From Thelephora terrestris (lineage: Eukaryota > Basidiomycota > Agaricomycetes > Thelephorales > Thelephoraceae): a DNA stretch of 64,000 nucleotides. Location: contig WIUZ02000009.1 of NCBI GenBank assembly GCA_015956445.1, forward strand, positions 1,178,001 to 1,242,000, in the 5' to 3' direction. A model generated the notes under the pieces. It searched no databases. It saw only the letters and a program-made list of their open reading frames with translations, and had not been told where the DNA came from. A program made the translations under genes and the position numbers. Positions 1 to 64,000 of the stretch are shown in pieces (position 1 is the stretch's first letter; the number at the start of each line of letters is the position of its first letter).

Positions 1-1680
1 TTGCTCTCGCAGTAACCCTCGTTACCAATCAAAGCTAGTTACATTCCTCAGTACGTGGGGAAGACCGACACCCGCTTATTCGCCATGATCATCATCCTGC
101 GTGTTACAAATTTGATCCCGCAGTTGGTTCCGAGGCCTCTCCTCCAGAGAATGGTAAAACAGGTCTTCTGTGGCGATGCCTTTGCGTCAGATTGCCGACA
201 CCTCAACATACAGCTGATATTCTATGCGGTGCAAGGGCGAACGATGACCTACATGGAGCAACGGCCCACTCGGTCAAGCGCTCATCATCAAACGTTACAA
301 AGGTTTGTTCGCCTCTTCGGACGCATCCGCACAGAGTCTGAGCAGACGCCTGCGTTTGCGAAACCCTATCAGCAGGTTGCCACCGCTCCACGGGAGGGAA
401 AGGAGCCTCCGTTAATCTGACACTTCCTGTGTTCCAGGAACGTATTCTTCTGTGCGTCTGTTCGTTTCCAAATATTACAAACATCAATAACCCCAACCCT
501 AGAAACCCGGTACACCTTGAGGACAAAAGCGCAGGAAATTTTTAATCCGGCGATGGAAGAGCGGACTTCGAGCCCGAGATGGAGGACAATCGGTGGCTGT
601 TGGGTGGCACAAACCCGACCCCCTTCGTGGCGTCCACCCCCTTCCGCCCCCCACGCCACAAGTCAGCACTGCAGCTTCAGTGGCCAGTTGAATGGCAAAA
701 ACGTCCATTCTTGAACGTTGAACCACAATTTACGGAATTTGAAATCCTATTCAAAGTATCCACAGGCTTGAGAGCCCACCCATCATTCAGCGAACCAAGA
801 TGATCCACGTTTCGGTGTACGTCCTGATCACGACCCCCCAGTATGTAAATACAGAAAACCCAAATATAACGTCCCAGCCACCCCTTTACGTCCTCCAAAG
901 TTCAAAACGTTGAATCCTGCAATGCCTGCCAAATGCTGAAATTTTCTGATCTCGACATCCTTGTCAGCCGATACGGGCCATAACCTTATTTTGCATACCC
1001 CATCGTCCCAGCCGTGTGGAGTCGCCAGCGACTAGCTCGTACCTGACATATGCACTCAGAATGACGTATGCAGAACAGGTATAGGTACAATCCGGTCAGG
1101 AGCGAGAACGAGCGATGAAGTAAACAGTACAGAACAAACGCCAATCCACGGCGAACAAGAAAGGTTATCGGAAAACCAACACCGAACGAGATTTGCAGAA
1201 CAAGCGAGGGAGGGGAAGCGATTCTGTGTAAGGGTATGACATTAATATAACCGAGCGACCCAATGAGAGGATAAAAGAACCGTCCAGAAAATACCAACTG
1301 ACTCAGGTGAAAAAAGAAATGAAAGCACACCCTCAGGGACCAGTGTGAGTCGATCGAGGAAGCGCGAGCCCCGGCGTATTACAAAACACGATGCCTGGTG
1401 TGAATTCCCAAAACTGCGCACCTGAATGAGACAAGGCGAAATGAAGGCGGGATGCTGGGAAATTCCAGGAAATTCCCCTCGGCGGTGATCAACTGTCACC
1501 GGATCCTGCCGGGGAGGGAAATGAGCAAAGCACAAGCATGAGGATCAGGGGTGGTGACGATCGACGTGGACCCGCCGTAAAGTTTCGGGAGATGAACGGT
1601 TCCAAGATTAGGACACCTCGGGTTTCCTCGTGCCGATGCCGGATGCGTGGAAGGAGGGTGAGCGATAGGATCCTAGGATC
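1..1680. other. intergenic, no gene recognised
   Basis: Several overlapping open frames up to 121 codons occur on both strands, but none has a recognisable domain, a convincing start or an intron pattern. I see no RNA gene or mobile element. Confidence 0.4.
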
Positions 1681-4672
1681 CTAGAACAGAGTCTCCTCAT
1701 CCGCCCCCACCGCTTTCTCCTCCTTCACCCCCTTCAACGCCTCCAAACCCTTCTCCAACTCCATCATCCATCCCTCCTTCTCCTTCGTACTCTCCCCGAA
1801 ATCCTTACACCTCCTTATAACCCTCCTCACCTCTTCCATCTTGTAACCCATTACTTCTTCAAACTCGTTTAGATCCGCAGAATGTCTTGCCTTCGTCGCC
1901 CTCGTCCGATCCACCAGCGTTCGACGAGAAGGGTCGTCCAGGACGTGCCAGTGCCTCCAAGACGCCTTCAACCACCCCTTGACAGCATCCCGGTTCTCCG
2001 CCTCAACCAAATACGACAACACGTCCGGATCGTTCAACGTCTCCGTCAAATCGAAATCCAGAACCCTCAACTCCGCGATCAAGGCCAGCTGACCTTCAGG
2101 AATCTTCAGATCAGGCCTCCAAACTCTGGACCTCAACATCTTCAAAACGAACGTGAGATTCGCTTTCGTGTTCGTGTCGTACGCCCGATTCATGTCCACC
2201 ACGCTCTTCGCCCAGCTCGTCGTGAACCGCGCGATGAGTTGCGGCGAAGCGGGGAGGGGGTTAGGGCCAGATAACCAATTATCCGCAACGCAGTAAAAGA
2301 AGTGGATCGCCGCTTTGCGGAGGGGCAGAGGTCGGTCGTCCGATTCGATTAACCCGCAGATACCAGGGAGGAGCTCAACCAGAAGTTGTTTCGAGTGTTC
2401 AGGGATCAAAACCGGAGCCGGGTCCTTATCGACGTGATAAAACGCCGCAAAGGCGCACCTGACGGCGGTCTCATGGTCTCTCTCCAACTCAACCGCTTCC
2501 ACCTCTTCGATTCCAGCTTTTTCACCGGTGCCGCGACGAGTGTATTGTCTAGCGATATGATGAACCAAAAACTTGAGGACGTTCGTCGGGTCATCCAACG
2601 CAGGTTCGCAGCTTGTTCTCCCGAAAGCTAGTGTCAGGGCGTGACGAGCGGCTTCCCACTTGAGTGCTTCATGTTCGGTGCCGTACGAGGGAAGATCGAT
2701 GAGACGATGGAAAAGGGTGTAGGATCGAGAAGTGACAGTGGCGCTATCCATAGGCGGGAGAAGCTTGAATGGACCGAGTGCATCCCCGACGGGTAGGATC
2801 TCAAGCCTGTCAAAGAAATTGTTGACTGAAGTCTCGAAAGCGAGTCTGTGATGGACATCAGATCATGTATGCAACCCCCAATGATAAGAGCCTACCGTTT
2901 GTCGGTGACCAGGAGATCTTCCGCATGAATCGGAATGCCCAACGAAAGAGACAGCATCAAGATACAATCTGTCCCCATAGTCCAATTCCTCCATTCCAAC
3001 GTCTGAGCCACAAATCCATGGAGACTCACGTCCAACCGTCCGCCCTTCAACCAAACGAGGCACGACACAACATGAACCATCCAGGCCCGATGGTGGTAGG
3101 ACACCTTGGTTTCACTCCAGTCGATCTCACGGTGCTTGTCCATGATGTAATCCATCAGCCACAAGGTAGATTCGAGATCCCCGTCTTCCTTGTGCTGACC
3201 GTTAGCGAGCTGGACGTGGTGAACCCGGGCGCGTGAGACGAACGAATTATCGATGGTCCCGGTGACGCGCATCTGGGAGTAAACGTGGACGAAAGCCTTG
3301 GTCGTAGAAAACGCGTGGTCCCTTAACCTCGAGACTAAGCTGACCTTCTCATCCTCGAGATCGAAACAGTCTATAGCCTGGTCGTACAGATACGGGAGAG
3401 AAGGACTGTCCTTGATATCGCGATGCCATACGACCTCTGGAATGAAATTGGAGATGATCTGAGAGGCGGTTTGGCCTCGAGCGGTATCGATCATCCAGAC
3501 GACACACCCCGCGTCGACGTTATATGCCTCATGGTCCGTCTCCTTCTTGCTAAACAGCCTGACGGCCTTTCGTTGTGGCTGATCGACCAACGAGCGTCGT
3601 TTGTTCCTAAGCGGGTTAAACAATGGTAAGAGAAGTTTCAGGGTTGTGGTCCGATATAGCCGTGTCGTTCGGAGCCAGAGACGGAAAATTGCACGTCGGG
3701 TCCGAGCGATATAACGGTTGCGGGAATTATCAAGGCGGTAGATCGAACGAAAGATGTGGGAAGTGGGGGTTTGGAAAGGACAGTTATCCGCGATCGTCCC
3801 AGCAATCACGATAAAAACGTAGAACGCCAATCCGACGGAAGTGATCCCAATGACGACGGAAGCGACCGTCAAATTGATGGTCCAGAGGTACCTCGAGAGG
3901 GCGTACCCGAGGAGAAGCAAGGCAGATTGGAGCATGAGGGGGAGACTCTCCATCACGAGGTCGAACTTCCAGGAGACCATACCGCTGAGTTTACGCTGGC
4001 GGTTCCGGCTTTCGTCAATTTCGGAGCCCCTCACAGTCTTGCCGAAGCGGTTTAGCCACTGCTTGCCCAACATGGCGAGGAATGCAGCGAGGAGGGAAAT
4101 GCCAAGGCTGGCGTAGAGGACGGATTGACAGACGACGATGTCGTGGTCTGGGCCGTTCCAAACCTGAAGCGGTGGTACTTGACCGCCGAACGTGGTGTTA
4201 TCGAACTTGTAAATCAAAACGCGAAGGAGGGCGGCGGTCTCCTCGGTAGGGTCTGGTTGCAAGGCATTTTCGATGTTGAGAACGAACCCGGAAGTCACTG
4301 CTGAGAAAAGACCAGCCTGTGTCCCCATAAACGTCAGCTCGGTAGAGGCAGCCGATGCGGGGAACGTACAAAAATGAGCGTGGTATTCAGATCTTCTTCG
4401 TATTTCTTCTGAAAGTCCTTATCTGCGTGCTCGGCCTCCTGTTTGTATTTTGCGTAGAAATCGGCTCTGGGATTTGAACCCTTCTTTTCCGAGTCAGATG
4501 GCTTTGCGGTAAAGAATTTCTGGAGGGCAACAGTGAATGCCTGCTCCATACTGTAGTTCGGAAGAGATCATCGCTGTCGTCAGTACGGGTAAGGCGCGTT
4601 GGGTCATGCGAAGGGAACGAACTTTCGTTTTTGTTGCTCCGCCTGCTGGAACTTTTCAGCGAAGGTGCTCAT
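1681..4672 (-). CDS. DUF6535-type membrane protein (copy A)
   Basis: Basidiomycete-specific membrane protein family of unknown function. The start chosen is the ATG at 4672 (MSTFAEKF). Coding blocks follow on the minus strand at about 4672-4610, 4549-4350, 4328-2892 and about 2830-1681, separated by short introns. The family hallmark AGLFSAVTSGFV lies at the start of the third block, then the membrane segments around YASLGISLLAAFLAMLGKQW and the LWTINLTVASVVIGITSVG stretch. The C-terminal half (SYTLFHRLIDLP, then LKWEAARHALTLAF) is soluble and helical. It aligns block for block with the gene at 24588-27445, including a shared DDLLVTDKR / DDLLVSDKR exon end. The first intron boundary is approximate. 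Family assignment is firm, and function is unknown in the family. Confidence 0.8.
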
Positions 4673-5268
4673 GGCGATGGAATGAGTGTCGGGCCAGGCC
4701 TCAGACGAGGCTGGTGGCTGTAGAGAGCAAAGAGAGGATGATGACAGATTGGGTGTCCCATTTTCAAACGGGCTCAAAGTCCGCTGAAGGATCGAAATCA
4801 CGTATCGGCCTGATCGCGACAGATGTGTATTTCGTTAGACGCTTAGTCTCCAGGCACAAAACGCGAGTTGCAATTTGCAGCCGCGTCTTCCCCTGTCTTC
4901 CCGTCTGGAAAGTACGCGACGATGTTGGGCCACGGCTGGCCACGGACGGGACACAGCTTGAAGATCACTGAGCGCCTCGGCTATGGCCTTGCGTTCTTAT
5001 TTTCCTCAGTCGACGATTATCCACTACAGGTTTACGGAGACCGAGGGCGGATACACTAGCTTATCCGCCTGCACGGCAGAATAAAGGCCGAGGACACGGT
5101 GTGACATGGACCTCTCTCCAAACCGTGTCTAGGATTCTCCTGTCGCGGTTCCCACAGACCCCACCCATTTCTGGCCCAAACCATTCCTCGAGCCTCGGTT
5201 GTTTAAATACCCCCTGGCTCACGAGCTACGCCCCCTCAAGCACTTCCCCCAGCCACACTCGCGAAAGG
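4673..5268. other. intergenic between divergent genes
   Basis: About 600 bases between the divergently transcribed DUF6535 gene and the small acidic gene. A TTTAAATA element at about 5202-5209 lies 60 bases before the ATG at 5269 and could act as a TATA-like box for it. Nothing else is seen. Confidence 0.4.
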
Positions 5269-5869
5269 ATGCATTTCTACTCTTACGACGGATGCGACTC
5301 AGATTCGCCTGTCTCTGACCTAATCTCCGGCTCCGACTCCGAAGCGTCTGGTGCGGAGTCCCAGCGATCTTTCGTCATTCTACTGGACGACGACGACGAC
5401 GACGAAGTTGAAGAACCTGTTAACCCACTTCCGTTTGACAGGCCCAAGAAACCCCTCCCGATGAAGTTCGGTGGTAGTTACCGTTCGTCGTTGAAGGAAG
5501 AAACGACCCAAGGGAAACAGGCGCCTTTGCCTGAGGTGTATCACACGATCAACTGCGCACCAGCATTGCGCGACAAGAGTTTGGAGGTTCGTCTCTTCCT
5601 CAATGCCTCAACCAGCCACCTCAAGCTTTGCTTTAGGAACTCAGAGTGGAATGCTATCAGCAGAGCCAAATTGCCACGAGGGAACCCCCCAAGCCGGTCA
5701 CCGGCGGAACGAGAGGAATCCCCCCCAGTTTTTTCCCCTGGCGTGATACAGATAACTCAATTGCTTCAGTTGGTCAGGTGAGAGCACCTGGATTTCGTCA
5801 TCCTTGTCAAGCTTATCTGACGCCCTGCAGGTCGAGCCATTCGTTCAGGATGTTTCCATGGATGATTGA
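5269..5869 (+). CDS. small acidic protein of unknown function
   Basis: No family recognised. Three exons (5269-5586, 5637-5777, 5831-5869) join in phase 0 and give 165 residues, starting MHFYSYDGCDSDSP. The 49-50-nt introns have donors gttcgt and gtgaga and acceptors tttag and tgcag. Residues about 10-60 are Ser/Asp/Glu rich with a run of Asp encoded by a GAC repeat at 5388-5404. The middle has a KKPLPMKFGG basic patch, and the last exon is the short acidic tail VEPFVQDVSMDD. A longer in-frame ORF begins at 5101, but the ATG at 5269 follows the TATA-like element. The second exon is in a different frame from the continuing open frame, so the splice is inferred from boundary signals and clean phase. 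Confidence 0.55.
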
Positions 5870-6389
5870 GCGTTCAGTGGTACTTAGCGGCCATCTAGTT
5901 TCTCTTGTTTCGTCGCGTAGTTTAGTTGCTTCTTGATTATTACTCTCTCGCAGAGGGAATGACAGACTGTACGGAGATTAACAGCGTCGCCCTGAGCGTG
6001 CTCTTGCCTCGTGTGTTGCTCGTGGCATGTCGCCTCGTTCTAAATCGAGCCGGACTATAACGCGTGAGGGTGATCACCCGCCTCTGGTTGATATCCCCGA
6101 TATACCACAATATCGCGTCCGTCTTCATTTTTTCTTCTCTCTTTTCCTCCTTCGCCCTCTCATCTTCCCCCGGGGTGCGTCAGAGTTCGCTTCTTTTCGT
6201 CTTTTGCCGCCTTGACTTGGCTGGTAAGTGGGATCCAACCAGGCGCTCCCGTGGGTGACAGAACCACTCCCCCACCCGCCTCGTTTTCCTCAAATTAGCC
6301 ACGTACATTTCTCTCTCCCTTCCCCCCACTGTCAAGATCCCTTCACGACCAGCGCGACATCCGCGTCGTGCGCAAAAAGTTTGACGATA
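5870..6389. other. intergenic, pyrimidine-rich promoter stretch
   Basis: About 520 bases. The last 250 before the ATG at 6390 are CT-rich, as is common upstream of well-expressed fungal genes. No gene is seen. Confidence 0.35.
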
Positions 6390-8341
6390 ATGGACTCAAC
6401 AGTTACTTCCATTGATCCCTCCGTAAATACCCAGCGTTCCCTGTTCCTCACTCTCTCTAACCATTCTGACACCTACTTTTCCAGTCTTCAACGATATCAG
6501 ATACTCATACGACCGCCACGAATCTAATCTTCACGACCTCAAGTACCCAATCCAACAATCCGTCCTCTCCGACAGCTTTGATACAAAGTAATCCCGCCGA
6601 TGGTGGGAGCAAGTTCCCTCTCGCCCCAGTTATCGGCGGTGTTGTCGGAGGCGTGGTTTTAACCATCATTTTGGTCGCAGTCATCGTGCCATGCGCCCGA
6701 AGACGGCAGAAGAGACTCAGGTGGATAACGGAGGGCGACGGCCATCCGAACGTGCTGCGGAGGGACGTCGAGGCCAGCGAACCCCTCAAGGGTTCCTACA
6801 GGGATCACTCGAGGAGATCGTCGGAGGACAAACACAGTGTTTCATCCTCGGGACATCATGGTACGTTTCCTCCTACCTTCCTCTCTCCCGAAGAACCACG
6901 AAGAAAGCTGACTTTGAACGATTTAGGCTCAATTCCCAGGAGCAAATCCAGTCCTTATTCCAACTCAAATCCCAAGTCTCAGCAACAACCGTTAGCCCCA
7001 GTGATGGAAGACGTTGCGATGAGCAGCTCCTCCCATGACAATTCATACTTCCCCGTTCACGGTCCTCCTCCCACCTCTTCCACTGCAAGACTCAACCCTA
7101 CCTCTCAGATTCGAACCCCTCGTTTCCCTAGCTTCGAGAGACTTACATCTGCCTTCCGCTCGAGCATCTATTCATCCCCTTCTACTCGCACTTCTCGAAC
7201 GAAATCCTCCGCTGCCTCGTCTGCACCCTCTCGTTCGCGCAGCCGGAATGCCTCCCGGCGTGGGCGCAGGGAAGAGCCAAAGCAGCTCAGCATCGACGCT
7301 CTCATCAGCCCTATGAGTCTCCACCAGGGAGTTGGTCTGGGTAGGGATAACGATCCCATGGACAGCATGCAGATCAAGCACGTACGAGGAGCGATGATTA
7401 ACGACGCCAGATACGAGACCGCACCGATGCTCCGTGCGATGAGCGCACAGAATAATTTCTCCAATGCCCCACCTCTCTTTCCGTCACCAACTAAGCCCAC
7501 TAATCCGGGACAAAACGGTCCCGCTGGTCCTACTATGCGCGCGCCCACGCCTATACACGAGCATCATCTTCCACTTCGAAGGGATAATTCCATGACTTCG
7601 CGGGATCCAGGATCGGTGTTGACAATGCAGCCCACTACAAGCAGGTTTTACCAGTCCCAACTTCCCCCTCCTCAACCGCAGCTTTCGAGGGAACCTTCAA
7701 CCCGACAGCCCCAACCGCTCCCGTACCCAGATCCCGTAAGACCTTCACCTACGGTACGGCGTCCAGAGAAGGCACATCACCCTTCTCGATCGAGCTCGGA
7801 CGGATCGAAGCACAAGCATAGAAGAGAACGAGAGCGTCCGCCCGAGCTCGTACAGAGCTCTACTCTGTTACCCACGTCGGCGATAGACCTAGGCAAGCCC
7901 TTTCAGGTTGTATATCCTGTTGGGAACTTGGACGGGGGTACTGGCAGACACCACCGCCGAGGTTCGACGTCGAACAACCTTGACCGCCAAGGAAGCCATA
8001 GACGCACACGTTCCCGCTCCCGCTCTACCTCACGCACCCACTCAGCTAGTAACAACAATACCTTGGTTGGGGCCGGACATTCCCATTCACGATCGTTGTC
8101 AAATTCAGGGACGGCGACGCTGGCGAGGTCACATTCTGATTCGAGGGGTGATACCCCGACCGGGACTGGGAATGGAAGCGGTGGGACGAAGTTGAGGAGG
8201 AGTGCTGAGCGTAAAAGACCGCGGGGGGAGAGGCCGAAGATACCGTCATACGAAGTCAACGGCCATCCACCGATTGGCTATGGGCCTGGGCACGAATTCA
8301 ACGGGAATTGGAACGGGAATGGTCACTACATGTCGGTATGA
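6390..8341 (+). CDS. single-pass membrane protein with Ser-rich tail
   Basis: Two exons (6390-6422 and 6485-8341) joined in phase 0 give 629 residues. The 62-nt intron has donor gtaaat and acceptor ccag. The N-terminal 50 residues are Ser/Thr/Asn rich (MDSTVTSIDPS, then SSTISDTHTTATN). One strong transmembrane helix follows at about residues 55-78 (FPLAPVIGGVVGGVVLTIIL), then a basic stop-transfer patch CARRRQKR. The remaining 540 residues are low complexity, rich in Ser, Arg, Pro and His (SRSRSRNASRR, RTRSRSRSTSRTHS), and probably cytosolic. This layout resembles fungal Mid2/SKG6-like surface sensors, but no specific family motif is seen. A possible optional intron with gtacgt..ttag ends lies at 6861-6926. 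Its length is a multiple of three and the frame is open through it, so retention and splicing would both code. Confidence 0.75.
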
Positions 8342-9911
8342 CGCCTGGTCTCCTCAGTTGCTCACCCTGATCGGCGATGTCGGGTGACTCCGTGCGAGCC
8401 AGAACTGGGGGCAGGTCCTTCCCTTGGTGGATCAATGGCTAGGGATCAATTCTTCAGGCGACAATTTTGAGATCATCACTCCTTCGTCACTCCTCTTCCT
8501 CTCATTCCTGATTTTACCTGCCTCCTTGTGCCTCATGCCTCTAGTCACCCGCCCTTGGAAGATCCGCTGAACCCCGCTTCCTGGTTACTACCTTGGCCCC
8601 GATCTTGCCGTATCACTGCCCCGTTGGATACGTGCGAGCTCTGTTGGACTCTGCGATCAACCAACACATCACCTAACGTATACTCTTCCTTCTCTCCCTT
8701 ACCTGGCACACTCCGACCGACGACCTCCTGACCATCAGCGTTCAGCCACTCGGAACGACGGCACTTGTTGATCGTGTACCGTCGGGTCTCCCGCTCACCA
8801 CCAACTGATGTTTCATCGGTTCCTCCTCCTGTTTGCCATCTTATGTCACACTAATCAGATTACACTAACGCCGGTTCGACGAACCGGGATTCGGAACTAC
8901 AGAACGCGACGAAAACAACGAACTTTTGAATGACCTCGGATCCAGGACTTTGTATTTTTAGTCGAATTTGAGATGGTTCTATCTTGCTTCAATGTGCTCA
9001 TTTTGACCACAGCCTGCGATGCATTTGTTGATTCTTTTGCTGCTTTGGACCAGGCTTGCGCTGCTTTTGTTTTCTCATCTTCACTTGTCCTGTCTTTTTA
9101 TTATTCGTGTAGTTGACAACTCTTTTAACCCCACCTCAGCGATACCTCACCACCCGCCATGACATCCTCTCCTTGGGATACTCCCAGCTCGCCCAGAACC
9201 CCCCTCCATCCAAATTTCCGTTGTTTTTCGTGTGTATTTGATATACTTATATTGCGTTCGCTCTGTCGCTTCGGTCGTGCTATCTGCAGTCCTCTTTTCT
9301 CGCGTACAAACAACACTGTGCTCATTACATACTACATAGACATATAAGTCATTCACGGATCGGGTTCGCCATGCGTCCTTGGACAGCCTTGGGGCTTGCC
9401 ATCTTTTCTTGATTGAATCGTTGAGCACGGGTACGGAAACGAAAGCGGTAGACGGAACGACGGCAAAACGAAGAGGATGCATATCAGCGGGTTCTAGTGA
9501 ACATCGATTTCGCCGCGGGATGGCTATCCGTAACTCTTAATATTATCATATTCGTCGTCGCGGAGTCTCGCGGTATTAGTAAACCGACCTGAGAGCGGTC
9601 GACCGGACTCCCTTTGCATTTGTTAAAAGTCCATAAATATTCGTCTACACACGTTTTGTAATCTTACGGATAGCCACCCACTTATATGAGGGCAAATATA
9701 AATGAAATACATGAGTCTCGATAAGTTACATAGCTTAATAATATTCCGGGGTACATCTTGCCCGAGATAAGTGCCGAATAAAACATACAACGAGTGACGG
9801 GCGATAAACAAAATAAGTATTGAAAAAAGTGGTCGGGAAGGTTCTTGATGTATCGTCCTCGGGTCACTACAGCGAAATGCCATTCGGTGACCTCGGAATT
9901 TTCGGGACGTC
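8342..9911. other. intergenic between convergent genes
   Basis: 3' regions of the membrane protein (plus) and the GATA factor (minus). T-rich stretches at about 8940-9120 and A/T-rich DNA at 9640-9830 would suit the two polyadenylation regions. No ORF here resembles a protein. Confidence 0.4.
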
Positions 9912-11276
9912 TCAGCGTTTTGGGGGGATTTGGGTGAGAGACTCTTCGCGAGATGGCGGGGTGTTCGGGGTGTTCAGAGTGGCGAAGTCGTTGAGCATAG
10001 TAGCCCTGCTGGGAAGGTGGATTCCATCGGATTCCACGGGCGGTATCGGGGAGTTCGGGTCCCGCGGGGTTGGGTATGACCCTGCAGCTGGGGAGTGAAA
10101 ACCGGATTGCGACGTGAGCCAGGAGAATAGTGTGAAGCTGCAGCGATGGTAAATATCCGCACAACAGAGGCGTGCGAGTACAGGTTTAAACGTACCAGGA
10201 TCGTCACAGTCACCGGCACCACCGTCGGTAGAGGGAGCGCAATGACGGTTGGAGATAAGTTCTACCTCCTCGTTCTTGACAGGCGTTGGCACTGGAGGTG
10301 GGAAGAACTTGGGACCCTTGGAACTCGCGGCCCTCCTCCGCTTCCTCGACTTGTTCCCGGCACGGAGTTCGTCGAACCGAAGAGGCCTAGGGCTCAAATG
10401 CGTTCTCTCGTATAAACCGCACTTGTTGCACACGATCTTGCCAAGCGTGAGCGTCGAACGGCGCCACGAGGGCGGTTCAATCGCGCGGCAGTTGTAGCAT
10501 AGCCTCCGTAAGTATTGCGTTTCCTTGGAAGAGGCTTCGTCAGTGTACTGAATCAGAATCACGTGGGGAACGGGATAGCTAGCAACGAGAGAGGGGGAAT
10601 GGGTCTGTCGTGGGTTTGTGTACGACTGCGAGGGGTAAATGGGGAGCCGATGACCTTCGAGCTTGGCGCATGGACCTTCTGGACGCTCGTAGTCGCGGAA
10701 GGAGGTGGCTGGTGAAGAGGAGAGATGGAATTGTGCTGGATGACCGATGGGAGAGCCTGGAACGAGGGAAAGGTGGGGGCTGTCAATCGACGAATTTTCA
10801 GGGTGGATGGAATCAGTGCGGGGAGGAAATGAAGGGTCGTGTTCGAGGCCCAAGGAAGCATTTTCCCTATCCTGACAAACGTGGGGGAAGGTATTGCGAC
10901 GCATCGCAGATGCATCGTACCGCTGGTAAGGATGGAGACCGTGAGCAGCGCTGGGGACGTTAGTCCAGGAAGAATACTGGCGACGATTTTGGGAGTGGTC
11001 AAGGTGAGGCACATCTAAGCCAACGGGGTTGGCGTCGTGGAGCTTCTGCAAGAAGGAACCTCTGGAGTTTGGGTAGGGAACCTGAGGAGCCTGACCTTGC
11101 CAGGAGTTGCAGACGAATGAATCACCGTGGAGATCATTTCTGATTGCCTCAGGGTCAAAAGAGGGTTTAGAGTAAGGGGAACTGCCGAAGGACACGTCGT
11201 TAGGGGGAGGGGAAGGAGTGCGGGCAGTTGAAGTGTCCTGGTATGAAGCGTATCCGTCGAATTGCAACGAGTCCAT
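9912..11276 (-). CDS. GATA-type zinc-finger transcription factor
   Basis: Probable nuclear DNA-binding regulator. The model has two exons on the minus strand (11276-10196 and 10087-9912) joined in phase 1, giving 418 residues from MDSLQFDGYAS. The finger lies at about residues 240-275: CYNC, the PSWRR signature, then CNKCGLYERTH, followed by the basic patch KSRKRRR that typifies GATA DNA binding. The loop between the Cys pairs is 19 residues, against 17 or 18 in most GATA factors. The N-terminal 230 residues are Ser/Pro/His rich without a clear domain. The intron runs from gtacgt to tcactccccag. A second acceptor (gctgcag) about 50 bases earlier would give another C-terminus, and read-through is also open. 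The in-frame reading chosen ends in the proline-rich tail NTPNTPPSREESL. Targets are unknown. Confidence 0.85.
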   Translation of the reverse strand: MDSLQFDGYASYQDTSTARTPSPPPNDVSFGSSPYSKPSFDPEAIRNDLHGDSFVCNSWQGQAPQVPYPNSRGSFLQKLHDANPVGLDVPHLDHSQNRRQYSSWTNVPSAAHGLHPYQRYDASAMRRNTFPHVCQDRENASLGLEHDPSFPPRTDSIHPENSSIDSPHLSLVPGSPIGHPAQFHLSSSPATSFRDYERPEGPCAKLEGHRLPIYPSQSYTNPRQTHSPSLVASYPVPHVILIQYTDEASSKETQYLRRLCYNCRAIEPPSWRRSTLTLGKIVCNKCGLYERTHLSPRPLRFDELRAGNKSRKRRRAASSKGPKFFPPPVPTPVKNEEVELISNRHCAPSTDGGAGDCDDPGTFKPVLARLCCADIYHRCSFTLFSWLTSQSGFHSPAAGSYPTPRDPNSPIPPVESDGIHLPSRATMLNDFATLNTPNTPPSREESLTQIPPKR

Positions 11277-13695
11277 CTGGGCAGAGGAAGAGCACTGGTA
11301 GGTGGGTGTGCGGGCCGAGGGAATACACAAAAGAGAGAAGATATAGGAAACAAAACCACCCAGACGAGCTGAACGCGATATGAAGATCACGTACATCTTA
11401 GGCTTAGGGACAACCTTTCTACCGTTGTCAACGTTTGGAGGTAAAGCAAATTACGACCAAAGGACTTCGGGTACTTAGGAACTCGTAACCACAGTTGGAT
11501 AGCTTGATGATTTGGCCCATAGTATATGAAGTGTCCCTGTGGCGATCATGATGTGCAATCCCGTTTTTGCTGATAAGCACAGGCGGATCAAGATCACCAT
11601 GCGTATTTCGTTGATGGCGGCCACTTGCGGCCTCACTGGCCTTAGCTCAGCGATCCTGATACACATCTGCGCGCGCGGGGTTAGCACGTACCAGCGGTTG
11701 ATTGGAGTCCGGGGGAACCCATTCTTGGCTCTCTTTGACGGCCCGCAGGGTAATAGTTCGTTTTCAGCTGGTCTGTCTGCTTCACTTTGGTGCATAGGAC
11801 GCTCGACTGGGAATGAGATCGAGTTGCGTACTTGGTTTCTGGAAACGAATATATGAGGATCGAACGCAGCGTAGGGTGGATTGATGGGCCTGGGTAGGCG
11901 TGAAAATGACGACAGCGACCTGACGGTGGTTAGTCATTCTGTCCAGTTATGGCATGAGCAAGCAATGTACTTGAATTGATGCAGCTTACAGGCCCAACCA
12001 CCAACGAGCGTTAGACACAGATGCTAACAGGAGGGAAGCTCGTCCTAATCGGATGGGTGCACACCAACGACCGTTCCTCCGCCAAAGCCAGTCTCAAGAG
12101 CAGTTTAGAAAACTCTTCGGGAAGTGGTTCCTCGAATACAGCTCTTTTGCCTTGTTCCTCCTCGGATGACGATGTGGCTCGAGTTACTTCCGTTTTGCAG
12201 TGAAGGCCAGATCTCGACGGCGGGTCTTCTAGTGTAACCAGAAGAAATACGTCTGCCAGCGCGCCACGTAGAGCTGAGGAACCTGCTAGACAAGTTCGAT
12301 GTAACTCGCACCTCCAGGAGCTCTAGATCCATGTCCGAGGGTCGGAATCTCTGTCAGGGAGAGGCATGTTCAGAGACACCTGATCGGAACGATAAGCGTC
12401 GGTCGCACTCTCCCTCGAAATCCAGCCCAACCAGTGTTACGGTGAGGAGGCTGCTCGATGCATCTTCCACATCGTGGGAGGGAGTGAAACCGCTTGCTGC
12501 GGGATCTGGATTGGAGGTTGAACACGGCTCGCCAATCCTTGGTCAGCAGTTGGTCAGCAGCTTTCCGTTAAGACTCTGACGGACGTGGTTCATGGTTGGT
12601 AATCCTGCCCGACACGCTGCGGAGGATCTGTGAGGACCGCTGACATCGTATGACGTCAAAGCACATCGGATGCGGGTCAGAGTGGGGGGTGTTTGAGACA
12701 CTAGGTCTCTCGGAACCTTTGTCGAGGTGGATACTTGTCGGGCGTCGGCCGGTAACCAGTCAGTCACCGAGCCCATGACGATGCCGGGCTTCCGCAGGGG
12801 GAGTCGGTGGTCTTGGAAGCATAGAGCTCGGGCGATAATCGATAAAACTCGGCAGTCGGATACATTTTCGGGTCCATGGCGCGCAAACGATTTGTGCGCG
12901 GCATCCGCAACACCGATCAGAAGGGCAAAAGCGATGACCGATGTCACTTCTGCATAGAACTGTGCGTTCTGTCAGTGAGGAGAGACGGAGTGCGTGGGTC
13001 CTAATAACAAATGGAATTTCCTGCTAGGACAAGTAGAGTGGGTCACCGTTACGTAAGGTCCTGGAAGGTCGGGGAGTAACTTACCTCGAGATTGAGCGCC
13101 GTTTGCCTTTTTCCTGGCGCTTGGGAAGGATGGTTTGGAGAAGGTGTTAAATCCGAGCCCTGATAGACCCATTCGCCGAACTGCTTTAGGCATGGGCACC
13201 TTTCAGTGAGGACAGAAGGGAAGATTGATGGGTTTCCTCGCCCGTTCGCATGAGCGGGCAGGAATATAGTACAAGCGTGCAGCCGAACGCCTCCAACGCG
13301 TTCCAGGTACGATCCGGATTGCGCGTCGCGACGGCATAGCTGCTCAAATGAACGTTAAGCACTAGTTGGGCGGGAACTCGGTCGTCGGCGATCGACCTCA
13401 GAGGAGAGTGTTGGGCGCCTGCAGGTGAGATTGTCGGGTGAGTCCGCGGCGGTTGATTGGCGCTAGTGATATCTTGGCGCGGCACCAAATTTCGCTTGTC
13501 CGGGACGTATACCGGACCGACTCTTGAGCTTCACGGCCTGAGCCGATTTGCACCGCTTGCTTTCAATCATCCATGATCTAACGACATCTCGCCACTTCCA
13601 CTAGAGAGCAAACGAACGCACACAGCGCATAACGACCAGATCAACTAAATAATCTCGGGTTGGGATCATTGAAACTGGATGCTCTCACTAGAACC
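11277..13695. other. intergenic, weak minus-strand ORFs only
   Basis: About 2.4 kb. On the minus strand, 13199-12972 and 12947-12543 could be exons of a small gene: MPKAVRRMGLSG ... NGAQSR, then a gtaagt..acag intron, then a hydrophobic run ending SVIAFALLIGVADAAHK. The reading phase across that intron does not favour this reading, and I recognise no family. The CMC4 promoter must lie at the right end. Confidence 0.3.
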
Positions 13696-14207
13696 ATGGC
13701 CGATACTACCAAGGTACGTGCCCCAACGCCTATTTGCCTGAGTGGGGGTGCCACCTTCAAATACTTTCATCCGTGCCGTCAGTATCTCCGTCTGCTGATG
13801 CAACTGTGCTGATTTTGTTTCACGCTCTCTTATTGTGGATCACTCAACGTGATGTAAATGTAAACCCGTCCGACGGTACGCTTGCCGAACCGCGTTCGCC
13901 CCGACCTCAGACTTTGAAACCGAACGAGTGTCAAGCCGAAGGTACGTGTGTGCAAATACTCTATTCTCTGGCCTTTCCCCATCGCCTGCTCATTGGGCGG
14001 ACTGATAACTTCCTTGGCGCCGAATTAGCGTGCGATCTCCAAGCGTGTTTGGGCAAGAACACTTACGATCCATCCAAATGCGACGCGCAGCTCCGCAAAC
14101 TTTACGAATGTTGCGGGAACATGTACGACAGGACGAATGGCAAAGGCGAATCCACCGCCTGTCCCATTCCTAGCGTCGTCAGGAGGTGGCTCAAGTCGCA
14201 TCCGTAA
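13696..14207 (+). CDS. CMC4: Cx9C mitochondrial intermembrane-space protein CMC4
   Basis: Small twin CX9C protein of the mitochondrial intermembrane space, imported through the MIA40 disulfide relay in this family. Three exons (13696-13713, 13911-13941, 14029-14207) join cleanly to 75 residues beginning MADTTKTLKPNEC, close to the length of the yeast protein. First motif: Cys13 and Cys23, with nine residues between (CQAEACDLQAC). Second: Cys34 and Cys44 (CDAQLRKLYEC). Extra cysteines at 18, 45 and 61 fit the CMC4/p8-MTCP1 pattern. The first two exons are only 18 and 31 nt, so an ORF-only scan would miss the start. The open frame that begins at 13734 is intron read-through. The family is linked to respiratory-chain assembly, but its exact role is not settled. 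Confidence 0.9.
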
Positions 14208-16260
14208 TTCCCACTCAAAGCTCACTTTACGAGCCCAGCACGCTTATTGGAAACACGAGTACACCTGTTAGAATGTACCACCTCGAGGTTGCGTAGTCTC
14301 AATGTTATTTGGACGGAGATCACTTTCGTCAACGCTTAGCTCGGCGTTCCCGAGGTTTAGACTCTCCCTTCGAGATCGACCATTCCACGATACGTCGTGT
14401 CGCTACGTGCTTGGGCGAGTAGTCACCGGCCACCAGCCGAGATCTGCTTTGTTATCTCCGACGTTTACTGCGCCTTACCAGCTCTGGCTTCAGAGTAGAG
14501 GTGCTACCCCCCACGTTCGTCCTTCCTGCTTCTAAAGGTGTTACCTAGCCCAATGTGTCGATCTTAGGCTTTCGAATTCCCTCACAAGAGTATCACACCG
14601 CACCGCACCGTTCAGACGTATCTGGAATTGGTTTTGAACTTTCACCGGTACTACTAGGTTACCTGTTTTGTTCTGATCTAAAACCTGGGATAATTTATTG
14701 ATAAGCCCCAGGGCGTCGGATGAAACGGGTGCTAGGTGCTAATAAGAGACCGAGAAACGTGTGGGTTCTCTCGTCGGACCCTCTGCCCTCCAAACCGGCG
14801 CATGTAGTGGGAGGTATGTCAGGCTCACAAACGGGATAGCAGGCCAAATAGAGGGATATAGGTAGTTTAAGGATGCCGGCGGTACCGGTTCCCCTCTGAC
14901 AAAGCTGAATCAGATCTTTATTGAATTCGCTCACCTTCTTCATAATCATATGAGCCTTGCCACTTCGCTCTGGGATCTAAACAATTCACCAGCTGGCTGC
15001 GTCGGTTCCACCGTTCAAACTGAGGTCGTGACTCGATCGGCCGGTATCCCGGTCGGCGCGGAAGGCAAAAAGATATCGATAATAGGCGCGGGAAAGGAAG
15101 CCGATTGTGAGGGTGTGGGGTGTGGAATGTGAGTTAGAGGTGGCTCCTTGGGAGGAGGCGATGAATTGGAGTGCCCCACTTCCGCTCCGCTGTGATTTCC
15201 AAGCTATACCGACGTCGGTGAGCCACAGTAAGATCTAGCTTCTCTGAAGGGAAGTCGCATCTCGAAGGGGGGCTGAGAGTAGTTTCGAGGTTCGCTTCGA
15301 AAGTGCGGAGAGCAAGCTTATTGTTGTAAGCCTGCAGTGATTCGCGATCGTAGACGAACGGTGCGCGAGTTCTGGCTGAGTCCCAGTAAGCAACTCCATC
15401 GGGGCGCGTGGTGGGATTGATAGTACACCACCAATTTCCGCGTCGGACAGAAGACAGTGTATCTTCCACATTGGGTCGTCCTGATTCGTGAAGAAGCAAC
15501 GGTGAATTCTGTAGATGGAGGAGGGAGGAAGCCCAAACGTTGTATGTTGATGAAAATGCAAAAGAGCTGAAGGGGGTGAAAAAAAGAGTTTGGGCAGGCA
15601 TCCTTGATTCGATGATGATTGGATCACGAGATGTATTTTCTCAGTTGAGTTGAGGCGCTTGAGCGCTGCCCAAACCCGTTTAGGAAAGGTGTGAGATGAG
15701 AGATGTCCCTGCAAACGAGCGGAAGCAATTTGTACCACCCCTCCCCTCTGAGGAAGGAAAACCGGAAAGACCCTTCCCACCGCCGGAGGGGCCCTCTGGT
15801 AAAATTAGACGATCGTAAGTGTCCCACTAGGGGGTATGCCGAACCCACGCGCTCCAGTGATCCCGGATGTTCGTTATCCCCCCAACCGCGGCCAGGTCGA
15901 GGAGCTACGTTGATATTTTGTCGGCTGGTTTATGGTCCTAAGAAAAACATATATACACGGGAAGATGCACAGCAGGGCACGAAAATGATTCCGGTGCGCG
16001 CGCGGGAGATTGGCCCCAACGAAAGGGTTCGATACATTGATCAAGTAATCACAGGGTGCTTCACCAAATCGCCGTTACACGGTACGCGCCAATCAACTAA
16101 GCCATCATCTCACCTTGATCTTGTACCTTCTCCCAATGAATCGATATAAAGGGATCGTTGTCCTTCCTCCGAATTCCCCAACTACCGCCCCCCTCTCCTC
16201 CTCTTTAAAAAGTCTGACCGGTTATCTCTACCTCTCTGATTGAGTGCGCGCCCTCAGATC
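14208..16260. other. intergenic, no gene recognised
   Basis: About 2 kb with overlapping ORFs of 60-180 codons on both strands, none with a recognisable domain. A TATATAA-like sequence (cgatataaagg, about 16141-16151) lies 110 bases upstream of the ATG at 16261 and is a plausible core promoter. Confidence 0.4.
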
Positions 16261-17055
16261 ATGAAAGGTTTCAACCTCACACCGTCCAACTCCTCGCTGC
16301 GGACCGCCGCTCCAGAGTTCAGCTCCTCGCTCAAACGGTCCGCAAAAGCTTTCTCGTTCAAGAAAGCGTCTCTCAACTTTCACAAGAGTGCAAATCCGAC
16401 TCTGACCCCACGATCCTCTCACGACCGCTTCGCTCGCTGCAAGCCCACGACCGCTACCTCTACCTCTACCGCCGGTGCCCCCGCTAGGGTAGGCGCAGAC
16501 ACACCAGAGTTCCCATATGGCGATGACGTGATCTGCATCTCGCGCGAGGACGGATTTGATTTTTCGGTGGACGAAATATCGCCTGATGAACTTCAAACTC
16601 CATCCAACTCGCCATACGCATCCTCCTACTCCTCCTCATCGTCCTCCTCGTACCACCTGCCACCCGAATACGAAGATCGATCGCCGAGTCCGGTCGACGA
16701 AACGATCGACGAATACGATCCTCGGCGTGGGTCACAGCTTTCGATGGTCTCGTCTTGGGTGGGCCACCACCTGGAAGAACTCGACCTTTCCTATAACGAA
16801 CAGGGCGTTTACGAAGTCGAGATCGTGACCACCGCCGACGGGTTTCCTTCAAGAAGGGACAGTTTTATCCTTCCGCCTGGAGAAACCTTCCAGTCCTTCC
16901 AACGGAAACGGAATCTTCCCGTCGTTCCTCAAAAACACTCATCCAAGTTGACTCGCCCGTTGCCTTCCACGCCTCCTTCCACTCCGGGTGTCAACCCACA
17001 GACGCCACAGACGAGAACGATTCGACCGCTACCTCCGCCTCCTTCTCCCTGGTGA
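16261..17055 (+). CDS. Ser/Pro-rich protein of unknown function
   Basis: Single open exon of 264 codons from ATG (MKGFNLTPSNSSLR); the open frame extends seven codons upstream without an ATG. No domain recognised. The N-terminus is basic and Ser-rich (SSLKRSAKAFSFKKAS). The middle has a Ser run coded by TCC/TCG repeats (about residues 116-126) and an acidic segment around YEDRSPSPVDETIDEYD. A more ordered block (SMVSSWVGHHLEELDLSYNE) follows, and the C-terminal 50 residues are proline-rich with PLPSTPPSTPG and PLPPPPSPW, which could bind SH3 or WW domains. A pyrimidine-rich leader and TATA-like box lie upstream. It could be an adaptor or cytoskeletal protein, but that is a guess. Confidence 0.6.
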   Translation: MKGFNLTPSNSSLRTAAPEFSSSLKRSAKAFSFKKASLNFHKSANPTLTPRSSHDRFARCKPTTATSTSTAGAPARVGADTPEFPYGDDVICISREDGFDFSVDEISPDELQTPSNSPYASSYSSSSSSSYHLPPEYEDRSPSPVDETIDEYDPRRGSQLSMVSSWVGHHLEELDLSYNEQGVYEVEIVTTADGFPSRRDSFILPPGETFQSFQRKRNLPVVPQKHSSKLTRPLPSTPPSTPGVNPQTPQTRTIRPLPPPPSPW

Positions 17056-17619
17056 CTCTCCGTGACCCGGTTTCATTGGACACTTTGCTGGATACCAGAC
17101 GCGGTTTATCTCTATCATTATTACATTTATCGCTTTCCAGAACACTATAGCCTCGTATGTGTAGTCCGACCAGTACCTGTACCTGTATCAATATGTAGAT
17201 ATGCTCACGATATTCCTAAAACGAACAACCGTCCTCATGGTGCACTCGACACATCGGATCAAACCATTCAATTCCAACTGAGCTGAGACCGAGGGAAGCC
17301 GGCGCTCGCTTTGGCATTCATTTACGGTCTTCAATCTATTCGCCACCGCGCCCACACGTGACCCAGCGTTCTCTGGCCACTGTACATAACTGTTCTCCTT
17401 CGTTTGAGAAGCTTACAAGAGATCACGCACGCTTTTACCGTGTGAGGTGAGTCGGTTTCTGTTCTGAGCCAACACAGTCGGTTCGAAATTGATCTTTGTT
17501 GTCTTCATTTACACCCAGATTCCCTCGCTGACACCGCATCTGACGTGGACTTATTGTGGCGTATTATTCTGCCCCGAAATTGATTCCCCCGGAACAACTT
17601 GCGACGTCCTTTTGCAGTC
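17056..17619. other. intergenic, 3' UTR and transporter promoter
   Basis: About 560 bases between two plus-strand genes. A/T-rich sequence at about 17100-17215 probably holds the poly(A) region of the upstream gene. No gene is seen. Confidence 0.4.
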
Positions 17620-20600
17620 ATGAGTCACAATCCTGGCGCGGAGTACTACACTCCCCTTCGTACTGAAGATCCGGAGCGCCACCAGAGTCACGTTCCTGAG
17701 GAGGGCTATCGCGTCACGTCTATTCCGTATGGCGGAAGTCTAGACTTTACCCCTGTAGCTGCAGGCTCGTCCTCCCAGGACTCGTACACGTACACCTATC
17801 GTTATGGCCCACCTGGACTCGCCGGACTGCTGCGGAACAGATACACGTTCGCTTGCGCGTTGTTTGCCTCCATCGGTGGCTTGACCTTTGGGTACGACCA
17901 AGGCGTCATCGCCAACGTGCTCGTTATGAAAGACTTTTTGGAGAGGTGGCCGGACGTCGGGCCTTGGGAGAAAGGTGTCATGAGTGAGTCGACGGGTTCC
18001 ATCTTTCGTCGTGTGTTCGGCTTTTTACCGTATGAAACGGGAATCATGACGTTTTGCCAAAACCTGTCGGCCTGTTTACTAAACGTCGACGGATGTATAT
18101 AGCGGCGGTGTTGGAGTTGTTCGCCCTGGCAGGGTCGCTGGTTTACGGCGTGTTAGCGGACAGGTATTCTAGGCGGACGACGTTTTTTACCGCTTGCGGT
18201 GAGCACGTTTCGTCTTTCGATCGAGATGCCGGAATATCGAATGAGCTCACTCTCTCGACCCACTTGTTCGTATCGAAAGTTGTTTTTTGCGTTGGGTCAG
18301 CTTTGCAATGCGGCGCTCGTAAGTTTAGCGACCTCGTGGTCGGACGGGCCATTGGCGGTTTCGGCGTCGGTGCCCTCAGGTGAGTTGTGGAACCCGCGCT
18401 ATTCGTTTTTTCCTTTGGGGAATCTTTTGGGCGGTCTCGCTCTCGTCGCTCGTCTCGGCGTTTTACTCCTGGGGAAAAAACAAGAGATGTCTGCGAATGG
18501 CAAAACGCCTCGTGTTGTGACAGGCGCTGATCTGCAATTCAGTTGTTTCTGCTGTGCACGTCTCTTCTCCACCGCTTGACATGATCTATGATCTCCACTT
18601 TCATTGCCACCACTCTTTGTGTTTCCGATGACTGATGTTTCGCCTTTTGTTTTTTCTCCCCCCTAATCTTTCGCTTTTCTCTCTCACTGGTTCGAACAGA
18701 TTCTAACCTCATGATTCTCTTACACCCCCCGCGAACAGTATGCTGTGCCCGCTCTACATGGCCGAGATAAGTCCTCCGGAATTCCGGGGGGCGTTGATGG
18801 CGATGGAGCAGTTCTCCATCGTCCTCGGATGCGTCCTGGGCTTCTGGGCCGGGTTCTTCACACGTGGAGGTATGGTCATTCCCCCCGGTTTTTTGAACCC
18901 TGACATTTCCCCCCACCCCCGCCCGCCGAACTGTTTCGTTTTACGGGTTTTTTTCCCACTCTCGTGCCCTTTGTCTCCGCCTTCGAACGTGAATACATAA
19001 CGGACGTGCGCTTCGGCGTGATGACCCTGCAGCGGGTTACCCGATCGGTGTTTTTTTTTTTTTTTTTTTGCATTCCCTTGCCGTTCCTGTTCCGTGCACT
19101 TCGGCGCGTTGCGTTATCGTTTGCCTCCATTAACGCCTTCTCGTGCGTTCATCCATCCGTCTTCTCTATTAATTCTTTTGTTTTCCTCTTCTGCGATGTA
19201 CAGTCGAAGGGTCTGCTTCGTGGAGGATCCCGCTCGGGGCTCAATTGATCCCCGGTCTCGTTCTCGCCACCGGCTGCGTTTTCTTGCCGCCCTCCCCGAG
19301 GCTTCTGGTGGCGCAAGGGCGTACCGATGATGCTTTGCAGACGCTGGCAAAGCTGCGGTTGAGATCAGAACATGAGGTTCAGGATGATCCGTTGCTTCGG
19401 GTGAGGGTTTCGCCTCGGTGTTCCTTTTGGGCGTTTTTTCGTCCGCCCTGTGGGTTTTTTTTTTGGTGACTGAATGGACGCTTTGGTAGATCGAGATGCT
19501 CGAGATGCAAGTGGAGGCTCGACTTGTTAGGCAAACGCAAAACCTTTCGTCGTCGTCATCCGGGACCGGCAGCGGCATCGGTCTTCAACTGAGCGAGGGC
19601 GAAGAATGTTTGAAATCGGGGTCATTTAACGTCACGGCCGAGTTCGAGTCGTGGGCGCGGCTGTTCAGCAAGAAGTTTATTGACCGGACGTGGATCGGTA
19701 TATTGATGATGGTTTTCCAACGTGAGTGCCACTCGAGCGTTTCTTTTTTTCCCCGGTGAATTCCCCCCCGTTCCCGCGGTCGCGTTCACACCTGTGTTCA
19801 TAACCGACGGGGATCGTGTGAGCCCCTTCCCCCCGTGGTTTTTTGTATACCCGGGCCCTGAACGCATGGAAATCAACCCTTCTTGTAGATATTTCATCCC
19901 CCCGCCCAATGTTAAACCCATTTCTGATCGTTCTTGACACTTCGCATGGAAAGTTCTGACCTTGGTTGTTTCCCCTCCCTGCTTATTATGTACAGAATGG
20001 AGCGGGATCAACGCGCTGTTGTACTACGGTCCGACGCTCATCCGAGAGATCGGGTTAAAGGGGGACACCGTCAGCTTGGTCGTCTCGGGTGGGATTGGGA
20101 TCGTGCAGTTTATAGCGGTGTTACCTGCGATCGCGTATATCGATAGCGTCGGCCGGAAGGCGTTGTTGAGAGGTCAGCGCTTCCGTTGCTGTCCTTTCCC
20201 CCCCGTGAACCTGACTTGACGCTTTTTTATCCCCGTATTACCAGGGGGTGGGATCGTAATGGGATGTTCCCATCTGGCGATCGCGTCGCTCGTCATGTTT
20301 TTCGGACGTGATTGGGGGTCGCATTCGATGGCGGCGTGGGTTGCAGTGGGGTGAGCGTTTCCCTGTATCCTCGATGGAGGATATCGGTTAAAGGTTGCGG
20401 TTTTTTTTGTGTGTTTCTTTCAGATTTGTGTATCTGTTTACGGCGTCGTATGGGGTCAGTTATGGACCTATCGGGTGGGTGTTGCCGTCCGAGGTGTTCC
20501 CTCAGTCGGTGAGGAGTAAGGGAGTCGCGTTGTCTACGGCATCGAATTGGTGCGTGCGCTTTTTTGCGCGTCCTAAGCGTGCACAGCGAAATTTCCCCTT

Positions 20601-21158
20601 TTTGGGACGACTCTGACTTCTTCAGTGCGTTAGGTTGAATAATTGTGAGTACCCCACATACCCTCGAGGTCGAACAAAGACCTCAATCGGCTCGCTCTCT
20701 TTCCTCAAGTTCTTATCGGACTGGTCACACCCGCCCTCCTCGCCACCTCACCATCGTGAGTTTACCTCATCACGACATTCCCGAAATATATACCGGTGGT
20801 TGACTTCGGTTGGTGGGCGGCGCGGCCTTGAACTCTCGAAGGATAACGTTCTTGATTTTCGCGACGGCGTGCTTCGCCGCGTACTTCTGGGCGACGTATT
20901 GGATTCCGGAGACAGCGAACGTGTCGCTTGAGGATATCGACACCTTGTTTGGGAGTACGGCGGGTCGAGAGGATTTGAGGATCAAACGGCAGGTGGGTGG
21001 GTGGTCCACGTCCCATTTCCTTCTGGGCGTTAAGTTGTGTTCTGCCGGTTCGGTGACTCACGTCCTTCCCTTCCTTTTTGTAGATCGAGCGCGAGCTTGG
21101 GTTGCACGATCTTATACAAGAGCTGGTTCGGGGATCCAGTTTAGATGTCGACGAATGA
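17620..21158 (+). CDS. MFS sugar transporter (sugar porter family), 13 exons
   Basis: Twelve-helix plasma-membrane sugar permease. Thirteen exons (17620-17983, 18103-18198, 18280-18379, 18739-18869, 19204-19400, 19490-19721, 19996-20172, 20245-20350, 20424-20549, 20634-20644, 20710-20755, 20842-20992, 21084-21158) total 1,812 nt, or 603 residues, with every junction in phase. Family motifs appear in order: GGLTFGYDQGVIANVL in helix 1, ADRYSRR in loop 2-3, VGRAIGGFGVGALS and YMAEISPPEFRG in helices 4-5, LPPSPRLL where PESPRWL is usual, QQWSGINALLYYGPT in helix 7, DSVGRKALL in loop 8-9, GPIGWVLPSEVFPQSVRSKG in helix 10, and WIPETANVSLEDID at the end. The first 75 residues form a long hydrophilic N-terminus. 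Exon 10 is only 11 nt and restores the conserved SNWLNNF. Substrate not predictable; hexose is likely. Confidence 0.92.
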
Positions 21159-24100
21159 CCGCGTTGGTTCAGTGCTATCGAGGTTTCGCTCAATTAACAA
21201 CTCGGGTCTCTGGAGCTTGCCCATACAGGGTTACACTTGTACACTAGCACTTCTTCCTCACCGGCACCCTCCACCCAATTCATGCATCTTGGAATATCAA
21301 CCGCACGCGGGGCGCAAGACGCTCCGAATCCCCGAGGCGACGCTGCAGAGGGCGTCAAACGGAATTGGATTTTCGGAGGTTCATTATTAGTTGGATATTA
21401 GGTTTTTGCCCCCCCCCCCTGCGGATTAGAAGGGAGTGTGATTCCGGTAATCAAAAACTCCCTCACGCCGTGGCGCCTGCACAGGTGGTTCCGAGCGTCT
21501 GAACGGAAGCAATGCGCGATGCTCGCGCTCGACGGATTCTCTGTTTTTGTTTCTTTGGGCACAGAAGCGTGGTTTTTACCATACAATTCATGTACCCCTT
21601 CAATAAGTGAAGCACACATACGCACGAATGGCACCCGCACGATGAAAAACGGATTCGTCATTGCTGTGCAACTAAATGAGTGAATCTACGGGAACCCGAT
21701 ACATGTAAGTTATTTGGCTCTTCCTTCCTCTATGTTTTGATTATGTCAGAAACAAAACTTTCTCGGTTAGAAGATATGAAAACATGTGGATAAGCGCAGT
21801 GTGGGATGATCGCAGCAGCAGACCGGGCGCGTGCTGCCTTGCAGGGGAGATGTCGATGAACAGGAAGACCAGGGGGAACACGACTCACATGTATGTGATC
21901 TGGCGAGGGAAGTGAGGCGGACGCCTGCATCATACGGGACCTGAGAAGCGCAATCGAGGCTGGGAGGGTAGGCTGCCAATAGTAAGATCGGTTTCTTTGG
22001 TAAAAGGATGGAGGAACCGGAGAGTGTCTGGGTGATGGTGGCTGAGATGTCCGAGCACAGAGCCGATGTTGGTGGAGGAATTTTCGCTCATCGGCCAGGG
22101 TAGGGCTTCAACGTTGTCAACAGTAGATCGTACCCAGCCGGAGTTGAGCTACACCACCGTTGAGGGCCTCGTTTGGGAATTCCTACATGCGGGCTTGGGC
22201 CTTGTCTATGCCGGCCTATGTCTCGTCCCTGTTGCCTAGTCATGCATCACGCACGAAGCTGTGCGCATAAGTTGTTGGATTGTATGTAATCTGGGAAAGT
22301 CGGGAAAATGCCTTGGTTGGGATCTCGGAGATATGAGATTTCTGGAGGGGGGCGTCCTGAGTTGTGGGTCAGCCGTGGTGGGGGAAGAGAGGAAGGTGAA
22401 CATACTGTGCCGCGTGAGAGAGAGAGCTGGTGTTCTTTGGGAGAAAGCTAGGTGCATCGATTCATTGCTCAGAGAATCCATGATCGTCGAGAACGCTGTG
22501 GTGGAGATAGGAGTTGGATGTGACTGGAGATGTAGGTCTCCAGTCTGCTATTCATGCAATTCCGTGACTCGTGGGGAGGAGGCCGTGAGAGGTCGAAATC
22601 GATCGGAGGCACGAGAGGGCCATGACGTCAAGAGCGCCCTAAGAGGCCCTGAGGCGTGGCCTGGTTAACCGTGACTGCAAGGGCCGGAGATGGCATGAGA
22701 TAGCAGGCCAATAGAAAAAGAACCCGGGGAGACAGAAAAATTGGGTAGGCTTTCACAAGGTTCACGATTCACAAGTCGCACAGGGGCTTGCGACACATGG
22801 CCAGGTCGTGGGCTATTGATGCTCTCTGCGGTCGCTTGCGGTCGCCACGCGTACACGTAAGGATTTGTCTCCAGAGAATGAGCTACTTCCGAGGCGCTTC
22901 GAGGAACGGACCGAGATGAAGAGTGCCGCAATCTCAGTTATGTATGACGCCCGCGTTCAACGCTGTTCGGGTCTGCGTTCAAGATTTCCGATGTGATTAG
23001 TCCAGTATACTGTCGGAAGGACTCACCGCGTATAAAAAGCTCGACGATAGAACCGTTGTGGCTCCCACCTTCTCATGCCGTGAATGTGGAGGTTGTCGGT
23101 CTGCTCCGTCGTCTTCACGCTGTTGAGTTCTGGCCCTTCTTCGCTAGGCAACTTGCCACGGGGATGGGATGGGTTGTGACCAACTATCACCCCCTTTTCC
23201 CCTAGACCTGGAAGGACGGTGGAGAAGTGATTTCCGGATTTCCCGTACGTGGAAATGACCTGCGCCTCTGCTTTGACCATAGCATATCAAGTAACGGGAT
23301 ATCGCGACTTGTGGCTCTACTGCCAGTAGGATTTCTTCGCATTTTTGGGTGCTGTTGTTGTTTTCGCTTGTGGCCAAGCTGACGCGAACTCGTTCGAGGT
23401 TTTGTTCACCCCGATTGAAAAACTCTTCTCACGGGGGAACTCGTGGGCCCAAACTTTGGCCCCACCCTCATCTCGGGGGATGCTCTATTCCCTACCGCAC
23501 GCTTCAAGGTTATGTCGTCACTGGATATGTTCTCTGAGTGGGCTAGAAAGGACTAGAGGACTACGGATTGAATACGAAGCCTACTCTGGTTCCGAGAATG
23601 GTAGGACACAATCATCCAAAGTCATGGTGAGAGATTTTGTGTTGCTTACTTGATGGGCAGTGCCGTCTATCAATATTCAATATTAGGGTCATGACCAGAA
23701 GGTTCTGAATGGCCTATTTTATCCATCACACTATCAATGTGTTATCAGCATGTCCCTCTCAGTCGCCGTATATGGGCGCCACGGAGGACTGTGGCCCCCG
23801 TGATCTTCTCGATTCTTCCACTTTGACCCCAGCCTCGAGTGCCTACGGGCTCCACCAGACCTTAGGCCCATCGGAATCTAAGAATCAAGTTTTTCTACCC
23901 CTTTCCGACCGCTTGGCCCAAGAGCCTCTGGATTCGTTCTGGGTTTGCATGAGTCGAACTCGTGAATGATGAACTGAGTGCTGCGAAAACATGTGGCTTA
24001 TCTCTCCATCAGCACGGAATCTCCCTGATTGGCGGGGGACGAAGCGGAGCGCTCTGTGCGATTAGGGTCCTTTCGACTCAGAACCCGGTCTGACGAAGGT

Positions 24101-24587
24101 CTTTGTGCGGTTCCCTCAATCCCTGGGAACTCTCCTGATTGTCGCTGGACGTACATAGGAAATTGGTTTGTGCAATGTGGGATGAGCGCGTGCGCTGGGT
24201 GGTTATCTGTAGATGAAGTCGCCATCGCCTCTCTGTACTTAGTCCAGTAGGAGCCTTTGTAATTTGATCGGCTACTCTCAGAGGACAAGTCACCTCCGCA
24301 TCCACCTACACCGCCATTTACAAACTCTCCCTTGATTCACGACTAATTCGGCAGCCGGGTCGAACAAGGAGCAAATTTTGGCTAGGAAGGCGCCCGAGGC
24401 TTCTCGTTTTGTGTTCTTTCGCAACGTCCAACGTTTCGCACAAGACCTTCGCGAAGACCTCACCCGGAACGCGCGGAAGCACTTCGTCACCGCGCGTCAA
24501 GCCCCACACATATAAGAGCACGCAGCTGCGAGTCAGGCGCTTTTCTCCACCTTTTCTTTCGCCCGCCACAGGTGCCCTTGATCCAGG
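21159..24587. other. long intergenic region, no gene recognised
   Basis: About 3.4 kb with only short overlapping ORFs. A 10-base run of C occurs near 21411-21420. I found no transposase, tRNA or conserved protein. The last 100 bases hold the leader of the second DUF6535 gene. Confidence 0.4.
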
Positions 24588-27445
24588 ATGGCGGACGACA
24601 CGATGTAAGTGGCTCGTATACATCCCCCTGACGAGGGCTCCTTCCTGGCGTTTTCTCGGTGCTGACTTTGACTCTAACTTTCCAGCGTCGACAGTCCGGT
24701 TTCGATTAAGCCCCCAATCTCCCCGTGGTCCGGGACCAGCGGAACGACATACGGAAAATCAGCTATTTCAGAAGCACGAACGAGGTTCTACGAGGCCTTC
24801 CGGAAGGAGTCCGTCGACTTTGACAGGCAACTCAAATCTCATGACACCGAATACAACCTCATCCTCCTCGTCGTGCGTCCACTGATCAATGCGGATGGTC
24901 TTCGGATATGGCTGATTCCAGATCCTAGACCTCCTTCTGTGCGGCAAACCTCTCCGCCTTTGTCCAGCACAACAAAAACACATCGTTTACTCAAATTCTC
25001 ACCGGTGAGGCGAGATGACGTGGACGCTTTTCACCTCGTCTGACTTGTCCAGATCCTACCCCAGAACAGGCCCTTCTGTTCCACGCGCTTGTCATCTTTT
25101 TGTTCGTTGCATTCCTCGCTGTTTTGGCTAAACAGGCCTCAAAGCGATCCGCTCTGATAGAAATCCGTGACTCGAGTCTCAAGGAGGGTCGCTATCGGGC
25201 GCGGCGCGTGCCGAACGTCAACAAAAGCGTCGTTCTCGCTCTCGCAATCGAATGGCTCGTCTTGGTGGTCAATCTGGCGCTCGCCGGGACGGTGTTTTTG
25301 TTCTTGAAGAATATGTGGGCGATGTATTGTTCCCCGGATTCTCTCTCGGCTGCCACCGTCGCGTCGTGCATCGGCCTCATGGTCCTCGCGATCCCCGTTC
25401 CGGCATGGCTTACCATACGATCGACCGGCACTCTCGTTCCCGTGACAAGGTCGTTGATCAAGGACTTCGTTGACGCAAAGACAGGACGGAAACCACCGGT
25501 CCGACGCCGGAGTACGATACCTCCCAAACAGTTCACCGATCCCATACCTGCTCTCGTCCAGGACGAAGCTCCCGTACGCCGATTCTTGATCAGGGAAACT
25601 GAGCGAGAGGGGTATGAGACGGATTCTCAGTGCGTGTCTTGGATGTTCGCCAGAAACATCGACTCGGATGTTTCCAACGCCATCCTCGGCTTCATTCCAG
25701 AGATCGTTTGGCACTCCGGTATCCAAGATACGCCGCTGATTCAGGTTTACGATGTTCTACTCCAATGCTTCAGCCCGAGTACCGAGGAATCGAAACCCGT
25801 CCTCATCCCTCACATGCACGACAAGGCCTCCGACGCAGCCAAGGCTTTCATCCACCTTTTTGTCCAACGGCAATGTATCGGCGACGAAGATCAGGAGCTC
25901 ATCGAGCAGTTGAAGAAGAAGAGCGACACTCCGCTGAGTTGGCGTAGATCTGGGACCGACCAGGATCTTGACTCTATGCTTGGGTTGGTGGACAAGTTGC
26001 TCGAACACGACGTCAGTATCCCCTGGACCAAGTTCGTGTTATCCTTCAGCCATCATAGTTGGTTGGGCCACATCCTACTCTACCGGGCTTGGGACACTAC
26101 AAGAGACACCGGGAAGCTCACATCAGACGTCGCTGGATTCGTCGAATACACCATGTCCCTTGACCCCCCAGCTGCATCCTCGATTGAGACTGATTGTCTG
26201 TTGATGATTGGGCTCCTGGTCGGCATGCCCGTTCATACGGATGATTTATTGGTTAGCGATAAAAGGTCCGTCCTGGGAAACGCTGGTGGTGACGTGTGCT
26301 GACTCCCAGTCGACAGCGAGGAATTTGGGACTATCCTCAAACAGATGTTCGTCAAACTCGGGGAAACCTTTTCCAAGTATACCGAGGGTCAGAATCTCGA
26401 CTCGCAGATGGAGGCTCTGCGTTTGGTCACCCCCATGATCGGCAACCAGATCGCTCAACTGAGCTACGAGCTGTTCCACACCATTATTGCATCGAGTGTT
26501 CCTGAGGATATCAAGTGGGAAGCGGCTCGTCTTACGATGAACGGCGCGTACAACTGGGACAAGTACCTTCCTTGGGTTGAGGATCCGACGGACGTTTTGG
26601 CTTTCCTCGAGCATCATTTCGAGCTTCAGGCAAAGGGAGAAAACCACGACACTTCGATCACGAACGCTTTACGAGCCTTGGCTTACGCCTCTGGGAAGGA
26701 GACCATGGAGGCATTGAAGAAGTTCGATTGCACCACGTTGTCATATGTCAAGGGCATCTGTCGATCTTTCAAAGATGAGAAACCGTTCCAACTCCGGAAG
26801 GCCATCTTGTTTTACATCCCGTTGGTGGAGGGCCGATGGTTTGACCCTGCGGTTGAAATCCTAGACGAGGATGGGCGAAGAGAGTTTTGTCAGGATTGGG
26901 CATCCGGTGTGGATGGTATCGAACAGACGAAGGATGTTAAGAAGGCCGTCGCTTCTGTCCTGTTCGGGATGGCGAACTCTGCCATTTGGAGACCGCATAT
27001 CCCGCAGGACAAGTGGAAGCTCATGGAGTACTTCAATGAACTCCCTGACGAATCCCCGTCGAGGTTGAGATGTGAGGCGAACGAAGAGTTCGTCCCCGCG
27101 TTGAAGGCTATGGATAACAGAGGCGTAATGAAGCTGTGGCTGGCAATCCTCTGGAGGGCGTATGCCGATCTGAAGTCGGTCGTGCGGGATCAGCTTGTGG
27201 AGAACACCAGAGAGGTAATTGAGACGAGCCCGCACGACGTCGGGCTGTTCATGGCGGTCATGGAATCGGAGAAAACGGCGGTGGATACCGAGATGCTCGG
27301 GTATTCGAGGTGGTCCATCGATGAGAAGGCGATTAAGCTGAGGGAGAAGACGGATAAGCTCCAGCAAGCGAAGAAGAAATTGGAGGACGTCGTGGAGAGC
27401 GTCGTCGAGGCGAAAGCCAAGAAGTTGAACGTGGCTATCTTCTGA
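24588..27445 (+). CDS. DUF6535-type membrane protein (copy B)
   Basis: Paralogue of the gene at 1681-4672, on the opposite strand about 20 kb away. A 17-nt first exon (24588-24604, MADDTI) is followed by blocks at about 24686-24860, about 24930-25001, about 25062-26265 and about 26310-27445. The family hallmark appears as SFCAANLSAFVQHNKN, then a helix LLFHALVIFLFVAFLAVLAK. Two further membrane segments lie near VLALAIEWLVLVVNLALAG and ASCIGLMVLAIPVPAWL, and the rest is a long soluble helical tail rich in Glu/Lys near the end (LREKTDKLQQAKKKLEDVV, a likely coiled coil). The intron near 26266-26309 follows LVSDKR, the same place as in copy A. Role unknown in the family. Confidence 0.82.
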
Positions 27446-28036
27446 ACCTTTGTCTTTTTTTGCTTCTTCTTCCTTCGGGGTGGGTTGTTGCATTCTGCCG
27501 TAGATATTGGTTCACGTCATATTCTACCGTATCTCTTCATCGATCTTGTCTCGGTCCCTCTTTAATCATCTCTTCATTCTCCGTTCTTTAGTCCTCCATC
27601 TTCATCCCCCTGCTCATCCCCTACACGCTGATGTATTCAAAACACAGTAATCTGTATATCTTAGCTGTTGTAAATGACTTTCTGCGTTTGAATCTTTCTC
27701 GTCCTTCCTTCTCGTCCTTCAACGTTCAAATCTCACTCGTTCCCTATCTTCCAAAGTTTGTGCACGCATGATGCCAGCCAGGGTGTTCGTCTAACTTTCC
27801 TTCTGATAGAGACAGAAACAATGTCAATCTCCGTTCGTCTGGCATTCCTGGGTGAGAGTACCTAAAACATGTGAACGTTTCCTCCGTGATCAAGAAATGT
27901 GGCCTGGCTGGCGTCGTTATAAGCGGTAAGCTGCGGTAGGTATTTAAAACCAAGTTACTGTTACACTGGTGTACAAGATAGAGTAAGGTGGGTATCCGAT
28001 CCTTGGCGATGAGATTCGTGTCCGGTTTAAGAGAAA
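27446..28036. other. intergenic between convergent genes
   Basis: T-rich 3' region of the DUF6535 gene followed by the 3' flank of the F-box-like gene. No gene is seen. Confidence 0.4.
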
Positions 28037-29602
28037 TTAAGAAATACATGAGTCCGACTTATGCAGGTCCCTGAATCTGGAAATCGCGGCATTTACGCGT
28101 AGCCACGCAGGACTCGCGGTGGCCCCTGCCATGGGGCAAACGGGCATGTTCTCCAACGCGGGGAAAACGAACATAAACCCCTTCGCGAGCACGTCCGCGT
28201 CGGGTTTGTCCACCGTAAGCGGTGCCAGAAACACCGGTAGGCTCGTGACGCCGCATCGCGGGCGTTTCTGACCGTCCAGAGCCTCTGTTTCAAGTAACGA
28301 TTTGACGTCCTCTACGATGTTGGTCGTGTTGAAGTGAACGGCGAGTTCCGTTAGTTCGACGCAATTCGCGGACAGGACCAACAGACTCCCGAACGTGGTT
28401 TGGCACGTGTTGAACCCGCACGGGCGGCCGAGCGTAAGTTTCTGTATCCGGGGAAGGGCCTTCGTGATGGCGGTCACGTCGTCGTCGGTCAGGTCGAAAC
28501 TACAGCTGTCGCGTGGACAGATCTTCCCGACCTCCAACGTGGTCAGGTTCCAGAACGCGAGCGCTTGCTTGACGATAGCCTGCTTTGGCGCTTCTCCGGA
28601 CAGACAACGCAGTTCTTCCAGGGTGGAGTGGATCCCGATTTGAGAATGGGGCTGACCGGGTCCCCGAAGTGCTGTGACGGCGGGGTGGCGCCACAGAAGG
28701 TCGTTGAGGAACGGGAGCCATGCGTGTGTGATTGGGGAGGCTAACGTGAGGGATTGGAGGGCTGGAAATACAATCGTGTCTTGAAGGGACATGGCGATGG
28801 CGAAATCGGGGGGCGATTCGTGTGTGAGTTTCAGGGTGCGGAGGCGGGGTAGTTGAATTACGTGGAGGATTGCTTGTTCGGATAATTCCACGCCGGCGTT
28901 CAGGTGGTTGAGAGGCGGGCCGCATCGAAGAACCATGGCCGAGACCTCTTGCTTGAACCTGGTGCTGGCGTTCTCCCATCGGTGATCTCCCAAAGAGAAC
29001 CGTTGGAGGGATGACCCAGGTATCGCCAATATCGCGCCCGTCAGCGACCCGTACCCAGAACATCCCAGCTGATCGTCCGTGTCCACGCATACGGAAAAGA
29101 CGGTCAAGCGGGGAGATACGAAATGGTGGAGGAAACACAGGAGGGTGGGCTCGATCCAGCCGTGGAGTTCGCGGAGGTTTGGGAACGGATCATCTGTAGG
29201 TAGCCCGAAGAGGACCTGGAGGAAACACACCAGATCCTCGGTCACGAACCCGGTGATTCTCCTGACCCAAGACGCGTACCGAAGTAACCTCCAGCGTTCG
29301 ATTGGTGTGAGCTGGCGGAAGATCCTCTGCAAGGTGTCATCCTCTCAGTACTTGGTTGATAAAGAATAGTTAGAGAGCAAACGAACCACGCATAATCCAG
29401 GACCCCCGAAATGTAAAACATCCTTGGGGAGGGCATACATGAGGTTTCCCAAGGTTGTGCTCTCCCAGAGCGGGCGGAGGGCGGGCTCTTCGAATGCCCT
29501 GCAGCAACGAGCAAATTCGACCGCTGTTGGCCTGCTGACCTGTCCGATGTACTCGGCAATTGGCCTGAGAATTTCGTCGATTTGAAAGATGAGGTGGGGC
29601 AT
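28037..29602 (-). CDS. F-box-like / leucine-rich-repeat protein
   Basis: Likely substrate receptor of an SCF ubiquitin ligase, by analogy with the large basidiomycete F-box/LRR families. Two exons (29602-29390 and 29341-28037) in phase 0 give 505 residues, starting MPHLIFQIDEILRPIAEYI. The first 70 residues resemble an F-box: FQIDEILRPIAEYIG, then ARCCRAFEEPALRPLWEST. The rest holds irregular leucine-rich repeats (PFPNLRELHGWI, LPRLRTLKLTHESP, FPALQSLTLAS, STLEELRCLSG, LTTLEVGKIC, LPRIQKLTLG). The 48-nt intron contains a CTAAC branch site, but its donor (gtggtt) is weak. A decayed copy of this gene and its upstream DNA lies at 31680-33400. The substrate is unknown. Confidence 0.78.
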
Positions 29603-31679
29603 GATGAGGGTGTGTGGTGTATCGCTAGATCCGGTTGCGCTGGTGGAAGTCCGGTCTCGATCACATCCGGCGCCGAGCCTCTAGATTGAATTCAAAGACT
29701 TATGGAGCGCGTGACTTCTCTCAGACAGTCGACGGACTCCTTCAATCCAAAATCCCGTGGCTTGAGCGCTCATGAGCGCTTCAACGTTTGTCCACTTGCT
29801 ATGTTACAAACCGCGCTTGGCTAAACATCCCACAACTTCTATTGAAGAGTAGATTGAAACTTTTCCTGCTGAGAACACAAGGATGTTGTCGCGTCTTGGA
29901 GTCAACTGGGGCTCAAGCGCTCAGGTGTGATCTATCCCTCAGGTCGAACGGAATGTGGCCTGCGTTATCGGTCATCTGCCGATGCTGTTTAAGATGCTGG
30001 CAAGTTTTCACATTCATATGAAGCCTGTGGCGCTCGACGATGTTTCTCTGCCGCAGACAATAGGGAAACGACCCGCCTGTTTTTCCCCTGGGCGAACACC
30101 GCCGAGCTACCACCCCAGCGCATTCCGTTCTCCCTTCTGAGCACAAAGCTGATCAACAAAAATCCTACAAAGTACTTTTTTTGACTATCACAGGTAGCTG
30201 AACCAGATGCTTTCTGTCTCCTCAACGCGGGCTGGTTCATCTCTAGTCTCAGGAGACTGCCCCGCCAGGTGAAGAGAGCCGATCACACCAAGGTCCGAGC
30301 TTTGAGTTCATACACGGGTGCTCTACCTTGACGCAGCGTGCAAATCTTCCAGAGTTCGTGGTCAGTTTTTCTGCCGATCGAGAGCACAAAGATGTGTTTA
30401 TTGGTGTAATAGCACGGATGGGTCGTGTTTGACAAATAAGAACCGCAACGGTTTTCCGAGGAGGTAGTTCCCCGATGGACAACCTTCTCAGATGTCCAGT
30501 GTGGCGCCGGTGATCATGACGATATCGCCATCGCCATCGTGCTGACCCGTGGAAGAGTGCCTGGAAATGAGTTCGTTCAGCTCTGGAGATCAACGCGACG
30601 CGAGTCCAATTGCACATTGTTCGCCAACATGTAGCCTCTTACCTGTGCCCCTGCAAACAATTCAACAGTGAGGCCCCGGCACAACTTCGGGCAATTTGTC
30701 AATTGGCCGTGCAATGTTTCCCTATCGGCCGAAAATCAGAAGGTGAGGATTGACATAGGAAGGTCACAACTTGACCGTAAGCTTGAGATTACCGTAGTCC
30801 AAAGTAGCACCTGCACGAAAGGTGGCATTTCCGCAGACCGCAAGGCCGTGGCGCGTGCAGATAGAAAGCGGGATATCTTTGGCGAACCTAAAGAGAGGCT
30901 GTCATGCGCTGTGGATTACACAACTCGTCTGAAGATAACCGCTTGGTGAACACCGCACTGACCACAAAATCCTGGAAAGTATCATAGAGAACGGGATCCA
31001 CGATGACCGGTAGCGTCCCGTTCGCTATCAAATGCGAAAGTGGGCGGTAACGAAGAGGCAGTTCTTCCGAACAAGCTCGATTTTGCCAGTCCACTGCGGC
31101 GAGAGGTCAACGAAGTGGGACTAGAGTGATCCTGGGACCAGAACTCACGGGTAGCGCTCATGCTGGGCACATTCGAGAGAGTCTCGTTCCAACTCGTGGA
31201 TAGGCCAGTGATCACCCCGGGAAGGCTGACGGAGGCCGATGAGGGGCATCGAAGGTGACCTTCTTGGTCTCGGAGAGTTGATTTGGTTTCGCGAAGATGT
31301 GGCCGGCATGGTTCGGGTCGGTTGTGGTGTAGAGGGAAGATAGTGTTGAGGTGGAGCAGTTAGACAATTCGACGAAGCTGCCGTCCAAGGGGAGGCCAAT
31401 AACAGCTGAGAAATGTGTCACCGTCGTGTGACTTGGCACGTTCCGCAACGGCGTCCGCGCATTCCATCCCATCCATGTCCATCGACGGGTGCAAGATCGC
31501 GAGCTGCTGAACTGTGGGGATACAGCGGATTGCCCCCAGCCATCAAGCCTCGGGTCGTCAAGGAAGGCGGCAAAGAATGTGTGAACTGCGGTTCTAGATG
31601 GCCAACTTGACGAGGGGCTTCGACGAACCGAGCTATTCCCGAACTTCGTTCGCCATACGTAGAATCTAGGGTACTCTTT
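29603..31679. other. intergenic, spacer between duplicated segments
   Basis: 29603-30215 is the upstream part of the duplicated F-box segment, matched near 32870-33400. 30216-31679 does not match the other copy and holds short minus-strand ORFs without recognisable domains. A short element shared with 39033-39100 lies at 30471-30530. Confidence 0.45.
30471..30535 (+). repeat. short dispersed repeat, copy 1
   Basis: About 65 bases matching 39033-39095. Shared words are gatggacaac, tgtccagtgtggcgc and ggtgat.atgacgatat. The inverted-repeat arms are imperfect here. Confidence 0.55.
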
Positions 31680-32890
31680 TGCGAGCACGCCTGGATCTGG
31701 TCCTTCCGTGAGTGGTGGTGGAAGCGCCGGTAGGCTTGTAATGCTAAAACCTGGGCATTTGAGTCTCACGAGGGCTTCGGTTTCGAGTAGTGATACCACG
31801 TGCTCTACGACATTGGTCGTGTAGAGTTGAATGCCGAGTTCTGTGAGCTTTCCGCGATCCGCAGACCCGACCAACACGCGCCTGGACGCAGTGTGACACG
31901 TTTTGAGCCCATGAGCGGACGAGCATAAGTTTTTTGTCGGGGAAGAGGATCTGTGATTGAAGTCGCGTCGTTGTCTGTCAGTTCCAAACTACACCGCCGT
32001 CTGGATGCCGACCTCCAACGTGAGGACCTGCTAAACGACGCCCACTTCGAAGATGCTCCACACCAGGGACATAGACCTTTCGGGACAGAGCGAATCCAGA
32101 TCTAAGACCAGGGCTGGCCGTCCCCGAGTGGCTATGATGGCGGGTGGCGACAAAGAAGGCCGTTGAGCAATTGGAAGCCATGCGTGTGGTGGGATATGTT
32201 AACACAGGCGAGATCTGGGGAGGAGGAGATGCGTGTGTGAGTTCGGGGTGTGGTGGTGGAAAAATTGCATTTAATGGAGGGTCCTCTGTTCGGATAATCC
32301 GTTGAGGGCCATGCTCACAGAAGAACGACGGCCCAAATCCCTTGCTCGAACCTTGTGCCAGCATCCTCCCATTGGTGTTCTCCGAAAGGGAACCGTTGAA
32401 GAGATGACCCGGGACCCGCAGAAATCGCACCCGGAACGCAGTGATGGAGGAAACGAAAGGGTGGGTGTGATTCAACCATAAACTTCGCCTATTTTGGGGA
32501 ACACGTCATCTGTGGGTAACCTGTGGAGAACCTGGAGGGAACACGCAAGACGCGTATCGGGGTAACTTCCGTTGGAGTGAGTTGGCGGGGGATCCTCTGT
32601 ACGGGGTGTCGTTGTCTAATCATTCAGTTAGTTCGGATGGATAATAACGGGAGCGCAAACGAACCGCACATAAGCCAGAGTCCCTGAAGCTGAAGCATGG
32701 AGCACCCTTGGGGAGCTACGCGAGGTTCCTCGGGCTTGCGTTCTCTGTAACGGACGTAGCTGGGTCCTCCGAACGCCTTGCAGCAACGAGCGAATTTGAC
32801 CGCGGTTGACGTTGGTCCGTTGACTTGTTCGATGTGCTCGAGGGTTTCTTCACTTCGAAAGACGAGACGAGACCGTTGCCAAGTTGGATC
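31680..32890 (-). pseudogene. decayed duplicate of the F-box/LRR gene
   Basis: Minus-strand similarity to the gene at 28037-29602 runs from its start region (32890; shared ctcgttgctgcaagg for the FARCCRAFE segment) to its C-terminal third (LLETEALV, ITSLP, LAKE, matching LLETEALD, VTSLP, LAKG). It is collinear but carries many frameshifts and small deletions, no ATG at the expected start, and no frame longer than a fraction of the parent. The last 60 or so codons of the parent have no counterpart, because matching stops at about 31680. Clearly a dead copy of a host gene, and fairly old given the divergence. Confidence 0.8.
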
Positions 32891-33400
32891 CGCGGAAGTC
32901 CAGCCTAGTCGATCACATCGGAGCCAAGTCTTTTTTTAGACTCGAGGGCGTGACTTCGAATTTCAGATTGTCAACCAACTTCAAACGCCGATCGAGTTTT
33001 TGAGATCCCTTGCAGGCTTAACACCCCACGACTTCTATTGGGCCTCGTGTTGTCGCGTCGTTTATCTCGGAAATTCCTCTTAGAATCGAGAAGGCCAACG
33101 AGAACCGTTGGAAAGAGGAATGTGGGGCTCTTGGGGTGCTCCTTCCCCCTCAGAGCACGACGTCGATTCGCGCTGTCCGTCGGGTATGTATTGACATCCC
33201 TCAGCACACTGGCAACATTTTGTCTCTTGAAATGAAGCCTTGTGTTACTCGGCGACGGTTTTCTACGGAGACGGTAGGGAAATAACCGAATTTTCACGCC
33301 TTTAAGGTAAATCCCACCCAACCCTATCTTGTCCCCTTTTCAGAGCTTATGCTGATCGAAAACACTTGGAGGTCGATCTTTAGATATCGCGAGTAGGCTG
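31680..33400. repeat. segmental duplication, degenerate copy
   Basis: Direct repeat of about 28190-30215. Beyond the gene body, upstream landmarks match in order: gtcgatcacat (32907; gtctcgatcacat at 29655), gcgtgacttc, ccacgacttctattg, gaagcct.gtg, and gctgatc.a.aaa.c. The active copy is longer, so the degenerate one has lost sequence. Confidence 0.7.
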
Positions 33401-34146
33401 AACCGGGAACCCCCAGCAGAGCGTCATGTAGCCACAAAGGCCCATTCGCACCAGATCATGAGGGCGAAGTGAGGGGAGGAAGGCTTCCTGACTCGGGAGG
33501 GCCCGACTTCTATCTGTCACAGGGGGGCGTAACGAATGAGACGATAGGCCTCTTGGCTCGTTTAGCCGGCGAATTCGTGGTTTTCTCGTTGACGGCAGGC
33601 TTCTGGCATTTGGCAGGGAGAGATTTTCGTGGAACGTTCGGGCGTCTTTACGTTTTCCCCTGCGAACAAATAAATGACCTGAAATAAGGCCGCGGATGGA
33701 ATGAAGAATTATCTTATACCCAGCAGTTCGAATATCGAGGACCTTGCGCGCGGAATACGAGGGCGAGCTGGGCGCACCCGCGGGTCAGATGCACTTTCGA
33801 CGAACAATCCGAAGACGAGACCATATTCGTTGTTGTCGGTGGCGAAGGTGAGGCTCGTAGGGTAGCGAGAAGGGACACTTGGAGTCAATGAGGAACGCGC
33901 CCGGAGGACCACCAGCAATCTTCTCAGGGGTGGGTAATCAATTGTCGGCATTGAGTGTTCCACAGCCCCGGAGAAAGAGAGAAATGCGAAAGGGAGGGTG
34001 ACGTTTGACCAGCATGAGACGCAAGCCCCCTCTAGACGGAAGAAACTCAAATATTTTCCAGCGTCTAGTAGTTTCCCAGAACGGAATGAGGCCACGAGGC
34101 CCCCTATCTCTTATCAGCCCACCATCGACACCTAACTGAAGACAAC
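33401..34146. other. intergenic, promoter of the NACHT-WD40 gene
   Basis: Short ORFs on both strands without domains. No clear TATA box. This stretch has normal CpG content, unlike the 3' part of the next gene. Confidence 0.4.
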
Positions 34147-37100
34147 ATGGGATTGCGAAAGTTTTTCCGCAAAATAAAAACCCGTTATCGAGAACGAAAC
34201 AGAGCCAGGAGCGAGGCGGGTTCCATCAAGGAGCCAAGCACGGAAGTTGAACCCGTTTCGCCAGGCCCCACAGAGTCGGCACCAAACCTTCCCATCGGTG
34301 ACTCGACCCCACCGACTCCTGGGCCCTCGGCCTCTCGCATTCCGTATTTCAACGGTACGCAGCCATTACTCTCAAGAAGATCCGTCTAATCGCGCTTTTC
34401 CACGCGCCGCAGATTCCCCCTCCAATTTTCCTCAATTCCAGATTGATTCCTGCGAGAAGCAAGGCACGGTCGCACCACGTCTCGCCGATTCAGCACCAGA
34501 TCTGTGCGTTGGTGCCCCTACTCCTCTACAAACAGTCGAGCCCTCGGGCTCTCACGATCAGACCTCCAACGGTATGCGGCAATTTTCTTCCCATAACATC
34601 CGTCTAATCGTACTTCTTCGCGCCTCCCAGATCTCCCCTTCCCTCCCACTCCACTCCAGCCTGATTCAAGCGAAAAACAAGGCGCGCACACGGGACTCCC
34701 GGATCTCATAACAGAATCGCCGGCGGTAGATGCTGACAAGGACACCAAGAACTTCAAGTCCCTCGTGTATTCTGCAGCCAGGACAATCCTCCTTGGCGTC
34801 AGAGAGTCCGCAGATGCATTCGGTCCGCTCAAGTCCGTCGCCGGAGGTCTCTGTTTCATATTGGAGAATTACGAGGTACAGTCCTCCTCCTGCACTCGCT
34901 ATCCACAACACTTACAGCTGCACCAGCGAACGAAGGCAAACAAACAATCCATAGAATCGTTAGCACCCCGGGTCCAAGAAGTTTCTAGGTTGCTTTACGC
35001 GCCAGTTTCTCAAGATGATATCGACGAACAATCAAGGAGAGGTGTTCTGGAACGGTAAGTCCATACCCTCCGGTGTCAGATGCTGACTCTGACGTACGAA
35101 TCGCTAGCAAATTGCAAGCCGTTGATCGAGATCTAGAACTACTGAAGGAACAAGGAAAGGTTGAAGGTTTTTTCGCCAATGTCGACAACGCCGATAGAGT
35201 TCGCGGACTGGTTGAGGACATCCGTGATGCAATGATTCAATATCAGGTTTGTTTTGGCAATGTTCGCACTCCCCAGCACCTCTGATGTTTGCTTCAGACT
35301 TCGTTGCAGCAAGATCTCTACAACAAGAGTTGCCAGCTTATTGTAAGGCCCTCTTCCTTGCTTCTCATCCTCACATGTTGATCATTGGATAGGAATCCGT
35401 GGACCTCACCCTTCTCAATGGGATGTTTCACACTTCGGACGCTGGCTACGACAGCGGGAACAGGCAGGGATGCCTGAGAGGAACGAGGCAGGATGTACTC
35501 GGAGAGATTCAACGCTGGTTGATGGACGAGCAGGATAAACGTGTCTTCTGGCTGAACGGCCTGGCCGGAACCGGAAAGACCACTCTCACTCAAACATTTG
35601 CCGAAACTAGCTTTGCGGATGGCAGACTCGGGGCGAGCTTCTTCTGCTCGCGGGATTTTGCAGGCCGGAGTAATCTCCAAACAATCTTTCCGACTCTCGC
35701 CTTCCAGCTCGCCTACAAGTATCCCCTTTTCCGTGGGAAGTTGTTGCAGGCCTTGAAAGCAATCCCAGACATTGGAAGAGTGTCCCTCTGCTCACAGATG
35801 GAGAAACTCATCATTGGTCCATTCAATGCTTCCCCCATCCCAACCCTCATCATCATTGATGCTCTTGATGAGTGCAAGGACGAGGAACCTGCCTCTGCCA
35901 TCCTTTCCATCCTCTCCCGCTACACAGATCAGATACCCAATGTCAAATTCTTCATCACTGGCCGTCCCGAACCTCGAATCCGCTCTGGCTTCCGCCTCAA
36001 GTCACTCCAACCCATCACAGAAGTGTTCAAGCTGCATGAGGTTAAACAGTCATCTGTTGATGCGGATATCAATCTGTATCTCAGGACTGAGTTAGCCAAG
36101 GTTGCCAAGGCACGAAGTGACTGTAACCTCCCAGACACATGGCCAACTTCATCTGATATTGATGCCCTCTGCAAGAAGGCTGCTGGTCTCTTCATCTATG
36201 CTTCCACGGTTATAAAATTTGTTACCTCCTCCCGGTACCACCTTCCTGCTGAAAGGCTCACTCTCATCACCTCACTCCCTCAAGACACCACTCATGAAGG
36301 AACATTAGGGATTGACAAACTCTACACCCAGGTCCTACAACAAGCCTTCCATGATGTAGATTCAAGTGACCAGGCATTATGTTCCTCTATCAAGACCATC
36401 CTTGGGACTGTGGTGCTGGTTTTCAACCCCCTCACAGCAAGGGCACTCTCAGATCTCCTCAAAATCCCCCAAATCCTCACTCCCCTCCATTCCCTCCATT
36501 CCCTCCTCCTTGCACCAGACTCAAGCAACACAGAAGTTCCAATCCGCCCCTTCCATAAGTCATTTCCTGACTTCCTCACAGATACCAAAAGGTGTGGGGA
36601 CCAATGGTTCTTTGTGGAACCAAAGATTTGCCATGCAGAAATCTTGCTTTCATGCCTGAAGTTGATGAAAGAAAAGTTGAAGAGGAACATATGTGGCTTG
36701 GATGACTTTGTTGTTTTGAGTGAGGTCAAGGACCTTTCTACTCGAAAAAGAGATAACATAGGTGATGCCTTGGAATATGCATGCCAGTTTTGGACAAAGC
36801 ACCTTCTAGGGACCATGGGAAGCAGTTGCCATATCACAGAAATAGGGAAGGCAATGGATGAATTCTCTACAACAAGCTTGTTGGATTGGATTGAAGTCCT
36901 CATCCTTACAGGAAGCCTTGACACTGGAGTGTATGCCATGAATGATGTTGAGCAATGGTATGCTTCGGTAAGTGCTCTTTAGGATGTTTACTTAGACCCA
37001 TACTAATGAATATCCAGGCAGGAGTTTTGTGCATGTGGGCCAATGACACACAACGCTTCCTGTTGGAGCACTTTGATGCGGTCCATCACTCTCCTTCTCA

Positions 37101-38856
37101 GATATATCACTCTGCCCTCCCATTTGTCCCCTCCTCGTCATGGCTTCACCAGCACTACCACAAAGAGGTCTTGAATGAAGTCAAGGTAGTAAAAGGGCTT
37201 CCGGTTGAATGGGGAGGATGTTCCCGAACAGTTTCGCTTGCTAGTTCACCACTTGGAATCTCATGCTGGAACAACTCTATTGCAGCTGGTCTTTCTGGTG
37301 GAGACATTATTGTTCTGGATGCAATTACTGGCAGCCAAGCAGCTGTTCTTTCTGAACACACCGATTGGGTTAGATCTGTCATCTTCTCATCAGATGGGGT
37401 GTTACTTGTATCTGGAAGTGATGATAAGACTGTGAAGGTCTGGGATGTGCAGACTGGTGGAGTTGTTAAGACCCTTCATGGCCACAAGAATTTTGTCATC
37501 TCTGTTTCCATCTCAGCGGATTCTACCATGATTGTCTCAGGGGACTACAAGGGGATGATTTTCTTGTGGAATATTGAGACCTGGCAGGGCCATTGTGTCA
37601 TTAAGCAACAGAAGGAAATATCCTATGTTACATTTTCCCCCACAAACCCCCAATGCCTCATATCTGTATCTGATGACAAAGTTTGGCAATGGAGTACCAA
37701 TGGTCAACAGACTGCACAAACATTTGATGGTTCTTGCTTTGCTCTCTCCCCAGATGGCACTCAGTGTGTTTTGTGCAATGGAAATGTAGTCACAATCCAG
37801 AGCTCTGATACCAAAACCACTTTGGCTAAATTTCATTTTCCAAAGGATTCTGCCAAAAGCTGCTGTTTCTCCCCTGATGGCAGGCTTGTTGCAGTTGGCA
37901 CCTACTATGGGGTCTATGTTTGGGACACCACCAGCCCAAATTCTCACCCCATGGAGCAATTTCATCTACCAGGTGACCATTATACAATGGCATTCTCTGC
38001 ACCCTCTGTTCTTGTCTCAGCATCTTGGAACGGCTCAATCAGACTCTGGCAGATTGGTGGTTCTGTAACAGACCCAGTCATCTCTGAGCAACAGTCCACT
38101 TCACTCACCTCACCTTTAATCTACTCTATCACTCTACAGCCAAGAGATGGAATTGTTATCTCAAGTGATGTAGATGGTGTGGTAAAGACCTGGGACATTT
38201 CCACTGGCCTTTGCAAAGCATCCTTCCAGACCCCAGCTGGAGAAAACCTAAGAGATGTCCAACTAATAGATGGGAAGTTGATCACAGCTTGGAGGGTTGA
38301 TGGTGAAATTCACATCTGGGCAACTGAGAGAGCTGAATTTCTCCACAAGTTTGAGGTCGAGGAATTAGAATACTGCCACCACCCGAAGATATCAGCAGAT
38401 GGGTCCAAGCTTTTTGTCCTGAGAGATGGTGGACCCATTCGAGCCTGGGATATGTGGACAGGAGAGCCCAAGGGTACAACTGAGTCAAATGTGGAGCCAG
38501 TAGGGCTAGTTTCAAGGAGAGTTCTCTATTCGGATGGTCCAAAAATCTGGGCTCCACTCATGGACTCCTCCATCCAGGGGTGGGACTTTGGAATCTCAGG
38601 CTCCTCCCCTACTCCATTGCCTGACACACCTTCAGAAAGATGTCGTCTTGGATTTATCAATGGACCTCCCAGGATCAAGGATAACCTCACTGGAAAAGTA
38701 GTTTTTCAAGTGTCTGGGAGGTATGATAACCCTTGGGTAGCACAGTGGGATGGTCAGTATCTAGTTGCTGGCTATGACACTGGGGAGGTTTTGATTTTTG
38801 ATTTCTGTCACATTTACCCTCAGCAGCAACCTGGAGTATACTGGATGATTACCTAA
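34147..38856 (+). CDS. NACHT-WD40 STAND NTPase (fungal NLR-like protein)
   Basis: Signal-transducing NTPase of the fungal NLR-like class, whose members are linked to non-self recognition and programmed cell death. Eight exons (34147-34354, 34413-34571, 34631-34875, 34918-35054, 35108-35246, 35298-35342, 35393-36967, 37018-38856) sum to 4,347 nt, or 1,448 residues. The N-terminus is basic (MGLRKFFRKIKTRYRER), then a Pro/Ser linker. A helical domain spans about 215-311 (LLGVRESADAFGPLKSVAGG). The NACHT domain has Walker A GLAGTGKTT near residue 367 and Walker B LIIIDALDEC near 463, then FFITGRPEPRI as sensor-like segment. C-terminal WD40 repeats begin near residue 925 (SEHTDWVRSVIFSSDG, VSGSDDKTVKVWDV). 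Exons 2 and 3 look like a tandem duplication. From about 35.7 kb onward CpG becomes rare. The N-terminal effector type is not recognised. Confidence 0.9.
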
Positions 38857-39032
38857 GAGGACTAGACTAAACATGTGTTAGATAGGAAGGAGTGCCAATG
38901 CAATACAAATTAGATATCACTGCTCTCAGTCTGAAGAAAACAAAAATGGGTATAAAAGTTTTTCTTGTCATATTTAGTCTGATTTACTCCGCATTGTGGT
39001 CTCTGGTAGGCTTACTGAAGGGGTGTTTACCT

Positions 39033-39100
39033 GATGGACAACTTTCTCAAAGTTGTCCAGTGTGGCGCAGGTGATAATGATGATATTGTCATTGAGAGCC
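39033..39100 (+). repeat. short dispersed repeat, copy 2, with hairpin
   Basis: Holds a perfect inverted repeat at 39035-39059: 11-base arms TGGACAACTTT / AAAGTTGTCCA around the loop CTC. It lies about 180 bases after the NACHT-WD40 stop codon and matches 30471-30535. It could be a terminator-like RNA hairpin or the end of an old mobile element. Confidence 0.6.
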
Positions 39101-40322
39101 TACCTAGACCCATCAAAGCGCATCAACGTGGGATAGTAGGGGGTGATCCCCAGTGAAAAGTTCGAAAACTGATGGCGACATGCGGTGGTTCGAAGTGACT
39201 GGATCCACTGATGGCGACTTGTGGCCACCGAGACTCTTATTAGAATTTGTACAAGTAGAATAATGAACAAAATTGACGTCACACCGCCTTCTTCTGGTGA
39301 TCTCAAATAATTCACGAGACCCTAAAATGTGGGAATAAATTTTATGGTATGGAATTTTTTTTCTAAGTCCACGTCACTTGTACCAAGACCATCCCTTGGA
39401 TCCCGCAACGATGTCTGAGCTGTGTTGCTGCAATATGTGCGTTAGACGTTTCGGGACTCCGCAGGTTGTAGCGAGATCCACCTGGTATACGCACAACCCA
39501 GGAGGGAAAAAAGCTACCCGGCTTGCCGAACGCCAGAGTTGTATCGATGCCATCCGTCGTGATAATGATCTCTCCCGAGATAATTCCAGATCTGGGACTT
39601 CCCCTCTCTTGGGAAAACGGCCTGCGGAAGAAGACGAAGATCCTCCAGAGGGAGCTAAGCGCGTAGCGAGATCGGGTTCTGTACGTATATACCCGTAATC
39701 TTATCTATTCATCATATTGATTGCATCGATCCTGTGGAATGTATGTCTAGCCTCCTGGTGGACCTCCGTCGCGCATGCACACGCCTCTGTCGGACCAGGG
39801 CATGTATTCTCCTCCTCGTTCCCAGCCCTTGTCACCTCCTCTGTCTCGTTCTCCACTGCCTATTCTGCCCCCATCACCACCACCTCCTCCCCCTCCCCCT
39901 CCATTGGACTTTGATCAAGACAACTCACCGGCTAGTTCTGGACGCAGTACGCCAGTGGACCACCTTTATCCGCCAGCTACTGTCGAACGAATCCAGGTTG
40001 CCGTCGATTTTATCAAACATGTCCAGGCGGCTAGGCTCGCAGATCAATTTATTCCCGAGGATCTTGCGGACTTCCTGGATCCCCAGGAACACGAAACCAC
40101 CCCTCTGGACGACCCCAATCTTATGTTGTCGCTCCAGGCGTTTATCTGGTTCCTGGGGTGTACACAGAGTAGCTACGAACAGATGTGTCTGATTACGCAG
40201 GCTCGGGACCCCGGCATCAATATGTTATCTTATTACCGGGTTGAGCGGAGGGCACGGCAACTCTCCGGCATTGTCACCTGGGAGCACGAAATGTGTGTTA
40301 AATCCTGTGTCGGATTCACCGG

Positions 40323-41380
40323 TGACATGCCTCCATTCTCTGGAGTACTCGTCGGCGACATTCCCTACGTCCCTTTCCCTCGGGATGCTTCGCGACATTT
40401 CGCGACATTTCGCGACATTTCTATACTCTCTATACCTTCCTACCCCCCCCCCCCTATGCATCCCTATACTTCCCTACATACCCGTATATCTCCCTTTACC
40501 TCACTACTCCCTTCCCTATACTAACCTACTCGTCCCGATGCTTCGCGACCTTCCCGATGTTTTAGTATTCTCCCTATCTCTCACTACCCCCCCCCCCCCC
40601 CGACCTCCCTATATCCCTCCCAACACTACACCATTCGCGACCCCTCCCTATACCTTCTCCCGACTTCCCTATACCTTCGCGATATCTCCCTACACCATTC
40701 CCCTCGATCTCTCGATTCCTATGCTCGATCATTCCCTTTTGGTTCATTTCTCAACCACATCTCTTTCCTTGGTCGTTCCCTTCGATCCCTCGCCCTCCCT
40801 ATGTCATAGACTCGTCATTAGGTCTTTTGACATCATTTGGTTCATTCCCTCTTGCTTCCTATGTTCTCAGAGCCTCCTAGATTAGTATATAAGCCTCTGT
40901 ATTCGATAGACTCACGGAGACCAATCCAGGGGACTGATTCCCATGTTTTCCTTTCCCTATCGTTCTCCTCTCGTCGTCGTCGTCTCCCTATAGTCTCCTG
41001 CGTCTTCCCTATCGTTCTCGTCGTCATACCTGCGTCTCTGCGTTCTCGTCGTCGTCTCTAGCGTCCTGTCGTCATCCCGAAGATCCCGACCTCCCGAAGT
41101 TCTCATCGTCGTCCCGAAGTTTTCCCTCGTCGTTTCTTTGTCTGTTTCATTGATTCCCTTCTGTTATCTTTAGTTATCTTTAATTCCCTCTTGATATCTA
41201 CTTCTCCTTACACGTCCCGACGTTCCCGACGTTCCCGACGTTTCACTACATTTCCCTACAGTTCCCTACGTGTCCCTACGGAGCTAGGAGGCATCGTACG
41301 ACTAAGGACCACCTTCATCGACGTTGACAGGGCACCCCATCTTCTCCCCATCCGACCTTAGCTCACATAGCCCCTGTTCA
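40323..41380 (+). repeat. left LTR of the gag-only retrotransposon
   Basis: 1,058 bp. It is rich in short CCCTA-type and CGTCGTC repeats, has runs of 12 and 15 C, and repeats gacatttcgc three times near its start. TG..CA ends. Confidence 0.88.
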
Positions 41381-41470
41381 CCTGGAACCCACGCCGTGTT
41401 AGTCTCCCTGCCTCCCTATTAGCTCCCTAACCCTCGCAACTTTCCCCCCTTCCCTCTAAAGCCATCTACC

Positions 41471-43633
41471 ATGCCAACTGGATATTCCCTCTATGATCTC
41501 AACCGCCTTATCGAGCACACTGCGGACTATCGGGATATGAATCGCGAACAGCTCCACACCTATTACGAGCGATTCCTCTCCATGAGCGACTATCTTGTTG
41601 ACAATGACGACCTCTGTGACTCCCGATGTGGCACTTTCTATCTTCAAGGTTTCCCTCACCCAATCCGTGTAGAGATTCGTCAGAGGCTCTCGAAAACAAG
41701 GCCCTATGATAAAGTATATCATCTTGATGATGTTCATGAAGCTGCACTCTTTATCTTCGCCGCCAGGCCTCGCGACGGTCGCGATCCTCCCGATCATCAG
41801 CGCCGTGATAGACAATTCGAGGAATTTCTTGCTATGTTTGCTGAACTCCTTGCTACCAATGCGCTAAATCCGGTCGCTCATCCCTACTCTCAGTGTCTTC
41901 CTTCTCCTACTCCAGGAGGAGTAGTTCAAAACCCCCCCCGGTGGAGCCTAGCCTGTGTCTTCTGCGATTCGCGCGAACATCTTGTTCGCAGTTGTCCAAC
42001 AGCTGCTCACTACCTTGAGCAGGGATGGATAATCCGAAACAGCTCTGGGAAACTCGCTTTTCCCACTGGACACTCGATTCCTAGGAGCATTCCTGGAACA
42101 ACCTTGCAGGACCTCGTCATCAAGTATTGGGACTCTCGACGTCTTCGCGACGAAGAACAGAACCATCGCGACGCTTTTGGGACAGACTCCCCTGCAGGTT
42201 CTAACCACAACAGCGGAGTCGACCCTGAGCAGGAGCAGATGGAGTTTTGGCAAGCTCGTATTGAGGTTCTCACGAAGAGAAGAGAAGAACTGCGCAGGAA
42301 AGCTGAGACTAGTCCTCAGATTAGTCCTCCTCGTCATCAGACCCCTCCAGCATCCCCTCAGCCTCGCGATCCATCCCCTCAGCGTTCTTATCCACCTCCC
42401 GAACCTCTCTACCCATCTCCTCAGCATCCCTACCTATCTCCTCAGCCTCACAATCTATTCCCTCAGTCTCCCGACCGATCTCCCCAGCATCCCTACTCAC
42501 CCCCTCAGTCTCCCTGCCCATCTACTCAGTCTCCCTCTCCGTTTCAGCTGGCGCCGATGCAACTCGACGCTGTCTATGCTGATATCCAACGGAGAAGACA
42601 AGAACAAGCCTGGGAAGCTGAGCCTGATTCCCAGACCAGTCCTATCCATTGCCAAAACCCCCTAGTACCTCCCCAGCCTTCCCACACCTTCGCTCGGCTT
42701 CGCGACGTGTCTCCCGAGCTCTCCTATGTTTCCTCTCAGTTCTACACATCCCCTCAGCCTGTCTACGCACCTGAGCCTCCCTACACATCGTCCAAGCCTC
42801 CCCATGCATCGCTACAGCCTCCCTATCATCGCGATCATTCTTTTGATAGCGAGGAGCCCATCGTGAACGTTGAGGAAGAAGACGATCTTCTCGATTCCTA
42901 CCTTTCCACCTTCTTCGGGCCGGAAGACGCTTCTCCCGACATCCCTACAGTCGCGAGTCGCGACCCTCCCATCCCTACAACTTCGCTTGAGGTTGTCTCC
43001 ATCCCTCCTCCCTTCTCCTCTCCTTGTTCCGAATCTTCGTCCAACAGCCTCCCTACTACCTCTTTCGCCTCTCCCTACACTTCCTCTATCTCTTCCCCAC
43101 TATCATACATGCCTTCTCCTTTGCTATTCAAGTCTCCCTCATTACTTCAGTCTCCCTTTACACTCGTAGCCTCCCCTTCCCTATCTTCCTCACTCCACAA
43201 GCCATTTTCACATTTCCATTACAATTCCCCTTCGCTATTCACTTCCCTTCATAGTTCTCCTTCCCTATTTCATTCCCTTCAGGATTCGAGTTCGCTACCT
43301 CCTTCTGTTTGCGGTTCTCCGCCTCTAGCCCATCCCTGTGACGATTATCTTTCCCTATCTACTTCCCCCACTTCCCTACACCACGAATCTTCTCCCTACT
43401 CTTGTTCTGGTTCTACTCCCCGTTGTTTCCCACGCGATTTATCTAGTCCTCTTCACGATTCATGTTATCCCCCTCTCGATCTATCTCTTTCACTTCCCGA
43501 CTTTTCTCCCTTTTCTGCTTCTCTTCCTCCGTTATTGTTTTCGAGCAGCTCTTCATCTATTGCATCTGTTTGTAGTCCTACTCCCCAGTTCCCTATTCCC
43601 CCAGCAGACCATCGCGATGTTCCACTCCTCTGA
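41471..43633 (+). CDS. Gag-like protein of the LTR element
   Basis: 720-codon open frame inside the LTR element. The N-terminal part (about residues 1-110) resembles a retrotransposon capsid segment (YYERFLSMSDYLV, GFPHPIRVEIRQRLS). A CCHC zinc knuckle follows at about residue 160: CVFCDSREHLVRSC, spacing C-X2-C-X4-H-X4-C, the usual nucleocapsid RNA-binding motif. The C-terminal 400 residues are very rich in Ser and Pro with repeats of the type PSPQHPYLSPQ and PPQSP, probably disordered. No protease or polymerase motif follows before the right LTR. Confidence 0.75.
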   Translation: MPTGYSLYDLNRLIEHTADYRDMNREQLHTYYERFLSMSDYLVDNDDLCDSRCGTFYLQGFPHPIRVEIRQRLSKTRPYDKVYHLDDVHEAALFIFAARPRDGRDPPDHQRRDRQFEEFLAMFAELLATNALNPVAHPYSQCLPSPTPGGVVQNPPRWSLACVFCDSREHLVRSCPTAAHYLEQGWIIRNSSGKLAFPTGHSIPRSIPGTTLQDLVIKYWDSRRLRDEEQNHRDAFGTDSPAGSNHNSGVDPEQEQMEFWQARIEVLTKRREELRRKAETSPQISPPRHQTPPASPQPRDPSPQRSYPPPEPLYPSPQHPYLSPQPHNLFPQSPDRSPQHPYSPPQSPCPSTQSPSPFQLAPMQLDAVYADIQRRRQEQAWEAEPDSQTSPIHCQNPLVPPQPSHTFARLRDVSPELSYVSSQFYTSPQPVYAPEPPYTSSKPPHASLQPPYHRDHSFDSEEPIVNVEEEDDLLDSYLSTFFGPEDASPDIPTVASRDPPIPTTSLEVVSIPPPFSSPCSESSSNSLPTTSFASPYTSSISSPLSYMPSPLLFKSPSLLQSPFTLVASPSLSSSLHKPFSHFHYNSPSLFTSLHSSPSLFHSLQDSSSLPPSVCGSPPLAHPCDDYLSLSTSPTSLHHESSPYSCSGSTPRCFPRDLSSPLHDSCYPPLDLSLSLPDFSPFSASLPPLLFSSSSSSIASVCSPTPQFPIPPADHRDVPLL

Positions 43634-44017
43634 TCTCCCTTCTCAGTGGCAAGTCATCTGGACGTCTCCCTTCCTCTCCCGACCACACCCCTTTGATTCC
43701 CGAAGCTTCCCTATGGTTTCCCTCCCATTCACGAGGCTTCCCTACAGCTGCCCCCTTCATTTATTCACCGCATCTTCACTCATCCCAAAGTTTCCCTACA
43801 CCCTTCCTCCAATTTTTGACATCTCCCTACCGCTTGCTTTTGGCTCCTGAGGTCTCCCTTTGCCCATCCTCTCACCCTATATTGCTCCCCTCCATTCCCT
43901 TACTCCCATTTTCTTCAGGATCACATTGGGACGAGCCAGTTGGTATCAGAAGTCCCAAGGAGTCCTCCCTATTCTTTGGACAACCGAGGACGGTTGTATT
44001 CTGAAGTCCCAAGGAGA

Positions 44018-45072
44018 TGACATGCCTCCATTCTCTGGAGTACTCGTCGGCGACATTCCCTACGTCCCTTTCCCTCGGGATGCTTCGCGACATTTCGCGA
44101 CATTTCGCGACATTTCTATACTCTCTATACCTTCCTACCCCCCCCCCCCCTATGCATCCCTATACTTCCCTACATACCCGTATATCTCCCTTTACCTCAC
44201 TACTCCCTTCCCTATACTAACCTACTCGTCCCGATGCTTCGCGACCTTCCCGATGTTTTAGTATTCTCCCTATCTCTCACTACCCCCCCCCCCGACCTCC
44301 CTATATCCCTCCCAACACTACACCATTCGCGACCCCTCCCTATACCTTCTCCCGACTTCCCTATACCTTCGCGATATCTCCCTACACCATTCCCCTCGAT
44401 CTCTCGATTCCTATGCTCGATCATTCCCTTTTGGTTCATTTCTCAACCACATCTCTTTCCTTGGTCGTTCCCTTCGATCCCTCGCCCTCCCTATGTCATA
44501 GACTCGTCATTAGGTCTTTTGACATCATTTGGTTCATTCCCTCTTGCTTCCTATGTTCTCAGAGCCTCCTAGATTAGTATATAAGCCTCTGTATTCGATA
44601 GACTCACGGAGACCAATCCAGGGGACTGATTCCCATGTTTTCCTTTCCCTATCGTTCTCCTCTCGTCGTCGTCGTCTCCCTATAGTCTCCTGCGTCTTCC
44701 CTATCGTTCTCGTCGTCATACCTGCGTCTCTGCGTTCTCGTCGTCGTCTCTAGCGTCCTGTCGTCATCCCGAAGATCCCGACCTCCCGAAGTTCTCATCG
44801 TCGTCCCGAAGTTTTCCCTCGTCGTTTCTTTGTCTGTTTCATTGATTCCCTTCTGTTATCTTTAGTTATCTTTAATTCCCTCTTGATATCTACTTCTCCT
44901 TACACGTCCCGACGTTCCCGACGTTCCCGACGTTTCACTACATTTCCCTACAGTTCCCTACGTGTCCCTACGGAGCTAGGAGGCATCGTACGACTAAGGA
45001 CCACCTTCATCGACGTTGACAGGGCACCCCATCTTCTCCCCATCCGACCTTAGCTCACATAGCCCCTGTTCA
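44018..45072 (+). repeat. right LTR of the gag-only retrotransposon
   Basis: 1,055 bp direct copy of 40323-41380. Its poly-C runs are 13 and 11 instead of 12 and 15, which explains the whole 3-bp length difference. The ORFs inside it are mirror copies of those in the left LTR. Confidence 0.88.
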
Positions 45073-45296
45073 CCGGTCCATTCGAGCAACTCCGGTACTG
45101 TCCCGAATGCGGCACGGCTTGACCAACTCCGGAGGAAACTCCCGATCCCGATGACGAAAAAATCCCCCACAAAGTCTTTACAACCTTTCCTGTTGGCCCG
45201 CAACTCCAGGCACGTTGGAAGAACCCCGAGACCGCCAAGAAAATGTTTTACCGCTGGGAAAAAACGCAAGATATTCGTGAGGAATGTGAGGCATCT

Positions 45297-45303
45297 GGTA
45301 TTG
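45297..45303. repeat. 7-bp target-site duplication, left (ggtattg)
   Basis: Identical to 55310-55316. These two copies bracket the KDZ element exactly. One copy belongs to the interrupted codons SGIG of the Tnp2 gene. Confidence 0.9.
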
Positions 45304-46048
45304 CAGTAGTCCTTATGAAAATTATAAAGATCTTATGAGATGATCTTATAAGTCTTGATAAAATAACCCATAGGGATTATAATGCCCGTTTGGGCATAAA
45401 GTGTTCGCCCTGGAAATTATAATCAACCCCAGGGGACCGGGTTAGCCCCAAATCCGGTAATTTCCAAATATGGTAATCCTTCCAAATATGGTAATTGCCA
45501 AATATGGTAATTTCCAAAAAAGGTAATGTTGCCAGATATGTTTTTTCCTCAGATATGTTTTTTTTTCCCAGATATGTTTTTTTCCCCAGATATGTTTTTT
45601 TTTCGAAATATGTTTTTTTTCCCCAGATATGTTTTTTTTTAAATATCTTTTTTTTCCCTATATGTTTCTTTTTCTAGATATGTTTTTTTTTTTTCGAAAC
45701 ATGGTGTTTTTCGAATGTTTCTTTCTTCAGATATGTTTTTTTTTTTCGAAATATGTTTTTTTTTCGAAACATGTTCTTTGAATGTTTCTTGGATATGTTT
45801 TTTTCCTCAAGATATGTTTTTTTCGGAATATGTTTTTTTCGAATGTTTCTTTTCTCAGATATGTTTTTCTCTCAAGATATGTTTTTTTTGTATATAATGT
45901 AGGTAAAAGGGGTAAAAACACAGTCGGCACACACCTACCTTCAAATCACACACATTTCAAGATCTGCCCAAGCTCACATAACCACACTCACTCATGTTCA
46001 AAAAACATCACAAAAACATCAGTCTATTCGGGTGGGACAGGTAAAAAA
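45304..46048 (+). repeat. KDZ left terminal inverted repeat
   Basis: About 745 bp, inverted copy of 54547-55309. The outer 200 bases hold a palindrome-rich stretch (atgcccgtttgggcat) and three copies of ccaaatatggtaat (about 45470-45520). 45533-45895 is a degenerate tandem array of about 18-22-bp units built on agatatgtttttttc and cgaaatatgttttttt. Confidence 0.9.
45533..45895 (+). repeat. tandem subterminal array (agatatgttttttt units)
   Basis: Roughly 18 degenerate units of 18-22 bp, each with a t(a)tatgtttttt core, alternating cagatatg, cgaaatatg and gaatgtttc variants. The mirror array lies at about 54715-55080. Such arrays are often transposase binding sites. Confidence 0.8.
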
Positions 46049-46113
46049 AACTCAGTAAAAGTAGTAGTACCAGAAAGAGACTTGTAAAGCAGGGCAGAAA
46101 CATTGCTCTAGGG

Positions 46114-48286
46114 TTAATTGCGCCTCCTTCGTTTTGCTGGGGGGCCAATCTTTGTTACTGCAGGGAGTGTCATGGGTGTCGTGGGTGGAGAAGAGTCAGG
46201 GGAATTGGTAGCATCAGCAGAGAGGAAAGAAATGAGGTTGTTAACTACCCATGCAACATCTGAGATTGCGTCATCAACCTTTGAAGTCTCTGATGGATCT
46301 CGTGCATGGATCCACCATCCAAGACTCACAATGATGAGGAAAAGTCCATCCTTCCCTCCTTTATGGAGGGAACCCCAACCCCGCCCAGCTGCATCCTCCT
46401 GCACGAATGGCCAGCTTTGGGTGTCCCGCCACTTCGGCTGAATAGCCGACCACCACAGCACCCACATGTCCTCGAAGTCCTTGGCAGACAAGATCTCTGG
46501 TATGTTCATTGGGGAAGTGGGCGACCAGACTTGAACCACTGGGCAAGCTCATCTGGGCGTGGCGCAGTTGGTAACTTGCATGAGCCCTGCTACACTGTTA
46601 GCAGTAGCCGACATTCAATATGTCTATTTACTTACAGGTACGGAAGACGAAAGGCTTTCAAAAATGACATATTCCGCTAGAAGCTCCTCCCACTTAGGCC
46701 CTCCAGGAACACCAGTCAAGTAGTTCTCAGCTTTGTGAACATAGCCGTTGTGCTCGGGACCCAACTCCCATGACGGCTCGTGTGTGGGCGTCCAGGTCAA
46801 TTGAGCTCGCGAGGTGATCTTCTCAGACAACGCGTGACAAGAGGGAGAGGGAGGCAGTAAAACCTGGGTCGTCTCGGGGTCTGTCTGAGTTTGTGCGAGA
46901 CTGGTCACGGTCAGTTGCGTGGGAGCAGGAGTGATCACCAACACCTGCGTACGAATGGGGGTAACCGCTGGTGTGGTCGTGGGAATGGGGATAACTGCTG
47001 GGGTGGTCGTGGGAATGGGGGTTGTCGCTGGGGTGGTCATGGGAACAGGGGTAGTCGCCGGCGCCTGCATGGGAGAGGGTGTGGTTGGCGTGGGGGCCAG
47101 GACAATATTCGCTTGTGTCTGGACAGGAGGAGGTGCCAAAGTCTGGGTGAGGGAAGAGGGAGAGGTGAGAGATGGCCGTCCAACAGGTCGTTGCAAGCGG
47201 AGAAGTTCATCATGACCTAAACCGCGTGATCAGAAAACAGAACACGGATTCTTCGGAATGACTTACTATAAGTTGCGTTCAACCATTCCCAATACTTATT
47301 CTTCAATGTTTCCCACAGCGGACCCAGATACTGGGGAAACGTCTGGCCTGTCAGGAGAGTTTCTCCAGCGCCGACACTGCAAGCGATGGTGAGAAACGTC
47401 CGACATGAAAACCTGTCTAGACACGTACTGGAAGATTTGGATACCACCTGTGCCACTTGGGTTTGGTCCGCCAAACATGACAAACGGTTTGAAGTTCATG
47501 ACGTCTTTCATCTCGTCACAGATGCCCTCGAGTGTTGCTGGGAGAGCCGCGACCTGCCTGTGAGATTTAAGCATCTAATAACTCAACGAGGAAGGGACGG
47601 GACGGGACTCACTCGGTGACGTACTGCCTCTCTAGGTCGAGATCTGACTCGGAGTCGTTAACCCTCATCGCAACCCAGGGACGTTCATGAAGATCCTGAT
47701 CCTTTTGATACCGGTCGGAAATGTACTTCTCAATCTCAGCCACCTCCTCTTCTGACACAGAGCCAATAATCTCCTTGAGTACGGCTTGCTGGAATGTAAC
47801 GAGCAGCATTCCGGGATTGTGCGCTCCTGGGAAGAGGTGTTTGTACTTGTCACAGGTGAGTTTGTCGCCGGAAATGTAACGGCCATGTGCCGCCCGCAGC
47901 TCTGTGTAGAGTTCGGACCCCTCCGTATAATGCATACAGGAGTACGCTTGAGCACGCGTGAGCGGAGCAGGCCTTCGTGAAGACTTGATGGTGAGGATGG
48001 AGGAAACGACGGGTTTGGGTGGCGGTGGGTCGGCTCCTTTGCCATGGTTGTAGAACCACTGCTGGAGTCTCTGCAAATAAGTTAGTGGCTTGAGCGGGGA
48101 GCGCGAAGGGAGAACACTTACATCACGCAACTTCGGGCGGTCAGCTTCGGGGACAGTGAATTCACCCAGGAACTTGGCCACAAGACCCTGCAAAAAGTCA
48201 TCCCCCCTCTTCCTTCGCCTTCCGAGCCAGTTAGGTATTTGAGAAATCAGCCAGGCATGCTGCTCTGGGGTAGTCCAGGCCTTCAT
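46114..48286 (-). CDS. KDZ-borne accessory protein of unknown function
   Basis: Family not recognised by name; proteins like this occur beside CxC2/KDZ transposases in basidiomycetes, from memory. Start is ATG 48286 (MKAWTTPEQHAWLISQIPNWL). Exons are 48286-48122, 48070-47613, then blocks near 47555-47430, 47380-47270, 47220-46640 and about 46540-46114. The first four junctions keep frame; the last intron boundary is uncertain because the obvious acceptors do not match phase. Features: conserved Trp-rich motifs (W..L...PNWL, LRDRLQQWFYNHG, WETLKNKYWEWLNATYS), a Thr/Pro/Val repeat block made of TTPAVTPIPT-like units (46900-47090), then WWSAIQPKWRDTQSWPF and GLFLIIVSLGWWIHA, ending in the basic PPAKRRRRN, a likely nuclear signal. 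It may be a regulator or co-factor of transposition; that is inference. Confidence 0.7.
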
Positions 48287-48289
48287 GGG

Positions 48290-48643
48290 GGATGTGAGAC
48301 GTGTCGCACGAGAGATCAAGAGACGGGCGACGTGTGACGCGAGAGAACGAGAGACGTGGAGGGAAAGAGATGAGATGTAGAAGGTGAGAGACAAGATGTA
48401 GAGGGAGAGAGATGAGACGTAGAGGGAGAGAGACGAAGTGTGCAGCACGAGAGATGAGATCTTGAGAGACGAGGACGAGCGACAAGAAGCGCGCACAGCA
48501 CGAGAGACAGAGACACAGAGCACAAGGGATGGGATGGAGGCAGCCACCATATGCACAAATAAACACAATCAATGATTGACACGTTGATGGACTGGGCAAA
48601 ATGAGTCCGAGGCACACGGTATCCCTCTTCGCTTCTCGTCGCT
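48290..48643. repeat. purine-rich repetitive divergent promoter
   Basis: Between the two divergent KDZ genes. 48330-48500 is a degenerate tandem repeat of about 20-bp units such as gagagagatgagacgtagag. An open frame runs through it on the minus strand, but it gives only a repeated Ser/Leu pattern, so I read it as untranslated. Confidence 0.6.
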
Positions 48644-49801
48644 ATGTCCCGAAGGCGGGGTGATGAGCTGGCAGCCGTGCAGCGAGATTTCAATCTCTCC
48701 GAAAGTAAGTCTCTCTCGTTTGCTCAATTGTCCTGCCCATTCTCACCTAAATCAGTTGCAGACTCCCTGTGCGAGATTGCTACCCAGCTTGAAGAACGAG
48801 AGTCAGCCGAGGACGTTGCAAACCGTCTCAACGTCCTCGTTGAGCGCTACCCAAGCAGTGATACATCGTAAGTTTCTCTCGTTCGCTCCACAATTATGTG
48901 TTCTCACCGGTGCGATTCTGGATCCAACTCAAGATTTTACCTTGAGGATTGCCCAACCACTCCAAGAACACCCCGGGATGGCAACCGTTACCCCTATCGT
49001 CATGGACCCTCAGAGACTCAACCCCAGCACCACCACTATGGACACTCGGAGATTCAGCCCCAGCACCACCATCACGGACGCTCGGAGCCTCAACGTCAAC
49101 CCCAGTACTATCGTCCTAGTCGCTCGGAGACTCAACCTCGGTACCATCGTTCTAACTACGCCGACCACCAGCGCCAATCGGCTCAGCTCCATTCGGCAGT
49201 TCCTGTTCCCTCTGATGTCCATCTAGGCATCGGACTCGAGTTCAGCCATACCCCCAATCGCCCTGAGCCCCGCTTGAGCCATTCCGTGCATTATGAGTGT
49301 AACGCCCCATCAGATTACCCACTCTCTCCCTCACCTTCCCCTCGAATTCCTCAGCGCTGGCAGATATTACGATCTGCATCCGATCACCAAGAACCAGGGA
49401 TCAACGCCACCGGCCCTGGCCACCGGTTGCCATCAGAATGTGCCCCTTCCCCCCAAAGGCGTGTCGCTGATAACGGGGACATCTACGACTTGGATGTGTC
49501 CTTGGTTAAATGTGAAATCCCGAACCACGTGCCAACAATTCATTGTTCCCCTCTCGGTGATGGGGGGTCCCAAGGCCGATGGTACTACGTCTCCCGTGGA
49601 AGGAAAGTCGGTATATTTAATGAATGGTACGTATGTTTATTGAGTTGATACTCAATTTGACAAATCTCTCTTAGGGGAGAAGTCCAAGCGTCAGTCAACG
49701 GTGTAAGTGGTGGGCACCAACAACGCGCCAAGAGTGAAGCCCTCGCCTACACCAAATTCAAGTCAGCGCTCTTGCGAGGGGAAGTAATAATAAGAAATTA
49801 G
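48644..49801 (+). CDS. KDZ-borne protein with RNase H1 N-terminal (Cauli_VI-type) domain
   Basis: Four exons (48644-48704, 48756-48867, 48934-49626, 49675-49801), all junctions in phase, give 330 residues from MSRRRGDELAAVQRD. The C-terminal 60 residues match the RNase H1 N-terminal fold, which binds RNA/DNA hybrid and double-stranded RNA and also occurs in caulimovirus viroplasmin. Visible pattern: RWYYVSRGRKVGIFNEW, then GEVQASVNGVSGG, then AKSEALAYTKFKSALL. No RNase H catalytic domain follows. The N-terminal 55 residues form a short helical segment (VADSLCEIATQLEERESAED). Residues about 65-120 are a His/Gln/Tyr-rich repeat (SETQPQHHHYGHSEIQPQHH). It lies between the other two element genes, sharing a divergent promoter with the accessory gene. 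Probably binds hybrid or dsRNA of the element; the role is inferred. Confidence 0.82.
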
Positions 49802-50742
49802 ACGATGTAGTCATTCTGCCTTGCTTACCAAATTTTCTTGTGTTGTTCCGTGTTCGTTGACTCTGTGCTTTTGCCCAAATATATCCCATGTTGCTCTCGT
49901 TATCGACTTGGTTTGCGTTCGTGTGAGGTGATTGCAGCTCCTGCTCTTGCGCCCAGTGCACAAACAGTCTGAGTACACCGGGTTACAGAAATTTCCCCCC
50001 AAGGCGTGCATCCGTAATCGCGATATTGCGGCCGTTTTGCTTAAACGCTATTGGGCAATACATCTTGACCACTATCCGTAAGCTATTAAATATTTATATT
50101 ATGACACTCTGAGGGAGACGGAGAGAGCCCAGGTGCTCTAGTCTATTGCCAGAGCCTGGAGCCCATCGGTTGATTGGTGTTCAAGTCGATCGCATGAATA
50201 GTGGAACAGGCCAGGTAAGCTGCGCCAACCAACTAGTGGTGTTTGCGCACTGCACCTCAACCACAGATGATTTTGGCCCAGTTTTTTGGATAGTTAAATA
50301 ATACATACCTGCATTCATGTCCTGATAAAAATATATATTGTTCGTTCAACACGGCGCCGAGTTTCCATCGTTTTTGTTTTTGATCACGATCATTGATTTC
50401 TGCTAAGTCCAACTTTGAAATTTTTTTGAAGTGAGTGTCCACCAAAAATGTGAATTAGTGGACACCGATAGTCACGCCTCTCACTCAAAATATTTCTGCA
50501 TCGGCCTTGCACGTTAATTGTGCACTCAAAACCCCATCTATTCAATCTAGGTGTAAATATTTAATATATATAGTCCTCGGCTCAACGGCCGTGTTTGAAG
50601 CGATAACACCGGTCTTCGCCAATTGTCTATACCACAGTTTCATATTTCTGTGATCTAACTTCGAGCAAAAATATCTGTATACAGACCTTGTATCAGCATC
50701 GCCTAGGTCAGAGTACTTGGTGCACGAGGACAGGCTGCATCC
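49802..50742. other. spacer inside the KDZ element
   Basis: About 940 bases between the RNase H1-N gene and the transposase. A/T-rich, with only short ORFs. It must hold the 3' end of one gene and the promoter of the next; no clear box is seen. Confidence 0.4.
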
Positions 50743-53700
50743 ATGTGCACACAAAGATCGGTTAAAATGGCACAGACTGAAATCGATCACCACTTGCTCC
50801 TCGCCATCATGCCGAAATCACAACGTCGCTCAGCAAAACGAAAGAGGCACCAGCCTGAAGAAAAACCTTCCTCCGCATCCCTAGAAGTCATTGCCGTCGC
50901 CCGGGAAGGTAGCCGTGTACGCCAGAATCGTGTCATTGAGGGGACAAGCTTTGACCCTCGCGCTTCAATCTTCTCCCCCGCCGACCACGACGCGTTCTCC
51001 ATTCTCGAATCGCAATCAGACCCCTTCCAGCTCCCCGAAGGCTTAAGTGCATCTCAGAAACCGCTCAAGGATTCAGGCCCGGATAACCCAAGTCGCTCTG
51101 TATCGGTCAGTCTCTTCCGCAGTTGCCACGTCATCACGTGCTGACCAGAACTTCAGTCAAAGATCCAAGAATGGATCCCACACCGGGTGGAATTCCTTCA
51201 TGAACTCCTTCGCCTAGAAGCTCCCCTCCAACGCTCCCCTCGTTCAGGAGCTCCTTCTCAACAGTCCCCTCCTCATGAGCAAACCTGTGTCGAATGTACA
51301 ACAAACGCAAACCACCGCTGTCTCAGTTGTTTCTCAGGGAAAGTCATGTGCAAGGGTTGCCTGGCTTCATGCCATGCGAACGTGCCACTCCACAAGATTC
51401 AGGTTTGTCGTCCAACATTCATCACAAGTTATCTGAAGCTGACACGGTCTAGTCATGGAATGGAAAGTTTTTCGACGATACTACGCTCACCGCTGCTGGC
51501 CTTATTGTCCACCTTGGGCATCACGCTGGTGACACGTGTCCTACCACCTCCCCTCGCCGCGACCTCATGGTCTTCGACTTATCCGGCGTTCATCGTCTGG
51601 TCGTTCGTTACTGCCGCTGCGCAGATGCCCCTCCCAAGTGCATTCAACTCCTCCGTGCACGCTGGTTTCCAGCAACGATTGATCGACCAGCAACGGTGTT
51701 CGCCTTTGACATCCTTGACTTCTTCTGCAAGCTTCAAAATCAGAACAAGTGCAACCCGTATGACTTCTATCATGCCATCATCCAGCGTTCGGATGCTGCT
51801 GGGTTGAATCCTGAAATTGTAAGCTCTCTACACACTCGCTCCCACACATGGTCTCATCACTCGTTATCGACAGCATTGCTACAATGAGATAACGCTCGTG
51901 TTCCGCCTTTGGAGCCACCTCCAGCTCCTCAAGCGGAGTGGTGCTGTGCATCACTCTCCTGCTGTCGAGTCGCTGCCCGCTGGAAGTGCGGCAATTTCCT
52001 GCCCTGCATGTCCCCAACCAGGAAAGAACATGATCAATCTGCCTGATTCTGAGTTGTACGAATGATCCTGTGCATTGCATCGCTGTTGTACTCACCAATC
52101 TCTGTTGTTGTAAGATGGAAAAATACTTTGTTTTTGGGCATCGACGCTTGCTTTAAATTGAAACTTAAAGATCGTGGGTTCAATGACCCAGACCTTTCCA
52201 CCGGATTGGCTTATATGGTAAATGAAGAGTTATACCAAGCGCATCTGGGCGCGAACACGGATGTTACCGAACCAGTGAGTTTCACCTATCGTTCATCCTA
52301 TCAATTGGTCGTTGATGAAAGTGATAAGATCAGCACTTGTGGCCCGGATCTCCACGCCGTCAACCAGGCGTATACAAAGCTCTCTCAGGGGTATGCCGTT
52401 ACGGGCGTTGCTGCCGTTTCGTGCCGTCATGCATTTGTCCGCCCGAAAGGAGTCGTTGATCTTCAGAAGGGCGAAAAGTAGGGCGTTACTATTCCTTTCT
52501 TGTTCATCAACTAACTATCGCTTTCAGGTACATCAATATTGATTACGCCGTTGCATCTACTCTTACAGACGACATCAATGCTGGGATCACGGACGTTGTC
52601 GTCACCTACGACATTGGTTGTCAGTGGTCGAAAAACCTTGTTCATCGTCTCTCGAACTGTCCCTCCATGCCCCCCCTTAACATCCAGTCTCTCCACTCAT
52701 TCCGCGTCGCTGTTCCCAAGTTCCACATCATTGGCCACGGTGCATCGTGTCAAGCAAAATTCAATCTCGCTTACATGGATGGTGTTGGGATGACTCACGG
52801 TGAGACTGTTGAGACGATCTGGTCTCATTCCACATCTCTCGCAACTTGGTCTCGAGAGAACGGACCCGCCGCCCGCCATCTGATCCTGGATGATCATTGG
52901 GCTGGGTGGAATTGGCGAAAGGTTGTTGGTCTTCGTAAGTCTCTTGCCCATATACCGCATGCAAATCAACTGACACTTGGCACCTGTCCAGGCACCCAGT
53001 TGAAGGACGCACTTGAAAGAGCTTCCAATTGGGCTCAAGTCCAGCGCAAGGCTGCCGACTCGATGACCGTTGCTTGGCCTGAGTTTGTTCCCGATTGGAG
53101 GAAGATGCTGCTTGCTTACAAGCAGGACCGCTCCAAGCCAAACCCGTTCGCTGAACCTGATCCCAGTATGTTTGCACGCACACATATGTAGGGGGTTTCG
53201 CAGCTGATTGATATTAATAGGTGACGCATTGGATAGGTTGAAGGACCAGCTCTCAAGGGAAGATTTAGAAACACAGAGGCTGGGTATGGACTTCCCTCAT
53301 GAGATGTCACCCGCGGTATTCCTTGAACACGCTTTGAATATTGAGGCAGCTCAGTAAGTCCCCCATATCATGGTTGTGATGCCTACCGACCTTTGGTCCT
53401 TAGACGCAGGTTCAAGGCGAAAGACCACGGTGGTATTCGAGGTTCCACCACTCCTCTCCTGGAACACCGCCGCTCTCTCTCTAAGGATATTGCCAACCTT
53501 CGCATCCCTCAACGTCTCTACATGCCGGATTCTATGTCCCTCGTTGACGCGGACCCCATCCTCCTTGCAGACCACCCTGAAAACATCGAACTGTGGCTCC
53601 CTTCTGCTCTTCCTACTGCCTCACATAACACTCAGCATGTTAACTCCCTTCTTCAACTCGAATACCGACTACGCTACGCCCAGGCCGCAGATGCGCTGCA

Positions 53701-54511
53701 TGGCATCCGACATTCTCGCCGACTTATCCGGACCGTCCTGACAAAGATGCAATCACACATCACGAACACCCAACGGACCACCACTAGGTCTGATAGCCTG
53801 TTCAACAAGGCCAAGACTAAGCAGGCTCGAGCAGTCGCGACATACCGGGCCGCACGCAAAGTGATTGCCAACTTGGCCCCAAACGAGGAGTTTGGCCCCT
53901 GGAAGAAGACATTGTTGGAGCTCACCGACGCCGATATCCGTGGACCTGGACGTGAGGAGTCTGAGCCGTCTGAATCTCGTTTCGTCCAATCCTGGATCTG
54001 GGTGACGGGATCCAAAGTTTCAACTTCCTTTGAGGATCCTGATCTCCACGCTACTCTTCGGGTTGAGTGGTGCAAGGCGCAGGAAAGGGCAAAGCGATAC
54101 GAGGAGGAGGTGGAACTTGTGGTTGAGGAGATGCGGCGGACATTGGCAACCTTTGAATGGAACGCGGGAGAGTGGGAGACGCGTGCTATTTCCCCCCCAT
54201 CCATCACTGATCCTCCACTTGATGCTACCACAGCCTTGGGCATTGCTGCCTATGCATACGAGCAGGCTAACATCCAGCGGAGAATGATCAACACCTTTGT
54301 CCGCACCTGGTATCCAACTCTCGAAGAACTTTCCCTCGGTTTCTCATGGCTTAGTGCATATCCTCGCCCGTCTTCGCCCCGAACCAAACGCTGTCGCCTT
54401 CCTTCGAATGTCCAACTCTACTACCCCACGCTGCAAGTTGATGCCTTGGATGATGACGCTGATGTTGATGATGACATGTCTTTTTGTGTGGGTCCATCCA
54501 ATGATCATTAA
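50743..54511 (+). CDS. KDZ transposase with CxC2-type cysteine cluster
   Basis: Transposase of the element. Nine exons (50743-51105, 51157-51402, 51453-51818, 51875-52056, 52115-52477, 52528-52934, 52992-53165, 53221-53353, 53404-54511) sum to 3,342 nt, or 1,113 residues, all in phase. Other possible starts are ATG 50767 and 50809 (MPKSQRRSAKRKRH, basic). A cysteine cluster of the CxC2 type follows (CVECTTNANHRCLSC, KVMCKGCLASCH). A second Cys pair lies in ISCPACPQPGKNM. The RNase H-like core shows three acidic candidates: LFLGIDACFKL, VVTYDIGCQWSKN, and GETVETIWSHS. Between the first two, HAVNQAYTKLSQGYAVTGV is typical of the family. The C-terminus is helical and ends in an acidic DALDDDADVDDDMS. 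No disabling change seen. The length and intact frame suggest it could still be active. Confidence 0.9.
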
Positions 54512-54546
54512 CATCCGACATTATCATTACCACTAGTCTTCTATGA

Positions 54547-55309
54547 TTTTTTACCTGTCCCACCCGAATAGACTGATGTTTTTGTGATGTTTTTTGAACA
54601 TGAGTGAGTGTGGTTATGTGAGCTTGGGCAGATCTTGAAGTGTGTGTGATATGAAGGTAGGTGCGTGCCGACTGTGTTTTTACCCCTTTTACCTACATTA
54701 TATACAAAAAAAACATATCTTGAGAGAAAAACATATCTGAGAAAAGAAACATTCGAAAAAAACATATTCCGAAAAAAACATATCTTGAGGAAAAAAACAT
54801 ATCCAAGAAACATTCAAAGAACATGTTTCGAAAAAAAAACATATTTCGAAAAAAAAAAAAACATATCTGAAGAAAGAAACATTCGAAAAACACCATGTTT
54901 CGAAAAAAAAAAAACATATCTAGAAAAAGAAACATATAGGGAAAAAAAAGATATTAAAAAAAAAACATATCTGGGGAAAAAAAACATATTTCGAAAAAAA
55001 ACATATCTGGGGAAAAAAACATATCTGGGGAAAAAAACATGTCTGGGAAAAAAAACATATCTGAGGAAAAAACATATCTGGCAACATTACCTTTTTTGGA
55101 AATTACCATATTTGGCAATTACCATATTTGGAAGGATTACCATATTTGGAAATTACCAGATTTGGGGCTAACCCGGTCCCCTGGGGTTGATTATAATTTC
55201 CAGGGCGAACACTTTATGCCCAAACGGGCATTATAATCCCTATGGGTTATTTTATCAAGACTTATAAGATCATCTCATAAGATCTTTATAATTTTCATAA
55301 GGACTACTG
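54547..55309 (-). repeat. KDZ right terminal inverted repeat
   Basis: About 763 bp, inverted copy of 45304-46048. The extra length is mostly in homopolymer A runs of the tandem array. A few substitutions distinguish the two, for example in the stretch near 54650-54660. Confidence 0.9.
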
Positions 55310-55316
55310 GGTATTG
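55310..55316. repeat. 7-bp target-site duplication, right (ggtattg)
   Basis: Matches 45297-45303. Directly followed by gccccgagatc, where the Tnp2 reading frame resumes. Confidence 0.9.
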
Positions 55317-55518
55317 GCCCCGAGATCTATGACGACATCTTATCCGGGCAAGCCTATCTTGACGCCGCTTCAGACGCTTCTGGGGGCATCAAAAAACATG
55401 ACACTGTGCTCATGATGTCAATTGATGGCGCGCAACTTCATCGGAACAAACAATCAAATTGCTGGATGTATATTTGGATTATTCTAGATCTGGGCCCGGA
55501 CGAACGATACAAGATACG

Positions 55519-55536
55519 TGTCACGAACGCGTGACA
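55519..55536. repeat. inverted repeat at the break in the Tnp2 gene
   Basis: TGTCACG-aacg-CGTGACA, perfect 7-base arms. Tnp2 similarity ends just before it (after ERYKIR), so it may mark the edge of another inserted element. The TG start is compatible with an LTR end, but no partner was found. Confidence 0.4.
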
Positions 55537-55789
55537 TAGTAGCCAAAATCTTACAAGTGATTCAAGACATTGGTCTCATTCGCAGTGGTAATAATACAAG
55601 AGTGGTAAAAGAGAACTACAAAGTCAGACAAGAACAAGCGGATCGATGTCACATAAGCAGTTCTGAGGAAGAGGACAACGATGAGCAAAGTGGTGAGGAT
55701 TATACACACTCTCCGGACAGTAGGACCACTCCCGCGTCGCCGGATCCTGCCAACACTCCCTACACCCCAACACATCATGAGATAAACTC

Positions 55790-56527
55790 TCATACATCTC
55801 CCGCTTCACGTCCGACAAGGCTGCGCTCACTAAGGAGAACCCATAGCGGTCTTGGAGACCCGCCACTTCCACCTTCAACTTCATCCTCACCTGACGTGAC
55901 TTGTCGGAGGGACGACAACGTTGACCAGAACGAGTCATCGGACTCTTGCGGGTCTTCTTCTTCTGGGACCTCTCCACCATCTGGCGAACTGGGGCAGGAC
56001 TCCAGGGAGGGGATGGAGGGAGAGGAATGCCCTGATCCTGGCGGTGGCGAAGGGACGACTGGGGACTTGCAAGGGGGGTCGGTGCAATAAGCCCCGTGAC
56101 ATTGGTGTCCGAAATATCGGAAGAGAGATGCCTGGAAAGGTCCCCAATGTTCCAAAGCGAAGTGAGAGAAGTCATCATTCAAGCTGTTCATGATGACGTA
56201 CATGAGGTCCACCCGCTTCTCCAATTTCGCGATCCTATCCTCCCTCTCCCTCTCCATGACGTCCAATAATTGAACGGCTCCAGGGTGAAGAGCCCGAACC
56301 ACAGGCCCAGAAAGCCTGGGATCTTCGAAACCGGCCTGTTCCCAGAACTCGGCAGGAGCGTTATGGGCGGTAAGGAAGTCGACGGCGACCTGATTGTCGT
56401 GGGCGATGTTGGCGGGAGTATCGTACAAGTGTTGCTCCATGTTGTAGGGAGCATCCGTCTCAAAGGACGGAGTGAAGGGGGTGGCGGCAGCGTTGAGGAC
56501 GACATTGGCGGCAGCAAAAGTAGACAT
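55790..56527 (-). CDS. orphan protein with coiled-coil and acidic tail
   Basis: Open frame of 245 codons from ATG 56527 (MSTFAAANVVLNAAATP). Family not recognised. Residues 45-80 look folded (VAVDFLTAHNAPAEFWEQAG), followed by a helical, likely coiled-coil segment MEREREDRIAKLEKRVDLM and SLNDDFSHFALEHWGPF. The last 100 residues are Pro/Ser then acidic (EVPEEEDPQESDD). A TATTTAAG box lies about 90 bases upstream (56615-56622 on the complement). It shares a 650-bp divergent promoter with the next gene. The opposite-strand frame at 55518-56090 is a shadow. No intron is needed. Could be an element-borne or lineage-specific gene. Confidence 0.5.
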   Translation of the reverse strand: MSTFAAANVVLNAAATPFTPSFETDAPYNMEQHLYDTPANIAHDNQVAVDFLTAHNAPAEFWEQAGFEDPRLSGPVVRALHPGAVQLLDVMEREREDRIAKLEKRVDLMYVIMNSLNDDFSHFALEHWGPFQASLFRYFGHQCHGAYCTDPPCKSPVVPSPPPGSGHSSPSIPSLESCPSSPDGGEVPEEEDPQESDDSFWSTLSSLRQVTSGEDEVEGGSGGSPRPLWVLLSERSLVGREAGDV

Positions 56528-56587
56528 AGTAGCAGAGGATGAGAGGAGGTAGTACTGGTGTTTGGTGGGAGTGGAAAAGAGACGATG

Positions 56588-56965
56588 AGGGAAACGATCA
56601 TTAATCCCCCTGACTTAAATACATCCTGACTCAAGGAAAGCCAGAAAGGGAAAACAAAAACCCATTATCCATTAACGTCCTCATTAGGGTAAACGAACCC
56701 TCAACCCCAATCGAGATCCCATCAATTCAGAGAAATCCCCACCGATCATGGGAAATCCCCACCACGCTTCTATTGCTGCCATGGGTCCAGAGAAATCCCC
56801 ATCGATCACGAGAAATCCCCATCACGCTTCTATTGCTACCACGAAACACGAGAAATCCCTGAATGCTTCCATTGACCCGCACCCCTATTGTTCCCGTATG
56901 AGTAATTACTATCGGTCGTCCTAAGTCCCCTCATTCTGACTCATCTACCCTACCCTAAACTACGC
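56588..56965 (+). repeat. direct repeat A in divergent promoter
   Basis: About 380 bp matching 57829-58224. Both start ggaa(a)cgatcattaatcc and end ccctaaa.tacgc. The repeat contains a 57-60-bp minisatellite at 56728-56878, units beginning agagaaatcccc and containing gagaaatcccc a second time. Confidence 0.75.
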
Positions 56966-57026
56966 ACAGACCATGTTGACTCTTGTTTGACTCGTTGTAG
57001 AATAATGACTCCTGTAGAGGATTGGG

Positions 57027-57033
57027 TATATAA
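57027..57033 (+). promoter_or_regulatory. TATA box (TATATAA)
   Basis: About 150 bases upstream of ATG 57180, followed by a pyrimidine-rich leader (ctccttcttttcccc). Typical for a fungal core promoter. Confidence 0.6.
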
Positions 57034-57109
57034 GGAAGAGCGTTCGCTCCTTCTTTTCCCCATTCTCAATCTCTTCTGTACCTCTCTACCCACAACTCGA
57101 ATATAAAAA

Positions 57110-57161
57110 GTAAGCTGAGGAATTCTCCTCACGACTTACCTTTTCTAACCCATCTCAGCAG
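57110..57161 (+). other. probable 5'-UTR intron
   Basis: Donor gtaagc at 57110, branch-like ctaac at 57145, acceptor cagcag (end 57158 or 57161), 19-22 bases before the ATG. Confidence 0.5.
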
Positions 57162-57179
57162 GAATCCTCCTGCTAGTGT

Positions 57180-57803
57180 ATGTTCAGCGCTCCCAATCCT
57201 TTCCCCTCTACCAGTCCAGTCCAACGACCAGTCGTTCCTGACGCCAGGAGATCTATCTGGGAGTATAAACTCATCAGAAGTCTTCAAGTAAACCGAACCG
57301 CCGGTTTACTCACCCATTTTCCTTACTACCGACCCTTTGCAGCTCTCGACGCCGGAGTCACAACTCCCCCATTTCTCCTAGGAGCAGATCATCAATTCCT
57401 TTGGAATTCAGATCTCACTGAAAGTGTCCTTGCGACCGTCTACTTCAGTATCAGCCCGGCCTTTTATTTTCCTTCTCCACGGATCCATCTTACCACTAAT
57501 ATCCACACCCATTCCCCCGCTATCATTGTCCTTTGGTGGGAAGTCCCAACTGAATTACCTTATTCGGTTATAGAATACCTCGTCAACTTCGAACGTCTTA
57601 GCGACCAAGACTTCGAACCCTTTGTGCAGCAACTCAATCAGTTCTGCCAGGACTACCACTCATCCGTTCACCCTTATCAGACAGAGTCACCTCTCTCTCT
57701 GGATATTCCTCCTCTCCTCATCTCCACGCCCGGAACCCCCTTCAAAACCAGACCCGACACTCCTCACCCTTCCGCTAATCCTCTAGCGCTCCACGAACAG
57801 TAA
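57180..57803 (+). CDS. orphan protein of unknown function
   Basis: Intact single-exon frame of 207 codons starting MFSAPNPFPSTSP, with TATA box and probable leader intron upstream. No known family. The N-terminal third has SIWEYKLIRSLQVNR and FPYYRPFAALDAG. The core IIVLWWEVPTELPYSVIEYL followed by FVQQLNQFCQDY resembles in pattern the minus-strand proteins at 62445-62768 and 60826-61113. The C-terminus is Pro/Thr rich. It lies between the two copies of a 390-bp repeat, so gene plus repeat may have been copied as a unit. Confidence 0.5.
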   Translation: MFSAPNPFPSTSPVQRPVVPDARRSIWEYKLIRSLQVNRTAGLLTHFPYYRPFAALDAGVTTPPFLLGADHQFLWNSDLTESVLATVYFSISPAFYFPSPRIHLTTNIHTHSPAIIVLWWEVPTELPYSVIEYLVNFERLSDQDFEPFVQQLNQFCQDYHSSVHPYQTESPLSLDIPPLLISTPGTPFKTRPDTPHPSANPLALHEQ

Positions 57804-57828
57804 GCAGGCCTACAACCCTGACAGATGG

Positions 57829-58224
57829 AGGGAACGATCATTAATCCCCCTGACTTAAATACATCCTGACTCAACAGAATCCCAAAAGGGGAAAACAATA
57901 ACTATTTTCCATTAAAGTCCCAATTAGGATAAACGAACCCTCAACCCCAATCGCGATCCCATCAAAACCTGAGAAATCCCCATCGATCAGGAGAAATCCC
58001 CGCCATACTTCTACTACTTCCGAAATCCAGAGAAATCCCCGTCGATCAGAAGAAATCCCCGCCATACTTCTACTACTTCCGTAATCCAGAGAAATCCCCG
58101 TCGATCAGAAGAAATCCCCTAGTACTTCCATCAGTCGCTCCTCCTATTGTTTTCGTATTAGTCATTACCATTCGTCGTCCTAAGTCCCCTTTCCCCGACT
58201 CATTCAACCTACCCTAAAGTACGC
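57829..58224 (+). repeat. direct repeat B after the orphan gene
   Basis: Copy of 56588-56965 with its own minisatellite of about three units at 57969-58137 (gagaaatccccgtcgatcag type). It ends exactly where the TGTCGG block begins. Confidence 0.75.
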
Positions 58225-60716
58225 TGTCGGGTTCGTGGGGAGTGTAGTGTTATTTCCTATACGGAAGATAACTAACACCCTTTGGTTTGCTTAGAGACTA
58301 GAGTATAGAAACCAAGCAGGCTGGTTGATTAGTCAATGAACTCGACTAACAACTCCACAGGGTAGAGCGGGGTTCCTCTTTCCGGCTCTTGGTCCTGATG
58401 AGTTCGCTGGGGATCTACTAGTAGTGTGTCCCTCAGTAATTATTCTAGGGAATCAGTAATGTTATCACTCAGGGGCTCTGTACACTCTGATTAGACACCT
58501 AACTTCACCGTGGGAATCTATGTTCTGATAGGAATGGGGTTCCTGACTCAAGGATGGGCCTTGAGGCTGTGCTTGAGGCTGTGCAATAGTCCTGTCCTTA
58601 GGCTGTACCTAAAGCTGTGTTGAGGCTGTGTCGTGAAGCTAAACCAAATAAGGAAGGTGTACGCTTACACCTGAGGCTGTGCTTGATATGTCGTAAAAAT
58701 GACAAGATATGTCGTAGAGCTTATAGAGGTATGTCAGATACCTTAAACTTGCTACAGATGACGTCTAGTGCGTCAAACAAATATAACTTCAAATAAACTT
58801 GGGATAAAATGATATGTCGTAGAATATGTCGGAGACCTTTGTGGTACCTGCTAAATCTGGCTGTTACCTAGACAAACACTCTTCTGAAGTGGAGGGCTAT
58901 CTGCCTAAAGTATCAGACTTCAGCAATACAGACACCAAAAACTCCAACGTCACAAGTGTGCTAGGCTTGATCAGTACTTCTGACTTAGTGCTTCTTCACA
59001 CAGAGGATGAGGCTGAAAGTGGTATGTGATTACTCAAAATCACTCAACCAATCAGTCCTAAGGGGTAGGGGGTAGATGAAAAGTTGTGGGGGAAAACTAG
59101 CAAAGAGAGCCTCAGTCTAGGTGAAGACTGAGCTGTTGGTGATTCTCCCTGAGTAGTGGGTGAGCTTCTGTCCTGGTGGGGTGAACTGATTGTCCCTTAG
59201 AAGTGTGGTTGAGGTCTATATATACTAATTTACAGGAGAATGTCCCAGAACATTCCAACGCACTCCACATTATTCCATAACATTCCATCATGTTCCATGG
59301 CATTCCGTCTTGTTCCTTTGGGTGACCAGTGGTCACATCTGTGACATTCCGTTGTCGCGACGTCGAAACTCTCAATCTCCGATTCCTTCCTATTGGTCGT
59401 TCGACTCCATTGAGTTCCGGACTCTTCTTGGCCTCGCGACTGCCTCGAGGCAACCTTCACCCTGATCACCGGACCGCCTCTATTGTTTCTCGAACGTTCT
59501 TCCCCGCTTCGCGTCCCCTCTCGGGAACCCTGTTTCGAATCCTCGCGTCCTGCCATCTGCCACCCGCTACTCGACCTTCCGGAACTCTGATATCCCCGAC
59601 GCCTCGTTCCCCTCGCCTTTCATCCTCGTTTCAACTCTCGTTCTAGCCCTTCGCCATCGCCATCTATCGTTATCAATTCCTCCCGCCATCGATCTCCGGT
59701 TATCCCATCGTTCTGTGCTCTCGTCCCCGCGAATCCTTATCGATCGGAACTTCCCGGTCGATTGATCAGTTCCATTCCCCGCACCGTTCCGTTCTCCGGG
59801 CATTTGCCTCCATTGCTATCTTCCGCTCTCGATTTCTGTTCCCCTGCATTTTCTCCTGTATGACGCGGCTTCCTCTCGTGCCGTCGTCACCCCTTCGTCA
59901 TCGTCCCTGTAGTTACTCAGCCTTCGTCGTCGTTTCCCCCCCCTAGTAGTTACCCCTCTTACCAAGTTCCTCTTAGTTTCGCTTTTCCGTTCCCCTTCTC
60001 TCTCACGGACTATCTCGACACTGCTTATTTAGGAGATTCTTCGGTTTCCTTTATATACTGTGTCTTAGATAGCCTGGAATGGATCGACTCAGATCCCCCA
60101 GTTCAGTTTCAGTCCGAGTTCTCCAGTTCTCTGGTTCGCTCTCCAGTTCTCAAGTCAAGTTCTCGGCTTCTCGGTGTCTCTTCTCTTGCTCCCACCAAAA
60201 GCCTGCCTCAGCTACTTTACGATTTCGCGGTGATTCTCTATCGCAACTCTCAGCAACCTCGGTTCCTATCCCCCTCTGCTTTGTCTCGAATCTCGCGCTT
60301 TACTCTAGTCGTCGCGGTCTTCCCCGGCGATTCTCCAGACATCTTCGGGCATCTCTGAACAGCTCTTCTGTTCCGGTGGTCGTACAGAACTCAACACTCA
60401 ACCGGTACCCACCTCAACTGCTTGTACACTTTTTTTTTAGGGTATCCGACTACCCGGAGTGTTCAGTAAGTTCACCGTCACCTTCTAGAATGTTCCATTA
60501 CCTTCTAATACGTTCCGGTGTTCTCCAGTAGGCTCCAAGGAATTCCATGATTTTCCATGATTTCCCAGGCTTATCTTATCTCTTATCTTATCTATTGTCC
60601 TTATCTTATCAAATGAATAAACAATTATCCATAAAATATTCCTGCTTGGGCTGTAAGTACACTATTAATTGTGCGAAAAATAGTAAATAAATCATGATTA
60701 ATCCAGGGGTCCGACA
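58225..60716. mobile_element. LTR-like block with TG..CA ends (fossil, possible solo LTR)
   Basis: Begins TGTCGGGTTCG and ends GGTCCGACA, with short inverted ends TGTCGG/CCGACA. Flanks tacgc (58220-58224) and tccgc (60717-60721) match at four of five bases, as in an aged target duplication. It contains TATA-like sequences (tatatatact near 59219; ttatatactg near 60051) and an aataaa near 60614, but no gag or pol. About 2.5 kb is long for a solo LTR, so a decayed or composite piece is possible. Confidence 0.35.
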
Positions 60717-60825
60717 TCCGCGGGGAACTTTAAACGATCGTCCCTGATCGCAACTATCCCAACTAGTCTAGGATTATCAGTTTATTATTTGCTGATTGGA
60801 AGCACAATAGAAAGGTGGACGTACA

Positions 60826-61113
60826 TTAAACGAGATGATCTACGATCATTTCGACTCCAATCGAATAGAAGAGACAGGCAAGGTGACGCTGGAATTCGTC
60901 GTCGGTTTGTCCCTTCCTGATACGGAGATGATACCGATCACATTGGTGATAAATGTGGAAGTATTCGCCGTCAAAGCTTCCCTTCTGGTTGACGAACGCT
61001 TGTATGCGGGCCCGTTCCCAAGGGGTGAAGTAGAGATAGCAGTAAAGCTCAAGAGGGGTCGTCCAATACATGTCTATCCCTTTTGGATCTGGGGAGTAGT
61101 AGATGATTCTCAT
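60826..61113 (-). CDS. small orphan protein
   Basis: 95 codons from ATG 61113 (MRIIYYSPDPKGIDMYW); the open frame extends upstream without ATG to 61185. No known family. Pattern: two short beta-like segments, the helix TPLELYCYLYFTPWERARIQ, then FDGEYFHIYHQCDRYHLRI. SPD followed by a Leu-rich helix and ARxRI is also seen at 62445-62768. Could be a remnant or a first exon elsewhere. Confidence 0.35.
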   Translation of the reverse strand: MRIIYYSPDPKGIDMYWTTPLELYCYLYFTPWERARIQAFVNQKGSFDGEYFHIYHQCDRYHLRIRKGQTDDEFQRHLACLFYSIGVEMIVDHLV

Positions 61114-62444
61114 TGGGAAGGGGATGTGGTGGTGATAGGGGTTTGCCGTGGGAAGCGATGAGCTGGCAGTTCCATTCGTGACCACGCCTTAATTCTTTTT
61201 ATTCATGCTCACCTCATGTAAGGAGGGAGGTAACAAGGCGACAAACACGTGATGGGTTCTAGACTTAATATAGATTTTTGACAGCCGGGCGTCGGAGGGG
61301 CGGAACATCTTAGACTGAATGAAACGTAAAAGGGCGGAACGTAAACGGGCGGAAGGCTAAGGGTTGGAGTGTCATGGCCTAATATGGTTAGTGTCTGTGA
61401 TGTCGGGGAAGTAAGGGAACTTGAATACAAATAACAATAGAATTAACCGAATGAGGAAAAGGCCGTTAGGTAAGGTCTAGGCAGATGTCAAATACTCATT
61501 CGATTTGATCGAGCGCCATCAAAGGTGTCGATCGGAGAAGATTACATACAAATTAATAAGGGGAGGTGGCTCTGTGGGAAGGTGAAATGATCAATAGGTG
61601 AAATGTGTGAAGAGTACGACGCCTGCCGGCGAAAACGAGCCGGAGGTGTGGTTGTGCAGGAGGAAACAGCAAGGAAGTTGTTATATGGGGGGGGGAGCGA
61701 GGGGATACGTGCTACGAAGAGGCAGAATTTGCGAACTACGAGAGCGGTATCTAGCTTTAGAGTTTAAGGACTGAACGGGGCTTATCGTGAAGGTGCTTCT
61801 TGATTACCTTGACGAAGTCCCTATCGCTTTCTACGAACTTTAGACTAATGTAAGAATAGAGGAGGGGGTGAGTCAGCCATCCGGGGCAACCCGAAAATAC
61901 TTTCTTCCTTTGAGCTTTCATTCGTAGATAATGACGCAGACCTTTGTTCTTGAGTAGATAACTTAGTACGTCGTACGCAGAACTCCACAATTCCCCCATG
62001 TAGTTCTTGATTATGATGTGGTCTTCAATACGCTCGGATATGGGGGTTAAAGGGACAGTTCTTAGGTTGTAGTGCCTTAGCCAAAAGTTCAGTCTTCATC
62101 CGGCTTTGGCGCTGTTGAACGTACCGTCTCATGTAGAGCGTCATATCCTTCTGCTTTCGGTAGCGTCGGGAAATCTGCATGGCAATAGAGATGTTGGTAG
62201 GGATAGGGGGTGTTGGTGAGGGAGAGGTCGTAAGAGTCGTGATTCGTAAATGAGTCGTAAATCGTAAATTCATTAAATCGTGACGTGGCGTCTTCTCGAT
62301 GGGCTCAGCTTTCCGAATTCTGTCCTTATCCGTCGGAGGCGGCGAGTCAAAATACTTCTTACCTTTTAATGATACAATAGTAGATTAAAAAGGGTGGAGA
62401 AAAGATAAGATGTAGGAATGTCTGCTTGGTAACTTGAAAGGGAG
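61114..62444. other. region with weak minus-strand ORFs
   Basis: 61757-61999 and 62025-62273 (minus) look like two pieces of one small gene. The second is basic (MQISRRYRKQKDMTLYMRRY), and the first has LWSSAYDVLSYLLKNKGLRH. The frame that leads into the first piece (HYNLRTVPLTPISERIED) is open only back to about 62105. I could not place an intron joining them. 61200-61700 shows nothing convincing. Confidence 0.3.
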
Positions 62445-62768
62445 TTAGAAACCGATCGCTTTGTATGAAGGCACAAGGATCTCTTCCTTTGTCAAGGTTC
62501 CACTGGCACGGAATTGGTTGTCTATATCTTCGACGAACATACTGTCAGGCGTGTTTTCCTCGAGGAGGAAGGGGTACTGGAAGAATTCGTGGTCTACCCA
62601 CACCGCTTCCCAGGTGCTAAAACGATGCTTTTTGACTGCCTGGCGGATCCTTTCCCGGGCATCCTCAGTGTCGCGGAGATATTCAAGTAGGAGGGGCAGG
62701 GTTTTGAGGTGGGTGTCGGGAGAGAGGATGATCCAAACGCAGTTTCCTCCGACGAAACTGAAGTCCAT
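62445..62768 (-). CDS. small orphan protein
   Basis: 107 codons from the first ATG at 62768 (MDFSFVGGNCVWIILSPDT); the frame is open upstream to 62885 without ATG. No known family. Helical core TLPLLLEYLRDTEDARERI, then FSTWEAVWVDHEFFQYPFLL. Pattern similarity to the proteins at 60826-61113 and 57180-57803 suggests one family of short proteins. Confidence 0.4.
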   Translation of the reverse strand: MDFSFVGGNCVWIILSPDTHLKTLPLLLEYLRDTEDARERIRQAVKKHRFSTWEAVWVDHEFFQYPFLLEENTPDSMFVEDIDNQFRASGTLTKEEILVPSYKAIGF

Positions 62769-63231
62769 TTGAAGACGGGGGAAGAGGAGGGAGTGGTGTT
62801 GAGGTGTTGGTTTGACTGACTGGGGGTAAGCGCGGAGTAGGAGTCGTAGATACCGAAACGGATAGGAGACCACACCTTTGAACAAATTCAGGGGAATGGA
62901 GGAGGGCTAATGAACGTGTTTCTACCCTTCAGACAGCTAAGTATGTTGGGCGGAAGTGGGGAGAGAAAGAGGAATAGTGGGGCCCAGTTCGCCGCTCCGT
63001 GAGAGTATTTTGTTCTTGTGGGCGCTCCGTTCTTGAATAAGGTTTCGTGATCGGGTAATCCTTCCATAACTAAGTTAGCGCAACTGGCGTTGCTAACATA
63101 ATCATTGATGGTTCCCTACGTTCTTATGGCATTCTTCTTCCTGCCCGACCGTGCTTTCCTTTTCAGTCGATGGGGAGAGGGGGGCAATTGGGGCGAATGG
63201 GATAGGATAATGACTGTGGGGAATGGGTTTT
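62769..63231. other. spacer with an imperfect hairpin
   Basis: Lies downstream of the retrotransposon pol end. An inverted repeat at 63074-63097 (GTTAGCGCAAC, loop tggc, GTTGCTAAC) reads TGTTAGC on the complement and could be the start of that element's LTR. No second copy in the window. Confidence 0.35.
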
Positions 63232-64000
63232 TTAGGGAGAGGACGATTCTGAGTCGTTTCCTGACTGAGAATCTTGCGTACCTTCGTCTGATTGTTCCTG
63301 AGAGATCTCGTGTTCAACTTCGTTATCAGTGCCAACTAGTGTGGCCCAATGGTCTAGATCCTGTCTTTTAACGTAAGGGATTAGCCTATAGGCGGCCACA
63401 TGCTCCGTTAGCTCACTGCTATCCATTTCTTCCAGGACATATGATCCTCCTTGAGTCCTTCTGATGACACGATAAGGGCCCATGTATCTATCTGCAGTCT
63501 TCCTTTCGATAGACACACTGTTCTCAATCCGGTTGTTTCGTACTAAGACTAAGTCACCTGACTGATAAGCTCCTATTTTGAGTCGTCTAGCAAACTTCTT
63601 TTCGTAGGCTTGCTTGGATCTGAACCTTGATTTCTGGAGAATTTTCTTTGCTTTGGCTATGTCTTCTGGAAGCCTAAGGAGTTGACGTGCCCTAGTTTGC
63701 ACTAGTTCGTCTCTGGTCATGCCTGGTCTGAAGTCGTTAACTAAAAATGTTGCATCAGCGAGATCTCCTGGCAGCAAGGGATGTACACCGTGTAGGAGGT
63801 AATAAGGGCTGTATCCTGTGGATTTGCGTACTGTGATCCTGTCAGCGTAATTAGCAGCTGAAACATACAGAGGCCATTTGGACAAGTCTCCTTTGCACAA
63901 CTTTACTAAGGCTTCTCGGATGTTGTAGTGTCCACGTTCGACTGGTCCATTGGCTTGAGAATTGTAGGGAGAGATCTTGATGTGACATATTCCATATTTG
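63232..64000 (-). mobile_element. Ty3/gypsy retrotransposon, integrase end (fossil, runs off the edge)
   Basis: Minus-strand frame, open from the right edge to its stop at 63232. It contains the end of an integrase core (YNSQANGPVERGHYNIREAL, holding the third acidic catalytic position), the segment ADRITVRKSTGYSPYYLLHG, the C-terminal SH3-like part (KIGAYQSGDLVLVRNN, KTADRYMGPYRVIRRTQGG) and an acidic tail. No chromodomain is seen. The rest of pol, gag and at least one LTR lie outside. No break seen in this part, and its age cannot be judged without the LTRs. Confidence 0.85.

Follow-up and report, generated by a model that had tools for sequence, protein, structure and literature searches.

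The analyzed stretch of Thelephora terrestris DNA (the window; 64,000 nucleotides of contig WIUZ02000009.1 in assembly GCA_015956445.1, positions 1,178,001 to 1,242,000) contains a complete DNA transposon of 10,006 bp at 45304-55309, with the 7-bp target duplication GGTATTG on both flanks. Its inverted repeats align with 741 matches, 10 mismatches, and 25 gap columns, and its termini read CAGTAG...CTACTG, that is, they form CA..TG ends. Inside the element, a gene for a protein with an RNase H1 N-terminal domain (RNase H1N) lies upstream of a KDZ transposase gene on the same strand. A further gene, denoted gene A, is transcribed divergently. The features are as follows.

45297-45303: left target site duplication GGTATTG, from the sequence
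45304-46053, plus strand: left terminal inverted repeat of about 750 bp, starting CAGTAG; inner border approximate
45448-45888: left subterminal array, an 18-bp unit repeated about 20 times and a 16-bp unit repeated about 6 times
46114-48286, minus strand: gene A, divergently transcribed companion with several exons, one at 47609-48286 from the ATG at 48286; exon structure in outline
48644-48704, plus strand: RNase H1N gene, exon 1, from sequence reading, with the ATG at 48644
48756-48867, plus strand: RNase H1N gene, exon 2, from sequence reading
48934-49626, plus strand: RNase H1N gene, exon 3, a linker rich in His, Gln, Ser, and Pro that contains 36-bp repeats, followed by the first half of the domain from about 49577
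49675-49801, plus strand: RNase H1N gene, exon 4, rest of the domain, followed by the C-terminal extension and the stop codon, which ends at 49801
50767-54511, plus strand: KDZ transposase gene with a CxC2 cluster (51453-51887 frame) and a KDZ core (52125-52912), from Pfam
54547-55309, minus strand: right terminal inverted repeat, ending CTACTG; inner border approximate
54707-55165: right subterminal arrays, units as on the left
55310-55316: right target site duplication GGTATTG, from the sequence

The transposase matches the Pfam families PF18758 (KDZ; E-values 1.7e-35 and 5.1e-17) and PF18803 (CxC2; 8.2e-34). A stop-free spliced model of it can be built; this model omits part of the KDZ exon and demonstrates openness only. 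Gene A has a Pro/Thr-rich middle, and the two pieces of it that were scanned gave no Pfam match. The RNase H1N gene is thus part of a full transposon with inverted repeats, the GGTATTG duplication, and a KDZ transposase, in agreement with the initial annotation, which had described it as carried by a DNA transposon. Just to the right of the element, at 56584-58224, a repeat built of 59-60 bp units is present in two incomplete copies, separated by about 1.24 kb.

The RNase H1N gene was modeled by eye from the sequence as four exons encoding 330 amino acids, with GT-AG introns of 51, 66, and 48 nt; its start and stop codons fall exactly at the borders 48644 and 49801 that had been proposed for it. 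The protein consists of a short N-terminal part, a low-complexity linker, and a C-terminal RNase H1N domain. Residues 274-311 match Pfam PF01693 (Cauli_VI, Ribonuclease H1 N-terminal domain) with E-value 1.2e-6 and 29.1 bits, exceeding the curated cut-off of 21, and the assignment to this domain therefore stands. Cauli_VI is the sole Pfam family found in the protein at E <= 1; because that scan gave no second family, no RNase H nuclease domain is seen, as had also been claimed. Compared with known structures of the RNase H1 domain, the window protein alone yields weak matches (1qhk, E 0.005; 3bsu, 0.03; 6vrd, 0.06), and a nine-row profile including host RNase H1 and relatives matches the same structures with E-values from 6e-12 to 4e-10. 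In one alignment (A2), which includes the host sequence, each of the nine members has a Cauli_VI match at E <= 1.

A survey of KDZ elements for linked homologs, proposed together with the initial annotation, was strongly positive in this one genome. In the 40.6-Mb assembly, where the window lies on contig C60, 125 matches to KDZ were merged into 59 loci. Domain loci were searched for with the Pfam profile and with protein queries from the window and from four other loci (L068, L081, L003, and L023); in addition, a spliced-peptide profile was run over 25 of the 46 KDZ loci then lacking a match, while the other 21 of the 59 were covered by the genome-wide searches alone. The count reached 41 domain loci, of which 33 are KDZ-linked and 8 are unlinked, these genome-search counts being lower bounds. 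Thus, 33 of the 59 KDZ loci have the domain 2.2-10.8 kb upstream (median 3.9 kb) and in the same orientation as the transposase, no two of these domain loci sharing a KDZ; one of the 33 also lies less than 12 kb from a second, oppositely oriented KDZ. No copy of the domain was detected at the remaining 26. The unlinked loci include host RNase H1 (C23:2284435) and L012. Not counted among the domain loci were C56:728475 and C10:188111, which match the linker, C8:385693, and rows whose match is confined to the N-terminal part of the query.

Some of the queries had themselves been taken from KDZ-linked copies, and a fairer measure is therefore the Pfam profile by itself, which at E <= 1 finds 12 domain loci, 8 of them KDZ-linked. 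For the correct orientation and a distance of at most 11 kb, a limit set after inspection of the data, the binomial probability is 8e-15 for 8 of 12, and 3e-7 for 4 of 8 when near-identical families are counted once. As single exons these eight linked loci score 16.4-19 bits, below the cut-off, which single exons exceed only at host RNase H1 and L012, both unlinked. Later, nine of ten further spliced peptides, one of them the host's, scored above it, the L078 type having no match. Over the 3.6 kb scanned at each of the 25 loci, the spliced-peptide profile gave 5 positives at 20-62 bits and 20 negatives at 7.2 bits or less; 14 control pieces of the window in the same scan reached at most 8.4 bits. 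For 5 of the 20 negatives (L071, L076, L082, L084, and L087) genome-wide protein searches placed the domain farther upstream.

Two other observations concern the make-up of individual domain genes. At L012 (G000:C56:884133-887213) the RNase H1N domain is closely followed by a PIF1-like helicase (PF05970, 54.7 bits), possibly in a fused gene; none of the listed KDZ loci is on this contig. In the subfamily of L016, L017, and L081 the gene appears to have two tandem RNase H1N-like domains, with the W43 position altered in the second. Relatives in viral contigs were searched for with part of the transposase, and none of the three pattern matches was confirmed.

A tree built from KDZ cores of this genome, 30 of the 59, contains two deep groups (support 100/100) of 7 and 23 rows. 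The domain accompanies 13 of the 23 rows of one group and was detected in 0 of the 7 rows of the other; 0 of 7 against 33 of the 52 remaining loci corresponds to p = 0.002, with the count inflated by near copies. The tree leaves out 29 loci, of which 26 share at least 34% identity with the window's transposase and three are unplaced; two rows of the lineage without a detected domain match this transposase at 28%. Presence of the domain requires at least five changes on the 30-core tree; therefore it does not mark a single clade, and the domain was gained or lost repeatedly. Domain identity to the window's copy falls to 25% among KDZ-linked subfamilies, and in 10 copies it correlates with transposase identity to the window's transposase (Spearman 0.78, p 0.008, kinship being ignored). 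Relatives of gene A, encoded on the opposite strand, lie no more than about 12 kb from 8 further KDZ loci (E < 1e-6) and from another 3 (E 0.03-0.05); the gene A matches on C25, C6, and C45 are not near any listed KDZ. The locus with the closest transposase, C3:1047678 (80% identical), has gene A and no RNase H1N match in the genome-wide searches, and C45:1291569 (L079; transposase 51% identical) has no RNase H1N domain in the 3.6 kb examined. From an evidence base of one genome and one paper, it is nearly certain that one lineage of KDZ (Kyakuja-type) DNA transposons in this fungus inherits the RNase H1N gene as a recurrent component; this forms the structural part of our explanation.

The origin of the gene is indicated by its introns. 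A phase-2 intron occupies the same codon of the domain in the window copy, in host RNase H1, and in 12 copies from other loci, 10 of them KDZ-linked and two (L022 and L023) unlinked; the codon is TG^G in the window, the host, and 9 of the 12, the junctions of the compared copies having been chosen by best profile score. From these gene models we strongly infer that a cellular RNase H1-type gene gave rise to the domain gene, which now stands without the nuclease. Because the intron position is common to the copies and host RNase H1, a cellular source is preferred over a caulimovirus, and we know of no reason to expect this phase-2 intron in caulimovirus genes. The parallel with caulimoviruses drawn in the initial annotation holds at the level of the Pfam family, Cauli_VI, to which P6/TAV (viroplasmin) also belongs; as a source of the gene, a caulimovirus is the less likely candidate.

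Purifying selection on the domain gene is suggested by the codon changes in two pairs of copies, L067/L068 (dS 1.30) and L068/L078 (dS 0.77), with dN/dS of 0.40 and 0.42 over 87-91 amino acids. Near-identical pairs have too few changes for this estimate (L018/L020 differ by two amino-acid changes and no silent change), and other distant pairs are saturated.

The N-terminal domain of RNase H1 binds RNA:RNA and RNA:DNA duplexes (PMC12458480, in excerpt), and in the human domain the substitutions W43A or KK59/60AA compromise hybrid binding (PMC10639055, in excerpt). The window copy retains Y29, R33, G34, R35, K36, G38, and W43, and has Q/R at positions 59/60. In the 12 aligned non-host copies, window included, W43 is kept in 9, among them the window's, and lost in L078, L081, and L016; the glycines are kept in most, and positions 59/60 are K-K in none and R-K in one. 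Net charge over the part aligned to the human domain varies from -3 to +4 across the 12 copies; the core is acidic in L009 and in L067, L068, and L078, three copies of one subfamily, and the full domain of the window copy is basic, with a charge of +5. Most copies end with a C-terminal extension of the form ~[FY]xxxLxxGx[VI]. In sum, the element copies resemble the hybrid-binding domain of RNase H1 in Pfam family, in W43 and the glycines (most copies), and in the host intron position; unlike RNase H1, they show no nuclease domain, do not keep K59/K60, and mostly have the extension, which host RNase H1 lacks. As K59/K60 are not kept and core charge is variable, the domain is more conserved than its known binding surface. 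This leaves three live readings of its function: anti-silencing, a transposition cofactor, and a protein adaptor.

Other re-uses of the domain have been described. The caulimovirus-like domain of ANKLE2 is comparable: it has the RNase H1N fold without the nuclease and without the contact residues, and it did not bind nucleic acid; unlike the window protein, ANKLE2 is an animal protein with LEM and ankyrin domains (PMC13179284, in excerpt). The RNase H1N domain is also re-used in bacterial RNase LS proteins (PMC3710099, in excerpt).

Among known transposons, Kyakuja elements are similar to the window element in the KDZ transposase, the 7-bp target duplication, and the CA..TG termini. The two Laccaria Kyakuja families lack terminal inverted repeats and have TET/JBP as cargo; the window element, in contrast, has RNase H1N and gene A between inverted repeats about 750 bp long. 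TET/JBP, carried by Kyakuja and other elements, has been proposed to be anti-silencing (all from the available portion of PMC12730594). In the T. terrestris genome no match to the TET/JBP profile PF12851 was found at E <= 0.01, the search controls being silent as well.

A second comparison is provided by Pleurotus ostreatus, where the long copy of the helitron helpo1.3 has about 10.7 kb of extra DNA with a satellite, inverted repeats flanking capD and capF, and three genes: capD, capE with Cauli_VI, and capF, which is predicted to be a nuclease of RNase H fold and was termed a putative transposase. These were published as helitron-captured genes (PMC4289320, in excerpt). Judging by analogy from the published description, capD-capE-capF may instead be a KDZ element of the same build that was inserted into the helitron and misread, so that the reported gene capture may be a misread transposon.

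We tentatively propose, at odds somewhat below even, that the inherited KDZ component binds duplexes and shields the element from RNA silencing. The protein, with its N-terminal part, linker, and RNase H1N domain, would act in trans on nucleic acid duplexes produced at the element; the candidates are dsRNA and RNA:DNA hybrids formed from the transposon sequence and the long repeats at its ends. By binding such duplexes it would mask the nucleic acid of the element from the host RNA-silencing machinery, a role that would parallel that of TET/JBP in other KDZ elements, thought to undo DNA methylation. Piwi domain matches above the cut-off are present on contigs C34, C6, C9, and C12; because the host has these Argonaute-like genes, the targeted pathway probably exists. 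Together with TET/JBP in related elements and the basic charge and W43 of the window copy, they incline us slightly towards anti-silencing. Taken by itself, the anti-silencing step is possible, though well short of an even chance. The fullest version, in which a transposon lineage has acquired its own RNA-silencing suppressor from the duplex-gripping domain of RNase H1, dropped the nuclease, and kept the domain with its transposase, is doubtful.

Of two close competitors, the first, somewhat unlikely, is that the protein is a transposition cofactor, binding the transposase or the inverted-repeat arrays and assisting or regulating cutting and joining. It would account for the same-strand association with the transposase, the occurrence in only one of the two deep groups of transposases, and the correlated divergence; moreover, the subterminal arrays of about 20 units may need a reader. 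Second transposon-encoded proteins are common in DNA transposons, although we know of no case of the RNase H1N fold in transposition. A Myb/SANT protein is mentioned for Nuwa elements (PMC12730594, available portion). However, the 26 KDZ loci without a detectable copy speak against an accessory of this kind, and gene A could serve as the cofactor instead. The second competitor, a protein adaptor, is favored by the missing K59/K60 pair, a charge that varies and is acidic in some copies, the C-terminal extension of most copies not shown by host RNase H1, and the precedent of ANKLE2 (PMC13179284, in excerpt), whereas retention of W43 and the glycines in most copies and the basic window copy speak against it; on balance we consider an adaptor unlikely.

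Two further explanations were weighed. DNA transposons and helitrons are known to capture genes, and the absence of copies from 26 of the 59 KDZ loci would suit a piece of a host gene that was picked up accidentally and carried along. Such a passenger should hardly recur in several diverged subfamilies with fixed strand and side and with dN/dS of about 0.4 in two pairs, and we regard it as very improbable. That the genes are chance neighbors, or the domain an annotation artifact, could be suspected from the mere 29 bits of the window protein; the linkage count contradicts this, as do the element bounded by its target duplication, the matches of all nine A2 members to Cauli_VI, and the gap between the control pieces and the five new positives, so that its probability is negligible.

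In the literature searched, no description of an RNase H1N gene in KDZ elements was found; the 2014 KDZ paper of Iyer and colleagues was outside this scope and could contain one. The term "RNase H" is absent from PMC12730594, and the available portion of PMC12810828 names only transposase domains for Cryptococcus KDZ1-3. Within the literature covered, only the Pleurotus helitron paper (PMC4289320, in excerpt) ties the domain to a transposon. TET/JBP is the sole extra KDZ gene discussed in the literature searched, and KDZ elements are abundant in this fungus. The recurrent RNase H1-derived partner is a concrete candidate for the handling of RNA-based control by a DNA transposon; if the proposal is true, the silencing suppressor would correspond, at the RNA level, to the TET/JBP enzymes of other KDZ elements.

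Elsewhere in the window, at 35393-38853 on the plus strand, NACHT/NPHP3_N lies in one open frame and WD40 repeats in the next, perhaps forming one NACHT-WD40 gene, which we take to be of the kind known from fungal incompatibility. DUF6535 is matched twice, at 2895-4418 on the minus strand with 109 bits and at 25019-26299 on the plus strand with 21.2 bits, the latter under the cut-off of 23.9.
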